Origin: an uncultured Candidatus Saccharibacteria bacterium
Lineage (GTDB): Bacteria; Patescibacteriota; Saccharimonadia; Saccharimonadales; Saccharimonadaceae
Assembly (NCBI GenBank): GCA_937859515.1
Contig: CALMAK010000021.1
Location: 62,001 to 126,000, forward strand
Direction: 5' to 3'
DNA length: 64,000 nt
Notes under the pieces: generated by a model
Seen by the model: the letters and a program-made list of their open reading frames with translations, nothing else
The model's database searches: none
Told to the model about the DNA's origin: nothing
Part shown: in pieces, positions 1-64,000 of the stretch
How the letters are laid out: each line of letters begins with the position of its first letter
Position numbering within the stretch: the first letter of the stretch is position 1
Position numbers and translations under genes: made by a program

Positions 1-99
1 CGCCTTGGCCTTGAAGTTATCATCGGAACACTCGTTGGTGCAGCACTTGGTACAAACTTATACCTATTGCTTGCCTACGTGAACCGTCAGCAAAGCTAG
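1..99 (+). CDS. C-terminal end of a membrane protein (partial)
   Basis: An open frame enters from the left edge and stops at TAG. It gives 32 residues ending in AYVNRQQS. Most of it is one hydrophobic, glycine- and leucine-rich stretch (GTLVGAALGTNLYLLLA) that would form a membrane helix close to the C-terminus, followed by a short polar tail. The family cannot be recognised from this fragment. A strong hairpin terminator follows directly, so this is the last gene of its transcription unit. Confidence 0.6.
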   Translation, partial: RLGLEVIIGTLVGAALGTNLYLLLAYVNRQQS

Positions 100-115
100 T
101 CAATTTGTTGCACAC

Positions 116-156
116 AAATAAATAACCCCGCCGTGATTAGGCGGGGTTATTTATTT
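116..156. terminator. Bidirectional intrinsic terminator
   Basis: A perfect 17-bp inverted repeat (116-132 with 140-156) has a 7-base loop, a CCCCGCC/GGCGGGG core, and A-rich and T-rich outer arms. It lies between two convergent genes and can end transcription in both directions. Confidence 0.9.
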
Positions 157-162
157 ACCCTT

Positions 163-1236
163 CTACCCTTCGCTGCTGGACGTCGGTTTATCGAGCAGTA
201 ACGGATCAATTGACTCAGCACCACCAGATATCTTTACCACGTCTTTATCAACACGCGCCAACTGTTTATGTGCATTATTGTAATGACCAACTGTCGCACC
301 AAGGCTCGTACCTAGCTTTTGCATATAGCCATCAAAGCCTTTCAGATGCTTACCTAACTGCTCGACGTTATGACGAATCACCTCAGTATCCTTCTGAATC
401 TCAAGACTGTTCAACCCCTGTGAGATAATCTGCAACATCGCACTCAGTGTACTTGGCCCCACAATTGTCACCTTCTTGTCAACCGCCGCGTACTGCATCA
501 GGTCACGGCCATTCACGCCTGCTGCACCAACTTTGTTAGCCAACAGATCATAGTAAATCGCCTCTGATGGAATAAACATCAGCGCCTGACCTAATGTTCC
601 CTTACGCGTATTGATATATTTCGCTGTCTCATCAATACGCTTTTTTAGATCATCCTTAAAAGCCTTTTCCAGCCCCGCACGATCCTCTGCCTTTGCTTCA
701 ATCATACGGTTATAATTCTCAAGACTAAACTTGCTATCAACTGGCAGTATCTTATCGTCAAGATGAATCACTGCATCAACAATAAGCCCTTCTCCCATTT
801 TGTATTGCAGCTCAAATGCACCCGGCGGCAGCATATTTTCCAAAATTTGCTTTAAATAAAATTCGCCCAACACGCCTCGCTGCTTTGGGTTTGCCAGTAC
901 ATTCTGTAACGTCTTCAGCTCATCCGCCACATCAACGACACGGCGATTCGTCTCATCCAGCTTGGTCAAGCGTTGTGTTACGTCGGCAACCAGCCTAGCG
1001 CTCTCGCCAAGCTGCTTTTGCATACTAGTTTGCATCGACGTTGCATTTCGCTCCAACTTATCACCAAGTGTTTGCTGCAATCCCGCAATCGATCGTGACA
1101 GTTCGGTGACATCCGCCTTCACCATATCTACTGCGCTTGACTGCCTCATATCATTCATTTTTTGTACCAATACAAAGAGCCCTACGCCCATCACGCCAAT
1201 CATTGCGATCAGTAAAATAATAAGTATAACTTCCAT
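163..1236 (-). CDS. rmuC: RmuC-family DNA recombination protein
   Basis: The 357-residue protein has the RmuC layout: one N-terminal membrane helix (residues 2-23), a long coiled-coil stretch (about 25-110), then the conserved core with GVLGEFYLKQILE, LPVDSKFSLENY and ALMFIPSEAIYYDLL. RmuC proteins limit recombination-linked rearrangements, and the core resembles a nuclease-like fold. The chemistry is not established and the role here is inferred from the family. It is somewhat shorter than the E. coli protein. The start has no ribosome binding site. Instead a TACACT -10 box (reverse strand, 1243-1248) lies exactly six bases before the ATG, which points to a leaderless mRNA. Confidence 0.92.
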   Translation of the reverse strand: MEVILIILLIAMIGVMGVGLFVLVQKMNDMRQSSAVDMVKADVTELSRSIAGLQQTLGDKLERNATSMQTSMQKQLGESARLVADVTQRLTKLDETNRRVVDVADELKTLQNVLANPKQRGVLGEFYLKQILENMLPPGAFELQYKMGEGLIVDAVIHLDDKILPVDSKFSLENYNRMIEAKAEDRAGLEKAFKDDLKKRIDETAKYINTRKGTLGQALMFIPSEAIYYDLLANKVGAAGVNGRDLMQYAAVDKKVTIVGPSTLSAMLQIISQGLNSLEIQKDTEVIRHNVEQLGKHLKGFDGYMQKLGTSLGATVGHYNNAHKQLARVDKDVVKISGGAESIDPLLLDKPTSSSEG

Positions 1237-1261
1237 GACACTAGTGTATCACGGAGCCACT

Positions 1262-1744
1262 CTACAAAAAGGCGACCCAGCGTAAGATAAGCGCCGCAAC
1301 AATCGCCAGAACCACCGCCAGCATCGTTGAGCGAAGTCGCAAAATCCATGTAAATAACACATATCCTAACAGAAAGAGACCCGTTGTCCATGCCAATCCT
1401 TCAATCCATGACAATACGCTCGTTAGCGTCTGCAAACCCCAAAACGACAGCACTACCGCCAGCACCACCCACAGCGCATGACGAACATGCAAACGAATCA
1501 ATGTAATAGCACCGACAATTGCCGTAACGATAATGGCTAGGTTACCTGCAACAGCCCCCGACTTGCCACATGCCTGCAGGGCAGAATCACGACACAACAA
1601 AGGGTCAATCACAAAACTACCCAGCACCCACGCAATAATCCATGTCAAAATACCAAGACTGGCACCAATTGCTGCAATCACCAGCCAATTGTATGTACCA
1701 CTTACGTACCGATCACCCTTTGGTTGTATTATTACTTTTGCCAT
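1262..1744 (-). CDS. Small multi-spanning membrane protein, unknown function
   Basis: About 160 residues. The chosen ATG starts MAKVIIQPKGDRYVSG and has AGGATAGG a few bases upstream. An ATG 21 bases further upstream is possible but less likely. After a short basic N-terminus there are about four to five hydrophobic segments. The first loop carries two cysteines (LCRDSALQACGKSG) that could form a disulfide outside the membrane. I recognise no family and no catalytic motif. It lies just upstream of rmuC on the same strand, 26 bases from the rmuC start, so the two may be partly co-transcribed. Confidence 0.72.
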   Translation of the reverse strand: MAKVIIQPKGDRYVSGTYNWLVIAAIGASLGILTWIIAWVLGSFVIDPLLCRDSALQACGKSGAVAGNLAIIVTAIVGAITLIRLHVRHALWVVLAVVLSFWGLQTLTSVLSWIEGLAWTTGLFLLGYVLFTWILRLRSTMLAVVLAIVAALILRWVAFL

Positions 1745-1820
1745 ATCACCTATCCTTATATTCAATTTAAATATATTGTACTACGTTATTGAAAATAAGC
1801 CAAAATAATTGTATACACGC

Positions 1821-2306
1821 TTATGCTTTACGTGGCCGCCTGACGTGATCTCGTTGTAGATACCATAACCCACCAATACACGCCACAATGACTCCAGCCA
1901 CAACATCCAGTGGCGTATGCACCAGCGCCAATACTCGTCCAACACACACCACAACAACCAATACCATCATCAGCACAGTCAGCCACTTAGTCCGCGTCTC
2001 AGCCCATACCGCCAGTGCAATTGCCGTCACAAACAACGCATGATCAGACGGAAAGCCCGGGTTATCAAGATACGATGCACCTGGTGTAATGCCCAGCAAT
2101 TCATAAGGTCGCATGTCAGCTGGTTGCCACGTCACTGCCAGCAATTTTGCAATCAAAAATGCCGTTAATCCCGCCAGCAAGACCCTCGAATACGCCTTGA
2201 ATCGCTGCCCCTTTGGTACTTTCCACAGCAATGCCCACACCCCCAAAATAACAACTGGAAACACTGCATAGTCAGCGACTAATCGCACAAAGAATTCATA
2301 GTCCAT
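1821..2306 (-). CDS. PAP2-superfamily membrane phosphatase
   Basis: The 161-residue membrane protein has the three signature regions of the PAP2 lipid phosphatase family in order: a K...RP region (KLLAVTWQPADMRP), the PSDH motif (variant of PSGH) with its histidine, and GRVLALVHTPLDV, matching the SR-x5-H-x3-D motif with G for S. About five membrane helices surround them. Such enzymes remove phosphate from lipid phosphates, often undecaprenyl pyrophosphate, on the outer membrane face. The substrate here is unknown. A TAGACT box lies seven bases before the ATG, so the mRNA may be leaderless. Confidence 0.88.
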   Translation of the reverse strand: MDYEFFVRLVADYAVFPVVILGVWALLWKVPKGQRFKAYSRVLLAGLTAFLIAKLLAVTWQPADMRPYELLGITPGASYLDNPGFPSDHALFVTAIALAVWAETRTKWLTVLMMVLVVVVCVGRVLALVHTPLDVVAGVIVACIGGLWYLQRDHVRRPRKA

Positions 2307-2362
2307 ACTTTGTAGTCTAGCAGATTACTGCCCGATATTGCAGTCTTATTGCCTCAGTCTAT

Positions 2363-2938
2363 CTACAACAAGGCGTAGACTGACCGCGATACTAATGCAC
2401 CGACAGACTCACCGGCAGCACAGCGGCGACGAACCTCTGTTGAGCTGGTGTTAATTGTCGTAACTGGCAACCTAACTGCTCGTTTTGCCCGAGGATTAAT
2501 CTCATATCCAGGCCGATCAACCACCAGCATTGGCAACTGACGCAGCAGCTCCTCGCCGCCTCGCCACGACGCCATCGTCTGCGTTGAATCAGCCCCAAAC
2601 ACAAATCTAAAGTCATAATGAGGATACTGCTGACGTAGCCGACGTATCGTCTGGTACGTCTCAGTCGGCTGTATCTGATCCAGCTCGCTTGTTTCGACCC
2701 GCATAGTAACGTTGCCGCACTTCACGTCTGCAATCATTGCCTCAATATACTCTAGTCGTCGTTGGCGTGACACGGCAATCGTTTTATCTCGACGTGACCC
2801 ACTGGGCATTACCCATACTTCCGAATGTGACAATTTGGCATAGTCAACACAGGCCTGCAGCACTGCAACATGTGCAACCGTAGGAGGATTGAAGGCGCCG
2901 CCATATATGATTGCCTCTGTTCGTTGTCGGTTCTTCAT
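2363..2938 (-). CDS. nadD: Nicotinate-nucleotide adenylyltransferase
   Basis: The 191-residue protein has the nucleotidyltransferase signature GGAFNPPTVAH near the N-terminus, the FGADSTQTMASW block in the middle, and TSSTEVRRRC near the C-terminus, which corresponds to the ISSTxxR motif that binds ATP phosphates. NadD joins nicotinate mononucleotide with ATP to give nicotinate adenine dinucleotide, the substrate of NadE. It is transcribed divergently from nadE across a 96-base gap holding two operator-like sequences, so the last two steps of NAD synthesis appear to be controlled together. An AGGAT sequence precedes the ATG closely. Confidence 0.93.
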   Translation of the reverse strand: MKNRQRTEAIIYGGAFNPPTVAHVAVLQACVDYAKLSHSEVWVMPSGSRRDKTIAVSRQRRLEYIEAMIADVKCGNVTMRVETSELDQIQPTETYQTIRRLRQQYPHYDFRFVFGADSTQTMASWRGGEELLRQLPMLVVDRPGYEINPRAKRAVRLPVTTINTSSTEVRRRCAAGESVGALVSRSVYALL

Positions 2939-2953
2939 GATACATCCTAACTT

Positions 2954-2970
2954 ATTGTTTACTTTACACT
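2954..2970 (-). promoter_or_regulatory. NrtR-like operator, nadD side
   Basis: Read on the reverse strand, the 17 bases fit AGTGT-N7-ACANT, the pattern found at six places in the NAD cluster. It lies 16-32 bases upstream of the nadD start. Assignment to NrtR is inferred from the repeated pattern and the linked nrtR gene. Confidence 0.6.
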
Positions 2971-2986
2971 AACTATATAGTATTCT
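2958..2986 (+). promoter_or_regulatory. Predicted sigma70-type promoter for nadE
   Basis: TTTACT (2958-2963) and TATTCT (2981-2986) are separated by 17 bases. Transcription would start near 2993, just upstream of the nadE-side operator-like site at 3001-3017. Confidence 0.55.
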
Positions 2987-3000
2987 GAGTGTAGCATGTT

Positions 3001-3017
3001 AGTGTTAAAACTACAAT
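3001..3017 (+). promoter_or_regulatory. NrtR-like operator, nadE side
   Basis: The 17 bases fit AGTGT-N7-ACANT and share both ends (AGTGTT, TACAAT) with the site over the pnuC -35 box. It lies in the nadE leader just downstream of the predicted transcription start, where a bound repressor would block initiation or escape. Confidence 0.6.
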
Positions 3018-3034
3018 AAGAAAGGATACCTCTT

Positions 3035-3853
3035 ATGAGACACCGCCAATTTGACATTATTACCACTTTAGAAACACGGCCGACTATCGACCCTGTCGAG
3101 GAAATCGAACGGCGCAGCCAGTTTTTGGCCGATTACCTTGGCCATACTGGCCTCAACGGATTCGTACTGGGTATTTCAGGCGGTCAAGATTCTTTATTGG
3201 CTGGCATCCTGGCCCAACGCGCCGTTGAACTGCGACGCGCTGCTGGCTTTGATGCCAGTTTTCATGCCGCCCTCCTGCCGTATGGGACTCAGGCTGATCG
3301 CGCCGATGCCGAACTGGCAATTACCACTATCAATCCTGATGTTGTCCATGACATCGATATCAAACCCGGGGTCGACGGGATGGCCGAAGCGTTTGCAACA
3401 GGCGAAAACACTCCTATGCGTGACTTCGACAAAGGTAATGTCAAGGCCCGCATGCGTATGATCGCTCAGTACGCACTTGCAGGACAACACGGCCTTCTCG
3501 TGATTGGTACCGACCATGCCGCCGAAGCAGCAACGGGGTTCTTCACGAAATACGGAGATGGTGGCGCAGACGTACTGCCACTAAGCGGCCTCAGCAAGCG
3601 CCAGGGACGTACCATGCTGGAGGAACTTGGCGCGCCAGAAGTCTTCACTACCAAAGCACCGACGGCAGATTTACTCGATGGCCGTCCTGGCCAAACCGAC
3701 GAAAGCGAACTGGGTGTTCCCTACGCGCTCATTGATGATTACCTTGAAGGGCGGGCCGTGCCAGACGATGTTGCCGCACAACTTGAGGCACGCTACGACG
3801 CTACCGAGCACAAACGTGCCCTGCCCGTAGCGTACACAGCAGAGAACGAATAG
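3035..3853 (+). CDS. nadE: NAD+ synthase, ammonia-dependent type
   Basis: The 272-residue protein carries the N-type ATP pyrophosphatase P-loop GISGGQDS (residues about 47-54), the [20 protein letters not shown] block that binds the nicotinate adenine dinucleotide, and [10 protein letters not shown]. Its length matches the stand-alone synthetase without a glutaminase domain, so ammonia is the expected nitrogen donor. It catalyses the last step, NaAD plus ATP plus ammonia to NAD. The start has an AAAGGAT ribosome binding site eight bases upstream. It is the first gene of nadE-phosphatase-nrtR and diverges from nadD. Confidence 0.95.
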
Positions 3854-3873
3854 GGTAACATAGACTCAGGATT

Positions 3874-4491
3874 ATGACCGAGATTCTTTTTATCCGTCAC
3901 GGTGAGAGCAGTATGAATACTCGTCCCGACCTCGTTGGTGGACGCAGCTATCATGCATCCCTCACCATCCGGGGTTCTCGACAGGCCGCGCTCTTTGGTG
4001 CCTATCTGCGCAGCGAACAAATCAGACCCGACGTCGTATTTGCCTCTCCTGCTATTCGTACCGATGCAACAGCGCGTATCACACTAGACAATGCAGGTAT
4101 CGATATGCCCGTACTACATGATGATCGTCTCCTCGAAATATCGCACGGCACCTACGAGGGACAGCCTCGCAAAAATGTGTACAGCGAAGCAAACAAGCGT
4201 CGCTATCGAATCAGCGAGCTCGACGGTAAACTGCCAGGCGGCGAGTCGGTGCTTGATATTGATCAGCGCATGCGTCCTTTTATTCATGACGTGCACGAGC
4301 AGTATCCTGATGGTACTGCCTATGTTTTCGGGCATGGCTTTGCCATTCGATCGCTAGCTGGGATGATTCATGGTCTCACCAAACCAGAAATATTTGCCGA
4401 ACTAACCCCTAATCTTAGTGTCACGAGTATTACCATGTCGCGTCACACGCCAACCGTCCACTACGTTGGCAAAACCGTCATTTCAGAGTAG
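3874..4491 (+). CDS. Histidine phosphatase family protein (phosphoglycerate mutase-like)
   Basis: The 205-residue protein starts with the catalytic signature LFIRHGES (RHG, phosphorylated histidine) and has the second catalytic histidine in FGHGFAIR near residue 157. This is the two-histidine phosphatase fold, which removes phosphate from small molecules or acts as a mutase. It sits between nadE and nrtR with only short gaps, so a role on a nucleotide or phosphosugar of NAD turnover is possible but only inferred from position. A similar phosphatase lies just past nrtR on the other strand. The last codons overlap the promoter of nrtR. Confidence 0.85.
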   Translation: MTEILFIRHGESSMNTRPDLVGGRSYHASLTIRGSRQAALFGAYLRSEQIRPDVVFASPAIRTDATARITLDNAGIDMPVLHDDRLLEISHGTYEGQPRKNVYSEANKRRYRISELDGKLPGGESVLDIDQRMRPFIHDVHEQYPDGTAYVFGHGFAIRSLAGMIHGLTKPEIFAELTPNLSVTSITMSRHTPTVHYVGKTVISE

Positions 4492-4494
4492 AAT
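4466..4494 (+). promoter_or_regulatory. Internal promoter for a leaderless nrtR mRNA
   Basis: TTGGCA (4466-4471), a 17-base spacer and TAGAAT (4489-4494) are followed by six bases and the nrtR ATG. The -10 box includes the stop codon of the upstream phosphatase gene. No operator-like sequence is seen here, so nrtR may be made steadily from this promoter. Confidence 0.65.
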
Positions 4495-4500
4495 TATTGT

Positions 4501-5178
4501 ATGAAGTACACGAGCCCCTACGTACCACCGACACTGACCGTTGACGCCGTCATCTTCCAGATTTCAAATGGTGTGCTTGAAGCGTTGCTGATGAAACGCC
4601 CCAACGAACCGTTCAAGGGCGAGTGGGCGCTGCCGGGTGGATACAATGCCGAGGGCGAGACAACTACCAACGCCCTGCACCGGATTGTCGAGCAAAAAGC
4701 AGGTGTCGATATCAACAAGGACCTCAGTTATATCGAACAGCTCTATACCTTCGACACCGTCGACCGCGATCCGCGCGGCCACGCTGTATCAGTTACCTAT
4801 ATGGGCTGTGGGCGTGACATCACCCTGCGTGATGCCGGTTCGCGTGTGGCATTTCTCGATGTCGATAACCTACCTGAGCTTGCCTACGACCACGCTAACA
4901 TCATCGCCTACGCCCGCGAGCGCCTGATCGCAAAACTCACCTACACCAATGCCGTCTCGGCATTTCTTGAAAAGCGTTTTACTCTGACACAGCTCCAGTC
5001 CGCCTATGAGATCATCTTCGGCCGCGAGTTCGACAAGCGCAACTTTCGCAAGAAATTCCTCAGTCTCAAACTGATTCACGAAACCGATGAATTATGGCGC
5101 GACGGTGCGCACCGGCCCGCAAAGCTCTACGAATTCAACAGCACCTCGTTGGAATCGTTGTCTCGAAGTTTTGACTAA
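4501..5178 (+). CDS. nrtR: NrtR-type transcriptional regulator of NAD metabolism
   Basis: The 225-residue protein has an N-terminal Nudix fold (about residues 10-145) with LPGGYNAEGETTTNALHRI and a C-terminal winged-helix domain with FDKRNFRKKFLSLKLI. This two-domain form is the hallmark of NrtR, which represses NAD genes and responds to ADP-ribose or related NAD products. The Nudix box has lost key glutamates (RIVEQKAG in place of RExxEExG), as expected for a sensor rather than an enzyme. It lies inside the NAD gene cluster, and a repeated 17-bp operator-like sequence stands at the nadD/nadE, pnuC and pncA promoters. Direct control of these is inferred. Confidence 0.92.
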   Translation: MKYTSPYVPPTLTVDAVIFQISNGVLEALLMKRPNEPFKGEWALPGGYNAEGETTTNALHRIVEQKAGVDINKDLSYIEQLYTFDTVDRDPRGHAVSVTYMGCGRDITLRDAGSRVAFLDVDNLPELAYDHANIIAYARERLIAKLTYTNAVSAFLEKRFTLTQLQSAYEIIFGREFDKRNFRKKFLSLKLIHETDELWRDGAHRPAKLYEFNSTSLESLSRSFD

Positions 5179-5182
5179 ACAA

Positions 5183-6004
5183 CTATTCCGAAAGGAGACG
5201 CGGAGCTTTGTCTACTTGCTCGAGCAGCTCAGCGCCTGAATAACGTCGCCGTTCCGACAACTCAACCCACTGGCCACCATCGGGCGATTCGCTGGCGGTA
5301 TCAGGATAGATGTAACGTCGCCAACGCAATTTATCACGTACATCTTCTGGATCGTCTGGATTCACCCGTGTGTAATGCAACAATGTACAATTGCGGATTG
5401 TATATTCTTTATCCTCATCCAACGCCTCCCATTCCTCGGGTGTCATTCGTTCAATACCATAGCGTGCCGCATTGATAAAATCACCGTGTGACACCACAAC
5501 AACGCGCTGGTCAGCTTGTTCGCGGTGCAATGTCGCCTGAAAATCACGGAAACGCGCATAGACATCCGGCATGCTTTCACCACCATCAAGTCGGATATAC
5601 CAAGGATTCGCCAGCTTTTCGGCAGCGGTCAGAGGAAACTGTGCGCGCTGCTCGGCACGTGGCATTTTGCCATACACGCCCCAGCTGCGCTCCACAATCC
5701 GATCGTCAATCGTCCAGCCCTCCACGTCCTCACCGCCAACATAGGCTGCCGTCTCACGAGTACGCATAAAGGGCGAAACATACCGTGCATCAAAACTCGC
5801 CAAACCATCGAGCTCTCGGTCAATATATTCCTTGGCGGTTTTTGCCTGTTCAATTCCTTTGACTGTCAGCCTTTGTTGCCAATCTGGCCTGGCAAAAATT
5901 GCCCCAGCGACATCGGGGTCAACACCGTGATCATCGCGCTTTTGTACGATATTCGCCTCAGATTCCCCATGGCGAATAAATAAAAGGTCTCTTGGCATTG
6001 TCAT
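5183..6004 (-). CDS. Second histidine phosphatase family protein in the NAD cluster
   Basis: The protein of 273 residues starts MTMPRDLLFIRHGESEAN, with the RHG catalytic signature and the later VVSHGDFINA histidine block. I chose the ATG at 6004 because GGAG lies eight bases upstream. A longer open frame reaching 6325 would run through the pnuC promoter and its extra residues look non-coding. It converges on nrtR (five bases between stops) and diverges from pnuC, so its promoter region is shared with the pnuC operators. Longer than usual for the family, with a C-terminal region holding LRWRRYIYPD. Substrate unknown. Confidence 0.85.
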   Translation of the reverse strand: MTMPRDLLFIRHGESEANIVQKRDDHGVDPDVAGAIFARPDWQQRLTVKGIEQAKTAKEYIDRELDGLASFDARYVSPFMRTRETAAYVGGEDVEGWTIDDRIVERSWGVYGKMPRAEQRAQFPLTAAEKLANPWYIRLDGGESMPDVYARFRDFQATLHREQADQRVVVVSHGDFINAARYGIERMTPEEWEALDEDKEYTIRNCTLLHYTRVNPDDPEDVRDKLRWRRYIYPDTASESPDGGQWVELSERRRYSGAELLEQVDKAPRLLSE

Positions 6005-6059
6005 AATCAAATCTCCGTTTCTATCCTTAGGATAACACCGTGCATTATTTTCTGTAAAT

Positions 6060-6076
6060 AGTGTTGACAATACAAT
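6060..6076 (+). promoter_or_regulatory. Upstream NrtR-like site over the pnuC -35 box
   Basis: AGTGTTGACAATACAAT fits AGTGT-N7-ACANT and contains the TTGACA -35 box itself. It lies 43 bases upstream of the second, more symmetrical site. The pncA promoter has the same pair at 44 bases. Confidence 0.55.
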
Positions 6077-6092
6077 AACTAGACTGTAGGAT
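6064..6092 (+). promoter_or_regulatory. Promoter of pnuC-nadR
   Basis: TTGACA (6064-6069), a 17-base spacer and TAGGAT (6087-6092) form a near-consensus sigma70-type promoter. The expected start is near 6099, directly before the operator at 6103. Confidence 0.75.
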
Positions 6093-6102
6093 GAAAATAG
6101 AA

Positions 6103-6119
6103 AGTGTAATATACACACT
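6103..6119 (+). promoter_or_regulatory. NrtR-like operator of pnuC-nadR
   Basis: AGTGTAATATACACACT is an imperfect palindrome. Together with the following AAGTAA it differs from the pncA operator at only one of 23 positions. It starts 10 bases after the -10 box, so it covers the start of transcription. Confidence 0.7.
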
Positions 6120-6146
6120 AAGTAATGAATCAAGGAGCACAAAATC

Positions 6147-6836
6147 ATGGAACTACTACAAGCATTCTTCAGCGTTGAGACCACCGCCTTTACCCTGCTC
6201 GGGTACGAGATCAGCTGGTTGGAACTCGTCGGCACGATATTTAACCTGGCATGCGTCATCCTCATCGCCCGCCGCAACATCTGGACGTGGCCGGTTGGTA
6301 TTGTTGGTGTCATTCTGTTCGGCATATTGTTCTATCAGATCAATCTTTATGCTGACGCACTGGAACAAATCTACTACCTTATCACCAGTATCATTGGCTG
6401 GTACATGTGGGCGAGCCTGAAAAACCGCGGCAAGGACGACAAAAAGGTTGCCATCACGACCAACACGCTTCGCGCCAACCTTATCTGGATAGGTGTTATT
6501 GCCGCGATCAGCGCCCTCACCGCCTACGCCCTGGCGCGCGTTCACACCTGGCTGCCTGCTATCTTTCCTGAACCTGCAGACCTGCCGGCACTTGATGCCG
6601 CTACTACCATCATGAGCTTCGCGGCACAGTTCCTTATGATGCGCCGCCGCCTGGAAAGCTGGGTGCTGTGGATCGTTGTCGACATCATTGCGATTGGACT
6701 GTATTGGTACAAGGATGTTCCGTTCGTGGCGCTGCTATACCTTATCTTCCTCATCAACGCCGTGTACGGATTTGTCGCATGGCACAAGGCGATGCAACAA
6801 CCTGAAGATGAAGCACTAACAGAGGAGCAAGCGTAA
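6147..6836 (+). CDS. pnuC: Nicotinamide riboside transporter PnuC
   Basis: The 229-residue membrane protein has about seven hydrophobic segments and the PnuC-typical blocks NIWTWPVGIVG, LYADALEQIYYLI and GWYMW near the N-terminal half, with RRRLESWVLWIVVD and NAVYGFVAWHK near the end. PnuC proteins allow facilitated uptake of nicotinamide riboside, which is trapped inside by phosphorylation. The next gene, overlapping by one base (TAATG), encodes the kinase that would do this. An AAGGAG ribosome binding site precedes the ATG. The shared promoter has two NrtR-like sites. Confidence 0.93.
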   Translation: MELLQAFFSVETTAFTLLGYEISWLELVGTIFNLACVILIARRNIWTWPVGIVGVILFGILFYQINLYADALEQIYYLITSIIGWYMWASLKNRGKDDKKVAITTNTLRANLIWIGVIAAISALTAYALARVHTWLPAIFPEPADLPALDAATTIMSFAAQFLMMRRRLESWVLWIVVDIIAIGLYWYKDVPFVALLYLIFLINAVYGFVAWHKAMQQPEDEALTEEQA

Positions 6837-7807
6837 TGCGTAGCATCGTCATTGGCAAGTTCTACCCGCCGCACCTTGGCCATCATTACCTGATCGATAC
6901 GGCCGTCAAACAATCTGACGAGGTAGACGTGCTGGTTGTTGATAATCCTGATTACCACATTCCTGCCCAACGTCGTGCCGAGTGGCTGCGCGCCGAACAT
7001 CCCACCGCCCACGTACAAATCATTCCCGATATCGGCAAGGACGACGACTCGCCCGCCTGGGCGCTGCACACGCTGAAGTTCCTGGGTTATACACCCGACA
7101 TGGTGTTCAGCAGCGAAGCTTACGGCCGCACTTGGGCCGAGGCTATGGGATGCCAATATGTTGATGTTGACATCGACCGCACAACCGTGCCGATTTCTGG
7201 TACCAAAGTCCGTCAGGACATGTTGGCATCATGGCAGTATTTGTCTGGTTCCGTGCGGACAGGCCTAGCACTGCGCATTGTCGTTGTCGGCGCCGAATCA
7301 ACTGGCACCACCACGCTGGCGCGTGACTTGGCCGAGGCACTGCACGTACCCTGGGTGCCTGAAGTTGGACGATACTATACCGAATCGATTATGACGGGTA
7401 AATACCAGTGGCATGACGATGACTTTTATCGCATCGGGCGACTACAGCAAGCCTACGAGAATGAGATGGCCGCCAGATCAGACGGTGTGATTGTCTGCGA
7501 TACCAACGCGATTGCCACAGAATTATGGCAACGTCGGTACATGGGTAAAATCACCAAAGAGATGAAGCAGATTGCCATACGCGACAAAGCAGACCTCTAT
7601 ATCATCACGGGCGATGAAATTCCCTTTATCCAAGATGGTATCCGTGATGGCGAACATATCCGACATCAGATGCACCGCTGGTTCCTAGCGCATATCAAAA
7701 AATCAGGTGTGCCACATATTGTAGTCTCGGGCGACCCGAAGACGCGATTACAAAGTGCCGTTATCGCCGCCGAAAAGATGATCGCCAAGAGGCGAATGAT
7801 TAGGTGA
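6836..7807 (+). CDS. nadR: NadR-type NMN adenylyltransferase / ribosylnicotinamide kinase
   Basis: The 323-residue protein has two domains. Residues 1-150 form a nucleotidyltransferase with GKFYPPHLGHHYLID and SGTKVRQD. Residues from about 158 form a P-loop kinase with VVGAESTGTTTLARDLA. Together they convert nicotinamide riboside to NMN and then to NAD with ATP. The N-terminal helix-turn-helix of the E. coli NadR repressor is absent, so this is the purely enzymatic form, as in Haemophilus. Regulation would instead come from NrtR. It is translationally coupled to pnuC through TAATG, as expected for uptake linked to trapping. Confidence 0.94.
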   Translation: MRSIVIGKFYPPHLGHHYLIDTAVKQSDEVDVLVVDNPDYHIPAQRRAEWLRAEHPTAHVQIIPDIGKDDDSPAWALHTLKFLGYTPDMVFSSEAYGRTWAEAMGCQYVDVDIDRTTVPISGTKVRQDMLASWQYLSGSVRTGLALRIVVVGAESTGTTTLARDLAEALHVPWVPEVGRYYTESIMTGKYQWHDDDFYRIGRLQQAYENEMAARSDGVIVCDTNAIATELWQRRYMGKITKEMKQIAIRDKADLYIITGDEIPFIQDGIRDGEHIRHQMHRWFLAHIKKSGVPHIVVSGDPKTRLQSAVIAAEKMIAKRRMIR

Positions 7808-7818
7808 GGACACCTTTA

Positions 7819-8307
7819 TTACTTAAGAGCAATAAGCCTACGTAAACTCGCGTGCTTGCTGACCTTCTCACTAGGCCATTCTTCCTTGATGATATTTGCC
7901 AGGAATCGCCTTTTATTTATTAGAGTCACCCTATACGTCGTGCTGTTGATAGGAACTGCCAGTACAGTCCGCTTGCCCATGACTCCATAAAAAATCTTAT
8001 CCTCCAATAGTGACCTCACAAAGAGCATCGTCTCGTCAAATATTTCTCGGGTTACATCCACGTCAAAATCCAGTGGATACAAGTCCGTATCAAGTGAACT
8101 TCCAGCTAGAACTCCATCGGTCAGCTTTTTATCAAGCTCAAAATCATACCCCACCCACTTTTCATTGATAAGAACCTTGAGCTTCCATTCGTCGGCAGCG
8201 AGAATTATATCACCAGAATCCTCGTCGAAAGTTGCGACAACATTACCTAGTTTATGCCGCTTTACCTCATTCAGCGCCCTTTGGTACATCTCAGAACTAT
8301 CTATCAT
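7819..8307 (-). CDS. Hypothetical protein inserted in the NAD cluster
   Basis: The 162-residue soluble protein has mixed alpha/beta character and no membrane segment, and I recognise no family. Sections rich in charged residues alternate with hydrophobic strands (IILAADEWKLKVLI, KRTVLAVPINSTTYRVTLI). It lies on the opposite strand between nadR and pncA and looks more AT-rich than its neighbours, which may mean later arrival. The start is uncertain: AAAGGA touches the first ATG, and a second ATG seven codons in (MYQRALNEVK) is possible. A link to NAD metabolism is not supported by its sequence. Confidence 0.6.
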   Translation of the reverse strand: MIDSSEMYQRALNEVKRHKLGNVVATFDEDSGDIILAADEWKLKVLINEKWVGYDFELDKKLTDGVLAGSSLDTDLYPLDFDVDVTREIFDETMLFVRSLLEDKIFYGVMGKRTVLAVPINSTTYRVTLINKRRFLANIIKEEWPSEKVSKHASLRRLIALK

Positions 8308-8486
8308 TCCTTTTATATTACTTGCTCTTTATCAGTTCGTCCACTAACACGTCAGGATAGCGGATTCGCCAGGTTGGGGGATTGTCAATTGTTTCAGCAC
8401 AATGCCCGCGGATCATACCAAAACACAGAATCGTAATATGCAACTATTTATATGTTGTACATATTACTACTTTATATATTCTAGTT

Positions 8487-8503
8487 AGTGTTGACTTTAC
8501 ATT
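8487..8503 (+). promoter_or_regulatory. Upstream NrtR-like site over the pncA -35 box
   Basis: AGTGTTGACTTTACATT fits AGTGT-N7-ACANT and includes the TTGACT -35 box. It lies 44 bases upstream of the palindromic site, the same arrangement as before pnuC. Confidence 0.55.
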
Positions 8504-8519
8504 ATCTTAGGATTAGAAT
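8491..8519 (+). promoter_or_regulatory. Promoter of pncA-pncB-Nudix/kinase
   Basis: TTGACT (8491-8496), a 17-base spacer and TAGAAT (8514-8519) form a near-consensus sigma70-type promoter. The rest of the gap from 8308 shows no gene. Confidence 0.75.
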
Positions 8520-8530
8520 AATGAATAGAA

Positions 8531-8547
8531 AGTGTAATATATACACT
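8531..8547 (+). promoter_or_regulatory. NrtR-like operator of pncA operon
   Basis: AGTGTAATATATACACT is a palindrome with six-base perfect arms and a five-base centre. It begins 11 bases after the -10 box, covering the likely transcription start. It is the most symmetrical of the six sites. Confidence 0.72.
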
Positions 8548-8568
8548 AAGTAAGAAAAGGAGTTCCCC

Positions 8569-9207
8569 ATGACAAACTTTGAAAACACCCGAAACGTACT
8601 GGTTGCCGTTGATGTACAGAATGATTTTATCGATGGCAGCCTGGCTGTTACTGAGGGAGATCAGGTCGTCCAGCCATTAAATGACGCAGCAGCAGCTGTT
8701 CGCGAGGCTGGCGGTGATGTCGCCTTCACCCGCGACTGGCACCCCGCCACTACCCCGCACTTTGCGGATTACGGGGGTATCTGGCCAATACACTGTGTGG
8801 CCGAGACCGATGGCGCTGCCTTTCATCCTGATCTAGAAGTCACAGAAGGTGATGTGATTATCAACAAGGGTATGGAGCAAACCGATGGCTACTCTGGCTG
8901 GGAGGGTGTGGCCGATGATGGGCAAACACTAGAGACTATGATCGAGCCACGGACCCGCGAAGAGAAAGTTCGTGTCTTTATCGGTGGCCTTGCGACTGAC
9001 TACTGCGTTAAAGCCACCGCGCTTGATATCGCCGAACGGTTCAAAGACGACGAACGCGTACAGCTGTACCTGATACACAACGCCATTCGTGCAGTTGGCC
9101 TAGCACCAACTGATGAAGAGAAGGCCCTTGCCGCCATGGAAGAAGCCCGTGTCCAAGCCGTTTCATCTGATGATGCGCGGGCAATGATCGAAAGGACCAT
9201 ACAATGA
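8569..9207 (+). CDS. pncA: Nicotinamidase
   Basis: The 212-residue protein has the isochorismatase-like fold with the nicotinamidase residues in order: aspartate in VAVDVQNDFIDGSL (near residue 15), metal-binding DWHPATTPHF, the lysine in NKGME, and the catalytic cysteine in GLATDYCVKATALD (near residue 146). It hydrolyses nicotinamide to nicotinate and ammonia. An AAAAGGAG ribosome binding site lies eight bases before the ATG. The stop overlaps the next start (ATGA), coupling it to pncB, which uses the nicotinate. Confidence 0.95.
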   Translation: MTNFENTRNVLVAVDVQNDFIDGSLAVTEGDQVVQPLNDAAAAVREAGGDVAFTRDWHPATTPHFADYGGIWPIHCVAETDGAAFHPDLEVTEGDVIINKGMEQTDGYSGWEGVADDGQTLETMIEPRTREEKVRVFIGGLATDYCVKATALDIAERFKDDERVQLYLIHNAIRAVGLAPTDEEKALAAMEEARVQAVSSDDARAMIERTIQ

Positions 9208-10445
9208 AAACTACCGAAGCTCGCCTTTCAAAAGGCCTCGACTATTACAAGGCAACCATGGGCCAGGTCGAATTTCTCGAACATCCTGACGCCGAGGTAA
9301 CCTTTGAACTGAAAAACCGTGCCACTACCCGGCTATCCGAATTCGTCAGTCCCGCCCAATTGCAGACACGCCTTGCAGCTCTACAGGATGGTTGGCAGCC
9401 TGACGAGATTGCCTATCTTGCCAGCCTACAAAACCAAGACGGCACCGCACAGTTTACGCCTGAATACCTCGACTTTCTGACGGATAATCCCCTGCCTCCC
9501 GTCGATATATCATTAGACAAGCGCGGCGACCTGGCCGTCACTACAACTGGGCCATGGCCACTGGTCACCTTTTGGGAGACCGTAGTGATGAGTGAACTGA
9601 ACGAACTCTACTTCGCAAATAAACTTGCGGCCGAGGGCAGTTCACTAGAAGAACTCTACGCCGAGGGCGACCGACGCCTCGATGAGAAAATCGCCATCCT
9701 AAAGGACCGTCCTGACATCAAGTTCTCAGACTTTGGTACGCGCCGTCGTTTTAGTTATGACTGGCAACGACACGTTGTCGAACGTATCGCCACTGAACTT
9801 CCCGATAACTTTACTGGCACTTCTAATATCTTCCTCGCACACAAACTAGGTCTTCGCCCTATCGGCACCTTCGCACATGAACTGCCAATGGTGTATGCCG
9901 CGCTCGCTGATAAAGACGGTGAGAATCCGCTGGACGGACACAACCGTGTCCTCCAAGATTGGGAACGACGATATCATGGCGATCTCTCAACTGCCCTCAC
10001 TGACACATTTACAACCGATTTTTTCTTTACCGACTTCACACCCGAACAAGCAGAACGTTGGAAATCGCTGCGCCACGACTCAGGTGACCCGATTGAGTTT
10101 GGTGATCGTGTCATTGATTTTTACGAGAATCTAGACATCGATCCTAAAGAAAAGACAATTGTCTTTAGCGATGGGCTCGATATTGATACAATCATCGAAC
10201 TAGCCGACTATTTCAAGGATCGCATCAACGTAATCTTCGGCTGGGGCACCACTCTCACTAACGACCTTGGAGTGAAGGCAAATAACTTTGTTATGAAGGC
10301 GGTCAATGTTGATGGCATGCCAACTGTCAAACTCAGTGATGCCGAAGGTAAACATACTGGACCCGAATATAAAATTGACCTCTACAAAGAAAAAGTTGCG
10401 CGTGCTGTCGGGCACAGGGCAATGAAAGAATTAGTAGCAGCATGA
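9204..10445 (+). CDS. pncB: Nicotinate phosphoribosyltransferase
   Basis: The 413-residue protein begins with LDYYKATMGQVEFLEH, typical of the PncB N-terminus, and has FGTRRRFSYDWQ, GTSNIFLAHKLGLRPIGTFA (a stretch containing the histidine region), LRHDSGDP and the phosphate-binding VIFGWGTTLTNDLG. It joins nicotinate to PRPP to form nicotinate mononucleotide, the substrate of NadD. Its start overlaps the pncA stop by four bases and its own stop overlaps the next gene in the same way, so three proteins are made from one tightly coupled mRNA. Confidence 0.95.
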   Translation: MKTTEARLSKGLDYYKATMGQVEFLEHPDAEVTFELKNRATTRLSEFVSPAQLQTRLAALQDGWQPDEIAYLASLQNQDGTAQFTPEYLDFLTDNPLPPVDISLDKRGDLAVTTTGPWPLVTFWETVVMSELNELYFANKLAAEGSSLEELYAEGDRRLDEKIAILKDRPDIKFSDFGTRRRFSYDWQRHVVERIATELPDNFTGTSNIFLAHKLGLRPIGTFAHELPMVYAALADKDGENPLDGHNRVLQDWERRYHGDLSTALTDTFTTDFFFTDFTPEQAERWKSLRHDSGDPIEFGDRVIDFYENLDIDPKEKTIVFSDGLDIDTIIELADYFKDRINVIFGWGTTLTNDLGVKANNFVMKAVNVDGMPTVKLSDAEGKHTGPEYKIDLYKEKVARAVGHRAMKELVAA

Positions 10446-11800
10446 GTGAATTGATGACTAATACAAAGGAACGCAAGCTATGGTTCGACGGCCCAAACTA
10501 CACTGCCGACGCAGTGATCATTGACCCCGAAGCCGAAAGAATCTTTCTTATCAGGCGCGGCGATACAGGGCAATGGGCGCTACCTGGCGGCTTTGTTGAC
10601 CCAGGAGACGATTCACCATATGACGCAGCAGTTCGTGAAGCAAAAGAAGAAGGCAACCTTGCGCTCTTTGGTTCTGCCCCTCTTATCTTTCGTGGTATTG
10701 TTGACGACCCTCGCAACAGTGAGGACGCGTGGATAGAGACAAGTGCCTACCTGTTTACAGCAACCCACACTGATACAGGAAAAGCAGGCGATGATGCTGT
10801 CGATGTTGCCTGGCCGCGACTTGACGAGCTAACACCAGAGAGCCTCTATGCCTCACATGCTTGCATTATCGAGCGTGCGCTTGACCATCTAAAGGGTCAA
10901 CAATTATTCGACACTTTTGTCTCCCCCGATACAGCGACTCGTATTGATGCCGGGCATATGGAATATAACAAATCAATTTGCGAGAAAGATGGACGCGCAG
11001 TTTTTGCTAAGCAGCATGCATTTGAACGCTTTGACGATATCGAACGAGCCAATCGATCATATTACTACCTCGAAAAAGAAGCTTTTACAATGGCACACCT
11101 TAGGCAGTATGGTTTTGATTATGTACCAGATTCATCAGCCCTTTATGGTGACACGCTTGCTATGAATGCTCTGCAAGCTAGCGACGGCTGGCAGTGGCGC
11201 GCCGACCCCAAGACGATTGATGCGTATATCGTTGACTCCCTCAAAGCACTCCAAGCGCTGGAGACAATCTCTGTCCCTGCGGACTCATTTGACATTGAGC
11301 CTTCATATGAAAGTTTCATGAAAGAGGGCTGGCAATCGTTTACTGATAAAACACGGTCACAATTAGAGCAGCGTTACATACAGTTCCTCCCACGCCTTGA
11401 TGAAGCGTCCCAAGAAACTGCCCATGAGATGATGGCAACACTCGATACGCTGCAGAGAGCCGCGGCGATCCCCCACATCCCGTCAGAATTCGTCTTTTGC
11501 CACCATGATATGCGTCAATCAAATCTTGCTTGGCACCCACAGCATGGTAGCAAGCTTGTCGACTGGAGTTGGGCGGGATTAGGTGAGCCGAATAGCGACA
11601 GTACGAGCCTTCTTATTGACCTTCATAAAAGTGGCCATGATATCAGTGATTACCACGACCACATCAACCCACACCATTGCCTTACCCTGATGGGATTTTG
11701 GCTTGGCCACAGCACCTGGCCGCACCGCGGTAATGATACCGTGCGGTTCCAACAGTTCTTGTCAGCACTCAGTGCTTACGAAGTCCTTAAAGCCCTATAA
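10442..11800 (+). CDS. Fusion of a Nudix hydrolase and an APH-type kinase
   Basis: The 452-residue protein joins two domains. Residues about 15-150 are a Nudix domain with LPGGFVDPGDD and VREAKEEGNL; the REUxEExGU half is intact, though the first glutamate is an aspartate. Residues about 165-452 resemble aminoglycoside/choline kinase-like phosphotransferases, with FCHHDMRQSN (catalytic aspartate and Mg-binding asparagine) and LVDWSWAGLGEPNSD. It is coupled to pncB by ATGA. A plausible job is recycling ADP-ribose and phosphorylating a nucleoside or pentose in NAD salvage, but neither substrate is shown by sequence. The two domains are continuous in one frame. Confidence 0.85.
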   Translation: MSELMTNTKERKLWFDGPNYTADAVIIDPEAERIFLIRRGDTGQWALPGGFVDPGDDSPYDAAVREAKEEGNLALFGSAPLIFRGIVDDPRNSEDAWIETSAYLFTATHTDTGKAGDDAVDVAWPRLDELTPESLYASHACIIERALDHLKGQQLFDTFVSPDTATRIDAGHMEYNKSICEKDGRAVFAKQHAFERFDDIERANRSYYYLEKEAFTMAHLRQYGFDYVPDSSALYGDTLAMNALQASDGWQWRADPKTIDAYIVDSLKALQALETISVPADSFDIEPSYESFMKEGWQSFTDKTRSQLEQRYIQFLPRLDEASQETAHEMMATLDTLQRAAAIPHIPSEFVFCHHDMRQSNLAWHPQHGSKLVDWSWAGLGEPNSDSTSLLIDLHKSGHDISDYHDHINPHHCLTLMGFWLGHSTWPHRGNDTVRFQQFLSALSAYEVLKAL

Positions 11801-12781
11801 TCGTTCCAGTGTAAAAGACGAGCCCTGTCCGCTATGACGCTCGTAGTTAAGTATGTAGCCATATGTATCGGCTAATTGCTTAGCAATTGAAAGACCTAAA
11901 CCATGTCCAGAGGCCTCCGTGCGTGTACGGGCATTATCGGCACGATAAAAACGTTCGAAGATATGTGGTTGGTCTTTCTTACTGATACCAATTCCCTGGT
12001 CGATGACCGTCACTTTTAGTGACCGGCCATTCGTCCGTACAAGCACGTTTACCTGAGATTCTTCCGGCGAGTATTTTATCGCGTTATCAAGAAGAATCGT
12101 TAGGATTTGCCTGACAATACCCGGATGAACCTTCGCCTGCTGCGAGGGTGCATCAACGACGATGGTGGTAGCTTTCTTGTCGGCAAGCGGCTGCACGCGA
12201 GACACGATATCGTCCATAAACGCAGTAAGCTGCACTTCCTCCAATACATCACTCTGTTGGCCTGCCTTGGCAAGATTGAGTAAGGTATCTGCAAGATCAC
12301 GGAGTTTCTCCGTCTCAATAATCGTACGACGAAAAACATCGCGTGCCTTTTCCTCGGTAATCTTTGGTTTACGCAAGGCAACTTCATTGCTGGTCTGTAG
12401 TGCCGTTAACGGCGTGCGCAACTCGTGACTCGCATCACTGACAAACTGTGCCTGCCTTTCCATTGCTTCCTCAATCGGACGAAGCGTTCGCCGTGCCAAA
12501 TAATAACTCAGCCCTGCGCCGCCGGCTGCCACAAGGACATTAATAATAGCCAGTGATCCGAGGATCGATAGGCGCGTTCGCCTGTCGCGCTCTGCAATAC
12601 GGTCTTCGGTCTCGTTGGGTAACGTACTTACCTTCTCGCCTGGTCGTTGTGGCGGCAAAGGACGATCAAGTTGTACGGAGGTAATAAAATAAATGACCGC
12701 GCTAAAAAGCAGTGACATCGTCATAATAATGCCAAAATAGCTTAACGCCAGCCGCCACGTCCTGTCGTTATTTTTTTTCAT
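11795..12781 (-). CDS. Sensor histidine kinase
   Basis: The 328-residue protein has two membrane helices (about 10-32 and 70-92) around a short outside loop of about 35 residues, then the phospho-acceptor H-box SHELRTPL, the N-box LLDNAIKYSPEES, and DQGIGISK with GHGLGLSIAKQ of the ATP lid. The small loop leaves little room for a ligand-binding domain, so it may sense the membrane or a partner. It overlaps the response regulator start by four bases (ATGA), so they form a coupled pair. It converges on the Nudix-kinase gene with a six-base overlap of the ends. Confidence 0.95.
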   Translation of the reverse strand: MKKNNDRTWRLALSYFGIIMTMSLLFSAVIYFITSVQLDRPLPPQRPGEKVSTLPNETEDRIAERDRRTRLSILGSLAIINVLVAAGGAGLSYYLARRTLRPIEEAMERQAQFVSDASHELRTPLTALQTSNEVALRKPKITEEKARDVFRRTIIETEKLRDLADTLLNLAKAGQQSDVLEEVQLTAFMDDIVSRVQPLADKKATTIVVDAPSQQAKVHPGIVRQILTILLDNAIKYSPEESQVNVLVRTNGRSLKVTVIDQGIGISKKDQPHIFERFYRADNARTRTEASGHGLGLSIAKQLADTYGYILNYERHSGQGSSFTLERL

Positions 12782-13455
12782 TCGCCACGCTCCTCAATTT
12801 TATAGCCAAAACCTGGCACGGTGTGGATGAGCTTTGCCCTGAACGGCTTATCGACCTTGCGGCGGACAAACATGACAAATTGCTCTACTGTATTGGGTAA
12901 AATATCGGCATCAAAATCCCAGACATGGCTGATAAAACTTTCTTTTGAGAGCACCTTGCCGTGATTTCTCATCATGTACTCCAGTACCGCATATTCTTTG
13001 CTCGTCAGATCAATGGTCGTATCATCGCGCTGAACGCGCTTCGTGCTTGGATCAAGCGTCAAATCGCCGACCCTGAGGACCTCAGCCTGCTTTTCATTGG
13101 GACGGCGCAGGAGGGCACGGATTCGCGCCAGCAGTACATCAAAACTAAACGGCTTGGCAAGATAATCATCAGCACCCGTGTCAAGTCCTTGCACAATATC
13201 ACGTTCTTGGTCCTTAGCGGTCAGCATCAAAATCGGTGTGGTGTTGCCCTCGCTGCGCAACATTTGACACACCTCATAGCCATTCATTTCAGGCATCATC
13301 ACGTCCAGAATAATCACATCATAATTATCTGCCGCTGCCGTCCGATACCCCTCATCACCATCATAGGCGGTATCAACAGCGTATGACTCATCTTCCAGCC
13401 CTTCTTTCAGTGCGTCCGAAATTGCTTGGTCATCTTCGACAATCAATACCTTCAT
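12778..13455 (-). CDS. OmpR/PhoB-family response regulator
   Basis: The 225-residue protein starts MKVLIVEDDQAISDAL. The receiver has the phospho-accepting aspartate in VIILDVMMPEMNGYEV, the switch threonine in LMLTAKD and the lysine in DDYLAKPFS. The C-terminal winged helix ends in VDKPFRAKLIHTVPGFGYKI. The start at 13455 is supported by TATACT exactly six bases upstream, suggesting a leaderless mRNA. A longer open frame upstream has no ribosome binding site. Target sites may be the 11-bp direct repeats between the MarR gene and the VTC operon. Confidence 0.94.
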   Translation of the reverse strand: MKVLIVEDDQAISDALKEGLEDESYAVDTAYDGDEGYRTAAADNYDVIILDVMMPEMNGYEVCQMLRSEGNTTPILMLTAKDQERDIVQGLDTGADDYLAKPFSFDVLLARIRALLRRPNEKQAEVLRVGDLTLDPSTKRVQRDDTTIDLTSKEYAVLEYMMRNHGKVLSKESFISHVWDFDADILPNTVEQFVMFVRRKVDKPFRAKLIHTVPGFGYKIEERGE

Positions 13456-13469
13456 ATACGTAGTATACC

Positions 13470-13736
13470 TCAGACAATGGTGAATGCCCCGTGTGCCTCC
13501 GGCCATAGTTGTCGCATAATGTGCTGGCCTTTGCGTGTTAGGCGTACCCACAGTCCGTCAAGACTACTGTCTATCGCAACAAGTCCTTTGCTCTTCAGCC
13601 GCTCGATAATTGTCAAAATATGCTGCCGCGACATGCCCAACTGCTGTGCCAGTGTGCGCGTATCATCCTCGCCATCTTCGTGCACTTGCTGTAAGACAAT
13701 TGCCTCGTTCGGTGTTAGTTGCGATGGTTGGTTCAT
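13470..13736 (-). CDS. MarR-like winged-helix regulator
   Basis: The 88-residue protein has a winged helix: LTPNEAIVLQQV, then TRTLAQQLGMSRQHILTIIERL as recognition region, then a wing GLVAIDSSLDGLWVRLTRKG. It is shorter than usual MarR proteins (about 140) because the outer dimerisation helices are mostly missing. AAAGGGG lies shortly before the ATG. It is the first gene before the response regulator and kinase, 14 bases upstream of the former, and may add a second input to this operon. Confidence 0.8.
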   Translation of the reverse strand: MNQPSQLTPNEAIVLQQVHEDGEDDTRTLAQQLGMSRQHILTIIERLKSKGLVAIDSSLDGLWVRLTRKGQHIMRQLWPEAHGAFTIV

Positions 13737-13770
13737 GTTTTTACCCCTTTCATTTGCTGGTTGTAGGATC

Positions 13771-13861
13771 AGTATACGAGGATTGGTCTGTAAAAATACT
13801 GTAAAACCCAGCCTGACACGAAAGATACTTATACAGCAAATCTACAGAACCCGCGTAGTAT
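13771..13861. promoter_or_regulatory. Divergent promoter region with PhoB-like direct repeats
   Basis: Two pairs of direct repeats have 11-bp spacing. CTGTAAA (13788-13794) is repeated exactly at 13799-13805, and TACAG (13832-13836) is repeated at 13843-13847. Each pair, read as TACAG toward its gene, stands 8-11 bases before a -10 box: TATACT for the MarR operon (13771-13776, reverse strand) and TAGTAT for the VTC operon (13856-13861). Direct repeats of 7 bp with 4-bp gaps in place of a -35 box are the known layout for activation by PhoB-type regulators. Confidence 0.65.
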
Positions 13862-13902
13862 CCTCTGGACAGACAACAAAACGTAATCCAAGGAGAATAC
13901 AT

Positions 13903-14622
13903 GTGGCAATAGAAATATTTAATCGTCAGGAGCTGAAATTCGTCGTATCACAGACGCAGTACGAAGTAATCCTGCCGAGCATTCGCGAGCATATGCGGCT
14001 CGACAGGCATAATGCGGATGGTCAGCCATATCGACTCTACAATCTCTATATCGACACGGCTGATCGGGCGCTGATCCGCCATAGCATGAGCAAGCCGACG
14101 GTCTATAAGGAAAAGATTCGGATTCGCTCGTACCAACCACTGACACCTGATAGTCTGGTATTTTTGGAAGTCAAAAAAAGATACAAAAAGATTACAAACA
14201 AGCGTCGTACAAAGATACCGCTGAGTGATGCGCTCGCATTTATCCAGACAGGCACACTACCAAATCTCCACGGTTATATGAACCCGCAGGTTATCAGTGA
14301 ATTTGCCGTGATGCTTCAAGAACACTACTATCAGCCAACGACATACATCTGTTATGATCGTATGGCATTCCATGCACGGGACAAGGCGAGCGATCTACGC
14401 ATGACGTTTGATACCAACCTCGTCTCACAGCAATACGGAACGTCGGACAAGCAGCGCCTACTTGCGGCAGACAAGCTAATCATGGAAGTTAAATCCACTA
14501 CCAATATGCCACTATGGCTGGTGGAGCTTCTCGATAAACACCACATTTATAAGCAAAGTTTCTCAAAGTACGGCACAGAACACATGATGGCATTGCAGGC
14601 GAGTGAGGTAGTGTATGCTTGA
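13903..14622 (+). CDS. VTC-domain protein, probable polyphosphate polymerase
   Basis: The 239-residue protein starts at GTG (VAIEIFNRQELKF), seven bases after AGGAG; a longer open frame upstream crosses the regulatory region. It has the CYTH-like tunnel fold of VTC domains: RQELKFVV, YRLYNLYIDT, KEKIRIRSY, FLEVKKRY, LIMEVKST and SFSKYG, supplying the arginines, lysines and glutamate that line the tunnel in yeast Vtc4. Vtc4 polymerises phosphate from ATP at a membrane. The adjacent DUF4956 membrane protein overlaps by eight bases and is the common bacterial partner. The name is inferred from family and context. Confidence 0.87.
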   Translation: MAIEIFNRQELKFVVSQTQYEVILPSIREHMRLDRHNADGQPYRLYNLYIDTADRALIRHSMSKPTVYKEKIRIRSYQPLTPDSLVFLEVKKRYKKITNKRRTKIPLSDALAFIQTGTLPNLHGYMNPQVISEFAVMLQEHYYQPTTYICYDRMAFHARDKASDLRMTFDTNLVSQQYGTSDKQRLLAADKLIMEVKSTTNMPLWLVELLDKHHIYKQSFSKYGTEHMMALQASEVVYA

Positions 14623-15295
14623 TTCACTATTCACCACCAGCACGGGCAGTGAAGCAGTTCTAGGCTCGGGCATCATGGCGATTGTCGCCGGGCTTGTGAC
14701 GGGACTCGTCATCAGTTGGCTCTACATTCGCACGAATCGCCATAGTTATTCGCAGAGCCTGGCGTGGACACTGGTCTTTATGCCAGCAGTCATCGGGCCA
14801 GTTATTGCGCTCGTTGGATCGAACATCGCCGCCGCATTCAGCCTGGCAGGTATCTTTACCATCATACGGTTTCGCAGTGCGCCAGGCAGTGCGCGTGATA
14901 TCTTATTGATACTCTTTAGTGTCGGTGCAGGGCTCGCCTACGGACTGGGGCTGTATCTCTATGGTGCAATATTTGCTATCCTGATGGTCGCTGCGCAGCT
15001 CGTACTCTACGCAACGAACTACGGTCAAGGCAAGAACAGCCAGCTCCAGCTAAGGATTGTCGCGCCAGAATCAAGCAACAACGAAGAAACGTTCGCCAGC
15101 GTGCTCGAAAAACACACCGCTTCGTTTGCACTCAACCGCATCGGTACGCGCGATCTCGGCAGTGTCTACGAGCTGGTATACGACATCGAATTGCCAAAAG
15201 ACGGCGAGCGAAAAACCCTGATTGACGACCTACGCCGACACAATAGCAATATGAATATCACCATTTCTAACCGCGCAAGCGCGAGTATGTTTTAA
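14615..15295 (+). CDS. DUF4956 membrane protein, partner of the VTC protein
   Basis: The 226-residue protein has about four membrane segments in its first 150 residues, with the DUF4956 signature AFSLAGIFTIIRFRSAPGSA. The C-terminal 80 residues form a soluble domain. Genes of this family are often linked to VTC-domain genes in bacteria, and the protein may anchor the polymerase or form the membrane path for the polymer; this is inference. The ATG overlaps the end of the VTC gene by eight bases. Confidence 0.87.
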   Translation: MLDSLFTTSTGSEAVLGSGIMAIVAGLVTGLVISWLYIRTNRHSYSQSLAWTLVFMPAVIGPVIALVGSNIAAAFSLAGIFTIIRFRSAPGSARDILLILFSVGAGLAYGLGLYLYGAIFAILMVAAQLVLYATNYGQGKNSQLQLRIVAPESSNNEETFASVLEKHTASFALNRIGTRDLGSVYELVYDIELPKDGERKTLIDDLRRHNSNMNITISNRASASMF

Positions 15296-15315
15296 CGAAA
15301 AAGGAGGACATCACC

Positions 15316-16476
15316 ATGAACAAATCAAAGAAAGCACTCATTATCATCGTTGCAATCATCGTACTGGCAGGTACGGGCGGCGCGGCTGCCTGGTATTACT
15401 ACGCCAATACCACCGACACTGAGCAGGCAAATACAGCATCAACCAGCAATGCCACGAATATTGCCGCTGACGACAGCGATGATATCGACTGGGCAAGCCT
15501 ACCGACCACGAACGTCACCCTGACCGACGAAGGCTATGCGGTCACTGCGGCAGGCACATATGTGCTATCAGGTAGCTCGACAGGTCAAGTCACCATCAAC
15601 ACCGACAGCTACGTACGCCTCGTCCTTGACGGTGTGACGATCAAGAGTAGCAAGGGCGCCGCGATCTACATCGAGAACGCCAAAAAGACTGTCGTACAGC
15701 TGGCTGACGGGTCGACGAATACGGTCGAAGACGCTGCGACACGTAGTGACGAGGATATCGACGGCGCGATCTATTCGTCGGATGATCTGGTCATCAACGG
15801 CAGCGGTAGTCTGACAGTCACGGCTAACTTCGCTGATGGTATCGTCGGCAAGGACGATCTATGGATCACGGCGGGTAATGTCACAGTGACAAGCGTTGAC
15901 GATGGCATCCGCGGCAAAGATTCACTCAATATCAGCGGCGGTACGATCGTGATCAATGCCAAGGGTGACGGTATGAAAGCCAGCAACGACACCGACCTCG
16001 GCAAGGGCCAACTGGTTATCGCAGGTGGCGATATCACCATCAGCTCGGGTGATGACGCCATCAAGGCCGAGCAGAAGATTTCGATCACAGGTGGTACGAT
16101 CAATATCAAGACCAGCGTCGAAGGTATCGAGGCACCTGTCATCGTGATTGATGACGGTACTATCACACTCTACGCCAGTGATGACGGCATCAATGCCTCA
16201 GCTTCAGCTATCATCACCAGTGGACTGAGCATCACTATCAACGGCGGTACGATGACTATCGAGGTTGGTCCCGGTGACACCGACGCTATCGACAGCAACG
16301 GCGACCTGTATGTCAACGGGGGTACGATCAGCATCACCGCGCAAGTTTCATCATTTGACTTCGACGGCAATGGTGCGATCAATGGCGGCACCGTTACGGT
16401 CAACGGACAGAGAATCACCGAGATGCCACAGCAGATGATGGGTGGTGGTGGTATGGGTGGTGGACCACAGCGCTAG
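15316..16476 (+). CDS. Membrane-anchored beta-helix carbohydrate-binding protein (Cthe_2159-like)
   Basis: The 386-residue protein has a basic N-terminus and one membrane helix (about 7-29), a serine/threonine-rich linker, then many short repeats of the type ISGGTIxI / GDGMKA / DDGI, the pattern of a right-handed parallel beta-helix. It ends in a glycine/methionine-rich tail (MMGGGGMGGG). This matches the Cthe_2159-type family of polysaccharide-binding, calcium-binding surface proteins that accompany VTC and DUF4956 genes. A strong AAAGGAGG site precedes the ATG. It is the last gene of the operon before a large terminator. Role in polyphosphate handling or attachment is unknown. Confidence 0.85.
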   Translation: MNKSKKALIIIVAIIVLAGTGGAAAWYYYANTTDTEQANTASTSNATNIAADDSDDIDWASLPTTNVTLTDEGYAVTAAGTYVLSGSSTGQVTINTDSYVRLVLDGVTIKSSKGAAIYIENAKKTVVQLADGSTNTVEDAATRSDEDIDGAIYSSDDLVINGSGSLTVTANFADGIVGKDDLWITAGNVTVTSVDDGIRGKDSLNISGGTIVINAKGDGMKASNDTDLGKGQLVIAGGDITISSGDDAIKAEQKISITGGTINIKTSVEGIEAPVIVIDDGTITLYASDDGINASASAIITSGLSITINGGTMTIEVGPGDTDAIDSNGDLYVNGGTISITAQVSSFDFDGNGAINGGTVTVNGQRITEMPQQMMGGGGMGGGPQR

Positions 16477-16511
16477 TAGTTCAAATCCATATATGCTTTT
16501 ACCCCTAGATA

Positions 16512-16559
16512 AGCCAAGAAAATACCTCCGACACAAAGGTCGGAGGTATTTTCTTGGCT
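16512..16559. terminator. Very strong bidirectional terminator next to tRNA-Gln
   Basis: A perfect 21-bp inverted repeat with a six-base loop (ACAAAG) closes the VTC operon. Its right arm runs into the 3' end of the tRNA-Gln gene, supplying the CCA end and the last acceptor base, so the same bases serve both elements. Confidence 0.92.
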
Positions 16560-16629
16560 GGGCCGGAGGGATTCGAACCCCCGAATGCCAGGACCAAAAC
16601 CTGGTGCCTTACCGCTTGGCCACGGCCCA
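16555..16629 (-). tRNA. tRNA-Gln (anticodon TTG)
   Basis: A cloverleaf is clear: acceptor TGGGCCG with CGGCCCA, anticodon stem CCAGG/CCTGG around loop TTTTGGT (anticodon TTG), and T-arm CGGGGGTTCGAATCCCT. Discriminator G and CCA are encoded and lie inside the neighbouring terminator arm. Confidence 0.95.
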
Positions 16630-16649
16630 ATAACAGCTCCGTTATTGTA

Positions 16650-17144
16650 TCACTTCTTACGTTTCGACTCAAGTAACGTGAACCGGGAGCCCGGCCAGAG
16701 TCCCCAGGTAGACCACGCCGCCAGAACACCCAACGCAGCCGCGATAGCAACTGTCCACCAACCCGGCAGCAGTTGCACACTGGCACCCAAATAACCTGCA
16801 TTCGTAATCGAAACCTGAAAGACGTTTACCCACAAAGACACAAATAACCATACGGCCGGCACCACCCACCCGGCGAACATGCTGAACCAGCGCATCCCAA
16901 CACTGAGTTTCATGCGCAATAAGAATGGCAACGCGAATACCCCACATACTACCAGTGTCACGGCCACAAATCGTCCCGCATGATTACCTGGCAAATTAAA
17001 CGTCTCCAACAGTGGAATAAACTTCTCAAGACTGAATAGCTGCGCAGCTGTAAATACCACTAGAATCATAGCGTAAAACAACGCAATCGTCTTTGAATCC
17101 TTGGTGCGGGGCTCGCGCGGCCACACAGCGATGATCTTTTTCAT
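16650..17144 (-). CDS. Membrane protein of unknown function
   Basis: About 164 residues starting MKKIIAVWPREPRTKDS. Four hydrophobic segments follow a basic N-terminus, and the protein ends in a basic tail (LLESKRKK). I recognise no family. The start is uncertain: a GTG 24 bases upstream is possible. No ribosome binding site is visible before the ATG, but TATAGT lies ten bases upstream, so a very short leader or none is likely. It lies just upstream of tRNA-Gln on the same strand. Confidence 0.65.
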   Translation of the reverse strand: MKKIIAVWPREPRTKDSKTIALFYAMILVVFTAAQLFSLEKFIPLLETFNLPGNHAGRFVAVTLVVCGVFALPFLLRMKLSVGMRWFSMFAGWVVPAVWLFVSLWVNVFQVSITNAGYLGASVQLLPGWWTVAIAAALGVLAAWSTWGLWPGSRFTLLESKRKK

Positions 17145-17164
17145 ATCTATATTTACTATACCAC

Positions 17165-17281
17165 TCACACCTTAGGCGGCAAAACGTTGTTATTTTTATT
17201 ATTTCGCTTGCGCTTTTGATGGCCACCATGTACAGTACAAACAAGCGAACGTTCAAAAACAAACACATTTTTATCAAACAT
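17165..17281 (-). CDS. Possible 38-residue basic peptide
   Basis: A short open frame starts MFDKNVFVFERS and ends in a lysine-, arginine- and asparagine-rich tail (QKRKRNNKNNNVLPPKV). It ends 20 bases upstream of the next membrane protein gene. There is no good ribosome binding site and no recognised family. It could be chance coding. Confidence 0.25.
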   Translation of the reverse strand: MFDKNVFVFERSLVCTVHGGHQKRKRNNKNNNVLPPKV

Positions 17282-17299
17282 TCGCTCTACGACATCCAC

Positions 17300-17344
17300 C
17301 ACAACATATAAAAAGAGCCTTTTTGGCTCTTTTTATATGTTGTG
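17300..17344. terminator. Intrinsic terminator after trmD
   Basis: A perfect 20-bp inverted repeat with a TTTTT loop has GAGCC/GGCTC core and A/T-rich arms. It lies 29 bases after the trmD stop on the reverse strand. Confidence 0.9.
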
Positions 17345-17372
17345 TGATTTTTTGATACTGGAAGGGCTCGGC

Positions 17373-18047
17373 TTATGCCTCGTTTGCATCATCTGGCTTA
17401 GCCTTGAAGCTATTCGCTGATCGCCACTTCGCGATCTCGCCATGATGCCCACTCAGCAGCACATCAGGTACTTTCATGCCACGAAACTCCTCAGGACGCG
17501 TATACTGCGGAAACTCTAGCGTCTCACCATCAGAAAAGCTCTCGATCGCCGCGCTCTCAGCACCACCCAACACCCCAGGAATAAGACGTACAATACTGTC
17601 GATAATCGTCATTGCCGGCAGCTCTCCGCCCGTCAACACATAATCACCCACACTCACCTGATAATCAACCAGACTAACGATACGCTCATCATAGCCTTCG
17701 TATCGTCCACAAATAAAGATATAGCCATAACTTGCCTCAGACCAGTCTTGAGCCACCGCCTGTCGCCAACGATGGCCACGAGGCGTCATCAGGACAACCT
17801 TAGCAGTCGGGTCGTTTGCCTTTGCCGCCTCAACCGCCGCGAATAATGGCTCTGGTTTTAGTAACATTCCGTCACCCCCGCCATATGGCGTATCATCGAC
17901 CGTCTTACGTGGACCCATCCCAAACTCACGAAGGTCAATCGTTGATAACTGCGCGATGTCGTTGTCCTGCGCCTTCCACATCATCGAGCTCTCAAATACA
18001 CCCGTAAACATTTCGGGGAATAAAGTGATTACTTGAAACTTTCTCAT
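17373..18047 (-). CDS. trmD: tRNA (guanine-37-N1)-methyltransferase
   Basis: The 224-residue protein has the TrmD features: VITLFPEMFTGVFESSM at the start, DDTPYGGGDGMLLKPEP, the knot region ICGRYEGYDERI, and VGDYVLTGGELPAM. It methylates G37 of tRNAs that read CNN and some other codons using S-adenosylmethionine, preventing frameshifts. It uses its own promoter: TTTACA, 17 bases, TATAAT, then seven bases to the ATG, so the mRNA looks leaderless. In many bacteria trmD follows rpsP and a KH gene. Here they are close but separated by a divergent small gene. Confidence 0.96.
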   Translation of the reverse strand: MRKFQVITLFPEMFTGVFESSMMWKAQDNDIAQLSTIDLREFGMGPRKTVDDTPYGGGDGMLLKPEPLFAAVEAAKANDPTAKVVLMTPRGHRWRQAVAQDWSEASYGYIFICGRYEGYDERIVSLVDYQVSVGDYVLTGGELPAMTIIDSIVRLIPGVLGGAESAAIESFSDGETLEFPQYTRPEEFRGMKVPDVLLSGHHGEIAKWRSANSFKAKPDDANEA

Positions 18048-18054
18048 CTGGTAG

Positions 18055-18083
18055 ATTATACTAGGTATTGACTTTTTTGTAAA
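18055..18083 (-). promoter_or_regulatory. trmD promoter, leaderless
   Basis: Reverse strand: TTTACA (18078-18083), a 17-base spacer and TATAAT (18055-18060), then seven bases to the ATG at 18047. It overlaps the -35 box of the divergent small gene. Confidence 0.7.
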
Positions 18084-18096
18084 TATATGCTATATT
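18068..18096 (+). promoter_or_regulatory. Promoter of the 56-residue gene
   Basis: TTGACT (18068-18073), 17 bases, TATATT (18091-18096). The leader of about 60 bases contains a GGGCGA-AAG-TCGCCC hairpin (18125-18139) upstream of the ribosome binding site. Confidence 0.7.
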
Positions 18097-18162
18097 TACA
18101 CCAGCTTTTACTCAAGCATTACTTGGGCGAAAGTCGCCCCTCATCAGAGAAAGGAGCCGACC

Positions 18163-18333
18163 ATGTCAGCTCTGGGAAATATCCCCGTCGAAATCGCCGC
18201 GAGAAGAATCTTTGCAGCCGCAAGGGAGAAGCTCGCAGATGCTCCTGACGTAGAACCGGGAGCCCCTTTCTACTACACGGGTGATTACGAAGGCATCACG
18301 GTAACGGTCATTATTACCAAGTCTGAGGGGTAA
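18163..18333 (+). CDS. Small 56-residue protein of unknown function
   Basis: The frame starts MSALGNIPVEIAARRIF and ends VIITKSEG. It has AAGGAG six bases upstream, a near-consensus promoter, a leader with a hairpin, and a long terminator hairpin starting at its stop codon, so it is a complete small transcription unit. The N-terminal half is likely helical (AARRIFAAAREKLADA), the second half strand-forming (YEGITVTVIIT). I recognise no family. It lies between trmD and khpA on the opposite strand. An 82-residue frame on the reverse strand covers the same DNA but has no such signals. Confidence 0.7.
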   Translation: MSALGNIPVEIAARRIFAAAREKLADAPDVEPGAPFYYTGDYEGITVTVIITKSEG

Positions 18334-18400
18334 GTCCTCATGAGAAAGCCGCTGTTGAGTTGCAATACGCAATTCAGCCTGCAGCTCATCGGGGACTTTT
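18332..18400 (+). terminator. Long terminator hairpin overlapping a stop codon
   Basis: AAGTCC (18332-18337) pairs with GGACTT (18393-18398), followed inward by ATGAG/CTCAT, GCTG/CAGC and a nine-bp stem TTGAGTTGC/GCAATTCAG with a five-base loop. It ends in a T run. The outer stem uses bases of the TAA stop of the small gene. Confidence 0.65.
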
Positions 18401-18426
18401 TCATTTAGCGTCATATTTTACTACCA

Positions 18427-18454
18427 AAAAACCACCCTTAATTGGGTGGTTTTT
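18427..18454. terminator. Bidirectional terminator
   Basis: AAAAACCACCC (18427-18437) pairs perfectly with GGGTGGTTTTT (18444-18454). It can end khpA transcription from the reverse strand and back up the small-gene terminator. Confidence 0.85.
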
Positions 18455-18534
18455 CAGACATATAAGGCTCTCAACTCTTATGAAGTTGCTCGCATAGAGC
18501 TTTCTCGCAGTTCATGTCTTTGAACTAATGTTTA

Positions 18535-18939
18535 TTATATATCGAGATCATCCAGTTCTGCAAGCTCTTTTCGAGCCTTTTTAGCATAATCTGATTCCTC
18601 TGACTCGTCGTTTTCCACAACTTCCTCTGGTGAGTTTTTCACAGGATGGTCAGCGGGATCATCAGATGAGATGGTATAGTTTTCACGCTCGTCATCATTG
18701 TTGACGATTTTGAGATTATACCTCGCATCGTTTTTAGTACCGAGCGCGCGAAGCAAAGTACGCAAGCTCTGTGCCGTCACGCCACGCTTGCCAATGACGC
18801 GTCCCAGATCGTCTGGATTAACGGTCAGAGTCAATAAGACACCCTTCTCGTCTACGATACGCTCGACAACGACATCATCTGGATATCCTACGAGTGATTT
18901 TACGATATATTCTACAAATTGCTGGTCGATAGTTGACAT
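18535..18939 (-). CDS. khpA: KH-domain RNA-binding protein KhpA
   Basis: About 134 residues starting MSTIDQQFVEYIVKSLVG. The KH core has the GxxG loop in LGRVIGKRGVTAQSLRTLL and YNLKIV. The last 55 residues are acidic and probably disordered (DDPADHP, ENDESEESDY), longer than the usual KhpA of about 80 residues. KhpA binds RNA, often with KhpB, and affects cell shape and translation in Firmicutes. I chose the ATG at 18939, nine bases after GGAG, over a TTG six bases upstream. It follows rpsP in the same direction, the usual bacterial order. Confidence 0.88.
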   Translation of the reverse strand: MSTIDQQFVEYIVKSLVGYPDDVVVERIVDEKGVLLTLTVNPDDLGRVIGKRGVTAQSLRTLLRALGTKNDARYNLKIVNNDDERENYTISSDDPADHPVKNSPEEVVENDESEESDYAKKARKELAELDDLDI

Positions 18940-19006
18940 GCCCAAGGTCTCCTTTACTGTCTCACTGATTTAAATACCGTACCTTTATTGTAGCATGTAC
19001 CCCAAT

Positions 19007-19042
19007 AAAAAACACAACCCGCCACACGGAGGACGGGGTGTG
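19007..19042 (-). terminator. Terminator after rpsP
   Basis: Reverse strand: CACACCCCGTCC pairs with GGCGGGTTGTG around a seven-base loop, followed by TTTTTT. It lies between rpsP and khpA and may reduce readthrough into khpA. Confidence 0.75.
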
Positions 19043-19060
19043 CATCAAGGATCAATAGAT

Positions 19061-19429
19061 TTATTCTGCAGCTTCGGCCGTCTCTTCGGCAGCTTCTTCA
19101 GCTACTTCTTCCTTGGGCTGGTTTTTACGTAGCTTTTCAGCGTTACGAATTGCCTTTTGCTTGTCGGCTGCAGGAGTCTTTACCCAATTAGGCAACTTAA
19201 CACCGGCATCGGCTAGCAACTTAACCACACGAGGAGTTGGCTGAGCACCATTATCAAGGTACTTCTGGGCGGCCTCAACCTGAACGCTAGCTTCTTTGGT
19301 ATGTGGGTTATAGCTACCAACATAGGCAACTACGCGACCACTTGATGGGTGGCGCTGAGCTTCTTGTACAGCCAGGCGATACACAGGGTACCCCTTACGA
19401 CCGATACGTTGCAAACGAATTGCGAGCAT
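19061..19429 (-). CDS. rpsP: Ribosomal protein bS16
   Basis: The 122-residue protein starts MLAIRLQRIGRKGYPVYRL, the S16 signature, with GRVVAYVGSYNPHTKE and PTPRVVKLLADAGV. The core of about 80 residues is followed by a basic stretch and an acidic alanine/glutamate tail (EEVAEEAAEETAEAAE) of about 20 residues. S16 is a 30S assembly protein. AAAGGAAG precedes the ATG. Confidence 0.97.
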   Translation of the reverse strand: MLAIRLQRIGRKGYPVYRLAVQEAQRHPSSGRVVAYVGSYNPHTKEASVQVEAAQKYLDNGAQPTPRVVKLLADAGVKLPNWVKTPAADKQKAIRNAEKLRKNQPKEEVAEEAAEETAEAAE

Positions 19430-19524
19430 AAAAAATCTACTTCCTTTGTCTTCTTAAACGATTTGTTACTTACTTCGCCCAATTTTACACTATCTGACCC
19501 CAAGAGTCAACCACCCCTGCACGG

Positions 19525-20232
19525 TTATCGATTACGGTATGTGGCCAAGGCGTCACGAGCAGCTTGCTGCTGAGCAGACTGTTTACTGGGACCAGCACCT
19601 TCGCCAATCTTTGTCTCGCCCGAAAATACTCCCAACGTAAAGACCTTGTCGTGATCTGGACCAGCCTCGGTCAATACACGATATTGGGGTGTCGTGTTGT
19701 CATAGCGTTGCACCAATTCCTGCAAATGTGACTTAGGATCGCGCCAGCTCCCTTCGGCTAAAATAGCGTCGAGCTTGCTCGTGATATGCTTGTGAATAAA
19801 TTCAGCCGCATCATCATAGCCGCGCTCAAGATAAATCGCCCCAATCACCGCCTCAAACGCATTGGCAAGAATCTGAGCACGCGCACGATCGCTGCCACCT
19901 TTTTCACCTTTGCTCATGCGAAGCAGCGGTTCATACCCCAGCTTATTGCCTGCATCACTGATACTCTCAGTACGAACCAACGCAGCGCGCCAACTCGTCA
20001 AAATCCCTTCAGGCTCTGTATAATTCGCAAACAAAAAGTCCGTCACAACAAGCTCCAGCACGGCATCGCCCAGAAACTCAAGACGCTCGTTGTGTTCGGA
20101 TACGCTTTTTTTATGCTCGTTGACGTAACTTCGGTGTGTCAAGGCAGTAACAAGAAGTTGAATAGTTTCGAATTCAAATCCCAGCTTCTCCCTTGCAAAC
20201 GCCTGATATGGTGCAATTTGCATTCCTGACAT
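19525..20232 (-). CDS. rnc: Ribonuclease III
   Basis: The 235-residue protein has the RNase III signature NERLEFLGDAVLELVVTDFL with catalytic acidic residues, the later AFEAVIGAIYLERGYDDA block, and a C-terminal double-stranded RNA-binding domain (DPKSHLQELVQR to GPSKQSAQQQAARDALATY). It processes rRNA precursors and structured RNAs. The start is three bases after the Nudix gene stop. A second ATG three codons on (MQIAPYQ) is also possible. Confidence 0.96.
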   Translation of the reverse strand: MSGMQIAPYQAFAREKLGFEFETIQLLVTALTHRSYVNEHKKSVSEHNERLEFLGDAVLELVVTDFLFANYTEPEGILTSWRAALVRTESISDAGNKLGYEPLLRMSKGEKGGSDRARAQILANAFEAVIGAIYLERGYDDAAEFIHKHITSKLDAILAEGSWRDPKSHLQELVQRYDNTTPQYRVLTEAGPDHDKVFTLGVFSGETKIGEGAGPSKQSAQQQAARDALATYRNR

Positions 20233-20235
20233 AAT

Positions 20236-20730
20236 TTACAACTTCTCCTGTCTAATTTTTTTCATGGCGAGCAGCATAAGCTTACCAATATCCTCATATT
20301 CAATCGCATCCAACGCGTCATGAAAGGCAAACCATTTAATGCCATTCATCCACTCTTCCTTTTGAATCGCATTAGTATCACCCCTGGCTCGCACCAAGTA
20401 GATCTGTGTCGTCATCAACACCAGCTTATCAATACGACGATAGCGAAAATGAATTTTACCTAGCCAATCCAGCACGTCAACATCTGTGAGGCCAGCCTCT
20501 TCTCCAATCTCACGCGCAGCAGTCTGCTTGGCGGTTTCACCTTCTTCTATGTGACCCTTTGGGATCGTCCAGCGGTCTTTGGCGTCTTGGATGAGTAGGA
20601 TTTCGATCTTATCATCCTTAGTACGACGAAACACAATACCACCCGCGGTAGGTTCGCGGACAATTTCCTGAATAGATGGTTTTTTGCGAGAGAAGTATTT
20701 TTTGAATTTATCAAACTGCTGTGCTGCCAT
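20236..20730 (-). CDS. Nudix hydrolase
   Basis: About 164 residues starting [16 protein letters not shown]. The Nudix box [20 protein letters not shown] is complete, preceded by TAGGIVFR and WTIPKG. Such enzymes hydrolyse nucleoside diphosphates linked to another group; similarity to dinucleoside polyphosphate or RNA pyrophosphohydrolases is possible, but the substrate cannot be read. The open frame is longer upstream, but those residues overlap nusB out of frame. The chosen ATG overlaps the nusB end by 20 bases. It lies between nusB and rnc, hinting at a role with RNA. Confidence 0.88.
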
Positions 20731-21172
20731 GCTCGCTTTGTCCTTCCACAAGCGTTCGATAGGCGGTGCCGAGCACACCGTTAACGAACTTACTTGAGTT
20801 ATCGGAACCAAACGCTTTGGCAAGTTCAACCGCTTCATTGATTGCGACCTTCGGCGGTACGATGTCTGCTCTGTGCAACAATTCATACAATCCTATACGT
20901 AAAATCGTACGATCGACCCTGGCAATCTGTTCGATTGGCCACTCAGGGGCAATTGGCTGGATTTTTGCATCAAGATCAGCTTGTTCGGCAATGACGCCAT
21001 CCACCAGTTCGCGCACAAAGGCCTTATCTTGGATTGCTGTTTCGTATCGCTCAAGATTACGATCAAGAACTTCGCTCGCCGAAACAGAGCTATCTTCTGA
21101 CTGAGTACGAAATTCAAATTCATACAGTGTCTGCAGCGCGACAATTCGCCCAAGATGTCGGTTCGATGCCAT
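20711..21172 (-). CDS. nusB: Transcription antitermination protein NusB
   Basis: The 153-residue all-helical protein starts [21 protein letters not shown] and has [16 protein letters not shown] and [27 protein letters not shown], the conserved NusB blocks. NusB binds boxA RNA with S10 and supports rRNA transcription. It lies after rpmF and before Nudix-rnc-rpsP in what looks like a ribosome-biogenesis operon. Confidence 0.96.
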
Positions 21173-21232
21173 ATCGGTTATAGTTCCTTTTTGTTAATTT
21201 GAGATGTCAATAATCTAACCTGCAAGGGCTAA

Positions 21233-21379
21233 CTACGCGGCTTTTTTGCCAGTTTCGCTTTTAGTGGTCGCCACCTTCACTGGTGAAGTGCGGTTAACTG
21301 CGCGTGCAAGCTTGAGGCGCAGGTGACTGCGACGAAGACCAGTCTTGCGTGGACTGCTCTGCTTCTTAGGTTGTGCCAT
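21233..21379 (-). CDS. rpmF: Ribosomal protein bL32
   Basis: A 48-residue basic protein reads MAQPKKQSSPRKTGLRRSHL followed by RLKLARAVNRTSPVK. The start MAxPKKxxS and the RRSH block match bL32, a small 50S protein. There are no cysteines, so it is the zinc-free form. AAAAGGAG lies nine bases before the ATG. It is the first gene upstream of nusB. Confidence 0.88.
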   Translation of the reverse strand: MAQPKKQSSPRKTGLRRSHLRLKLARAVNRTSPVKVATTKSETGKKAA

Positions 21380-21471
21380 AGTAAAGTTCTCCTTTTCAGG
21401 CTTAATAGTAAAATCTTAGATATGATTATACCCTATCCACTAGTAATTCTCAAGAGAAATATCAATACATA

Positions 21472-21500
21472 TTGACAAAATAAAGCATAAGTGTTATCAT
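21472..21500 (+). promoter_or_regulatory. Promoter of a leaderless gene
   Basis: TTGACA (21472-21477), 17 bases, TATCAT (21495-21500), then exactly six bases to the ATG at 21507. Confidence 0.72.
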
Positions 21501-21506
21501 GTGATC

Positions 21507-22019
21507 ATGAAACACCGTTTTGACACACCAACCATCACCCAAAGCGAAACAGCTCCGTCCCGCCGGTTCACCCTTCCCCAGTCAGAGAATGCACGAGAAC
21601 GCCGACGCAACGTCCGGAATCTTGTTATCCTTGGAGGCGTAGCTACCGCTGCTATTTTTGGACTTAATCACCTATCAAACGAGGATCGGGCTGGTGGTGA
21701 TGCGTCAAACGAAACACTCAACCCTGATATCGTTTCCATTCAAGTCGATAATGGAGCAACTATTCGATCAGACCCCCACAAGCGTGACGGTGATACATCA
21801 AACCGCCTCGACCAGATTGATCTTGGCGACGGTCGCTATGTAACGGTTCCTACCGAAGAGGGTGTACGTATTGCGCACGATGAAAACGGCACGTGGTACG
21901 GGTTATCGGCCAATGACTTAACGGACATAGTTAATATAGACATAAGCGATGACCGAGACGGAATCGTATGGATCAATGAGCAGCGTGCTAGCGCCAACAC
22001 TGATACGTCCGAAGAATAA
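21507..22019 (+). CDS. Single-pass membrane protein with acidic outer domain
   Basis: The 170-residue protein starts MKHRFDTPTITQSETA. A basic stretch (NARERRRNVRN) precedes one membrane helix (about 39-53), followed by an acidic domain of about 110 residues with many aspartates and a glycine/tyrosine strand region (GDGRYVTVPTEEGVRI). Orientation is likely inside-out by the positive-inside rule. I recognise no family. A near-consensus promoter lies six bases before the ATG, and there is no ribosome binding site. It converges on leuS with two bases between stops. Confidence 0.75.
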   Translation: MKHRFDTPTITQSETAPSRRFTLPQSENARERRRNVRNLVILGGVATAAIFGLNHLSNEDRAGGDASNETLNPDIVSIQVDNGATIRSDPHKRDGDTSNRLDQIDLGDGRYVTVPTEEGVRIAHDENGTWYGLSANDLTDIVNIDISDDRDGIVWINEQRASANTDTSEE

Positions 22020-22021
22020 GA

Positions 22022-24952
22022 CTATACGACGATGTTCACCAGCCGGCCAGGAATATAGATCACCTTGGCTGACTGTTTGTTTTCCAGGAACTTAACGACG
22101 TTGGCTTCGTTCAGTGCCGCTGTTTTAATGTCATCCTCGCTGGCATCGGCTGCAATTTCCATTTTGGCGCGTAATTTGCCATTAACCTGCACGATAATCG
22201 TCATGGTACTGGCTACCAGCAACGCGTCATCCCAGACTGGCCACGCTGCCGTATCCAGTGATGAGTCGTTGCCCAATTGTTGCCATAATTCAGCACCAAT
22301 ATGCGGTGCAATCGGCGCCAGTAACTGTACCAATGCCTCCAAGCTGCCACGCCACTGCGACGAGAACCCGTCGTTTTTTAGTTTGTACAGCTCATTAACA
22401 TATTCCATCAGTGCGGCGATTGCCGTGTTAAAACTGAGACGACGATAATCGTTGGTGACTTTTTTAATTGTACGATGTGTAAGGGCAGTCAGTTCAGCAT
22501 TCTCGGCGTCAGATTTATCGGCGTCAATATATTCATAGGTCAGTGTCCAGACACGGTTCAAGAATCGGTAGACACCGGCGATGCCGCGCGACGACCAGTT
22601 GCTGTTTTCATTAATCGGACCCAGGAACAGCTCGAAGGTACGCAGCGCATCAGCACCATACCCCTGGTCAATGACCTCCAACGGGTCAACCACGTTACCC
22701 AACGACTTACTCATCTTACGACCGTCCTCGGCGCCAATCAGGCCATGGTAGACTAATCGCCCAACCGGCTCTTTAGCAGGGACCAGCCCCATGTCATAAA
22801 ATACATGGTTCCAAAAACGTACATACAACAGGTGCGCCACTGCATGATCACCACCAACGTACATATCCAATGGTGTCCAGTAGGCCGCCTTTTCTGGCGA
22901 CCATGCTTGCTGATCATTGCGTGGGTCAGTGTAGCGCAGTAAGTACCAGCTGCTGCAGGCGTACCCGTCCATGGTGTCTGTCTCGCGGTGAGCCTCGTGC
23001 CAGTCATCACCGTCTGGCCGACCCGCACTAAACGCTACAGATTCGCCGGTCGTCATGTTGTACCAAATATGCGCCCAGTCTTCCTGTGCGCCCAGTACTG
23101 ACTTGCCATCGCCCTTCGGTGCATAGTCTTCTACCTCTGGCAATAGCACTGGCAACTGGTTGGCAGGAATAACCACGGGACCATGGTCTTTGACATGCAC
23201 AACAGGGATTGGCGCACCCCAATAGCGTTGGCGGCTAATCAGCCAATCGCGCATTTTGTAAGTCGTCTTAGACCGCCCCGTACCCTGTTGTTCCAGCCAC
23301 GCCACGATTTGTTCGCGCGCTTCGCTGGTGGGCATGCCGTCAAAGGCGCCAGAATTAACCAGTAGCCCTTCGCGTACCTCTGTATCAATTGTCTTACCCT
23401 CTAGATATGCCTGCCAAGCATCTTGATGTCCATCCCAGGTCAGTCGTTTTTGAACTTCATCTTTTTTGACCCATTCGATACTATGTAAGCCCTGGTCGAT
23501 TTCACTCTCAACCTGCACTGACGGGTCAATTACTACCTCAAAAAAAGTACCCCATACCTTTTGGTTACGATTCTTCGTCTCGCGTGCATAAGTTCCGGCG
23601 TTGTATGGTGACGCTTGTTTAATACTAAGGACGGTTGTAAACCCAACTTCTTCGATAATCTCACGACGCAAAGCGTCTTCGGTTGTTGTGTCGGTCTCGT
23701 CAATTCCTCCACCTACAAAGTGCACGTGATGTTCGTTTTCAATCTCCAACAAATAGTTGCCCTTACCATCAGTAATAATAGCGTCAACCACTGGTCGATG
23801 AAGCGTCTCAAAATCATCCCGAGGCTCATCGCGCCCCGTGCCATACACATGTCGTGCAATTACCTGAATAACTGGCAACTTGAACGTTTCTGCAAACTCA
23901 AGATCCCTTTCGTCATGTGCTGGTACCGCCATAATTGCACCCGTACCATACCCGCCCAGGACATAGTCGGCAATCCAAATCGGCACGTTGTCACCCGTGG
24001 CGGGATTAACCGCATAACTGCCGGTGAAGACGCCCGTTTTTTCTTTGCCTTCTGTCTGGCGTTCAATCTCGGACTTTTTAATTGCCTCGTCAATGTATGC
24101 ATTAACTGCGTCACGTGTCTGATCGGTAGCCAGTGTGCGTGCCAGCGGATGCTCTGGGGCCAGGACCAAAAAGGTGGCGCCAAAGATAGTATCGGGCCGG
24201 GTGGTAAATACTGTAATAACATCGTCGGTACCTTCAACTGCAAACTCGACCTCCGCGCCTTCTGATCGACCAATCCAGTTGGTCTGTGCGGTTTTGATTT
24301 TCTCGGGCCAGTTGAGATCTGGGATCTCTTCCAGCAATGCATCAGCATAGTCGGTAATCTTGAAAAACCACTGTTTCATTGGTTTTTTAATAACCAATGG
24401 GTCATCAGGACCATCGTGTCGCCAGCTCTTACCATTGATCACTTGTTCGTTGGCTAGGACTGTCTTATCAATAGTACACCACCACTGCAGACTTTCTTTT
24501 TGATAGACTAGGCCGCGTTTGTAGAACTCCGTAAAGATCCACTGTGTCCATTTGTAATACTCGGGGTCGCTGGTATTAACCTCACGCGACCAGTCGATAC
24601 TGGCGCCCATACGACGCAGCTGATTGGTAAAGTTCGCAATGTTAGTGGCCGTGGTTTCTTGTGGCGATTTGCCTGTTTTGATCGCGTAATTCTCGGCGGG
24701 CAATCCAAACGAATCCCAACCCATTGGATTCATAACATTTTTACCGTGTGCACGCTGAAACCTGGCCACCGCATCAACAATCGAATGCTCCATGACGTGC
24801 CCAACGTGCATACCAGCACCACTGGGGTACGGGAACATGCACGAAATATAGAACTTTTGCTGGTCACTAAAGTCCATCGCCTGATAGCGATTGTCCTTAG
24901 CCCAAATTTCCTGCCATTTAGGCTCAATCTCAGATGGGTTATAGCGTCTCAT
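22022..24952 (-). CDS. leuS: Leucyl-tRNA synthetase with an inserted Nudix domain
   Basis: About 976 residues starting MRRYNPSEIEPKWQEIW. It has the class I motifs PSGAGMHVGH (HIGH) and DGRKMSKSLGN (KMSKS), and the editing domain with FTTRPDTIFGATF and YGTGAIMAVPAHDERD. After that block, where other LeuRS have a short linker before the VNSGAFDGM segment, about 150 residues form a Nudix domain with FVGGGIDETDTTTEDALRRE and IEEVGF. The insert lies at about 23393-23845. The enzyme charges tRNA-Leu; what the Nudix part adds is unknown. TATACT lies seven bases before the ATG, so the mRNA looks leaderless. Confidence 0.95.
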   Translation of the reverse strand: MRRYNPSEIEPKWQEIWAKDNRYQAMDFSDQQKFYISCMFPYPSGAGMHVGHVMEHSIVDAVARFQRAHGKNVMNPMGWDSFGLPAENYAIKTGKSPQETTATNIANFTNQLRRMGASIDWSREVNTSDPEYYKWTQWIFTEFYKRGLVYQKESLQWWCTIDKTVLANEQVINGKSWRHDGPDDPLVIKKPMKQWFFKITDYADALLEEIPDLNWPEKIKTAQTNWIGRSEGAEVEFAVEGTDDVITVFTTRPDTIFGATFLVLAPEHPLARTLATDQTRDAVNAYIDEAIKKSEIERQTEGKEKTGVFTGSYAVNPATGDNVPIWIADYVLGGYGTGAIMAVPAHDERDLEFAETFKLPVIQVIARHVYGTGRDEPRDDFETLHRPVVDAIITDGKGNYLLEIENEHHVHFVGGGIDETDTTTEDALRREIIEEVGFTTVLSIKQASPYNAGTYARETKNRNQKVWGTFFEVVIDPSVQVESEIDQGLHSIEWVKKDEVQKRLTWDGHQDAWQAYLEGKTIDTEVREGLLVNSGAFDGMPTSEAREQIVAWLEQQGTGRSKTTYKMRDWLISRQRYWGAPIPVVHVKDHGPVVIPANQLPVLLPEVEDYAPKGDGKSVLGAQEDWAHIWYNMTTGESVAFSAGRPDGDDWHEAHRETDTMDGYACSSWYLLRYTDPRNDQQAWSPEKAAYWTPLDMYVGGDHAVAHLLYVRFWNHVFYDMGLVPAKEPVGRLVYHGLIGAEDGRKMSKSLGNVVDPLEVIDQGYGADALRTFELFLGPINENSNWSSRGIAGVYRFLNRVWTLTYEYIDADKSDAENAELTALTHRTIKKVTNDYRRLSFNTAIAALMEYVNELYKLKNDGFSSQWRGSLEALVQLLAPIAPHIGAELWQQLGNDSSLDTAAWPVWDDALLVASTMTIIVQVNGKLRAKMEIAADASEDDIKTAALNEANVVKFLENKQSAKVIYIPGRLVNIVV

Positions 24953-24967
24953 ACATTTCAGTATAGC

Positions 24968-24998
24968 AGATGCCACCCCTTATATCGAGGTGGCATCT
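24968..24998. terminator. Hairpin between leuS and its upstream neighbour
   Basis: AGATGCCACC pairs perfectly with GGTGGCATCT around an 11-base loop. The T run is short, so termination is uncertain. It sits at the leuS promoter and after the stop of the upstream gene. Confidence 0.5.
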
Positions 24999-25016
24999 TT
25001 GATCTGTACTACTCTG

Positions 25017-26210
25017 TTAGTTGAGATTGTACGGCGAGCTCAGTTCATCGCTGTAATCGTACGAGCTATCATCAAAGAGAGTTGAATAATATTCCTCGAC
25101 CGCTTTCTCAATATCCTCCTGAAGCTGCTTGATGGTAATCGAACTCTTTGGGGCTTCAACTGCGACATCTTGATTAAACTTTGGATTAAAAACAAATACG
25201 CCAGAAGCATCATCATCCTTAACGGTGAAGTTCACCTCTGTGATCTGGTGTCCGAATCGACTAACCCATAGCTCGAACTTTGTATCAACATCGGAATCGT
25301 TCTCTTTATCCGCCTCCTTGATCGCGTCAGCCACCTCTGCAAAATTCACACTATCGTCACACTTCTTTAGCTCTTTACCAAACTCAGTATCATCCAGCCC
25401 CTTGATAAAGCCCTGTGCAGCATTTGTATCGGCCGAAATCTCGTACCCAAGGCTGCCAACACCATCAATTTTCTTCGCAGGCAGTTCTTCGTCAATTACA
25501 AGAATTTGGTTCTCTTTGTAAAGATCAACGAGTTCATTTTTCATATCTTTACTATTCGAAAGGTTATCGAACACATCGGTCACGCAGCGCTGTTGCTTCG
25601 CCACTTCCTTGCTGACATCCTCGTAATCACTTGACTTAACGCTGACCCACTGACCATCAATCTTCTTAATGATTGGCGTAACATACTCTGGAACTTCCAT
25701 GCCGTACGCCTCTGCCAACTGGTCAACAGTCTTCTGGACATTATCAAGCTTGAAATAAATCGTCTCACCCTTCACAAGTACCGACGCCATAACGTTAATG
25801 GAGATGTTTTCTCCGGATGATTTACTGTCAAATTTTATCGTCGTATCAACACGACCATCGCTGCCCTGGCCTTCGCCTGCAAACGTAATCTTTAAATCAA
25901 CATCATCGCTCTTGATCGCGACAGTACCCGTACCAGTCGCAGATTCTGATTTAAATGCATGCGTAAGGGCGTCAAAAATAACTTTTTCTGGGTTTTGGTA
26001 CCAAACGTTATACACGAGTGCACCCGCGCCACCGAACACAACAAGTGCACCGGCAATGATACTGCCAATAATGAGGCCCTTTTTAGGCTTCTTCGACTGT
26101 GGCGGTTGCGCATATGCCATCTGGGGTTGCGGCTGTGGGCCTACTGGCGCAGGTGCTGGTGCGACCGGCTGCTGCGGTTCAGTGGGTAAATTTGGTTGAT
26201 TACTGTCCAT
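25017..26210 (-). CDS. Membrane-anchored protein with proline-rich N-terminus
   Basis: About 397 residues starting MDSNQPNLPTEPQQ. A proline/glutamine/alanine-rich cytoplasmic segment of about 45 residues is followed by a lysine cluster and a membrane helix (GLIIGSIIAGALVVFGGAGALV), then a large outside domain with alternating strands (GTGTVAIKSDDVDLKITFAG, TIYFKLDNVQ). The domain has two cysteines (RCVTDVF, KKCDDSV) that could bond. It resembles the general form of lipid- or wall-associated proteins such as LppX-like domains, but I cannot assign it. The chosen ATG is six bases after AAGGA; an ATG six bases upstream is possible. Confidence 0.72.
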   Translation of the reverse strand: MDSNQPNLPTEPQQPVAPAPAPVGPQPQPQMAYAQPPQSKKPKKGLIIGSIIAGALVVFGGAGALVYNVWYQNPEKVIFDALTHAFKSESATGTGTVAIKSDDVDLKITFAGEGQGSDGRVDTTIKFDSKSSGENISINVMASVLVKGETIYFKLDNVQKTVDQLAEAYGMEVPEYVTPIIKKIDGQWVSVKSSDYEDVSKEVAKQQRCVTDVFDNLSNSKDMKNELVDLYKENQILVIDEELPAKKIDGVGSLGYEISADTNAAQGFIKGLDDTEFGKELKKCDDSVNFAEVADAIKEADKENDSDVDTKFELWVSRFGHQITEVNFTVKDDDASGVFVFNPKFNQDVAVEAPKSSITIKQLQEDIEKAVEEYYSTLFDDSSYDYSDELSSPYNLN

Positions 26211-26256
26211 CTTCATTCCTTATAATTAGCTTAATTACTATCCATATAGTACATGA

Positions 26257-27543
26257 CTACCCGGGAAATCGCGAAAATATATCAACTTTCTTTTTCGCCC
26301 ATTCTGGCGACTGCCGTACTAGCTTATCCGCATCAGCAGCACTATGAAGAACAATCTTGACCGCCTCTTCAAGGTAGATATCCCCATCCTCTGGCCCATC
26401 GAACAACACAATACCATCTCTTTCAATGACACTGTGCACAAACGCCCCTGCCTCAAGTGCATTCTTGCATTCCTTCACCTGACAGCCTCTGCCCCGTGCC
26501 GCTGGTGCAAGATATCGATTCGCCTCATCACCAATCGTCACCACCCATGCAAGCTGCGCTGGATCACATAGCCCACCAAGCTCTTGATGTGCTGTCACCG
26601 AAAGTTGTGCGAGATGCTGCATCGAACCAAGTACTGCAATACGCTGAGGCGCTGGTATTTGATAGAGTGACTGCAGTGCCGTACGGCTACCTAGCGGGCT
26701 GTTGTTAGCGGTATTATCTAATATCAGACTACCTTCAACCCCAGCCAACGGATTCATACGACCATCCAGTGGTTTGATTGACGAGGCGCCAGCCGCAATC
26801 TCTTGTGGCGAAAGACCCATCTTCACCCCTACTGCACACGCGGCAATAATCTGTCGCAATGAAAACTCATCATATGTATGCAATATTACGGGAATCGATT
26901 CTTCCCATTCCGGAACGATCACCGAACCCGTGTATCCTTTATCCTCCGAAAAATCACCTTCTGAAAAGCGATACTCTGCCGCACCACCTGTGCCAAACGT
27001 GTTCATTACGGGATTAGTCAGATATACCGCAAACCTACTGTCGATATCATCACGATTCACCAATAAACTGCGGCTAATCGTACCAATCGAAAGTTGCTCT
27101 TGTGCTACAAAGTCAATCGTCTGAAACACCTTCAGGTTACTTTCGGATATCGCCGTCACCACTGCAATATCAGGGATAATATAATCAGCGTACTGCAGTA
27201 GTGTTCCTGGACCGTATGAATTGAGCTCGACAACAATAACATCAACATCAGCGGGTTGTCTTATGCGTTGACGTGCCGCCTTAAAGATAGCTCGCCACGC
27301 CTTAAATCCCTTGATGTCACCTGGATAGTCAATGCCTAAGATGGCCAGTGGTGTCGTAAAGTTTGTTCCCCTGTTACCATGAAACAATCGAACCCGATAG
27401 CGTTGATTCAATACCGTTGCGATCGCAATCTTTGTATATGTCTTACCTATACTTCCCGTCACTGCCACGACCCGAACTTCGGGATGTCGCTTAAAGTACT
27501 TTTTCGCATACTTTTCAAGTTTTCGTTGCCTACCCATACTCAT
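26257..27543 (-). CDS. MurF-like Mur ligase family protein lacking the N-terminal domain
   Basis: About 428 residues starting MSMGRQRKLEKYAKKYF. The ATP-binding loop VTGSIGKTYTK lies near residue 26, then ELNSYGPGTL, then a C-terminal part with LILDNTANNSPLGSRTALQSL-like spacing and VLGSMQHLAQLS, matching MurF DxYNANP and VLGDM blocks. MurF adds D-Ala-D-Ala to the peptidoglycan stem. Here the usual N-terminal substrate-binding domain of about 80-100 residues is missing, so a related ligase with another substrate is possible. The start is uncertain; TATAGG lies seven bases upstream of the chosen ATG, and an earlier ATG 17 codons upstream remains open. Confidence 0.75.
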   Translation of the reverse strand: MSMGRQRKLEKYAKKYFKRHPEVRVVAVTGSIGKTYTKIAIATVLNQRYRVRLFHGNRGTNFTTPLAILGIDYPGDIKGFKAWRAIFKAARQRIRQPADVDVIVVELNSYGPGTLLQYADYIIPDIAVVTAISESNLKVFQTIDFVAQEQLSIGTISRSLLVNRDDIDSRFAVYLTNPVMNTFGTGGAAEYRFSEGDFSEDKGYTGSVIVPEWEESIPVILHTYDEFSLRQIIAACAVGVKMGLSPQEIAAGASSIKPLDGRMNPLAGVEGSLILDNTANNSPLGSRTALQSLYQIPAPQRIAVLGSMQHLAQLSVTAHQELGGLCDPAQLAWVVTIGDEANRYLAPAARGRGCQVKECKNALEAGAFVHSVIERDGIVLFDGPEDGDIYLEEAVKIVLHSAADADKLVRQSPEWAKKKVDIFSRFPG

Positions 27544-27693
27544 AGATGTTCCTATAGTACCAAAAAGCTTGCGTTTAGGCGAATAACCATTCATAATGAA
27601 TCCAGCTGGTGCGCTAGGGGCAACCTTGGCGCTAGCAAAAATAAACACATTGCAAAACTAAGCAGTGCCCCGGGTGGGCGCGCAACAGCTGCA

Positions 27694-27721
27694 AAAACAC
27701 TTCTCACACGAGGAGTGTTTT
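27694..27721. terminator. Terminator-like hairpin
   Basis: AAAACACTTCTC (27694-27705) pairs with GAGGAGTGTTTT (27710-27721) with one mismatch and an ACAC loop. It separates the Mur ligase gene start from the RNA locus and abuts the TATACT box at 27724. Confidence 0.6.
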
Positions 27722-27734
27722 GTTATACTATCAG

Positions 27735-27897
27735 ATGTACCGCTTCACCCAAAAACCAAGCGTAAGCGCAGGCTTTAGGGAGAGAATTACTCCGTCGAAG
27801 AGATACAGCGCACCGTAAGGTGAGCCTTCAGGGGGAGGAACGCGCATCCGAATTTATTTCGAATGTGAAGTGGAGGGGCCTCGCCCTTCCTACATAA
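27735..27897 (+). ncRNA. Candidate structured RNA upstream of tRNA-Ala
   Basis: A TATACT box (27724-27729) would start a transcript near 27735. The 160 bases before tRNA-Ala fold well by eye: AGGCT/AGCCT closes a region with hairpins GGAG/CTCC and CACC-GTAA-GGTG (a GNRA-type loop); then GCAT-C-CGAA/TTCG-A-ATG; then an eight-bp stem GGAGGGGC/GCCCTTCC just before the tRNA. It does not match any riboswitch or housekeeping RNA consensus I remember. It also contains a 27-codon open frame (MYRFTQKPSVSAGF...) near the 5' end, so a leader peptide is an alternative. Confidence 0.45.
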
Positions 27898-27973
27898 GGG
27901 GCATTAGCTCATCCGGTAGAGCGCTTCCATGGCATGGAAGAGGTGAGCAGTTCAAGTCTGCTATGCTCCACCA
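27898..27973 (+). tRNA. tRNA-Ala (anticodon GGC)
   Basis: Acceptor GGGGCAT with ATGCTCC, D-arm GCTC/GAGC, anticodon stem CTTCC/GGAAG around ATGGCAT (anticodon GGC), T-arm GCAGTTCAAGTCTGC, discriminator A, and encoded CCA. Confidence 0.96.
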
Positions 27974-28158
27974 TAGTATTCACATATTTATTAAGATACG
28001 TAAATACTATGGTATTTATACCTCATGTATGATTAACTGAAGATGTTCAGAAGCACATGCACGTGAAGCAATGAAGTTTCGATCTCGATACTTTTCTTGG
28101 TACGTTCGCCTGGCGGTCGATCTGACGAATTACAAGTAACAAGAAGAGGTACCATATA
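27974..28158 (+). promoter_or_regulatory. Long leader region of the RRM gene
   Basis: The 185 bases between tRNA-Ala and the RRM start hold no gene. CATAGTATT at the left pairs with AATACTATG about 25 bases later. Further on, CGATC occurs twice with a CGCC-TG-GCG hairpin between. A long, paired leader before an RRM gene could be an autoregulation or temperature-response element; this is inference. Confidence 0.35.
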
Positions 28159-28485
28159 ATGGCACAAAATCTATTCATCGGAAGTCTTGCCTATGCAACG
28201 ACTGATGATTCACTGAAAGCTTTTTTCGAGCAAGTCGGTGAAGTTTCAAGCGCGCGCGTTATTACCGACCGTGATAGCGGACGCTCAAAGGGATTTGGCT
28301 TTGTCGAATTTACTGACGAAGCTAACAACCAAAAAGCTGTTGATGAACTCGACGGTAAAGAGCTTGATGGCCGCGCCATCAACGTAAGCCTTGCTCGCCC
28401 AAAGGAAGATCGCCCAAAGCGTGATTTCGGTGGCAACGATCGTGGCGGTAATGGTGGCGGTTCATTCCGTCAGCGCAGCTGGTAA
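28159..28485 (+). CDS. RRM-domain RNA-binding protein with glycine-rich tail
   Basis: The 108-residue protein has one RNA recognition motif: RNP2 in LFIGSLAYATT and RNP1 in KGFGFVEF, with the aromatic residues that stack on RNA. Residues about 80-108 are rich in glycine, arginine and asparagine (GGNDRGGNGGGSFRQRSW), an RGG-like tail. This form is common in cyanobacteria and some other bacteria, where such proteins respond to cold or bind mRNA. AAGAGG lies shortly before the ATG. A strong terminator follows, so it is a single-gene unit with a long leader. Confidence 0.93.
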   Translation: MAQNLFIGSLAYATTDDSLKAFFEQVGEVSSARVITDRDSGRSKGFGFVEFTDEANNQKAVDELDGKELDGRAINVSLARPKEDRPKRDFGGNDRGGNGGGSFRQRSW

Positions 28486-28501
28486 TTATTTACCACACAT
28501 C

Positions 28502-28538
28502 AAAAAATACACGCTAGATAATCTAGCGTGTATTTTTT
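28502..28538. terminator. Strong bidirectional terminator
   Basis: AAAAAATACACGCTAGAT pairs with ATCTAGCGTGTATTTTTT around a single A at 28520, giving an 18-bp near-perfect inverted repeat after the RRM gene. Confidence 0.9.
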
Positions 28539-28571
28539 ACATTGCACCTATGTATATAGTACACTAGGCAT

Positions 28572-29210
28572 ATGAATCAGGAGATTCCCCGCGTCACAAC
28601 AAAGGCAGTCCCTTTCCACTACGTAGAGGGCCAGATCCTTGTTGCGCTCGTTGCCCAGCCTCTTGATGATGCTCGATCTTGGCAGCTTCCCGATACTCAT
28701 GTGTACAATTCACACACAACTCTACAGTATCTTGAGCAAGCTCTCCGTACACAGTGTGGCATGACCCCGCGCAATGTGCGCTATCGCGAGCAATTATACA
28801 CCTTTGAATCGCCCTCGTCAGAAGACGTCTCAAAGAATACTCTCTGCCTTACATATCTTTACCTTTCTAGTGAGCTGCTATGGCATAAGGGCAGCAAACA
28901 CATAGGCCTCTTCCCTATCGACAGACTTCCAAATATATCATCTCTCGACAGACAAATCATTCAATATGCTATTGAGCGTCTTCGATCAAAAGCGCTCTAT
29001 ACTACTCTCCCCGGTTTTCTTCTACCTCCCGCTTTTACCCTTGATCAGTACCAACGGGTTTTTGAAGCCTTATCAGGCAAGAGAGTTGACCGTCGCAACT
29101 TTCGCAAAAAACTACGCACACTTAACATACTCACCCCAGCAACCAACAAGGGCACACCCCATTACTCACTTGCCGAGAGTCACCCATCTATCCTCACAAA
29201 ACCATTTTAA
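28572..29210 (+). CDS. NrtR-like regulator paralog with decayed Nudix box
   Basis: The 212-residue protein has the same plan as NrtR at 4501-5178: an N-terminal Nudix-like fold and a C-terminal winged helix with FTLDQYQRVFEALSG and VDRRNFRKKLRTLNIL, close to FDKRNFRKKFLSLKLI. In the Nudix part WQLPDTHVYNSHTTLQYLEQ replaces the glycine-rich catalytic box entirely, so it cannot hydrolyse and must bind another ligand or none. TACACT lies six bases before the ATG with TTTACA 18 bases further up, suggesting a leaderless mRNA. Its neighbours are not NAD genes, so its targets are unknown. Confidence 0.85.
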   Translation: MNQEIPRVTTKAVPFHYVEGQILVALVAQPLDDARSWQLPDTHVYNSHTTLQYLEQALRTQCGMTPRNVRYREQLYTFESPSSEDVSKNTLCLTYLYLSSELLWHKGSKHIGLFPIDRLPNISSLDRQIIQYAIERLRSKALYTTLPGFLLPPAFTLDQYQRVFEALSGKRVDRRNFRKKLRTLNILTPATNKGTPHYSLAESHPSILTKPF

Positions 29211-29220
29211 AGAAGTGCGT

Positions 29221-32332
<3,112 letters not shown>

Positions 32333-32337
32333 GATAC

Positions 32338-33219
32338 CTAAAAAGTCCCACTGTTCTTTGTCAATCTTTTGATACGATCCTCAAGAGGCGGATGGCTACT
32401 AAATAGTTTCGAGAAGAAGCCTGGCTGAAGAGGATTTGATAAAAAGAGATTGGCTGTTGAGGTACTCTCGCGCTTCATTGGGCGTCCGTATTGGCCAAGC
32501 TTTGCCAATGCACTAGCAAGTCCCTCGGAATCACGTGTTGTCAACGCGCCTGTCGCATCAGCAAGATATTCGCGCTGGCGGCTAACTGCCATCTGGACAA
32601 TTGCTGCAATGATAGGGGCTAGGATAATTACGATGACTCCTATCACCAACATAATTGGGTGCATATTGTTGTTATTTCGATTACCACTCGAATAGAAGAA
32701 CATACGCAGCACAATATCACTCAGTAGTCCGATGGCACTCACTAATCCAAATGCAATAGTGCTAACACGAATGTCGTAATTCTGAACGTGCCCGATTTCA
32801 TGAGCCATTACTGCTGTGAGTTCTCGATCATCCATAATTTCCAGTAACCCCGTAGTTGCACCGACAACCGCATGACGTGGATCGCGACCAGTTGCAAATG
32901 CATTTGGTGCCGGGTCATCAATAACATACACCTTCGGCATTGGCATACCTGTTGTAATGGCAAGGTTTTCAACTGTTCGATACAACCGCGGATTGTCACC
33001 CTTCTGAATTTCATGCGCACCAGTCATTGCTACAGCCAACTTACCCGCGGCAAAATACTGGATTAATGCATAGATCGCAGCAACACATACAATCACGATT
33101 GCAATCGAGCTGTTACCCATGAAATAACTCACAACCCACCCAATCGCCCCAATAAGCCCGACAAAGAAAGCCATAATTAATATTGTGTTTCGTTTGTTCT
33201 TAGCAATAGCAGAATACAT
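32338..33219 (-). CDS. htpX: Membrane zinc metalloprotease HtpX
   Basis: The 293-residue protein has two N-terminal membrane helices, the zinc-binding motif AVMAHEIGHVQNYDIR, two further helices, then the glutamate region SRQREYLADATGA. HtpX degrades misfolded membrane proteins. It follows lemA, its usual neighbour. TAAAAT lies six bases before the ATG, so it may also be transcribed as a leaderless mRNA separately from lemA. Confidence 0.95.
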   Translation of the reverse strand: MYSAIAKNKRNTILIMAFFVGLIGAIGWVVSYFMGNSSIAIVIVCVAAIYALIQYFAAGKLAVAMTGAHEIQKGDNPRLYRTVENLAITTGMPMPKVYVIDDPAPNAFATGRDPRHAVVGATTGLLEIMDDRELTAVMAHEIGHVQNYDIRVSTIAFGLVSAIGLLSDIVLRMFFYSSGNRNNNNMHPIMLVIGVIVIILAPIIAAIVQMAVSRQREYLADATGALTTRDSEGLASALAKLGQYGRPMKRESTSTANLFLSNPLQPGFFSKLFSSHPPLEDRIKRLTKNSGTF

Positions 33220-33236
33220 ACTTCTATTTTATCATT

Positions 33237-33265
33237 AAAAACACCCCTCGATAAGGGGCGTTTTT
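33237..33265. terminator. Terminator between lemA and htpX
   Basis: AAAAAC-CCCCT pairs with AGGGG-GTTTTT around CGATA. It follows lemA on the reverse strand, so htpX likely has its own promoter. Confidence 0.82.
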
Positions 33266-33288
33266 ACTAATCTTGTTATCAACAAGCC

Positions 33289-33858
33289 TTAGAACTGTAC
33301 GTCAACTGGCTTCTCAGCCACTGCCTGCTCGGCACTATCAAGCTCAAAGAACTCACGGCTCTTAAACCCAAGCATACCGGCAAAAAGATTGTTAGGAAAG
33401 AGTGTAATCTTCGTATTTAGATCGCGGACACCACCGTTATAGAAACGACGTGCAGCCTGAATTTTATCCTCAGTATCAACAAGCTCTTGCTGCAACTGTG
33501 CGAAGTTTTGGTTAGCCTTGAGGTCTGGATATGCCTCTGCAACAGCGAAGAGGCTTTTTAGCGCACCTTCCAGCATGTTTTCACCCGCAGCAGCTTCTTT
33601 AACACCCTTGGCGTTTTGGATAGCCGAACGAGCTTCGGTTACCTTCTCAAACACACCTGATTCGTGTGCAGCATAGCCCTTAACCGTGTTAACGAGGTTT
33701 GGAATAAGATCAACACGTCGCTTAAGCTGAACAGTGATATCGCTCCATGCTTCGTCTACACGAATCTTTAATGTTACAAGGCCGTTATATGTTGACCATA
33801 CGAACACTGCCAACATAGCGACAACGCCGATAATGATCCATAGCCATAGAAATTCCAT
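33289..33858 (-). CDS. lemA: LemA family protein
   Basis: The 189-residue protein has one N-terminal membrane helix (LWLWIIIGVVAMLAVFVW) and the LemA core with VDEAWSDITVQLKRRVDLIPNLV in two parts and KIQAARRFYNGGVRDLNTKI. The N-terminus lies outside and the helical domain inside in studied examples. Function is not established; genes are often next to htpX, as here. AAGGGGA lies about 11 bases before the ATG. Confidence 0.95.
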   Translation of the reverse strand: MEFLWLWIIIGVVAMLAVFVWSTYNGLVTLKIRVDEAWSDITVQLKRRVDLIPNLVNTVKGYAAHESGVFEKVTEARSAIQNAKGVKEAAAGENMLEGALKSLFAVAEAYPDLKANQNFAQLQQELVDTEDKIQAARRFYNGGVRDLNTKITLFPNNLFAGMLGFKSREFFELDSAEQAVAEKPVDVQF

Positions 33859-33928
33859 AATCTGCTATTCCCCTTATATTACTTTGTACTTACTAGTATA
33901 CCAGCTTGTGTTTTATTTAAACAAACTT

Positions 33929-34016
33929 TGGTGCGCAAGGCGGGAATCGAACCCGCACGGATTATTCATCCAAGGGATTTTAAGTCCCTCGCGTCTACCA
34001 GTTCCGCCACTCGCGC
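33929..34016 (-). tRNA. tRNA-Leu (anticodon TAA)
   Basis: Class II tRNA with a long variable arm. Acceptor GCGCGAG with CTTGCGC, anticodon stem GGGA/TCCC around CTTAAAA (anticodon TAA), T-arm GCGGGTTCGATTCCCGC, discriminator A, and encoded CCA. Confidence 0.95.
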
Positions 34017-34039
34017 TCACTCTCTAGTATACTAAAAGT

Positions 34040-34654
34040 ATGACACATCCAGCCAATAAAAAACAGATTCTTATTGTCCACGGCGGTGAAAGCTTTAATA
34101 GCTACGCTAGCTATCTGCATGCCCTCAAAACTCAACCAGTCGATTATGATCGCCTCAAGCCTCGCAAGCGCTGGAGTAGCTGGCTCGCCGAGAAGCTACC
34201 ATCGACAGGGTACGACGTACTAACACCAACCTTTCCAAATGGACGTAATGCAAATTATGATGAATGGAAGATATACTTTGAAAAGCTTGTACCGTTTCTT
34301 GGCGATAATGTGCAGTTAGTTGGCCATTCCCTGGGTGCGATGTTTCTTTCTATCTATCTCCATAACCATGTACTGGCGACACCCGTACAACGCCTTATAC
34401 TTATTTCAGGTTGCTACGATGACGAAACCAATGAGGAGCTTGGTAGCTTTAAGGTAGGGTCGGCACAAGGACTCGAAAAAAGTGCACAGGAAATACATCT
34501 ATTGCACAGCAAAGAGGATCCTGTCGTGCCATTTAGTGAACTCGCTAAGTTTCAGGCAGATATACCAAGCGCCATCTCGCATGTATTTGAAGATCGTGGA
34601 CACTTTAACGACGAAACGTTTCCCGAGTTGTTAAATATTCTCAAACAAAAATAA
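34040..34654 (+). CDS. RBBP9/YdeN-like alpha/beta hydrolase
   Basis: The 204-residue protein has the hydrolase fold with IVHGGESFNS near the start, the nucleophile elbow VGHSLGAMFLS (serine near residue 99), aspartate in HSKEDPVVPFSE and the histidine in DRGHFNDETFPE. This matches the small serine hydrolase family RBBP9/YdeN. Substrate unknown. TATACT lies exactly six bases before the ATG, next to the tRNA-Leu 5' end, suggesting a leaderless mRNA. Confidence 0.86.
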   Translation: MTHPANKKQILIVHGGESFNSYASYLHALKTQPVDYDRLKPRKRWSSWLAEKLPSTGYDVLTPTFPNGRNANYDEWKIYFEKLVPFLGDNVQLVGHSLGAMFLSIYLHNHVLATPVQRLILISGCYDDETNEELGSFKVGSAQGLEKSAQEIHLLHSKEDPVVPFSELAKFQADIPSAISHVFEDRGHFNDETFPELLNILKQK

Positions 34655-34675
34655 CCTTGAATCTTCAAGGTTATT
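34650..34675. terminator. Terminator after the hydrolase gene
   Basis: AATAACCTTGAA pairs perfectly with TTCAAGGTTATT around TC. It also lies at the 3' end of tRNA-Cys on the other strand. Confidence 0.85.
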
Positions 34676-34678
34676 GCT

Positions 34679-34752
34679 TGGAGGCACGTACGAGAGTCGA
34701 ACTCGTCTAAAAGGTTTTGCAGACCTCCGCGTAACCGCTCCGCCAACGCGCC
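34679..34752 (-). tRNA. tRNA-Cys (anticodon GCA)
   Basis: Acceptor GGCGCGT with ACGTGCC, anticodon stem AGGT/ACCT around CTGCAAA (anticodon GCA), T-arm ACGAGTTCGACTCTCGT, discriminator U as expected for Cys, and encoded CCA. Confidence 0.95.
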
Positions 34753-34853
34753 ACTACCGTACCAGTATACCAGAATGGCGCGTGCACTGTTACTCTTTTA
34801 ATTGATGCGTAGTCTTATCGCTAGACTAGCGTAGCTATTATGATCTCATCAAT

Positions 34854-34886
34854 AAAAAACAGCCCAGGCGGGCTGAACTGCTTTTT
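34854..34886. terminator. Terminator-like hairpin in the tRNA-Cys/ATP-grasp gap
   Basis: CAGCCC-AGGC-GGGCTG is flanked by AAAAAA on the left and CTTTTT on the right. The rest of the 247-base gap (34753-34999) shows no gene. Confidence 0.6.
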
Positions 34887-34999
34887 ATGGTGCCAGCTCT
34901 TAGGCCTATTTCTAACTTTAGATACTGTCAGGATTGATGTGCCTAAACTCGCCTCACCGCGAGAATACCTTCACGAGCCAAACTTGATATAATTATTAC

Positions 35000-35764
35000 A
35001 TGAATCATCTCGTTATCACTGTCAGCGCAGACTCTTCGCTACAACTCCTCGGTGAATACGCTGACTTTATAGTATTGGACAAAGACCCTATGCCAGCTGA
35101 GTTGAAATCTTACAAATCAGTCTATATTAGAAGTCACTTCAGCACACCCGAACTTTCACCCCAAAATTATCGCACAGAGATAGAAGGACTTTTAAAAAAA
35201 GTGTTAGATAAAAATAAGGATGTTTATTTTTTTGACAACATGAACACGGTTGACGCGATTGTAGAGTTTGAGGACAAATGGAGGCAATACGAAAAATTTG
35301 CCGAATTCATGCCATTGACTAAGCAACTGTCGAATAGCGACAGCCCTGAATTTATGGTACCTATCTACAAGAAGCGACTTTCATCGCGAGGTAACGGTGT
35401 GACATGGAATAGAAGTGAAGTATCCGAGGACTTAAACGACTGGATTATTCAAGAGACGCTCGACATAGTTGAAGAGATAAGAATTTACACCATTAATGGG
35501 GATATTTATCCTATTGGAGCAATCCGGCGCAGTATGACAGACGAACACAAAACACTTGCCATAAATTACCGTAAACTTACAGCAGAGGAAATTGATTTTG
35601 CGACCAAGATTACCGCAAAAGCGCCAAGCTTCAGTGTTCTTGGTCTTGATATTGCCCACACGAAAGAGGACGGGCTATTCTTAATGGAAGTTAATCGCTC
35701 TCCAGGATTCGGAGCTTTCGAGAAGCTCACCAACGTAAACTTAGCAGACTTTATCTATAGGTAA
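35000..35764 (+). CDS. ATP-grasp domain protein
   Basis: The 254-residue protein has an ATP-grasp fold: YKKRLSSRGNGVTW as the lysine and glycine-rich loop, WIIQETLDIVEEIRIYTING, and the metal-binding glutamate/asparagine in FLMEVNRSPGF. It resembles RimK- or glutathione synthetase-like ligases that join a carboxylate to an amine, but the substrate is unknown. TATAAT lies six bases before the ATG, suggesting a leaderless mRNA. The gene is visibly richer in A and T than most neighbours and sits between tRNA genes, which may mean transfer. Confidence 0.78.
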   Translation: MNHLVITVSADSSLQLLGEYADFIVLDKDPMPAELKSYKSVYIRSHFSTPELSPQNYRTEIEGLLKKVLDKNKDVYFFDNMNTVDAIVEFEDKWRQYEKFAEFMPLTKQLSNSDSPEFMVPIYKKRLSSRGNGVTWNRSEVSEDLNDWIIQETLDIVEEIRIYTINGDIYPIGAIRRSMTDEHKTLAINYRKLTAEEIDFATKITAKAPSFSVLGLDIAHTKEDGLFLMEVNRSPGFGAFEKLTNVNLADFIYR

Positions 35765-35836
35765 TCAATCTTTTTTAGGCCTATAAATCCTTATATTAGC
35801 AATAAGCCTACAATCCGCCTCTAGAAGTCGACGCTC

Positions 35837-35860
35837 ACGGGTACAGGGACTCTAACCCCG
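35837..35860 (-). pseudogene. Fragment resembling the 3' half of tRNA-Gly
   Basis: Acceptor ACGGGTA and T-loop ACTCTAA (plus strand) match tRNA-Gly at 36566-36641 in 6 of 7 and 7 of 7 positions, including the unusual T-loop. No matching 5' acceptor or anticodon arm is found, and CCA is absent. Confidence 0.4.
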
Positions 35861-35934
35861 GCTCGCTGAAGCTCGTTGGGCTACTCTGGATTATTATCTA
35901 CCTGAAGAGGTCCAAGTTTAGCACTAAACCGAAT

Positions 35935-35979
35935 ACCAAATAAAAATTCCAACACTATGGTTGGAACATTTTATTTGGT
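35935..35979. terminator. Long inverted repeat
   Basis: ACCAAATAAAA followed by TTCCAAC pairs with GTTGGAA and TTTTATTTGGT, broken only by a small bulge. It could end transcription in either direction. Confidence 0.6.
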
Positions 35980-36020
35980 GCGGAGCTACAGAATTTACTT
36001 AAACTTTTCGAAGCTTTGGT

Positions 36021-36052
36021 GGATGGTCGGATTTCCACTATTCCGACCATCC
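36021..36052. repeat. Eleven-bp inverted repeat
   Basis: GGATGGTCGGA pairs perfectly with TCCGACCATCC around ten bases. There is no T run. It lies after the DUF1801 gene on the reverse strand. Confidence 0.6.
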
Positions 36053-36086
36053 CTAATAGTAAAACCAGCAAAGAGCTGATTATATA

Positions 36087-36437
36087 CTAAGCGACTACTT
36101 TTCGTACGATATCAGCAATCTTTGCCTCGGCGTCTGCATCGAGGTTGGTGAGATACCAGGCACTTCCAACAGGACCATCTTTTAGGCTACCCAGTTCCGT
36201 GAGATTGGTATTTTCCGTAAGACCAAAGCTTATGTATTTATCTTCCCTAAAGAATAGAACAACTGGTCCATCGTTCTTTAGGGCGTAACCAGGCATTCCG
36301 TACCATAACCGAGGTTGCAGTTGCGGCGCTATAGAAACGATAAGCTCGTGTAGCTGCCTACCGACAGCGTGATAAGTGTCACTAAAATTTTCTATTTTTG
36401 CTAGGACGTCCTGTACGCCAGCTTCATTTTTGTCCAT
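36087..36437 (-). CDS. DUF1801 family protein
   Basis: The 116-residue protein has the DUF1801 pattern with QPRLWYGMPGYALKNDGPVV and YISFGLTENTNL. This family (YdhG-like) folds like an alpha/beta barrel half and has no established activity. AAAGGAG lies about eight bases before the ATG. It stands alone between the non-coding region and tRNA-Gly. Confidence 0.82.
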   Translation of the reverse strand: MDKNEAGVQDVLAKIENFSDTYHAVGRQLHELIVSIAPQLQPRLWYGMPGYALKNDGPVVLFFREDKYISFGLTENTNLTELGSLKDGPVGSAWYLTNLDADAEAKIADIVRKVVA

Positions 36438-36565
36438 TGAACATCTCCTTTGTAGAGTTTATGAATTATTTGGCGATCAGGTTGAAGAGACTTCAAAGTA
36501 ATCAGTAATTTAATTATATCAAATGAAAAATACGCCGTACAGCGCATTTGACAGAAGGACTAAAT

Positions 36566-36641
36566 TGGTGCGGGTAAGGAGACTCTAACTCCTGGCCTCT
36601 TCCTTGGCAAGGAAGCGCTCTAACAACTGAGCTATACCCGC
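36566..36641 (-). tRNA. tRNA-Gly (anticodon GCC) with unusual T-loop
   Basis: Acceptor GCGGGTA with TACCCGC, D-arm GCTC/GAGC, anticodon stem CTTCC/GGAAG around TTGCCAA (anticodon GCC), discriminator A and encoded CCA. The T-arm is AGGAG-TTAGAGT-CTCCT: position 56 is A instead of the near-universal C. Confidence 0.93.
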
Positions 36642-36732
36642 GCACTCAGTAGAGTATAGCGATTTTCCCATTCTTTTGCAAGACGCTACCACCAGAAAAA
36701 GAAAATACCCCAGCGAACTGAGATATTTTCTT

Positions 36733-36808
36733 TGGTGGCTCCTCCCAGACTTGAACTGGGGACACAAGGCTCTTCAGGCCTCTGCTCTACCAACTGAGCT
36801 AAAGAGCC
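36733..36808 (-). tRNA. tRNA-Phe (anticodon GAA)
   Basis: Acceptor GGCTCTT with AGGAGCC, D-arm GCTC/GAGC, anticodon stem AGGC/GCCT around CTGAAGA (anticodon GAA), T-arm CCCAGTTCAAGTCTGGG, discriminator A and encoded CCA. An A/T-rich hairpin (about 36696-36734) follows its 3' end. Confidence 0.95.
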
Positions 36809-36856
36809 ATGATGGTAACTCTGTATATTCTACTAGAGTTACCGTCGGTTGGCAAG

Positions 36857-37618
36857 TTACTTCTTGTTGAGTCCCGTACCGATGTCACGCACCGCATCGA
36901 TCAACTCAATCGGAAAGAGCATCGTCGTCTTTTGACTTGGCTCGGTGCTTATACGCTCAATTGTATTTAATGTACGTAGATTTAATGCACCTGGGGTTGA
37001 AGCAATAATCCTAGCCGCTTCAGCCAGCGTCTCAGCTGCAGCACGTTCACCTTCAGCATTAATAATATTACTGCGACGCTCGCGCTCAGCCTCGGCTTGC
37101 TTTGCCATGGCGCGCTTCATATCCTGTGGCAGTTCAATATTCTGGATCTTGACCGCTTCGACATCAATTCCCCACTGGTCCGTCTGCGCATCGACGATTT
37201 CTTTAATCTGCTGGCTAATCTCTTCGCGCTTTGAAAGGAGCTCATCCAACTCAAAATTACCCGTCACGTCACGCAAAGCAGCCTGCGCAAACTGGCTCGT
37301 CGCATAGACATAATTCGTCGTCTCAAGCACCGCTTTTGGTGCATTGATAACACGAAAGTAGACGATTGCATCTACACCAGCCGTCACGTTATCCTTTGTG
37401 ATAATTTCCTGCTTTGCAACGTCAATCGGCATCGAACGAATGTCGACACGAATCAAACGCTGAAAAATTGGAATCACAATCCTAAGACCAGGGTCACGCA
37501 ATCCGGTGAAACGACCCAGTGTTAAAACTACACCACGCTCATATTGATTAATTACCTTGATACCGCCCAAGATAAAAATGACGACAGTGATGATGATAAT
37601 CCACAACAGTACTTCCAT
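36857..37618 (-). CDS. SPFH/Band 7 protein (stomatin-like)
   Basis: The 253-residue protein has an N-terminal membrane helix and the stomatin core: KVINQYERGVVLTLGRF, PGLRIVIPIFQRLIRVD, QAALRDVTGNFELDELLS and the coiled region KQAEAERERRSNIINAEGER. Such proteins form membrane microdomain scaffolds. The NfeD-type partner gene often found beside bacterial members is absent here. AAGGAG precedes the ATG by five bases. Confidence 0.92.
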   Translation of the reverse strand: MEVLLWIIIITVVIFILGGIKVINQYERGVVLTLGRFTGLRDPGLRIVIPIFQRLIRVDIRSMPIDVAKQEIITKDNVTAGVDAIVYFRVINAPKAVLETTNYVYATSQFAQAALRDVTGNFELDELLSKREEISQQIKEIVDAQTDQWGIDVEAVKIQNIELPQDMKRAMAKQAEAERERRSNIINAEGERAAAETLAEAARIIASTPGALNLRTLNTIERISTEPSQKTTMLFPIELIDAVRDIGTGLNKK

Positions 37619-37672
37619 ATACTCTCCTTATATTCTTTATATTAGTATACCACTGTTATACTAAATAGAGAT

Positions 37673-38842
37673 ATGGAGAATATGCGAGTACCACTGGCCG
37701 AACAAATGCGCCCCCTTACCCTTGACGAGGTGATTGGACAAACACAGCTGCTAGGTGATGCTGAGATTTTACGTCGCATTGTGAAGCAAAAAGAGCCCGT
37801 TAGTCTGATTTTATGGGGACCACCCGGTACGGGCAAGACGACACTGGCACGGATTATCGCGCGTGAGGTCAACGCCGAATTTATCGAATTAAGCGCTGTC
37901 ACTAGTGGTAAAAAAGATGTTGAGAAAGTCATTGAACACGCCAGGCAAAACTGGAACCTTGGGCTACGCACCATTTTGTTCGTCGACGAAATCCATCGCT
38001 TTAACAAAGCGCAGCAGGATGCATTCTTACCACATGTCGAATCTGGTCTAATCACTCTAATCGGTGCGACCACCGAAAATCCGAGTTTTGAAGTTATTGC
38101 CCCACTTCTTAGTCGTACGCGTGTCCTCGTACTACAGCCTCTCACCAAGGAAGAGGTTATCGCTATTTTAAGACGAGCGTTAAAGCAGCTAAACAAAACT
38201 AGAAACATCACGCCAAAGGCACTTGAATATCTCGCAGAATTATCAGGTGGCGATGCCCGTATTGCACTGGGAAATCTGGAGCTATCGCTAAGTTTCGGTG
38301 AAAAGATTACCCCCGAGATTGTCAAAGCTGCCGCGCAAAAGAGAGTCCCAGGATACGACAAAAAAGGCGACATGCACTACAACGTCATATCTGCATTCAT
38401 CAAAAGCATGCGCGGCAGCAACGTCGAAGCGGCCCTGTATTATCTATCACGGATGATTGACGCGGGCGAAGACCCAAAGTTTATTGCTCGGCGCATGGTT
38501 ATTTTTGCCTCTGAGGATATTGGGCTTGCCGGTAATGGTGCCCTGTCTCTTGCGACCGCAACCTTTCAGGCAATTGAGCGTGTCGGTATGCCCGAAGGAA
38601 GCTATATTTTATATCACTGCGCAACCGCCCTTGCCCGCTCACCAAAATCACGCGAGACAACTAACCTGATGTACGCCGCCCAGGCGCTCGCCAAGCAATA
38701 CCCCGACGCACAGGTGCCAATCCATCTCCGAAACGCACCAACCAAGCTCATGAAAGATCTTGGCTATGGGAAAGATTATGAATGGAAGGCAGATTTCAAG
38801 CATGACAAGGGATTCTTGCCTAACGAGATAAGAGAATCGTAG
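37673..38842 (+). CDS. rarA: Replication-associated AAA+ ATPase RarA (MgsA)
   Basis: The 389-residue protein has the N-terminal RPLTLDEVIGQTQL, the Walker A LWGPPGTGKTTLAR, Walker B FVDEIHRFNKAQQDAFLPHVE, sensor 1 IGATTENPSFEV and the C-terminal clamp-loader-like region DPKFIARRMVIFASEDIGLA. RarA acts at stalled replication forks with single-strand binding protein. Two ATGs near the start (37673 and 37682) are possible; TATACT lies ten bases before the first. Confidence 0.95.
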   Translation: MENMRVPLAEQMRPLTLDEVIGQTQLLGDAEILRRIVKQKEPVSLILWGPPGTGKTTLARIIAREVNAEFIELSAVTSGKKDVEKVIEHARQNWNLGLRTILFVDEIHRFNKAQQDAFLPHVESGLITLIGATTENPSFEVIAPLLSRTRVLVLQPLTKEEVIAILRRALKQLNKTRNITPKALEYLAELSGGDARIALGNLELSLSFGEKITPEIVKAAAQKRVPGYDKKGDMHYNVISAFIKSMRGSNVEAALYYLSRMIDAGEDPKFIARRMVIFASEDIGLAGNGALSLATATFQAIERVGMPEGSYILYHCATALARSPKSRETTNLMYAAQALAKQYPDAQVPIHLRNAPTKLMKDLGYGKDYEWKADFKHDKGFLPNEIRES

Positions 38843-38844
38843 AA

Positions 38845-40461
38845 CTATTCGTCCAGTAACGCAGCCGCTACACCGTTTGTCCAGCCAAATCCATCCTGTA
38901 GCTGATATTCACCACCGCCTCCGAGGCCCGACTCACCAACAACATCATATTTCTCAATCATTTTACCTTCAGTCTTAAATACCTTTTCATTCACCTGCAG
39001 CCATCGCAGCTTAATCTCGGCGGCAAGCTCATGATAGCCATAATTACGTAATCCCTGGATTGTCACCCACTGCAAGGGTGCCCAGCCGTTAGGACTGTCC
39101 CACTGCTGTCCATTATCAATGAGCGTCGACACCAATCCACCGTCCTTCAGAAAATCCTGTCGGATGCGTTCTGCCACTGCTGCTGCCTGTTTGGTTGTGG
39201 CAATTTTAGCATACAACGGAAATACTCCCGCCAAAGACAATACGCCTGTTGCCTGTTTAGTGTGGAAGTTATAATCAATAAAAAAATTTTGTTCGTCATC
39301 CCAACAGTATTCAGAGATCGCGCGTGCGCGGCGCTCGGCATATAATGCGTACCTCCGGCTGGTTGGCGCATTTCTTAATAAACGATACCCCTCGGCAATT
39401 GTTTGTTCGAGATGATACATCAACGCATTCAAGTCAACAGGGATGATGTCTGCTGTATGGATTGTACGGATGTCTGATGGATCATGAAACCAGCGCGAGC
39501 TGAAGTCCCAACCGCTCTCGGCCGCTGCACGAAGATGTAAATATAGTCGGTCTGGATCGCGACCCTCAGCCTCACGTGCCGTCATAATATCTTCACGCAA
39601 GGACTCTGGTCGCGGCGCTACCTTATCATCATGATATCGATTCAACAACATACCGCTCTTCATCTTTACGACACGCCGGTACGCTGCATGCTCGGTCTGT
39701 TCGAGACTTGCCTTGCCCTTCATCCAGTATTTATGTTCCGCAACGAGATACGGTAAATATTCCACAATAGTTCGGCGGCCTTTATGTCGTGCCAACAACT
39801 TTACCATGTGACTAAAAAACGGTGGCTGTGATCGACTGAGGAAATAGGTGCGATTTGCCGTTGGAATGAATCCAAACTTGCGAATCATATAGGCATAATT
39901 TTTCATCATACCCTCAATCGTACCCCACTTTTTATCTGCCGCAAGACCTAGCATAATAAAATAACTATCCCAGTAAAACTGCTCGCTAAAACGCCCGCCC
40001 GGCACAACGTATTTGTGCGGCAGCGCAATCAACGACCCGCGATCCACCCGATTTCGACGCTCAAGCACCTTCCATACATCAGAAATATGATTACGCATTG
40101 TGCTATCTGGCTTTGTAGTATAGCTCGATTTTCCAATATTGAATTCGTAAAAGTGTCGATTCAAAAACTCATGAAGGCTAAAATTTGGATCCTTACGCTC
40201 CAACAGATACTCTTGTTGAATCTGTTTCATGCGACGACGCGGCACAAGATCAACAAATGTTTTACCGTCACTATATACCTGTCGTTGCTGAACATCAGAA
40301 AACAATTGTCCCAGGCCTTCATCAGGACTCTTAGGCACAGGCTTGACCCGACCAGCTGTTTTAACGACAGACGTCTTGGCAATATCAAGACTACGACCCG
40401 CAGTTCGTGCGATTGATCGCCGAGTTTTGTTAATACTTATTTTTATTGTTTTTTTCATCAT
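38845..40461 (-). CDS. Trehalase family glycoside hydrolase (GH37-like)
   Basis: The 538-residue protein carries both trehalase signatures: PGGRFSEQFYWDSYF (residues about 160-174) and QQWDSPNGWAPLQW (about 460-473). The catalytic aspartate region is DRLYLHLRAAAESGWDFSSR. There is a basic N-terminal stretch of about 45 residues but no clear signal peptide, so it is probably cytoplasmic, like TreF. It would split trehalose to glucose. Its stop lies two bases from the rarA stop. The start (ATG ATG AAA) has only a weak GTAGGGC upstream. Confidence 0.9.
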   Translation of the reverse strand: MMKKTIKISINKTRRSIARTAGRSLDIAKTSVVKTAGRVKPVPKSPDEGLGQLFSDVQQRQVYSDGKTFVDLVPRRRMKQIQQEYLLERKDPNFSLHEFLNRHFYEFNIGKSSYTTKPDSTMRNHISDVWKVLERRNRVDRGSLIALPHKYVVPGGRFSEQFYWDSYFIMLGLAADKKWGTIEGMMKNYAYMIRKFGFIPTANRTYFLSRSQPPFFSHMVKLLARHKGRRTIVEYLPYLVAEHKYWMKGKASLEQTEHAAYRRVVKMKSGMLLNRYHDDKVAPRPESLREDIMTAREAEGRDPDRLYLHLRAAAESGWDFSSRWFHDPSDIRTIHTADIIPVDLNALMYHLEQTIAEGYRLLRNAPTSRRYALYAERRARAISEYCWDDEQNFFIDYNFHTKQATGVLSLAGVFPLYAKIATTKQAAAVAERIRQDFLKDGGLVSTLIDNGQQWDSPNGWAPLQWVTIQGLRNYGYHELAAEIKLRWLQVNEKVFKTEGKMIEKYDVVGESGLGGGGEYQLQDGFGWTNGVAAALLDE

Positions 40462-40510
40462 GCCCTACTGTTAAGTATAAGCAGTTTATCTGACAGCTAC
40501 AAGCCTACTT

Positions 40511-40939
40511 TTAGAGAGGATCTACAAGCCATTTGTATATCAACTGTTGAGCACGATACGGACTGTCCTTAAAGGACTGCGGATTAATGAATTGAACGTC
40601 ATCCGCATCGACTCCTTTAGAAAATTGCGGCAGCACGTCAAACGTTACACGAAAAATCACCCACAACTGCCACGCCTGCCTTGAGTCAACCCACATGATG
40701 TCATGTCCAATTGGCTGGTACAAAAAAGGCGTATCCTGAGCGAGCGCCACTTCTTCGAAGAGTTCTCGACGGAGGCCATTCTCGATAGTTTCGCCATGGT
40801 CAAGCCCGCCACCCGGCAACGTCCAATCACTACCCGCCTCTTTCACGCATAGTATCTCGCCTTCTTCATTCTCAATGACCGCTTTCAACGAGACGCGAAA
40901 AAACGTATTTGGATACTTTGATATTTGATCTTCTTGCAT
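40511..40939 (-). CDS. Nudix hydrolase
   Basis: About 142 residues starting MQEDQISKYPNTFFRVSL. The Nudix box GGGLDHGETIENGLRRELFE with EVAL following is complete. The substrate is unknown; the small single-domain form fits nucleotide sugar or oxidised nucleotide hydrolases. The open frame is 20 codons longer upstream, but AGAAAGG before the chosen ATG and conservation of the N-terminus favour this start. It lies between typA and the trehalase gene, same strand. Confidence 0.85.
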   Translation of the reverse strand: MQEDQISKYPNTFFRVSLKAVIENEEGEILCVKEAGSDWTLPGGGLDHGETIENGLRRELFEEVALAQDTPFLYQPIGHDIMWVDSRQAWQLWVIFRVTFDVLPQFSKGVDADDVQFINPQSFKDSPYRAQQLIYKWLVDPL

Positions 40940-41002
40940 TATTGTATGCCTTTCTCCAAATACGCCCATCCCCTGCGTATTTAGGTAAGAAATCGTCAAG
41001 AG

Positions 41003-42823
41003 CTACTGTTTTGCAGCACGCTTGCGTTCATTCGGATCAAGATAACGCTTACGGAGGCGTAGTGATTTTGGCGTCACTTCGAGTAACTCATCGTCTTCGA
41101 TAAAATCAATGCATTGTTCGAGGCTGAGATCAGTAAACGGTGTCAGTTGTACGACACCATCGCTGCTGCTTGAACGCATATTGGTCAAGTGTTTTGCCTT
41201 ACAGACATTAATTTCCATATCATCACCACGACGATTCAATCCAATAATCATGCCGGCATATACCGCCGTACCTGCACCGACATACAATTCGCCACGTGCT
41301 TCAGCTGCTTGTAGTGCATACGGTGTTGTTGTACCAGCTTCAAAGGCAATCAGCACACCATTACGGGATTGTGGTAATTTGCCCCCAACTGGCTGGTAAC
41401 CGTGCGGAAGGCTGTTCATAATGACGGTACCCTTCGTAGCCGTCAGAAGGAGGTTACGAAGACCAATCAGCGCACGCGTTGGCAGAATATAATCCATGCG
41501 CGCCGTACCGCTACTCGTCTGCTCTTGTCCGCGCATTTCGGCACGACGTGTACCTAATTCTTGACTGACAGCACCAACAAACTCTGGCGCAACTTCAATA
41601 AATAACTCTTCGATTGGCTCTTTTTCAACGCCATCTTCATGAATAGTAACTACCTGTGGACGACCAACTTCAAATTCAAAACCTTCACGGCGCATTGTTT
41701 CGATTAAAACCGAAAGGTGCAACTCACCACGGCCTGACACCGTAAAGCCGATACCGTCATCCTCAACACGAAGGCTGACATTCGTCTCCAGCTCCTTACG
41801 AAGGCGATCACCGATCTGACGACCAGTCGTGAACTCACCCTCTTTACCTTTCATTGGGCTTGTATTAGGACCAAGATACATACTGAGTGTCGGCGCCTCG
41901 ATATCAATGGTCGGCAACGCCTCAGGCGTATCTTTATCGGCCACCGTCTCGCCAATGTGTGCATCGGCAATACCCGTTAGCGCCACAATATCGCCAGCAC
42001 CTGCTTCCGTAATTTCTTCCTTAGCAAGACCTCGGTAGCCAAAAATCTTTTCAATCTTACTATTAATAATCGTGCCGTCACGTTTGATCAATGCCACAGG
42101 GCCACGTTTGGCCACGCCGCGTGTAATACGACCAATTGCGTACTTACCAAGGAATGAATCATACGTAAGGCTCGTTACCAATAATTGCAGGGGACCATCG
42201 GCATTAACAGATGGAGCCGGAATATCACTCACAATTGCCTCAAAAATCGGGGTAAGATCAGCATGTTCAGACGGGTTATCTGGTAGCTCAGCCCACGCCT
42301 TACCTTCACGACCAATCGCATAGTAAACTGGATAATGCAGCTGGCTATCGTCTGTTGCGAGCTCAAGAAATAGGTCAGCGAGCTCATCTTCGACCTCGTC
42401 AATACGGCGTGCAGGCTTATCAATCTTATTAATCACAACTACTGGCTTCAACCCTAATTCAAGCGCCTTCGTCAATACAAACTTCGTCTGTGGCATTGGA
42501 CCTTCCTGGGCATCAACAATCAGCAATACACCATCCGCCATGTTGAGCGTGCGCTCCACCTCACCAGAAAAGTCGGCGTGGCCCGGCGTGTCGATGACGT
42601 TAATCTTATAGTCATTATAATAAATTGAAGTTTGCTTGGCGGTAATCGTGATACCTCGCTCGTGCTCCTGGTCACCACTATCCATAATCAATTCTTGCGC
42701 CATCTCAGCTTGATTATCGCGGAAGGTGTTACTTTGTTTTAACAGCCCATCCACCATGGTTGTTTTACCATGGTCAACGTGGGCAATGATTGCAATATTG
42801 CGAATGTTCTTTGGGTCTTTCAT
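41003..42823 (-). CDS. typA: Translational GTPase TypA/BipA
   Basis: The 606-residue protein has the GTPase motifs [15 protein letters not shown], the switch [15 protein letters not shown] and NKIDKPARR, followed by EF-G-like domains and a C-terminal TypA domain with [15 protein letters not shown]. BipA binds ribosomes and helps 50S assembly, mainly in cold or stress. GGAGG lies 12 bases before the ATG. Confidence 0.97.
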
Positions 42824-42896
42824 GAAAAAATAATGCCTCCGTTACGGCAGGCTTCCTTTCTTTTACCATACCATAGATAAGCGCCAGTGGCAATCA

Positions 42897-45260
42897 CTAG
42901 TGTTTTTGACGACTAGTGAGTCGCACAAACTTCTCAACCCTCTGACGTGAAATGCGACCACCAGACATACGTTCGATTTTATTAAACGGCATATCGACAA
43001 TAAACATAACATTATTTGCTTTGATTGGCTGACCGCAAAGAAAATAAAACTTCCGCACGCCCATAATCAATCCATAACACAGCCTACCAATCCAGTTCTG
43101 GCGTGAAAGTTGACGAATCGTATCGTCCATAGTGAGTGGGGCGGCTGCACCCCATGTCGCAGGTGGTAATTCCCTACCTAGCATCTTAGTAAACTCTTCA
43201 GTGCTAACATTTTTAATATCGCCGGTACCGTAGTGCGGTAAATCGTTACGTCTTTTTCCTCCTTTGTCACCAGTGACCCACAACTTGCCAGACAGACGAA
43301 TGTCACGCGACGATGCACCAATTTCGACGATGCGCTCGCCCTCCTCGACCCGCCATCTGCCTTGGTTCACGTCATAATACGCGAAGGTATGATCGTCGAG
43401 TGTAAATGTCACATGCTTCTGTTCGCCTGGTTGTAGCATGACTTTAATAAAACCTTTTAGCTCATGTTTTGGTGCAGCATAACTGGCATTTGACACACCC
43501 AGGTAAAGCTGTGCAATCTCCTCACCCGCCACGTTGCCAATGTTCTTGATACTGCAAGAGACTTTGCCATCTTCAATTACTAGGTCTCCATATTCAAATA
43601 TCGTATAGGATAGTCCATGACCAAACGGAAATCGTACCGGCACGTCCCGTGTATCATAATAGCGATAACCCACAAATAACCCCTCTCGATGTTCGGCAGT
43701 ACGCTCCTTACCTGGATAGTTACCAGCAGTTGGTGCATCATCGTAGATCAATGGATAACTCATGGCTAATTTGCCACTTGGCGCATATTCACCGGTTACG
43801 ATACTTGCCAATGCAGTACCCGCTCCTTGCCCGCCCAGGAATCCATGTACAATCGCCTGCACGCCATCAACAAATGGTAACTCCACTGGCGCACCACCAG
43901 CCAACACCACTACAATCTTCTTGCCAAGTCCTGCAAGTTCGTTCACTAACCGCAGTTGGTTATCCGGCAAACGCATATGCTCACGGTCAGACCCCTCGGC
44001 CTCGCTGGCTTCAGGTAGGCCCAAAAATAATACAATCGTATCAGCCAACTTTGCCAGCCTCACCGCCTTGGTGCGTTTTATAGTGCTATGACCACCAGCA
44101 CGCTTAAAACCTGGCTCATAACCAATTATTTCAAGATTCGTGTTCCGCAGTGCATCAATTGGTGTATCAAGCCGCGTCGGATTGACCAACGAACTGCCAG
44201 CGCCTTGATATCGCGGTGTTCCGGCAAAATCGCCAATGACAGCAACTTTTTCACCATTACTCAGCGGTAACGCATGCGTATCATTCTTCAACAGCACCAC
44301 CGAATGGCGCGCCGCTTCAACAGCCAACGTATGATGCGCCTCATGATCCGCTGACACTGAAGCATCCGTGGCTTTATCCGCATCAAACACTACGTCCAAT
44401 AGTGTATCAACACGCTCATTGAGAACCTCCTCGTCTAGTTTGCCTGCTTTTACCGCTACCACAATTTCGGCATCGGTCACACCACCACTTGATGGCATCT
44501 CTAGCTGATTGCCCGCTTTTAGTCCCGCCACACGGTTATTATTACCGCCCCAGTCAGTCACGACAACACCATCAAAACCCCATTCTTTCCGTAAAATATC
44601 GTTCAGGAGGTGCACGTTTTCATTGGCATACACGCCATTTACTTTATTGTATGAACTCATCACCACACGTGGCTTTGCCCCTACAACTACGCGACGGAAA
44701 CCCTCCAGATACAGCTCGCGCAGGGTACGTTCATCAACTATCTCATCAATTGACATACGCAGATGCTCCTGACTATTAGCGGCAAAGTGCTTCGGACACG
44801 CTGCTACACCCGTCGACTGGACCCCCTTCACCATTGCTGCCGCAAGCTCACCCGAAATATACGGGTCTTCACTATAATATTCAAAGTTGCGACCACCCAG
44901 CGGGTCACGTGCGATATTCAGCCCTGGACCCAATAACACACTCACCTTCTCAGCGGCCGCCTCGCGCCCTAGCGCTTCACCAACCTCACTCAGCAATCTC
45001 GTATCCCAACTATTCGCCAGCGTCGCGGCCGCTGGGAAACACGTTGCCGGGATACTTTTATTTAGCCCTAAATGATCTGCTTTGCCACCCTGCTTACGCA
45101 AACCGTGCGGCCCATCGGTCAGCATAATACTCGGAACACCCAGCCGTTCCACCGCCTTGGTATTCCAAAAGTTCGCTCCACTCATCAAACCAGCCTTTTC
45201 CTCAAGCGTCAGCTGCTCAATAATATCCTGATGCTTACGCGGGCCACTTGCGGTCTTCAT
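42897..45260 (-). CDS. GH3 family beta-glycosidase, standard domain order
   Basis: The 787-residue protein has the usual order: N-terminal GH3 domain with MLTDGPHGLRKQ, RDPLGGRNFEYYSEDP, CPKHFAANSQE and the nucleophile aspartate in GVVVTDWGGNN; then the GH3 C domain with LLKNDTHALPLS and the acid/base region EASEAEGSDRE; then a fibronectin III-like domain. Most relatives are beta-glucosidases or beta-xylosidases. No signal peptide is seen, so it probably works inside. The last 80 residues have a hydrophobic basic tail (MGVRKFYFLCGQPIK). TATAAT lies six bases before the ATG. Confidence 0.93.
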   Translation of the reverse strand: MKTASGPRKHQDIIEQLTLEEKAGLMSGANFWNTKAVERLGVPSIMLTDGPHGLRKQGGKADHLGLNKSIPATCFPAAATLANSWDTRLLSEVGEALGREAAAEKVSVLLGPGLNIARDPLGGRNFEYYSEDPYISGELAAAMVKGVQSTGVAACPKHFAANSQEHLRMSIDEIVDERTLRELYLEGFRRVVVGAKPRVVMSSYNKVNGVYANENVHLLNDILRKEWGFDGVVVTDWGGNNNRVAGLKAGNQLEMPSSGGVTDAEIVVAVKAGKLDEEVLNERVDTLLDVVFDADKATDASVSADHEAHHTLAVEAARHSVVLLKNDTHALPLSNGEKVAVIGDFAGTPRYQGAGSSLVNPTRLDTPIDALRNTNLEIIGYEPGFKRAGGHSTIKRTKAVRLAKLADTIVLFLGLPEASEAEGSDREHMRLPDNQLRLVNELAGLGKKIVVVLAGGAPVELPFVDGVQAIVHGFLGGQGAGTALASIVTGEYAPSGKLAMSYPLIYDDAPTAGNYPGKERTAEHREGLFVGYRYYDTRDVPVRFPFGHGLSYTIFEYGDLVIEDGKVSCSIKNIGNVAGEEIAQLYLGVSNASYAAPKHELKGFIKVMLQPGEQKHVTFTLDDHTFAYYDVNQGRWRVEEGERIVEIGASSRDIRLSGKLWVTGDKGGKRRNDLPHYGTGDIKNVSTEEFTKMLGRELPPATWGAAAPLTMDDTIRQLSRQNWIGRLCYGLIMGVRKFYFLCGQPIKANNVMFIVDMPFNKIERMSGGRISRQRVEKFVRLTSRQKH

Positions 45261-45348
45261 AGCTTTATTATAGCACCGAGCGGCTTGGATTCATTGCTCC
45301 TCATTTCATACAGACACGGACACATCCGACATATTTCAGTACGTATCC

Positions 45349-48120
45349 CTAATCTAATTTGCTCGTCTGTAGCACATAGTAACAAATGTTATGTGCAGAG
45401 TTGCGGAGGGCGACAAGGGTACCGGCGCGGTCCTCTTTAAGATACGCTTTGAGCTGCTTTTCAAAAGCGTTGTCGTTTGGTAGGTCAATCAGGAATGCCA
45501 GCATAAGATCGTTACCTGATTCGACGGCTTGCAGCGCATCAAAGTGCTCACCCTGCCCAGCAATTCCTGCGTCAGTCACTACAAAGCCTTGAAAGCCCCA
45601 TTCATCGCGCAGCACGTCAGTATTAAGTGCCTTGTCTCCACCCGCCCAAACATAACCAATGCGGTTGAAGGCAGTCATAACACCATGCACGCGACCCTGT
45701 TTAACAGTGATTTCAAATGGCTTAAGATACAATTCGCGTAGTGATTGTTCGGTCATCCAGGTATACAGACCCATCGCAGCACGATTCGTCTCTTGATCAT
45801 TTGCAGCATAATGCTTCATGACGGCAATCACCTTCTGAGATTGCAGGCCACGCGTAAATGCAGCACCTAAGTTACCAGCAACTAGGGGATCCTCGCTGGG
45901 GTATTCAAAGTTGCGACCACCCAGTGGCGAACGATGCAGATTAATGGATGGCGCGTACACAGCATCAACGTTAAATGACCTAGCTTCGGCGCCCATAGAG
46001 CGACCAATCTCCTCGATCAAATCCTCATTCCATGTTGCCGACATCACCACTGGCACGGGATACGCAACTGATGCCCAGGCCTGCAAGAAGTTGCGGACAC
46101 TGGCTGGACCATCATACATGGTAGTTTTTGGCACACCAAGACGCTTATTTGCAGCTGACCAATACCCACCATTACCGGCAATTTCAACCAGCTCTTTATC
46201 GGTAAATTGGTCGAGAAATAGTTGCCATTTAGGGTCGTCGTAGTCGAGGCCCTTGAGGTCTTTCAGTTTTAGATCATTCTTTGCACCAGTGATTGGTTCG
46301 GCAACACCAGAAACAACATGCTTATAATCCTTGTCCAGCAGTCCGTCTGGTAGCACCTTTTCATCGTCACTTGGCGCAACTGGCTTAGTAACATCTGGGT
46401 TGGCACGTGTCAGGAAAGTAGTCTCATTACCTGCAGCATGATCAAAGCGGTTAGTCACCTCTGCACCCGTAAAGACATCGGTGTTAATTACCTTGCGCTC
46501 GGCAACTGTATGGGTAAACGATGCAACGCTCGTTCGCACATCACGAGCCAAACGAATATCATATTGCCCAGTGTCCAGCACCCATGCCTTGGCATTTTTG
46601 GCGTCATATGATGCCATCGAGTCCACAGCGAATGCCACCGTGACATCTTGCGACTCGCCCGGCTGCAGTAGCTTTGTCTTAGTATAATCACCCAGCACAG
46701 TAGCGGATTTTTCAATGCCTCCTGGAGTGTACGGTGCACCATAATATAGCTGCACGACGTCCTTACCAGCCACCGTACCGGTGTTAGTCACACGAACCTT
46801 GAGAGTAACCGTATTGTCATTAATAACCTTATGCACTACATCCCAGTCAAAGTTGGTATACGATAGGCCATAGCCGAATGGATATTGTACTATCTTGCTG
46901 TAATCACTGTCGGCTACAAAAGTCTCGTAGTAACGATACCCCATGTAAATGTCTTCTTTGTACTTGGCAAAATAGCGATCGGTCGGTGTGCCGTCCTTGC
47001 GTATGTAGTTAAAGTCACCCGTATTAGAGACAGCAGGGTTAGACTCGATATTGTAGGCATAGGTATCGGTTAACTTACCGGATGGGTTAACTTCACCAGT
47101 TAGAGCCTTAGCAACACTATGCATACCAACTTCACCTGGCGCACCAATCCACAGCACAGCATCAATATGATTAAATTCTTCAACAAAGCCGAGCTCCATA
47201 GCATTAGTCGTATTGACCAGTAGGACAATTCTGTCGAAGTTAGTATCAAGTTTTTGCAGCGTGGCACGCTCGTCATCATTAAGGCGTAGGTCTTCAGGCT
47301 TGAGGTCTTTAGTCTCGGTACCAACGCGCGAGATCACATAGACAGCCGTATTCGAGAATTCAGCGCTGTCTTTCAGCACTTTATCTGAAATATTATCAAC
47401 CGGCATCTCTGGTGTCGCACTAGCTAAAAAGCCTTTTACACTCGGCAACATAGTGTCAAGAAAATCCTTATTAGGTTTTTTAAATTCTTCAGCACTTGCA
47501 GTTTTATGATAGGCAAAATTACTATACAGATTGTACAATGTCGTGTCGTATTCAATGCCTTCAGCCTTCAGCGCATCAAACAAACCATCGGCACCACTAG
47601 TAGAAATGCCACCCGCACCACCGCCACCAAAGACTGGTAGGGCTGCACCACCGCCAAAGACGCTCACCTTCTTGGTATTCAACGGCAAGGTATTATTTTC
47701 ATTGCGGAGTAACACCATGCCTTCGCTCTGGACATCACGAGCCACTTGTAATGAATGTTCACGCGCCGCTTTTTGCTGAGCGTTTAGTGGTTTGGTTGCG
47801 CCAAAATACCAACGCGCAAACAGTAGGAGGATAATAACTAAAATCACCAGCGGAATACCAAGCGTAAATTTGCGTCGCTGGAGTTTCTTGAATGTTTTGT
47901 AGCCTTTTTTCTGAGCTTTACGAGAATCGTCGTCCTTGACATTCTTGATACGCTTTTTCCAAGCATGAATATCGCGCCAATCTTCGCGGTATAGTGCCAA
48001 CCACCTAGTAATTGGCTCTGACTTACGCCTTAACTTACGATCTACCTTTAGGGTCTTCCAGCGGCTACGGGCTGAAGCTTCGTATTTTTGAACAAGATGT
48101 TTATATTCTTCGTGGCTCAT
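45349..48120 (-). CDS. Membrane-anchored GH3 glycosidase with swapped domain order
   Basis: The 923-residue protein starts with a charged cytoplasmic segment of about 75 residues and one membrane helix (IPLVILVIILLLFARWYFG), then has the GH3 C domain first (MVLLRNENNTLPLN, VFGGGGAGG), a fibronectin III-like part (YPFGYGLSYTNFDWDV), and last the catalytic GH3 N domain with TTMYDGPASVRN, LHRSPLGGRNFEYPSEDP, VMKHYAANDQE and the nucleophile region GFVVTDAG. The order is inverted relative to its neighbour, as known for one GH3 group. The catalytic part would lie outside the cell. AAGGAG precedes the ATG. Confidence 0.9.
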   Translation of the reverse strand: MSHEEYKHLVQKYEASARSRWKTLKVDRKLRRKSEPITRWLALYREDWRDIHAWKKRIKNVKDDDSRKAQKKGYKTFKKLQRRKFTLGIPLVILVIILLLFARWYFGATKPLNAQQKAAREHSLQVARDVQSEGMVLLRNENNTLPLNTKKVSVFGGGAALPVFGGGGAGGISTSGADGLFDALKAEGIEYDTTLYNLYSNFAYHKTASAEEFKKPNKDFLDTMLPSVKGFLASATPEMPVDNISDKVLKDSAEFSNTAVYVISRVGTETKDLKPEDLRLNDDERATLQKLDTNFDRIVLLVNTTNAMELGFVEEFNHIDAVLWIGAPGEVGMHSVAKALTGEVNPSGKLTDTYAYNIESNPAVSNTGDFNYIRKDGTPTDRYFAKYKEDIYMGYRYYETFVADSDYSKIVQYPFGYGLSYTNFDWDVVHKVINDNTVTLKVRVTNTGTVAGKDVVQLYYGAPYTPGGIEKSATVLGDYTKTKLLQPGESQDVTVAFAVDSMASYDAKNAKAWVLDTGQYDIRLARDVRTSVASFTHTVAERKVINTDVFTGAEVTNRFDHAAGNETTFLTRANPDVTKPVAPSDDEKVLPDGLLDKDYKHVVSGVAEPITGAKNDLKLKDLKGLDYDDPKWQLFLDQFTDKELVEIAGNGGYWSAANKRLGVPKTTMYDGPASVRNFLQAWASVAYPVPVVMSATWNEDLIEEIGRSMGAEARSFNVDAVYAPSINLHRSPLGGRNFEYPSEDPLVAGNLGAAFTRGLQSQKVIAVMKHYAANDQETNRAAMGLYTWMTEQSLRELYLKPFEITVKQGRVHGVMTAFNRIGYVWAGGDKALNTDVLRDEWGFQGFVVTDAGIAGQGEHFDALQAVESGNDLMLAFLIDLPNDNAFEKQLKAYLKEDRAGTLVALRNSAHNICYYVLQTSKLD

Positions 48121-48226
48121 GTTAATGCTCCTTAGCTTGCATTATACCATAAGCATTTATATATAACTCCTCTAGTAAAAGCAGCATCGGACTGCTATAA
48201 TACACTACTAGAGAATCAACCAATAT

Positions 48227-48314
48227 GCACTGGTGGCGGAATTGGTAGACGCGCTAGCTTGAGGGGCTAGTGAGCATTGCGCTCGTGGAGGTTCAAGTCC
48301 TCTTCAGTGCACCA
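48227..48314 (+). tRNA. tRNA-Leu (anticodon GAG)
   Basis: Class II tRNA. Acceptor GCACTGG with TCAGTGC, anticodon stem CTAGC/GCTAG around TTGAGGG (anticodon GAG), long variable arm, T-arm GGAGGTTCAAGTCCTCT, discriminator A and encoded CCA. TATAAT at 48196-48201 is the likely -10 box. Confidence 0.95.
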
Positions 48315-48331
48315 AGGTATGATTTTTATAG

Positions 48332-48360
48332 AAAACCACTTCGCTATGAAGTGGTTTTTT
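48332..48360. terminator. Bidirectional terminator
   Basis: AAAACCACTTC pairs perfectly with GAAGTGGTTTT around GCTAT, followed by a T run. It ends the tRNA-Leu transcript and the converging solute-binding protein gene. Confidence 0.88.
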
Positions 48361-48362
48361 AT

Positions 48363-50168
48363 TTACGGTGTTGTATAGACGGTCCGATCACCAACCGTCC
48401 AGTACAGCACACTATTGTACCTCTCATCAGGAGAAACAATAACGTCCCTTGCGTCAACACCACGAACACTTCGTGTCACGACCGAATTTACCGTTGATTG
48501 ATATAAGCCAATTGCTGGTGCGTCATCAAGCCATTGCCTAGCGAACGCAAGGTGCTTGGTATTTCGCAGCGTCTCACTGCGGGCACTGCGGGCACTAGTT
48601 AAGATATCATCAGCCAAGTCATTTGCATAATTTGACAAGTTAAGACCGCGCGCAACTGCTTGTGATGAATGCCAAAACGCAAACACGTCAGGATCACGAC
48701 CAACCATCAATTGATAGATCAATACGTCATAGGCACGCGGCTGTAAGGTTGACTGAACAAAGCTCTGGGTAGGATCGGCTGCATCAATAACTCGCTCATC
48801 AATGCCAATACCCAACTGACGCCATTGGCCCAATAGCGTCTCAAGCGCCTTCTGATATTCCTCATTCTTTGTCGTAACGACAGATAAGCGCAACTCCTTG
48901 CCGTCTTTCATGCGAATACCGCTATCATCAAGCTTCCAGCCTGCCTCATCAAGCATTTTTTTTGCTTCAGTAAGGTCAAAATCTGGTGCCTTTGGGATAT
49001 CCCCCTCTAACTGTAAATCGGTGTATGGGAGGTCAAGTGCGGGAACATTATCACCCAACTTCTGACGAATCTCCTCGGTATTCGTGGCTCGTTGTAGCGC
49101 CTGGCGAACTTTTTTATCAGCAAGAATCTCGCTGTCATTGTTCAGTAGCGCATACACACCTCCCTGGATCGGCTGCGACACTGTTATGTATCGGTGATTT
49201 TGCGAGAGCGTCTTCATCGCCGTCGCGCTGAGTCCACTTGCGCCATTCACCTCATTGAGTTTGAGTGCATTCAGGACCGCCGCCTCGTCCGGCACGGCCA
49301 ATATTTGTACACGTGCAAGCTTTGGTGCGCCCCGATAATAGTCTTTATTGGCGCTGAGATGAACAAACCGTCGCTCACCCGATGACTCTACATCCTGTAA
49401 GAGGCGAAAGACGAACGGACCCGATCCGATCGGTGTATTACTGAATGTATGCTCTCTGATTGATTCATGCGGAACATCGCCAAGGATGTGTTTCGGCAGA
49501 ACAGGGAATGTCAAGGCGCTCATGAACGGTGCATATGCCGACTTTAGCTTGAACTCCACAATGAAATCGCCCTTCTTAGATATGTCAATCGTGTCCCAGC
49601 CGCGAATTTGGGCACGTGTTGACGCATCCTTCAATAGGTCTGTCGTAAAGATAATATCGTCCGCCGTCAACACCCTGCCATCGTGCCACAAAACATCTGA
49701 CCGCAGTGTGATCGTATACACTTGTTTGTTTTCGCTAACTTCAACTTTTTTTGCCAAATCATAGTTCAGATTACCAGTCGTGTCATAGGTGAAAATACGT
49801 GAAAATAACAAACGACTCACCGCCTCCTCGGCAGGGGTATCAGCAAATAATGGGTTAAGTGTATTGATTGGTCCAATAGCCGCCTCAGCGTAGGTGCTAT
49901 TCAATGCTCCCGCCTCTACCTGATAACTTTGACGATCCCACGCAAGCTGCAGTCCAGCCGCAGCGATCAAGCAGCCCACCGCCACAATCCAAAAAATCAC
50001 GATTCGGCGCACTTCGCGAACATTACGCCACCGCTTTAAGACAAACTTATGTGCATGACGTAGCGATACTACTTCAACTTTACGAATGCGCTTGAGGGTC
50101 TGTTTTTTGTCAAAGCTGATCTTCTGAAATCGCCGCCATCGCTTTTCTTGATCACTATCGCCTGCCAT
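48363..50168 (-). CDS. Family 5 extracellular solute-binding protein (peptide-type)
   Basis: The 601-residue protein has a basic cytoplasmic N-terminus of about 55 residues and one membrane helix (IVIFWIVAVGCLIAAAGLQLAW), so it is membrane-tethered rather than a lipoprotein. The outer part has family 5 blocks: GPINTLNPLFADTPAEEAV, YTITLRSDVLWHDGRVLTADD, IGSGPFVFR and the C-terminal QLMVGRDPDVFAFWHSSQ. Such proteins bind oligopeptides, nickel or glycans for ABC importers. No permease or ATPase genes are adjacent. It starts 14 bases after secG. Confidence 0.88.
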   Translation of the reverse strand: MAGDSDQEKRWRRFQKISFDKKQTLKRIRKVEVVSLRHAHKFVLKRWRNVREVRRIVIFWIVAVGCLIAAAGLQLAWDRQSYQVEAGALNSTYAEAAIGPINTLNPLFADTPAEEAVSRLLFSRIFTYDTTGNLNYDLAKKVEVSENKQVYTITLRSDVLWHDGRVLTADDIIFTTDLLKDASTRAQIRGWDTIDISKKGDFIVEFKLKSAYAPFMSALTFPVLPKHILGDVPHESIREHTFSNTPIGSGPFVFRLLQDVESSGERRFVHLSANKDYYRGAPKLARVQILAVPDEAAVLNALKLNEVNGASGLSATAMKTLSQNHRYITVSQPIQGGVYALLNNDSEILADKKVRQALQRATNTEEIRQKLGDNVPALDLPYTDLQLEGDIPKAPDFDLTEAKKMLDEAGWKLDDSGIRMKDGKELRLSVVTTKNEEYQKALETLLGQWRQLGIGIDERVIDAADPTQSFVQSTLQPRAYDVLIYQLMVGRDPDVFAFWHSSQAVARGLNLSNYANDLADDILTSARSARSETLRNTKHLAFARQWLDDAPAIGLYQSTVNSVVTRSVRGVDARDVIVSPDERYNSVLYWTVGDRTVYTTP

Positions 50169-50181
50169 ATTATCGAGTTTC

Positions 50182-50415
50182 CTAGCCTACACTTGGAATA
50201 AGAAGACCAGCCAAAATCGAAAGAACAAAAATACTCGCAAGAACAATCGTGGCATCAAACAAGTTTTTGTCGAACCCGCGGCGTGTTGTGTATAATTCGC
50301 CTGAACTACCGAATCCAGCACCCAGTGTCGAGCCGCGTTGCTGCAAAAGGATTGCCACAACAGTCAGCACTGCTGATGCAACGGTTACAATTTGTAGAAA
50401 AGAATCAAGTGTCAT
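50182..50415 (-). CDS. secG: Preprotein translocase subunit SecG
   Basis: The 77-residue protein has two membrane helices and the SecG blocks VVAILLQQRGSTLGAGFG and TTRRGFDKNLF. It supports the SecYEG channel. AAGGAG precedes the ATG. It overlaps the end of the gene upstream by four bases. Confidence 0.93.
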   Translation of the reverse strand: MTLDSFLQIVTVASAVLTVVAILLQQRGSTLGAGFGSSGELYTTRRGFDKNLFDATIVLASIFVLSILAGLLIPSVG

Positions 50416-50801
50416 ACGGTCTCCTTACGTGTCTTTCTCATCTCAATCGTCGTACTTACTATATAGTTTATCAGACTTAGGATCATTCCTGCCAGAACAG
50501 AATACCAAAACGTCATCGTAATACCTGGCGTCAGCTTGAGTGCAATGTATACCATTAGTCCATTCACGATAATCGTAAACAGCCCCAATGTCAGGAGAAT
50601 CGCTGGCAGCGACAGCACGACAACAAGTGGCTTAAGTAGTGCATTCACTATCGAAAAGATAATACCGGCAAGAATAAACACCCAAAAACCCGACTGAAGG
50701 TCCTGATCAGTATAGCCCGTACCAAAAACACGAACCGTAATCCATAAACCAAACGAATTAAGAAGACACCGCAGAAGGAATACACCAAATTGTTTTTTCA
50801 T
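50412..50801 (-). CDS. Four-helix membrane protein (Phage_holin_4_2-like family)
   Basis: About 129 residues starting MKKQFGVFLLRC. Four hydrophobic segments, with FSIVNALLKPLVVVLSLPA in the second, match the family named after phage holins but widespread in bacterial chromosomes. There are no phage genes here, so a lysis role is unlikely. GAGGAAG lies shortly before the ATG. It overlaps secG by four bases. Confidence 0.78.
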   Translation of the reverse strand: MKKQFGVFLLRCLLNSFGLWITVRVFGTGYTDQDLQSGFWVFILAGIIFSIVNALLKPLVVVLSLPAILLTLGLFTIIVNGLMVYIALKLTPGITMTFWYSVLAGMILSLINYIVSTTIEMRKTRKETV

Positions 50802-50818
50802 AACTTCCTCACAGTATA

Positions 50819-52009
50819 TCACAATTCCAGTGATAATGCCTCGCTTAGATTTTTGTGGCCTGAACCCGTAATAAGAATGTCATCCTCCAACCGGACCCCT
50901 ATATCTTCTTTGGGAATGTAAATACCCGGTTCAACCGTAAGGACCATACCCTCTTTAAATTCATTGAACCCACCAAGACTATCGTGTACATCAACGCCCA
51001 ATCCATGACTGATTGCATGCGGAAAATAACGACGATAGTCTGCATCTGTCTTTAGTAGCCCAAGATGTATAAGTGCACGCTTCATTATCCGATCAACCTC
51101 TTCTTGGTACTTCTCAAACGTAAGACCTGGTTTTAATAATGAAATAATCTCGCGGTGCGCGCCTAGAACCACTGCATGAACGGACTTTTGGCGATCGGTT
51201 GGCCGACCGGTCGCATAGGTCCTCGTAATATCTGCCGGGTAGCCGTCAACCTTCGCGCCGATATCTAACAACACAAGGCTCGGCCTCTCCAGCTTGGCAG
51301 CGTTCTGGCTATAATGCAGCGTGCAGGCATTAACACCACCCGCTACAATTGGATCATAGGCATGTGTTGCATTAACGTTTCGAAACTCATACGTAAAATC
51401 AGCATCAATTTGATATTCGTATTCATACGAATCAAATTTTTGATACGCACGCTCAAATGCATTCACCGTTACATTAATCGCTTTTTTAATGGCAGCAATT
51501 TCGGCTGGCTGCTTGATGGCACGTAAGCGCGATAGATCACGACGGATATCTCTTACCTCGCTAAATTGCTTTTTTAATTGTCGCCAAAGCTTACCTCCAG
51601 CAGGATTAACTGTAAAATTGAAATATTTTTGATGAGGATGATCACCAAGACTGTACGCAGTGCCGTATTCTTCAGCCAAACGAACCCGAAGGTTTTGTGC
51701 TTCGGTCTGAGTAATAATGTTTTTTACTCCACTAATATTCGTCGCCTGCTCGTTTGACAGTCCTCCACCAAAGACGCGATGAACCTCAGAAATGTCTGGC
51801 GCCACGAGCCAGTTTTCTGCAGGTGTCATAATCAATTGCCAGTCTGACTCCTCAATACCCGTTAAGTACCAAAAATTTGCTTCTTGGCAAAACGGTATCG
51901 CCATATCGGCAGAGAGCTGTAGCGCCGTATATCCTGACATCACTAACACACCCTTACCACACTCTTCGATCAACGCCCTTCGATTACCTGCAAAAAATAG
52001 CGCATCCAT
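50819..52009 (-). CDS. pepP: Xaa-Pro aminopeptidase (M24 family)
   Basis: The 396-residue protein has an N-terminal creatinase-like domain and the M24 metal ligands in order: two aspartates in LLDIGAKVDGYPADITRTY, histidine in HAISHGLGVDVHD, glutamate in LTVEPGIYIP and glutamate in VRLEDDILIT. It removes an N-terminal residue before proline with two metal ions. The ATG lies just after the uvrC stop (three bases), with AAGGT adjacent, indicating coupled translation. Confidence 0.92.
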   Translation of the reverse strand: MDALFFAGNRRALIEECGKGVLVMSGYTALQLSADMAIPFCQEANFWYLTGIEESDWQLIMTPAENWLVAPDISEVHRVFGGGLSNEQATNISGVKNIITQTEAQNLRVRLAEEYGTAYSLGDHPHQKYFNFTVNPAGGKLWRQLKKQFSEVRDIRRDLSRLRAIKQPAEIAAIKKAINVTVNAFERAYQKFDSYEYEYQIDADFTYEFRNVNATHAYDPIVAGGVNACTLHYSQNAAKLERPSLVLLDIGAKVDGYPADITRTYATGRPTDRQKSVHAVVLGAHREIISLLKPGLTFEKYQEEVDRIMKRALIHLGLLKTDADYRRYFPHAISHGLGVDVHDSLGGFNEFKEGMVLTVEPGIYIPKEDIGVRLEDDILITGSGHKNLSEALSLEL

Positions 52010-52012
52010 ACC

Positions 52013-53578
52013 TTATTGCCCTCCTACCACCTGCTTAATCCGCTCCGCTTTGTCCTTACCTACAACACTCGTCAACTCTTCACTACTCGCCTGTACTACA
52101 CCACGCATACTACCAAAATGTTTTATTAATTTGCGACGCGAGACTGGTCCGATACCAGGAATCTCCTCAAGAGTATTTGCAGTTTGCTTTTGTCGCCTCA
52201 GAACAGTATGATAACTGACAGCAAAACGATGTGACTCATCACGAATGCGCTGAAATAGCTTCACTGTATCGGCATAGCGACTAAGTGTACCACCACGCAA
52301 ATTCTTTGAATGTGACCCAGCATTGCGCTGGTCAGGGTGCAAATTAACGATATAGTACTCACCTTCACGCATGACAAATATTCCGTCAAGAGAATCTTTA
52401 TATATGGCATCTAGATATGTACTTTTTACACATGAAAAATCCGCGTGGATAATGATCTCTTCCTCACGCTTGGCGATACTAATAATCGGCACCGCAACTT
52501 CACGCTTCCTAGCGGCACGAATTGCCGCGTCCAACTGTCCTTTGCCACCATCAATCAGAAGAAGGTTCGGCAGACCCCAACTGGCAATATTCTTTGGCGA
52601 CAGTCGGCGATGTATCACCTCGTACATACTGGCATAGTCATCATTTTGCTGTCTACTTAGTTTGTATTTTCGATAATCACTACGACTGCTCACTCCATTA
52701 ACAAACACCACTTGACTGGCAACAACATTTGTTCCACTAATATGAGAGATATCGAAGCCCTCGATTCGCGCGGGTACAGCCTCAAGCCCCAGTAGATCAC
52801 GCAGTTGCACCAAGGCCTTATCTTTACTAATATCAAGAAACTCCCTGTCACCAAACATAATTCGTCGTTTCAGCTCGCGCAGGTTCTGCAGACGATTACG
52901 TAGTTGTGCGGCTTTCTCGAAATCATGTGAGTCTGCGGCAACCCTCATGTCACGCTCTAGCTCTCGCACTAACTGCACACGATTGCCTTTTATGTAGCTC
53001 ACCAGCTTGCGCAGTTCCGTCTTGTATTCATCACTCGTCAGGCTCAATGGCTCAAGACCGATATGGGCGTCAAGGCTCGGCCTGTCACCCTCGCGTGGTG
53101 GCTTGGTATAGTAGGGAAATGTCTTGCGTAAATAACGCAATGCTTTCTTTAGCGCATATCCATTATAGAATGGGCCATAGTAGTCAGCACCATCATCTAG
53201 CGGGTTACGTGTAAAAGTTACACATGGCCATTTACTTTTCATATCAATACGAACATAGCTCTGGCTTTTGTCATCGCGAAGTAAAATATTGAACCTGGGC
53301 ATATATCGTTTGACCATCTCACTTTCAAGAAATAGTGCATCGATCTCGCTTTCGGTCTCGACCCAATCGGTATCGTATATCTCAGCTACAAGTGCCAGCG
53401 TCTTAATATCCATATCGCGCTTACTTTGAAAATATTGTCGCACACGATTCTTCAACACCGCAGCTTTGCCGACATAAATAACCTCCCCCGAAGTGTCTTT
53501 ATGAAAGTACACCCCAGGAGAGTGAGGCAGCGACTTCAACTTATCTTCAAGTATTTTATTCACCTCTTTAGTATACAT
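52013..53578 (-). CDS. uvrC: Excinuclease ABC subunit C
   Basis: About 521 residues. It has the GIY-YIG nuclease (SPGVYFHKDTSGEVIYVGKA), the UVR motif (DFEKAAQLRNRLQNL), the RNase H-like nuclease half (FDISHISGTNVVASQVVFVN, LLIDGGKGQL) and the C-terminal helix-hairpin-helix pair (EEIPGIGPVSRRKLIKHFGS). All parts are present, though it is shorter than E. coli UvrC (610). The start is uncertain: ATG at 53578 gives MYTKEVNKIL, and a GTG at 53563 lies six bases after TATACT. Confidence 0.95.
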   Translation of the reverse strand: MYTKEVNKILEDKLKSLPHSPGVYFHKDTSGEVIYVGKAAVLKNRVRQYFQSKRDMDIKTLALVAEIYDTDWVETESEIDALFLESEMVKRYMPRFNILLRDDKSQSYVRIDMKSKWPCVTFTRNPLDDGADYYGPFYNGYALKKALRYLRKTFPYYTKPPREGDRPSLDAHIGLEPLSLTSDEYKTELRKLVSYIKGNRVQLVRELERDMRVAADSHDFEKAAQLRNRLQNLRELKRRIMFGDREFLDISKDKALVQLRDLLGLEAVPARIEGFDISHISGTNVVASQVVFVNGVSSRSDYRKYKLSRQQNDDYASMYEVIHRRLSPKNIASWGLPNLLLIDGGKGQLDAAIRAARKREVAVPIISIAKREEEIIIHADFSCVKSTYLDAIYKDSLDGIFVMREGEYYIVNLHPDQRNAGSHSKNLRGGTLSRYADTVKLFQRIRDESHRFAVSYHTVLRRQKQTANTLEEIPGIGPVSRRKLIKHFGSMRGVVQASSEELTSVVGKDKAERIKQVVGGQ

Positions 53579-53597
53579 GAGGTGATACACTGGTTAT

Positions 53598-53984
53598 ATG
53601 AATGATTCACAAAAACTTGAAGGCACAAAACTACTAAACTTCATACCCATTGACTCGGTTAATGAACTACAAATCATCGATACGGCTGTTGGCACGGGTG
53701 ACGAAGTCCAGCCTGGAGCAACCATTACTGCACACTACACCGGAGCGTTATGCAAAGATGGAACCATCTTTCAAAGTAGCCACGATTTTGGTGACCCTGT
53801 CACTTTCCCGCTAGACCGTGTGATTGCCGGTTGGACCGCAGGCGTCCCCGGTATGAAAGTCGGTGGTACTCGTCGCCTCGTGATTCCGTCTGCCAAAGCA
53901 TACGGATCGGTGCGTGCAGCCGCTAACATTCCGCCAAATAGTGATCTTGTGTTTGATATTGAACTGGTTGCTATTGCCGCGTAG
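53598..53984 (+). CDS. FKBP-type peptidyl-prolyl isomerase
   Basis: The 128-residue protein has one FKBP domain: VGTGDEVQPGATITAHYTG, PLDRVIAGWTAGVPGMKVGG and RRLVIPSAKAYG, ending NSDLVFDIELVAI. No signal peptide is seen, so it is likely cytoplasmic. It speeds proline isomerisation in folding. TACACT lies six bases before the ATG. Confidence 0.94.
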   Translation: MNDSQKLEGTKLLNFIPIDSVNELQIIDTAVGTGDEVQPGATITAHYTGALCKDGTIFQSSHDFGDPVTFPLDRVIAGWTAGVPGMKVGGTRRLVIPSAKAYGSVRAAANIPPNSDLVFDIELVAIAA

Positions 53985-54771
53985 CCGCGATCGCCTCTAT
54001 CACTTTCGGGATGAATCTTCCTCGCACTTCATGACCTGCAGCGACAGTAGATATAGTCACGTTTGGCCGCTCACTTGCCAGCTGTTTGATTGGCTTTGCT
54101 ACCAGCACCGGATCAAGCGACCCCCGAATAATATGAATCGGTAGTGTCAGTTGACGAATATCCCGCAGTGATGATTGATTAATAATTGCTGCTTCAAGTG
54201 CATTCATATAACTGTCGACATTTTCGTCTGTTACATTAAATGATGCATTAATCAGGCCATATTTCATCGCCAGACCAGAGAGTCGTACGAATTGATCGGG
54301 ACTCTGACGGGCAGCACGGTACAAACGACGCAATGCCGCCTCACTATGTGGTAACAGCCGACGATTTTCTTGTCGATACAACGGTGGACTGCATAGTATC
54401 AGTGAGCGCACTAACAAAGGATAGCGACGAGCAAACTCAATCGCAACCAGCGCACCCATCGAATGTCCAACGATAACCATATCACCCGTCACACCGTACC
54501 GCAAACATGTCCGCAGTACCGCACGCGCCTGCGTTGCAACATCATACGCCGCCCATGATGGCCGGTGCGACTGGCCAAACCCCAATAGATCAACAGTGAT
54601 AGCGCGAGTATCGTCAGGTAGTTGACGTATCACCTCACCCCACGCTAATCCAGAATTACCGATACCATGAATAAAGAGAACCGTCTGACGAGGTTGTCGG
54701 CCTTTTTTGATGACCGACATATGAAGCCGATAGGGAACGCGTAGATAGCGATGGACAAGCTGGTCAAACAT
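53971..54771 (-). CDS. Alpha/beta hydrolase
   Basis: About 266 residues starting MFDQLVHRYLRVPYRLHM. It has the oxyanion region LFIHGIGNSGLAWGEV, the nucleophile elbow VGHSMGALVAIEFARRYP, the aspartate in HIIRGSLDPVLV and the histidine in AAGHEVRGRF. This is a typical alpha/beta hydrolase; the substrate is unknown. An ATG 12 bases upstream (MGGSMFD) is equally possible. It follows the LiaF-like gene by about 20 bases and converges with the FKBP gene, the ends overlapping by 14 bases. Confidence 0.85.
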   Translation of the reverse strand: MFDQLVHRYLRVPYRLHMSVIKKGRQPRQTVLFIHGIGNSGLAWGEVIRQLPDDTRAITVDLLGFGQSHRPSWAAYDVATQARAVLRTCLRYGVTGDMVIVGHSMGALVAIEFARRYPLLVRSLILCSPPLYRQENRRLLPHSEAALRRLYRAARQSPDQFVRLSGLAMKYGLINASFNVTDENVDSYMNALEAAIINQSSLRDIRQLTLPIHIIRGSLDPVLVAKPIKQLASERPNVTISTVAAGHEVRGRFIPKVIEAIAATRQ

Positions 54772-54790
54772 ACTACCACCCATCCTACTA

Positions 54791-55453
54791 TCAATTCTTA
54801 ATCTCAACACCCGCCATAACAACGTCACCGACCACATGCAGAACTGGCGCATCACGACCAGCATCTACCGCCGTATTGTTTTCAACACCGCCCAGTATCA
54901 CTGATGTGTTATTTTTGACGATAACATTCTTTGGAACATAAATCTCGATGCCACCCCACAGCGAGAATAGGTCAATCGTCGCTTCTTTTTTGATAGTTGC
55001 CTCACGCAGATCCAAGGTAACGCCGCCACACACTGCCGTAATACGACTTGCCTTGAAGTCCTTTGACTGCACCTTCGTTTCACTGCCACTCAATACCGCC
55101 GTCACATCCTCGCGTTCGCTGGCAGCAATATTCTTGCGTGGTACCTTATGGCTGGTCATAATCGAGAGCCCAACGACAACAATGACTGCTGGCCAGAATA
55201 GCTGCCACGGATTGATATCAATAATACTCAGCTGTTTCAGCTGGAACACCACGCCCAGTGCAATCACGAGCAGCGCCCATAAATAATTCTTTCTATCGTT
55301 CAGAAGGATTAAGATACCCCCGACAATAACGAATATCGGCCACCAGTCACCAATCGCCACGCTAGATGGCAAGACTTTAAGGTTAGTAAGAAGAAACGAG
55401 AGTCCAATAGCTACAATCAGCAGCCCTGTGATGATGCGTGTAAGTGATTTCAT
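54791..55453 (-). CDS. LiaF-like membrane protein
   Basis: The 220-residue protein has three to four N-terminal membrane helices (ITGLLIVAIGLSFLLTNL, WWPIFVIVGGILILL) and a C-terminal soluble domain of strands (ITAVCGGVTLDLREATI, IDLFSLWGGIEIYVP). This matches LiaF/DUF5668-type proteins involved in sensing cell-envelope stress in Firmicutes, with a toastrack-like repeat domain. TACACT lies six bases before the ATG. It lies near an MMPL exporter, which fits an envelope theme. Confidence 0.85.
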   Translation of the reverse strand: MKSLTRIITGLLIVAIGLSFLLTNLKVLPSSVAIGDWWPIFVIVGGILILLNDRKNYLWALLVIALGVVFQLKQLSIIDINPWQLFWPAVIVVVGLSIMTSHKVPRKNIAASEREDVTAVLSGSETKVQSKDFKASRITAVCGGVTLDLREATIKKEATIDLFSLWGGIEIYVPKNVIVKNNTSVILGGVENNTAVDAGRDAPVLHVVGDVVMAGVEIKN

Positions 55454-55489
55454 ACCTTCAGTGTACCATATGGTCCTTACGCCTTACTG

Positions 55490-57874
55490 CTACTTGCCCT
55501 CAATCGATACACGCGGCAAGATGCGGTCTAACCATTTCGGTAGCCACCATGCATACTTACCGAGCAGCGTCATAACCGCTGGCACGATAAGAAGGCGTAC
55601 GATGAATGCATCAACCAGTATGCCAACAGCTAAACCAAAGCCCATCGCCTGAATGGTTGCGTCATGATTCGTGACAAAGCCCGCAAATACTGCCACCATA
55701 ATCACTCCTGCGGCCACAACAACCCGGCTACCAAGCGCGTAGCCATCGACAACTGCTTTTTTGGCGTTGCCTGTGCGCTCATATTCCTCGTGCATACTGG
55801 AGACAAGGAAGAACTCATAATCCATCGCCAGCCCAAACAACACTCCTATCGCAATGATTGGAATAAAGCTGACAATCGGGCCTGGTGCATCGGCAATACC
55901 AAACCAACCCCACTGGAACACCGCCACCATCGCGCCAAACATCGCCGCGACCGATAGCAGAAAGCCTAATGTTGCCTTGAGCGGCACAAGGATTGATCTG
56001 AATACAAGCACCAGTAGGGCAAATGAGAGTCCAACGACAACCATCAGATATTGCGGTAGCGCGCTTGCTAGTTTGTCGTCAATATCAAGCTGCAAGGCAG
56101 TTGATCCGGTAATACCGAATGTCGTCGCATCATTGCCCGTCAGATTTGCAACAACCGCATCGTGTCGAAATTCATTGATTAATGCCTTTGTCGCCTCATC
56201 AGATGGACCGCTGACTGGAATTACCTGTATTACACCCTTTGTCGTATCGCTCGTTGCCAGCAACGGGGTTGCCGCATCAACATCATCTCGATTGGCGATG
56301 GACTCAGCAATCTTATTTAATTGATACAACTTTTCGTATGCCTCGATTTGCACCTCAAGCTGAGCACGAGCCACCTTTTCCTGCGTGGCAGCCGCTTGCT
56401 GTTTTGCCGCCACCTCCTGTTGAAGTGCTCGCAGCTGCTCCTGAGTTGTCACGGCAGCAATCTGCTGCTCCATTGCTTCCGTTTGTTTTTTAGCTTCATC
56501 TGCTAGGTTCTTTTCAAATAGCGCCGTCAGTTGTGCGCGTACCGCCTGCTTATCTTCATCAGACACAGGCGTAATATTTTCAGCAACAATAATCAACGGT
56601 GCGTTAAAGCCTTCGCCAAAGCCTCGCTGTAGCATTTCATATGCCTTGCGCTCGGTCGTATCAACCGCCGCATACTCATCAGTCGGGAGCCCTAACGTCA
56701 GCGATCTAATCGGGAGGGCAATTGCCGCAACAACTATGCCTGCCGCGAGAAGAATCGTCATGGGGCGTTTTGTAATCCATTGGGCTATCTTATACCATAC
56801 GGTTTTGTGACTGGCTACATGTGTTTCGTGCGGACCCTTCTTCTGTGCGGCTGCAATTGCTTTTCTGGTTTTACTCCCGAAAATCTTGCCCCCGACGATT
56901 CCGAAAAGTGCAGGTAACAAGGTAATCGCAACAATTGCCGCTAGTGCTACCGTCGCCGCTGCCGCAAGTCCCATACTGGTCATGAATGGAATACCCACAA
57001 CTGCCAGCGCAGACAGGGCGATTACAACCGTTGTGGCCGCAAAGACTACTGCATTTCCTGCTGTTGCCACAGCACGAGCAGCAGATTCCTTATAGCCATA
57101 CCCCTGCGAAAGATAATAGCGATATTTATTAACGATAAATAATGAGTAATCGATACCAACCGCCAGACCCAGCATAATCGCCAACACTGGAGCTGTAGAC
57201 GTAATCTCAACCACCTCGCTAAGCGCGAACAATCCCGCCGCACCGCCAATCACCGTCACAATAGCAATAATGATCGGCAATCCTGCCGCTACCAGCGACC
57301 CAAGTGTAATCACCAACACAATCAGTGCAATAGCCACGCCAGCAATCTCACCGACACCAAGAATGTCTCCCGGCACTTTATTAATCACGTCACCACCCAT
57401 TTCAACTGCCAATTTATCAGATCGGGCATCCGACACAATCGTCTCAATATCGCTCATTGTCTGCTTGTCGATTGCCGCAGCCTCTTCAGTCAGACTAATC
57501 GTCATAAATGCAATTTTCCCGTCTTTGGAAATCATGCCATCCACCATAAATGGATCAATCACCTGACTGACACCCTCAACATCGCGCAGTTTCTTTGCCA
57601 CGTCATCAAGAGCATTCTTCTGATCCGTAATCGTGCCTTGGCGTGCCTCAACCACGACCCGTCCCGTGCCTTTACCCGCATCAGGGAAGAGTTCACCGAA
57701 ACGATCAAGCGTCGCCTGAGCCTCTGTTCCAGGAATACTAATTGCATCACTCGGCTGCTTGTAGAATTGTCCAGCCAACGTGCCAAGGATTGCCAGTACG
57801 ACGATCCATCCACCTAGTATCCACCACTTGCGCGTAAACGCTGCCTGTCCTAACCTACCTAACCATTCGCTCAT
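55490..57874 (-). CDS. MMPL-family RND transporter
   Basis: The 794-residue protein has twelve predicted membrane helices in two halves, each with an outer loop domain. The second loop contains a long coiled-coil (EAMEQQIAAVTTQEQLRALQ). Conserved blocks include LAVGIDYSLFIVNKYRYYL and GVLFGLAMDYEFFLVSSMHE, with the aspartate-tyrosine pairs used for proton coupling in MmpL-type proteins. These export lipids or drugs. It lies two bases after the ArsR-like gene stop and is probably controlled by it. Confidence 0.94.
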   Translation of the reverse strand: MSEWLGRLGQAAFTRKWWILGGWIVVLAILGTLAGQFYKQPSDAISIPGTEAQATLDRFGELFPDAGKGTGRVVVEARQGTITDQKNALDDVAKKLRDVEGVSQVIDPFMVDGMISKDGKIAFMTISLTEEAAAIDKQTMSDIETIVSDARSDKLAVEMGGDVINKVPGDILGVGEIAGVAIALIVLVITLGSLVAAGLPIIIAIVTVIGGAAGLFALSEVVEITSTAPVLAIMLGLAVGIDYSLFIVNKYRYYLSQGYGYKESAARAVATAGNAVVFAATTVVIALSALAVVGIPFMTSMGLAAAATVALAAIVAITLLPALFGIVGGKIFGSKTRKAIAAAQKKGPHETHVASHKTVWYKIAQWITKRPMTILLAAGIVVAAIALPIRSLTLGLPTDEYAAVDTTERKAYEMLQRGFGEGFNAPLIIVAENITPVSDEDKQAVRAQLTALFEKNLADEAKKQTEAMEQQIAAVTTQEQLRALQQEVAAKQQAAATQEKVARAQLEVQIEAYEKLYQLNKIAESIANRDDVDAATPLLATSDTTKGVIQVIPVSGPSDEATKALINEFRHDAVVANLTGNDATTFGITGSTALQLDIDDKLASALPQYLMVVVGLSFALLVLVFRSILVPLKATLGFLLSVAAMFGAMVAVFQWGWFGIADAPGPIVSFIPIIAIGVLFGLAMDYEFFLVSSMHEEYERTGNAKKAVVDGYALGSRVVVAAGVIMVAVFAGFVTNHDATIQAMGFGLAVGILVDAFIVRLLIVPAVMTLLGKYAWWLPKWLDRILPRVSIEGK

Positions 57875-57876
57875 TC

Positions 57877-58206
57877 TTACAATAACTCCTTTATTTTGCT
57901 TACGTGCTGCACCAACTGCTCTACACTTTCGATCGCTCCACGGAATGCCGGCTGATAATGCCGCCGAACGCCCTCGCGCGTCTCTCGCAGCAACCCAGCT
58001 TCCTTAAGAATCTTCAAGTGATGCGACACTGCTGGGCGTGACAACTTGGTATAGCTTGTCAGTTCACCCACGCTTAGTCGTTCATGCTCCCCAAGCAAGA
58101 TAATAATTTCTTGCCGCGCCATATCACCAAGAGCAAAGAATAAGGGCTGGTTGTGTGCCAGCAGGGTAACAGTCTGCTCAAATTCGTCATAGCAATCTTG
58201 CTTCAT
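57877..58206 (-). CDS. ArsR-family winged-helix regulator
   Basis: About 109 residues starting MKQDCYDEFEQTVTLL. The winged helix has FALGDMARQEIIILLGE, ELTSYTKLSRPAVSHHLKIL and a wing LLRETREGVRRHYQP. No clear metal-binding cysteine pair is visible beyond one N-terminal cysteine, so the signal is unknown. It lies directly upstream of the MMPL transporter. A promoter (TTGAAC, 17 bases, TATGAT) ends seven bases before this ATG. Confidence 0.9.
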   Translation of the reverse strand: MKQDCYDEFEQTVTLLAHNQPLFFALGDMARQEIIILLGEHERLSVGELTSYTKLSRPAVSHHLKILKEAGLLRETREGVRRHYQPAFRGAIESVEQLVQHVSKIKELL

Positions 58207-58258
58207 ACTATCCATCATAGCGCAGTTTTTTTATTTGTTCAAATTTTTCGACTGAATA

Positions 58259-58296
58259 GGGGAATGCAGCCTCGTTAGATTGCTCGGCTGCACCCC
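58259..58296. repeat. Hairpin upstream of the ArsR promoter
   Basis: GGGG-AA-TGCAGCC pairs with GGCTGCACCCC around 14 bases. A second small hairpin (ACGTTG/CAACGT) lies at 58319-58339. No T run follows, so these may be regulatory rather than terminators. Confidence 0.5.
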
Positions 58297-58365
58297 ATAT
58301 TACACAACCAGAATAGAAACGTTGCATAAAAAACAACGTAATACAGCAGGGGAAGGGTTATAAAA

Positions 58366-58395
58366 GTAGAGGGTAGCTTCCATGCTACCCTCTAC
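58366..58395 (-). terminator. Terminator after the DUF308 gene
   Basis: A perfect 12-bp inverted repeat GTAGAGGGTAGC/GCTACCCTCTAC with a six-base loop, followed on the reverse strand by TTTTATAA. Confidence 0.88.
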
Positions 58396-58419
58396 TACCC
58401 AAGATATACCTCTTCTCAC

Positions 58420-58971
58420 CTATGCACGGACACGAAACGCCAGCGCAATGTTGAGTGCACCGTACAGTACTGCGTACAGGCCAAGTGCCCAGACGAAGAC
58501 CAGTCCTGTCGTTACTGGATGCGCCAGTACCACGACACCAAGTACGAGTCCTAGTACGCCCCCAATCACAAACAGCCACTTGTTGTCAGTAACTTCCTTA
58601 TCTTTCGAGAACAGTCCTGTGATGACATCGGTGATACCCTTCGCGATGAGGGTAAAACCGACCAACAGGATAATCACCGCCACCGTGACTTCAGGGTTTC
58701 GCAGCAGGTAGACACCAAGCCCTACCAGTAGCACTGCGAGAATTGTCTCCAGCCACCATAAGCTTTTCCGACCAACGCCGAGGAAACTGTTGATAACGAG
58801 TATCAGCCCCCACACCAGTGCAAAGAGACCAAATAACCCGATGAACAGTGCCGCAGTTAATCCCGGCCAGAACAATGCTGCAATACCAAATAGTACCGCC
58901 AATACTCCCTGTGCGACCAACAACCCCGCAAAGCTGTTGCGTACATTTACTTCTAGTTCACTCTTTGCCAT
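58420..58971 (-). CDS. DUF308/HdeD-family membrane protein
   Basis: The 183-residue protein has six hydrophobic segments in three pairs, each starting with a short glycine/aromatic pattern (LVAQGVLAVLFGIAALFWPG, SLWWLETILAVLLVGLGVYL). This triple-pair form is typical of HdeD/DUF308 proteins, linked to acid stress in enteric bacteria but otherwise unknown. AAGGAGGTGAT lies just before the ATG, one of the strongest ribosome binding sites here. Confidence 0.88.
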   Translation of the reverse strand: MAKSELEVNVRNSFAGLLVAQGVLAVLFGIAALFWPGLTAALFIGLFGLFALVWGLILVINSFLGVGRKSLWWLETILAVLLVGLGVYLLRNPEVTVAVIILLVGFTLIAKGITDVITGLFSKDKEVTDNKWLFVIGGVLGLVLGVVVLAHPVTTGLVFVWALGLYAVLYGALNIALAFRVRA

Positions 58972-59063
58972 ACATCACCTCCTTAAGATGAATATAGTTT
59001 GTGGTTTCAGTATACGCTGACCTTGACAGGAAGGCAAATTCCATGGACTATGAACGTTCAATT

Positions 59064-60359
59064 TTAGGATTTAGCGTACGATGCCGACAATCGATAGTAC
59101 GATTTTGTCAGGAACGCTAACGCAGCTGCAATTGCCATAATAATGCCAGTGACCAAGAACACCAGCGCAATACCTCGCGCTTCGCCCGTACCTAGCAGTG
59201 GTGCCAGCTGCGCAGCACCTGCCTCGGAATTGGCGTACGGAATAATAAGAAACTCGGCGATTGGCGCAATCAAGAATGCTGTCACAGGTGCCGCTGCCGA
59301 TTCAAATGCTTGCGCAAACCCAAACACACGACCCTGGCGTTTATATGGTACAACCTTTTGAATCACCGTTTGTTCGGCCGCCTCCATCGCCGGAATCATC
59401 ACCATGTAGAGCCAAATACCCAGCGCAAATAACCACGGCCACTCACGGATTGTATACAGCGCTCCAATGAGCCCCATGATAATCGCCAGACGCAGCAATG
59501 TGCGCAGTGGATTCTTGCCTAACCCAAACTTCGCCACTAATATACCACCGACCACGAATCCGATACCCGCCACGCCAAACAGAATACCCCACATCTCGAC
59601 CGAAAAGAGCGTCAGACCGTACGGATCCATCAACGCCATGTAGACACCGCCAATGAGGTTATTAAAGGTCGAGAAGATCAACAGTGCAAACAATCCCGGC
59701 ACTACCTTAATAGCCGCGATACTACCTTTAATGTCTACCTTCTTATTGGCCAGTTCAGGATCATGCGCAATGCCCTCTTCTGGAATCTGCACAAAGTAAA
59801 TATGAACCAGCGCCACCGCCGTCAAAACAATGGCAATTGCCAGTGTCCATCCCATGCCAAGTAACCCGATGGCGAGGCCACTAAATACGCTGGTGATAAT
59901 AAAACCAATCCCTGTGACTGTTCCAACGAGTCCATTCGCGTTCGCCCGCCTGTCCTTGTCAACCAACAGCGTTACTGTGGTTGAGAGTGCAATGTTACGC
60001 ATATTCTCTACCACCGCCCCTGCCAGAATGACCCCGATGAACAGCCAAAACAGCGGATTTGTGATACTCAGCAGGCTCTCTGTCGGCAGCGTCATATACA
60101 TAATGCCCGCAGCAGCAAATGCCACTAAGGTAAATGTACTGGAAAAGACAAACACGCTCTTTTTCTTGTGATGATCGACAATCGTGCCAAACACAATGCT
60201 GAATATCGCGACGAGCAGCATGTACATACCACCAATAACTCCCGTTGCCAGCACCGATTTAGTTTCAAGATAAATCCAAAAAATAAGGGCAAACCATAAA
60301 AAGCTGGTCGTGATATTAGCAATCAGCGTATTCACAAGTACTTGGTAGAAATGTTTCAT
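59064..60359 (-). CDS. Major facilitator superfamily transporter
   Basis: The 431-residue protein has about twelve membrane helices and MFS marks such as FGTIVDHHKKKSVFV after helix 2 and the later RRANANGLVGTVTG. The last third has GRVFGFAQAFESAAAPVTAFL, common in drug or macrolide efflux proteins. Substrate unknown. TATAAT lies six bases before the ATG, close to the end of the upstream gene. Confidence 0.9.
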   Translation of the reverse strand: MKHFYQVLVNTLIANITTSFLWFALIFWIYLETKSVLATGVIGGMYMLLVAIFSIVFGTIVDHHKKKSVFVFSSTFTLVAFAAAGIMYMTLPTESLLSITNPLFWLFIGVILAGAVVENMRNIALSTTVTLLVDKDRRANANGLVGTVTGIGFIITSVFSGLAIGLLGMGWTLAIAIVLTAVALVHIYFVQIPEEGIAHDPELANKKVDIKGSIAAIKVVPGLFALLIFSTFNNLIGGVYMALMDPYGLTLFSVEMWGILFGVAGIGFVVGGILVAKFGLGKNPLRTLLRLAIIMGLIGALYTIREWPWLFALGIWLYMVMIPAMEAAEQTVIQKVVPYKRQGRVFGFAQAFESAAAPVTAFLIAPIAEFLIIPYANSEAGAAQLAPLLGTGEARGIALVFLVTGIIMAIAAALAFLTKSYYRLSASYAKS

Positions 60360-60380
60360 CAGCTCATTATACTATGAAGC

Positions 60381-60746
60381 TCACGGCTTCTTTTCTCGGA
60401 TCTTGTGCACTACATAGCCGACAGCCCACGCCGCAATGCCAAATCCAACATACGTTAGTAGCATGGTCGCGACACCCCATCCTGTTGTTACATCGAACCA
60501 ACCACTCACCACCAAACACGGCACAATTGTTACAAGCATGGCAACTATATGCACAATTGTGCGTTTTCGCACGCTCCATGCATCAATGCTATAAATCGGC
60601 ATCGCCAGTATCACAAAGAAGGCTATCAACCCTGCGATAAATGTACCGTGAGCTTGCGATGTATCAGAAATGGCTATCGCAATAAGTGACATAGTAATGA
60701 TAGTGATGGCTGCAGAAATTATATACGGCTGCAGTATTTTACGCAC
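60381..60746 (-). CDS. Small four-helix membrane protein
   Basis: The 121-residue protein has four hydrophobic segments and short basic loops (IDAWSVRKRTIVHI), ending in VHKIREKKP. I recognise no family. It starts at GTG inside the end of trhO (eight-base overlap), so its translation is probably coupled to that gene. Confidence 0.68.
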   Translation of the reverse strand: MRKILQPYIISAAITIITMSLIAIAISDTSQAHGTFIAGLIAFFVILAMPIYSIDAWSVRKRTIVHIVAMLVTIVPCLVVSGWFDVTTGWGVATMLLTYVGFGIAAWAVGYVVHKIREKKP

Positions 60747-61656
60747 TCGCCACTACCCCAAGCTTTGCCTCGTGCCGTACTTTGCACTCGGCTGTATGGA
60801 ACAGGAGGTCAGGATTTTCTTTGCAGTTTTCACAAATCAACACTAAATCGTTACACTCCGCAAGTGCGCAGTTTTCAAAATTGGACGTTTTACCTTTGCA
60901 GTGCGTACATTCGCCAATCGTCTTCGCGTGGTCACTAAAATCAACCGTCATACGATTATCAAATACACGGAGCGAACCTTCCCATAACCCATCATCGCCG
61001 TACGCTTCACCGTATTTCACAATACCACCGTCGATTTGGTACACGTCTTTGAAGCCGCGCTTTTTCATCATCGCACTGATGACTTCGCAGCGAATACCAC
61101 CCGTACAGTAGGTAACAATTTTTTTATCTTTGATATCATCATATTTATCGCTCTCTAATTCAGCAATAAAATCACGACTGGTATTTGTATTCGGCACAAT
61201 CGCATCTTTAAATTTGCCAATACGCGCCTCATGTTCATTTCGTCCGTCAAAGAACACCACATCATCGCCATATTTTTCAACCAGTTCATGCACGGCTTTG
61301 GGCTTGAGGTGCGTGCCGCCACCAATCACGCCATCCATATTGACATCAAATTCGTCTTCGCTGTTTTGAAAGCCAACCAGCTCACGCCGATGCTTGACGC
61401 TCATGCGCGGGAAATCTTCGCGCCCACCGTCTGACCATTTAAAGACAATGCCCTTGAAGCCTTCGAGCTTTTTCGTCTCCTTGATATATTTCTTCAGATC
61501 GTCCATCTCACCACCAACTGTACCGTTCAGTCCGTGCTTGCTCACGAGAATACGCCCACGCAAGTTCAGGCTATCTGTCAGTGTTTTTTGCCACAATTTC
61601 ACCGCCTCTGGATCAGTCAAGGGGGTAAATTTATAGTAAAGGAGAATCTTTTGCAT
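60739..61656 (-). CDS. trhO: tRNA uridine(34) hydroxylase TrhO, rhodanese-like
   Basis: About 305 residues starting MQKILLYYKFTPLTDPE. It has the N-terminal ferredoxin-like domain (HGLNGTVGGEMDDLKKYI), a rhodanese domain with the active cysteine in VTYCTGGIRCEVIS, and a C-terminal cysteine-rich part (CTHCKGKTSNFENCALAEC) typical of TrhO (YceA). TrhO makes 5-hydroxyuridine at tRNA position 34 using oxygen, so the organism meets oxygen. TACAAT lies seven bases before the ATG. Confidence 0.93.
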   Translation of the reverse strand: MQKILLYYKFTPLTDPEAVKLWQKTLTDSLNLRGRILVSKHGLNGTVGGEMDDLKKYIKETKKLEGFKGIVFKWSDGGREDFPRMSVKHRRELVGFQNSEDEFDVNMDGVIGGGTHLKPKAVHELVEKYGDDVVFFDGRNEHEARIGKFKDAIVPNTNTSRDFIAELESDKYDDIKDKKIVTYCTGGIRCEVISAMMKKRGFKDVYQIDGGIVKYGEAYGDDGLWEGSLRVFDNRMTVDFSDHAKTIGECTHCKGKTSNFENCALAECNDLVLICENCKENPDLLFHTAECKVRHEAKLGVVASA

Positions 61657-61700
61657 GTTTTGTATTGTAGCATTTTTCACCCCTGTTGTATAGTAGAGTC

Positions 61701-62432
61701 ATGGCCCGTCATCACACCTATGCTCAGCACTTCCTCCGTTCTCCCCGACTTGTGGCTGAACTTGTTGGCCACTCGAATATCCGCAAAAACGACACCGTCT
61801 ACGACCTTGGTGCAGGAAGCGGTGTTATCGCCAGTGTTCTTGCAGGACGATGCAAACAAGTGGTTGCCGTCGAGGTTGAGCCAATGGCACTCCAGACGCT
61901 CCGCAACAATCTAGGACACGTCGACAATGTCACGATTCTCGAGCAAGATATCACGACGCTCCCGCTCCCAGTTACGCCCTACAAAGTCTTCTCCAATATT
62001 CCATTCAACTTATCGGCGCCAATCGTTCGCAAGCTGGCAGAAGCGACTAATCCTCCAAAAAGTATCTACCTTATCGCTCAAAAGCAATTCGCCCGCAAAT
62101 TAGTGCCAGGCAACGATCATTTCACCAGCCAGCTGTCGGCCGAAATCGCCCCTTGGTTTACTGTTCGTATCCGCAAACCCCTCAGAAAAACCGACTTCAC
62201 ACCGCCGCCTGCCGTTGATACAGTACTGCTAGAAATCAAACCGCGCGAAGAGCCGCTGCTTGATGGGTCTCAGGCAGCCAACTATCGAGCTTTTGTGAGA
62301 AAATGCTTTGAGCACCAAACAACCTTTCAGGCAACTGACCGTGCCAGCGCCAACATCTCACCCGAAAAACGTCCCTCTCAACTGGACATTGATGAATGGA
62401 TACGCTTATTTGCAATATCAACAGAGGTGTGA
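61701..62432 (+). CDS. Erm/KsgA-family rRNA adenine N6-methyltransferase
   Basis: The 243-residue protein starts MARHHTYAQHFLRSPRLVAE. It has the SAM-binding motif YDLGAGSGVIASVLAGR and the catalytic motif SNIPFNLSAPIVRKL. The catalytic NIPF form and overall length are closer to Erm (23S A2058, macrolide resistance) than to KsgA (usually NLPY), but the two families are hard to separate by eye. TATAGT lies six bases before the ATG. It diverges from trhO across about 44 bases. Confidence 0.85.
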   Translation: MARHHTYAQHFLRSPRLVAELVGHSNIRKNDTVYDLGAGSGVIASVLAGRCKQVVAVEVEPMALQTLRNNLGHVDNVTILEQDITTLPLPVTPYKVFSNIPFNLSAPIVRKLAEATNPPKSIYLIAQKQFARKLVPGNDHFTSQLSAEIAPWFTVRIRKPLRKTDFTPPPAVDTVLLEIKPREEPLLDGSQAANYRAFVRKCFEHQTTFQATDRASANISPEKRPSQLDIDEWIRLFAISTEV

Positions 62433-62444
62433 TATAATAAAAGT

Positions 62445-62735
62445 ATGAATCGTAATCTGCCAGCCGAGAACCAGAAGAATCTTATCGATAAGGGGTTTGA
62501 CCTCGATAAGCGCGCTAATCACGTTCTCATCGCAGCAGGACTTGGTATCGCCGCCGTCGGTTCGATTATTGCCGCACCCGCAGTTGTCACCTTTGGTGCA
62601 CTGACAACCGGAGGTAGCATCGCGGGACTCGCCATGACTGACCGCCTCAAAGATGGATACGAAACCATGAAAGCAAAGCGTGCTGCAAAGCTCGGCAAAA
62701 AAGTTACTCAGGATAATTTTCAACTCGCCGCCTAA
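62445..62735 (+). CDS. Small membrane protein with glycine/alanine-rich core
   Basis: The 96-residue protein has a charged N-terminus, two hydrophobic stretches rich in glycine and alanine (VLIAAGLGIAAVGSIIAAPA, TFGALTTGGSIAGLA), and a basic amphipathic C-terminus (AKRAAKLGKKVTQDN). I recognise no family. TTGCAA, 17 bases, TATAAT and six bases lie before the ATG, so the mRNA looks leaderless; the -10 box directly follows the stop of the methyltransferase gene. Confidence 0.68.
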   Translation: MNRNLPAENQKNLIDKGFDLDKRANHVLIAAGLGIAAVGSIIAAPAVVTFGALTTGGSIAGLAMTDRLKDGYETMKAKRAAKLGKKVTQDNFQLAA

Positions 62736-62877
62736 CTAGGTTGCATCACTGCGAAGAATTAGGTACACTTACACCTACTATGATTCGTTAGAATCCTCTA
62801 TCCGTTCACGTTCGGACGAGCCGAACCGCTGACGACCTCTTCTTATTAATACCAAACAAAATCCAAGGAGACTTATT

Positions 62878-64000
62878 TTGACCAAACAAAAGACATATCT
62901 GCGCGAGACAGCCCGTGCCTACAACCGCGTGATTGTGCGTAGCTGGCGACAAACTTTGCCGATTACGCTCAGCGTTATCCTGGGTACTATTCTGATTTTC
63001 TACGTGCCACCGCTTGTCATTGCACAGATTATTGCCAGCGAGCAAACCATCAACCTCGCAAATGGCGGCGTCTATCTGCTGGTATTTGGTGGTGCGTGGC
63101 TGGCCGGCGAGATGCTCTGGCGACTATCCTTTTACATTATGGCAAAGTTTGAAGCTAGGGCACTTGAGACTCTGTATCGTCATACGCTACGAGAACTTGT
63201 TTATAAAGACCTATCGTTTTTTAACGATCGTTTTGCTGGCAGTATCACCAAGAACATCTTGGCCTATGCGCGTCGCTTTGAGGGATACTACGATACGCTG
63301 ACATTTGGTGTGTTTTCGCAGGTTGGACCAATTATTTTTGGTCTTATCGTCCTGACCTTCTTGTCTCCCGTACTGTCCGCAACCTTGCTTGTGATTACAC
63401 TGGCTGTATTCTTTTTGGTGCGCCCGCTGATTGCCCGTCGATCACGCCTTGTCAAACGACGCGAGGAAAAACATGCCGAGATGTCGGGCCACGTGTCCGA
63501 TGTCATCGGCAACATTGCTGCCGTCAGAGCTTTTGGCGCTGAAGAGCGCGAACTGCGCGTCCATGAACAGCATGCCGAAGAATACGCCCAGCGCGCCTAC
63601 GAAACATGGCAGTACCACAATACCCGCATTGACATGCTAATCTCGCCATTTTACGTCAGTGCCAATGTTCTGGCGCTTGCCATCGTGATGCATGCCGGCA
63701 TTGACGCCTCTACCAAGGCGGGTCTGTTCCTTGCTTTCAACTATTTCCTCAATATTTCACGCTTTATGTGGGAATTTAACAGCATTTACCGCCGCTTAGA
63801 AGACGCTCTGAGTGACGCATCATTATTTGTCGAGTATCAGCAGGTTCAGCCAAAGATTATTAACATACCCGATGCAGCACAGATTACCATCACTAAGGGT
63901 AACTTGGATATGAAAGATGTTGCTTTTGCCCACCAGGATAACAATGAAAGCCTCTTTGAAAACTTCTCCCTGTCAGTTCCATCTGGCCAGCGCGTCGGGT
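62878..64000 (+). CDS. ABC transporter, membrane domain and start of ATPase (partial)
   Basis: The frame starts at TTG (62878) eight bases after AAGGAG, reading MTKQKTYLRETARAYNRVIV, and runs off the right edge after 374 codons. It has six membrane segments of an exporter-type permease, an intracellular loop with HVSDVIGNIAAVRAFGAEER, and the beginning of the nucleotide-binding domain (LDMKDVAFAHQ, VPSGQRVG). The Walker A motif lies just beyond the edge. This is a half-transporter of the exporter class; substrate unknown. The 142-base gap before it has a GTTCGG/CCGAAC hairpin (62810-62826). Confidence 0.9.
   Translation, partial: MTKQKTYLRETARAYNRVIVRSWRQTLPITLSVILGTILIFYVPPLVIAQIIASEQTINLANGGVYLLVFGGAWLAGEMLWRLSFYIMAKFEARALETLYRHTLRELVYKDLSFFNDRFAGSITKNILAYARRFEGYYDTLTFGVFSQVGPIIFGLIVLTFLSPVLSATLLVITLAVFFLVRPLIARRSRLVKRREEKHAEMSGHVSDVIGNIAAVRAFGAEERELRVHEQHAEEYAQRAYETWQYHNTRIDMLISPFYVSANVLALAIVMHAGIDASTKAGLFLAFNYFLNISRFMWEFNSIYRRLEDALSDASLFVEYQQVQPKIINIPDAAQITITKGNLDMKDVAFAHQDNNESLFENFSLSVPSGQRVG

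Follow-up and report, generated by a model that had tools for sequence, protein, structure and literature searches.

The site bound by the streptococcal response regulator CiaR is a direct repeat, NTTAAG-N5-TTTAAG, located 10 bp before the -10 element (PMC3091779). The CiaRH system is autoregulated and has htrA among its targets (PMC8317062). In yeast, Arg264 and Arg266 of Vtc4 are needed for polyphosphate synthesis (PMC8749416). We found no paper linking a bacterial VTC operon to a regulator. The window analyzed here (the whole stretch of DNA, 64 kb in length) originates from a 907-kb genome of a Saccharibacteria (TM7) member, and a 166-bp gap between the genes for a winged-helix protein and a VTC-domain protein holds two divergent repeats (Table 1). 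Gene regulation is little charted in Patescibacteria, whose genomes of 0.5–1.2 Mb often contain only one or two OmpR-family regulators; genetic tools for members of this group have been reported (PMC10633639). Based on sequence comparison, we propose that an OmpR-family regulator controls both operons flanking the gap, a reading to which we assign a probability of about 0.78.

An earlier note on this DNA had described CTGTAAA-N4-CTGTAAA at 13788–13805 and TACAG-N6-TACAG at 13832–13847 as direct repeats with an 11-bp period, each placed 8–11 bases upstream of a -10 box and one facing each operon. Both repeats are present with this period, they face outwards, and their distances to the -10 elements are 11 and 8 bp, respectively. 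The minus-strand sequence of the first repeat is TTTACAG-N4-TTTACAG-N11-TATACT, while the second reads TACAG-N6-TACAG-N8-TAGTAT on the plus strand. Since both have the same TACAG-N6-TACAG orientation towards their own promoter, they represent one type of site. No conventional sigma-70 promoter with -35 and -10 elements was found in the intergenic region. A two-component operon does lie to the left of the repeats as the note had stated, although the adjacent gene itself encodes the 88-aa winged-helix protein and not the response regulator (RR).

Table 1. Coding sequences, repeats and candidate promoter elements of the locus, with the htrA-associated site of the same genome.
Feature	Position	Strand	Basis or remark
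Sensor histidine kinase (HK)	11795–12781	-	Pfam PF00512 and PF02518 (HisKA + HATPase_c); by hydropathy, a short external loop between two TM segments
OmpR-family response regulator (RR)	12778–13455	-	Pfam Response_reg + Trans_reg_C
Second -10-like element, TATACT	13462–13467	-	Immediately 5' of the RR start codon; has no box
88-aa MarR-like winged-helix protein (wHTH)	13470–13736	-	PF12802 above cut-off
-10 box TATACT, wHTH-RR-HK promoter	13771–13776	-	11 bp after the box; sequence and box model
RR-facing box TTACAG-TATTT-TTACAG	13788–13804	-	Score 20.2
VTC-facing box ATACAG-CAAAT-CTACAG	13831–13847	+	Score 7.8, the weaker of the two
-10 candidate TAGTAT, VTC promoter	13856–13861	+	8 bp after the box; sequence
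Alternative VTC -10, TATCCT	13859–13864	+	Sequence
VTC-domain protein (polyphosphate polymerase domain)	13903–14622	+	GTG start; PF09359, 9.5e-42
DUF4956 membrane protein, about 4–5 TM segments	14615–15295	+	PF16316; hydropathy
Cthe_2159-family carbohydrate-binding protein, N-terminal membrane anchor	15316–16476	+	PF14262; hydropathy
CiaR-type box TTCAG-N6-TTCAG-N11-TATACT	G000 C20:45256–45288 (L299 about 1500–1534)		Before a membrane-anchored HtrA-type protease

The leftward operon (wHTH-RR-HK) begins with the winged-helix gene, homologs of which occupy the same position before several orthologous RRs. A winged-helix gene 5' of the RR is seen in the window and in about a third of the orthologous loci (L008, 5685–5954; L105, L106, L108, L110 and L113), and some orthologous loci have a second box between the two genes. 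The solved structure closest to the window RR is DrrD of T. maritima (1kgs). The closest orthologs of the window RR are found in named Saccharibacteria records, and orthologs within Saccharibacteria share 59–70% identity with it. Viral contigs yielded no related RR. An RR with 54% identity occurs in the actinobacterium Nocardioides pocheonensis (L011, NZ_RJSF01000011.1), where it sits in DNA of 72% GC and lacks the box. The known hosts of Saccharibacteria include Actinomycetota. The rightward operon has the order VTC, DUF4956, Cthe_2159. DUF4956 adjoins VTC in all relatives scanned, and the Cthe_2159-family gene is the third gene also in two other genomes (G204 and G013). The second -10-like element before the RR gene is a possible leaderless promoter. 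Many Saccharibacteria RR genes (L208–L247) have a -10 about 5–10 nt before the start codon, a distance that would imply leaderless transcripts, and the htrA gene of the window genome has its -10 at a similar distance (L299, about 1529–1542).

The same promoter architecture was seen for 26 non-redundant orthologs of the RR, with half-sites TTTAAG, TTTCAG or TTAAAG. A 6-mer repeated at a lag of 11 was present in 16 of these 26 promoters, whereas 200 control draws gave 4.7 on average and 10 at most. From the 26 promoters alone, with the window excluded, a weight matrix was built (TTTAAG-N5-TTTAAG-N8..11-TATAAT, hereafter the box model) and used with a score threshold of 13. The RR-facing box obtained the top score in the 64-kb window (second best 13.9). 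Among the VTC promoters of relatives, a set dominated by one genus and with box and RR counts taken partly from incomplete genomes, 68 of 87 scored at least 13. Control lags of 8, 9, 10, 12, 13, and 14 gave 14, 20, 41, 38, 7, and 2 of the 87 promoters, the raised counts at 10 and 12 probably being due to AT-rich runs, and the opposite strand gave 13 while the DNA a kilobase upstream gave 1 of 84. Paralogous RR promoters reached the threshold in 27 of 40 cases (0–5 at other lags). For htrA, the box was found in 18 of 29 genomes, i.e., the window genome and 17 of 28 relatives, against 0–3 at other lags and none on the opposite strand or far upstream. A trivial hit rate of the model is unlikely, since none of the 13 usable RR promoters from other phyla (L043 and L084 not counted) reached a score of 13. 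In the relatives, the box and its spacing to the -10 equal those of the CiaR site (PMC3091779).

The presence of the box also follows that of the regulator. Of the 65 genomes with an OmpR-family RR, 60 have the VTC box, as do 8 of the 22 genomes in which no such RR was found (n = 87; Fisher p = 4e-7). The VTC tree contains 12 independent pairs that differ in RR presence; on average, the box followed RR presence in 5.7 of these and ran counter to it in 0.1 (median p = 0.031). Some of the eight genomes with a VTC box and no RR found are incomplete (for example, G415, 58%, and G387, 76%), while G173, G378, G143, and G299 are not. Several nearly complete genomes (G002, G092, G132, G289, and others) have the VTC operon and neither an OmpR-family RR nor a VTC box, and have apparently lost regulator and site together. 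What this comparison of genomes shows is that the sites exist, are conserved and go with the presence of an RR. As regards the earlier proposal, OmpR-family boxes, autoregulation and joint control of the VTC operon by such a regulator appear well supported by conservation and by the link to RR presence.

Lack of conservation of the repeats in related genomes with the same gene order had been named as the observation that would speak against this proposal. The repeats are in fact kept. In many genomes of a second genus, the kinase and RR genes run divergently to VTC-DUF4956; where checked, Cthe_2159 follows. Across the 18 loci scanned with the layout HK, RR / VTC, DUF4956, three of which are near-identical, the VTC-facing box scored at least 13 in all 18. 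A box facing each side was seen in 13 of them, including one (L195) in which a single palindromic site is read both ways. The RRs of this genus fall in another clade than the window RR in a tree with other RRs as the only outgroups. Either the pairing of regulator and VTC has therefore had more than one origin, or one RR has taken the place of another.

The half-site of the window, TTACAG, differs from the family consensus. In two genomes with sisters of the window RR (G011 and G116), the third base of the half-site is A (TTAAAG), and the VTC box of G116, TTAAAG-CGAAA-ATAAAG before TATAAT, matches the RR box of G011, TTAAAG-CGAAA-TTAAAG. The recognition helices of the RRs in the window, G011 and G116 contain a methionine at a position that is mostly threonine in the other orthologs. 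It is suggestive that the half-site seems to drift in step with the recognition helix across these three genomes. The VTC gene of G116 (C6:22786–23425; L205) is split into two frames with a good box still before it, which could reflect either an assembly error or decay.

The VTC protein scores 143.6 bits against PF09359 (cut-off 23). A profile search matched yeast Vtc4 (3g3q, E = 1e-20), whereas the single protein sequence gave no match when searched against the PDB. The active-site residues of Vtc4 are kept in the window protein (K12, R73, R75, E89, K91, K100, R153, R166, E195, S221, and K222), and the catalytic residues, the counterparts of Arg264 and Arg266 among them, are invariant in 12 bacterial sequences aligned to Vtc4. 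PF09359 is the sole domain of the 239-aa protein, which has no SPX domain. The product of the enzyme would be polyphosphate. The membrane part that is built into Vtc4 may here come from DUF4956; we found nothing in the literature that joins the VTC domain and DUF4956.

Further high-scoring boxes lie near orthologous RRs (L008, 5165, 8626, and 11238; L009, 5357; L010, 3756). The genes behind such boxes encode small membrane proteins, one DUF5666 protein and others, and are candidate members of the regulon. Given the small membrane proteins and the DUF5666 protein, the envelope theme appears again. With htrA in the regulon, envelope or secretion stress becomes a likelier signal than phosphate starvation. 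Among the literature matches listed, nothing was found on regulon boxes in Saccharibacteria.

We envisage two divergent promoters in the gap, in each of which a direct-repeat box lies about one helical turn before the -10 and replaces the -35. The boxes would be bound directly by a dimer of an OmpR-family RR, most likely the 12778–13455 protein phosphorylated by its kinase. On each box the dimer would recruit RNA polymerase and in this way raise expression of its own operon, wHTH-RR-HK, and of the VTC-DUF4956-Cthe_2159 operon. We assume activation rather than repression because the box replaces the -35.

The boxes might instead be bound mainly by the paralogous RR encoded on contig C14, or by both RRs, with VTC belonging to a shared core regulon and the adjacency of the local RR being incidental. 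The promoter of the paralog, TACAG-N6-CTCAG-N8-TATACT, has the same TACAG half-site, its helix NTVEVYIKYLRKKL is nearer to that of CiaR (VVEVYVSKVRKKL) than is the helix of the window RR (NTVEQFVMFVRRKV), and VTC boxes are found without an adjacent RR in other genomes. Yet the full TTACAG-TTACAG is present in the promoter of the window RR and not in that of the paralog, RRs of a different lineage lie divergently beside VTC in the second genus, and the VTC box of G116, which has a sister RR, resembles the RR box of the sister clade. We regard control by the paralog as possible, though somewhat doubtful. It is unlikely that only the RR-facing box is real, serving autoregulation, and that the VTC-facing repeat of the window genome is decayed or coincidental. 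This repeat does score 7.8 against a threshold of 13, the first base of its half-sites is A in one and C in the other rather than T, and neither TAGTAT nor TATCCT makes a good -10. On the other hand, it repeats TACAG exactly at an 11-bp period and is correctly placed and oriented, and in relatives 68 of 87 VTC promoters contain the box. Two exact copies of TACAG-N6-TACAG are present in the window where 0.10 is expected, a count reached by 1 of 100 shuffles, and they are the only ones in the 907-kb genome (reversed control pattern, 1). A genome-wide count of 2 is ordinary by itself; the occurrence of both copies in one 166-bp gap, in opposite orientation and each before a -10, is unusual.

Both repeats could also be a generic Saccharibacteria promoter element, i.e., a variant -35 without a dedicated regulator, as the region has no -35 consensus and TTTAAG-like words are common in AT-rich genomes. 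The rarity of the complete element makes this improbable: the box with TATACT is found at only three places in the genome (the window RR operon, the paralogous RR and htrA; reversed control 0), and a pattern search of the whole genome for the box with TATAAT gave no occurrence. The VTC boxes are moreover mostly missing where no OmpR-family RR was found. Looser sites (TWMAG-N6-YWMAG) number 29 in the genome, and only those of the paralogous RR promoter and the RR-facing site of the window have a -10 matching 5/6 in range; a 4/6 match is seen for a few others, including the VTC-facing site. Finally, the earlier note took the repeats to be PhoB-like, which would make this a PhoB/PhoR-type phosphate-starvation system controlling polyphosphate synthesis. 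An OmpR-family regulator, a VTC polyphosphate polymerase domain as target and a loose resemblance between CTGTAAA and the PhoB box CTGTCAT fit such a system. The label is not borne out by the proteins: the RR scores 200.2 bits where the PhoB model TIGR02154 has its cut-off at 296.2, and the HK falls under the PhoR cut-offs. PhoU (PF01895) is absent from all 31 genomes searched (that of the window and 30 related ones), while 13 of 14 controls were positive. We rejected the repeats as PhoB boxes on these scores and the absence of PhoU. In promoter orientation the half-sites of the window belong to a CiaR-type series, TTTAAG/TTTCAG/TTACAG, and not to CTGTCAT; the orthologous boxes are TTTAAG or TTTCAG, and the regulon otherwise contains RR genes and htrA. 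Phosphate control of this kind is thus highly improbable.

Returning to control of both operons by the OmpR-family regulator, the data suggest that polyphosphate production is coupled with a stress response of the cell surface and not with phosphate starvation. The box would point to the signal, envelope stress and perhaps contact with the host cell, and would offer a way into the regulation of a bacterial VTC operon. Being conserved and predictive of the targets of an OmpR-family regulator, it also defines a testable regulon in Patescibacteria. We would give even odds to a wider scenario, in which Saccharibacteria have an old, small CiaR-like stress regulon (RR, htrA, and the VTC operon) with polyphosphate synthesis as one branch of an envelope-stress response. 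At least two RR lineages would then have come to lie divergently beside VTC with one box each way, and the half-site would have drifted jointly in the RR and VTC promoters (TTTAAG, TTAAAG, TTACAG) together with the recognition helix.

Compared with known systems, the locus shares with PhoBR an OmpR-family regulator, 11-bp direct repeats in place of the -35 and possibly a phosphorus-related target; it differs in that the RR and HK are below the curated PhoB and PhoR cut-offs, PhoU is missing, the box has another sequence and htrA is in the regulon. The VTC protein shares the catalytic domain family PF09359 and the active-site residues with yeast Vtc4, but is a single 239-aa domain with no SPX or membrane part, DUF4956 being a separate gene. 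The likeness to CiaRH goes further. The RR, VTC and htrA promoters of relatives carry TTTAAG-N5-TTTAAG about 10 bp before the -10, of which the window boxes are a TTACAG variant spaced 11 and 8 bp from the -10. Boxes upstream of the wHTH-RR-HK operon and of orthologous RRs suggest autoregulation, and htrA would likewise be a target, as judged from the box with TATACT before it in the window genome and the box in 17 of 28 relatives. The CiaR recognition helix VVEVYVSKVRKKL is similar to the Saccharibacteria helices NTVEVYIKYLRKKL and NYVEVYISYLRKKL. Unlike CiaRH, the system belongs to another phylum, has the VTC polyphosphate operon among its putative targets and has a winged-helix gene opening the RR operon. 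By box pattern and predicted targets, the locus therefore seems better described as belonging to a conserved, CiaR-like regulon of Saccharibacteria with htrA and the VTC operon among its putative members.

Follow-up and report, generated by a model that had tools for sequence, protein, structure and literature searches.

Upstream of a tRNA-Ala gene

What is the structured sequence that lies directly before a tRNA-Ala gene of this uncultured Candidatus Saccharibacteria bacterium: a small RNA of its own, the leader of a gene downstream, or an insertion? The sequence-only reading of the window (the whole 64,000-nt stretch of DNA analysed) had proposed an unrecognised structured RNA at positions 27724–27973, either linked to the tRNA and released by RNase P or serving as leader of the downstream RRM gene. 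On the evidence presented below, 27804–27891 very probably represents a mobile palindromic element of the non-autonomous type, one copy of which inserted between the -10 box and tRNA-Ala beside an older, decayed copy.

All features of the locus described here are on the plus strand. The -10 promoter hexamer of the tRNA-Ala transcript, TATACT (27724–27729), already recognised as a -10 box from the sequence, aligns with TACAAT of G001, the only genome of the same genus that was searched. In G001, the tRNA-Ala starts 12 nt after TACAAT, and the DNA aligns with window positions 27660–27731 and then again from about 27893, the two matches being separated by 5 nt. Relative to G001, the genome of the window thus carries about 160 nt of extra sequence between the promoter region and tRNA-Ala (27732–27897). 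In a DNA search of relatives, conservation of the locus was confined to the promoter and the tRNA; the 3' portion of the intervening sequence had matches at dispersed positions in other genomes. The tRNA-Ala(GGC), with its CCA encoded, occupies 27898–27973 (ARAGORN; Rfam RF00005, 57 bits); the range first given was correct but includes this tRNA, the element proper being 27804–27891.

The complete copy of the dispersed element scored 80.3 bits with R1 and 71.4 bits with the R2 covariance model. It is composed of hairpin A with a GTAA loop (27808–27825; fold and covariance model), the counterpart of which shows the strongest covariation among the stems of the family, the conserved linker CTTCAGGGGGAGGAA (27826–27840; alignment of copies), hairpin B with the conserved tip GAATTTATTTC (27844–27866; alignment and covariation), and the terminal GC-rich hairpin C, GGAGGGGC/GCCCTTCC (27872–27890; fold and covariation), which ends 7 nt 5' of tRNA-Ala. 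Hairpins A and C are the GTAA-loop hairpin and the stem just before the tRNA that had been noticed beforehand. At 27753–27795, hairpin A, the linker and a shortened hairpin B form a probable first copy, decayed and truncated, which R2 detected weakly (10.1 bits, E = 0.0029 in a search of 211 bases).

The predicted fold of the 163-nt stretch has an energy of -55.3 kcal/mol (z = -2.68; equally stable shuffled sequences, 2 of 200), and folding energy alone gives moderate support for a structured RNA. The decisive support is comparative, i.e. the covariance-model score and the covariation over dispersed copies. The impression that the sequence matches no known RNA agrees with Rfam, in which no family was found over the element at gathering or permissive thresholds, the best weak match being whalefall-1 (12 bits vs 37). 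Nothing points to the short frames over the element being coding here, including the frame of 27 codons listed at first.

Three other features of the window were recorded. The segment 27660–27725 contains a conserved motif, GTGCCCCGGGTGGGCGCG(C/T)A(A/G)CAGC, followed in the window by a hairpin with a T-run; the motif is present in 12 displayed loci, often near tRNA-Ala or an opposite-strand RRM-protein gene, gave no Rfam match, and is possibly a separate conserved RNA or leader. On the minus strand, the leucyl-tRNA synthetase frame at 22022–24976 apparently contains an inserted NUDIX-like segment, as judged by eye. MDR-NUDIX RNA (RF02918), which we take to be a TM7 RNA family, was identified by Rfam at 62777–62835 with 71.7 bits, and both MDR-NUDIX and lysM-TM7, the latter with TM7 in its name, were found in the window and a related locus, in agreement with a Saccharibacterial origin of the DNA.

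A dispersed family of elements

By scanning 245 genomes of the same family with a covariance model built from eight copies, at least 185 copies of the element, about 85 nt in length, were identified in 40 genomes, the number per genome reaching at least 18. The genome of the window contains four strong copies, just one of which lies within the window. A phylum-wide scan of 379 genomes gave strong matches in four genomes, all belonging to the same family; weak matches in three genomes (E 0.0028 to 0.0094), candidates for spread beyond the family, were taken as chance. Among the 47 stretches identified by an exact-pattern scan of GTDB r220 contigs, the strong matches were all in Saccharibacteria-type or unnamed MAGs, and the element contigs with phylum-level titles were named Saccharibacteria, Saccharimonadia or Patescibacteria; nine stretches under non-Saccharibacterial names scored at most 26.5 bits, against 77–95 bits for true copies in the same test. 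For viral carriage, a search of IMG/VR with one exact pattern returned no stretch. Literature searches, covering mainly openly accessible papers, did not find an earlier description of such a Saccharibacteria element.

For comparison, 119 copies were retrieved at 100 loci in 33 genomes. Tandem copies are not confined to the window, being present in G017, G019 and two named contigs as well. In G019, arrays near contig ends (loci L031–L035, L170 and L174) contain a subtype in which there is an additional GGATCTTAGATCC hairpin. The median identity between copies is 0.61 within a genome and 0.58 between genomes, and near-identical copies are few; recent transposition is therefore suggested for a few pairs at most. 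Identical sites recur across several genera, for instance PcrA/UvrD in five genomes, indicating that some copies may be old and inherited.

The consensus structure includes hairpin A, the linker CTTYAGGGGGAGGRG, hairpin B with the tip GAATTNAYTTC, and the terminal hairpin C, GGAGGGG-loop-CCCCTCC. In 70 aligned copies (67 distinct rows), standard pairs occupy 91.7% of the cells, and changes on both sides were observed for 19 of the 20 pairs. The covariation score was 0.440, compared with 0.136 in shuffled alignments, none of 500 reaching the observed value, and with at most 0.110 when the pairing was slid. Eight of the aligned copies had served to build the model used for the alignment, which favours the structure to that extent, but compensatory changes in such number cannot be explained by model fitting alone. 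The proposal of a structured element before tRNA-Ala is thus borne out by covariation among its relatives.

Mispairs over the 119 copies included 71 G-U against 28 A-C (p = 2e-5 on the assumption of independent cells, which does not hold), an excess from which the plus strand would be the one that folds in single-stranded form, as either RNA or single-stranded DNA. Pairing is retained to the same degree by the copies in coding genes (19 copies; 343 of 380 cells paired), in tRNA leaders (185 of 199) and elsewhere (90 copies; 1618 of 1762), indicating that the fold is nowhere decaying; plain decaying relics would not show such equal retention, translated copies included. Comparison of orthologous copies for selection in situ revealed few changes. 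With respect to terminal inverted repeats, the ends of the element are not complementary across copies, and three local hairpins are formed instead.

Search for a mobilising partner

Y1 genes, of about 200–220 residues, are present in 46 of the 245 family genomes, and those with their own flanking hairpin repeats, of which there are several, are probable RAYT/REP systems of Saccharibacteria. The element itself might be of the REP type and moved by such a RAYT/Y1 transposase, since a larger share of the element-positive genomes (16 of 40) than of the element-negative ones (30 of 205) encodes Y1_Tnp, in statistics that ignore relatedness. This reading is, however, unlikely: no copy was found within about 1.5 kb of 40 tested Y1 loci, a part of all Y1 loci; the hairpins flanking several of these loci are different ones; and many copy-rich genomes (G018, G019, G170) have no Y1 at the threshold used.

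Movement as an IS200/IS605 element with TnpB omega-RNA was rejected because TnpB was not found in the carrier genomes, its marker PF07282 being detected in one of 245 genomes, an element-negative one. Reverse transcriptase showed no enrichment (9 of 40 element-positive vs 68 of 205 element-negative genomes). Among 44 perfect terminal hairpins in eight genomes, 41 were at listed full copies, and no split or autonomous parent form was seen.

Copies at tRNA genes and promoters

Ten of the 119 copies stop 5–11 nt short of a tRNA that is encoded in the same direction (tRNA-Ala, four; tRNA-Arg, four; tRNA-Lys and tRNA-Val, one each), and the four tRNA-Ala copies belong to four genera. Assuming 45 tRNAs and 0.85 Mb, roughly 0.02 such copies would be expected by chance, rising to 0.2 if insertion is restricted to intergenic DNA. 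The preference of the family for tRNA leaders is unusually clear.

These ten copies, the co-oriented position of the window copy between -10 box and tRNA, and the strong covariation would all fit a dedicated RNA gene that shares a transcript with tRNA-Ala and yields a functional small RNA upon cleavage by RNase P. Among 30 tRNA-Ala(GGC) loci, however, the element is present at only two (G000 and G016) and is missing from G001 of the same genus; 22 loci have a -10-like hexamer 9–27 nt before the tRNA, and six have neither hexamer nor element. In addition, 109 of the 119 copies are located elsewhere, 19 of them within protein genes. A dedicated RNA gene is therefore quite improbable. The suggestion of a tRNA-linked RNA holds as far as the element sits in a tRNA leader, which RNase P would cut off, but not as a gene of its own. 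Unrelated contexts, including in-frame positions in protein genes, and absence from most tRNA-Ala loci altogether indicate a mobile repeat: the window element is a real, unannotated structured element, but it is no new RNA gene.

Presence and absence at one site were also seen at tRNA-Arg(TCT) in the genus g18, where among 11 displayed loci six are empty, with 8–9 nt between the -10 box and the tRNA, two carry the element and three carry other inserted sequence. The last three (L215 in G161, L219 in G145, L217 in G169) have unrelated-looking inserts, some of them hairpin-like, between -10 box and tRNA, a place that may be a hot spot for insertions in general. A second copy in the genome of the window is likewise absent from the corresponding site of G001. 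The flanks of empty sites have diverged, so the exact ends of the element and a target-site duplication are not fixable from empty-site alignments. Beyond tRNA genes, -10-like hexamers were found 10–49 nt upstream of copies 50 times against about 18 expected, and 0–9 nt downstream 13 times against about 4 expected.

In three genomes (L079, L087, L092), the element is located at the 3' end of a gene that by eye appears to be lepA, and about 35–45 nt of the end of this gene are repeated, in similar sequence, after the element.

It is very improbable that the element acts in cis as a regulatory leader or riboswitch-like RNA, whether of the RRM gene in the window or of genes elsewhere. Copies do immediately precede the ribosome-binding site of the same small gene, the protein of which begins with MNDET, in five genomes from two genera (L055, L060, L066, L155, L171), and these copies are possibly domesticated. 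However, no function is common to the contexts of the family, coding and antisense copies cannot serve as leaders, and in the window the tRNA separates the copy from the RRM gene; the idea of an RRM leader has to be given up, as nothing links the element to that gene.

In-frame copies within protein genes

A total of 19 of the 119 copies are located inside the open frames of conserved genes from eight gene families, all in frame and free of stop codons: PcrA/UvrD (five copies), Fpg (four), GltX (three), TilS (two), TopA (two, at two sites), and MnmA, Der and RecJ (one each). The hosts were confirmed by Pfam/NCBIfam searches on nine of the 19 proteins, one per host gene and site. The copies in Fpg and MnmA are antisense to the host gene. 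In GltX, 32 residues stand in place of two residues of 2o5r, between residues 242 and 245; in Der, the insert is followed by a segment matching 4dcs from residue 72 onwards; and in TopA, the insert lies in a loop, the exact ends not being settable because the length of this loop varies among relatives. When the remaining copies were scanned for open frames of 70 residues or more on each flank, no frame-breaking insertion was found; 14 cases were flagged, and on inspection these were read as adjacent genes, frames arising by chance or the duplicated end of lepA, and not as split genes.

An intron-like element spliced out of RNA, to which the retention of hairpins in coding genes could be ascribed, is hardly tenable given that all 19 intragenic copies are in frame and stop-free with no broken frame found, that those in Fpg and MnmA are antisense, and that no Rfam intron matched; splicing or bypassing was rejected on the ground that every intragenic copy found is in frame.

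Possible mode of propagation and its implications

The mobile-repeat reading draws on direct observations, i.e. dispersed copies, presence and absence at the same site, a covarying fold, in-frame insertion and clustering at tRNAs and -10 boxes. The form recognised would be the folded single-stranded plus strand, as RNA or single-stranded DNA, and a candidate enzyme, encoded by the host or by a mobile element, might recognise this fold, copy the element and insert it. Regions of promoters and tRNA starts could be preferred because they are melted there or because insertion is harmless, and insertions would survive at harmless places such as tRNA leaders, intergenic spots and protein loops that accept an insert of about 30 residues. 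Leaders of tRNA that bear the element would presumably be removed by RNase P, and the product of the window locus may simply be a pre-tRNA-Ala with a long 5' leader of about 160 nt. More tentatively, and with considerable doubt, the family might represent a new SINE-like class of selfish element in bacteria, of which the folded strand transposes, melted DNA at promoters and tRNA starts is the target, and the fold is selected even within translated essential proteins.

The family offers natural experiments, in which the same gene occurs with and without an insert of about 30 residues, and the same tRNA with and without a structured leader of 160 nt. It also gives a warning that a structured, covarying and unannotated 'RNA' beside a tRNA can be a mobile repeat.

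Comparison with known elements

The element resembles the REP/REPIN elements with their RAYT in its dispersed hairpins, its enrichment at promoters and in intergenic DNA and its plausible single-stranded DNA fold, but it is longer (85 nt, three hairpins), is often intragenic, and shows no linkage to Y1 genes. Bacterial MITEs such as ERIC, RUP and Correia are likewise small, dispersed and non-autonomous, with structured transcripts; in contrast to these, the Saccharibacteria element has no recognisable terminal inverted repeats, and a parent transposon was not found.

To our knowledge, protein-coding palindromes have been described as a peculiarity of Rickettsia. The presence of an independent family in Saccharibacteria, whose lifestyle is likewise parasitic and whose genomes are likewise reduced, suggests that selfish repeats inserted in frame recur in the evolution of such genomes and their proteins. 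In the parts of the literature drawn on here, the Rickettsia palindromic elements (RPEs; Ogata et al. 2000, 2002) are located in frame in protein genes and also in the genes for tmRNA and RNase P RNA (PMC2229807, PMC10969869). As far as these sources describe them, the RPEs, of about 100–150 bp, and the Saccharibacteria element are both short hairpin-forming repeats carried in frame in many conserved genes of a parasite with a reduced genome, with copies in intergenic DNA and at RNA genes as well; an autonomous partner was not found for the Saccharibacteria element. The RPE, according to the same sources, is one long stem with terminal inverted repeats, whereas the Saccharibacteria element forms three separate hairpins with strongly covarying stems, prefers promoters and the interval that separates -10 box and tRNA, and differs in both phylum and sequence. 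By this analogy, the element appears to behave like an RPE while constituting a different family in a different phylum.
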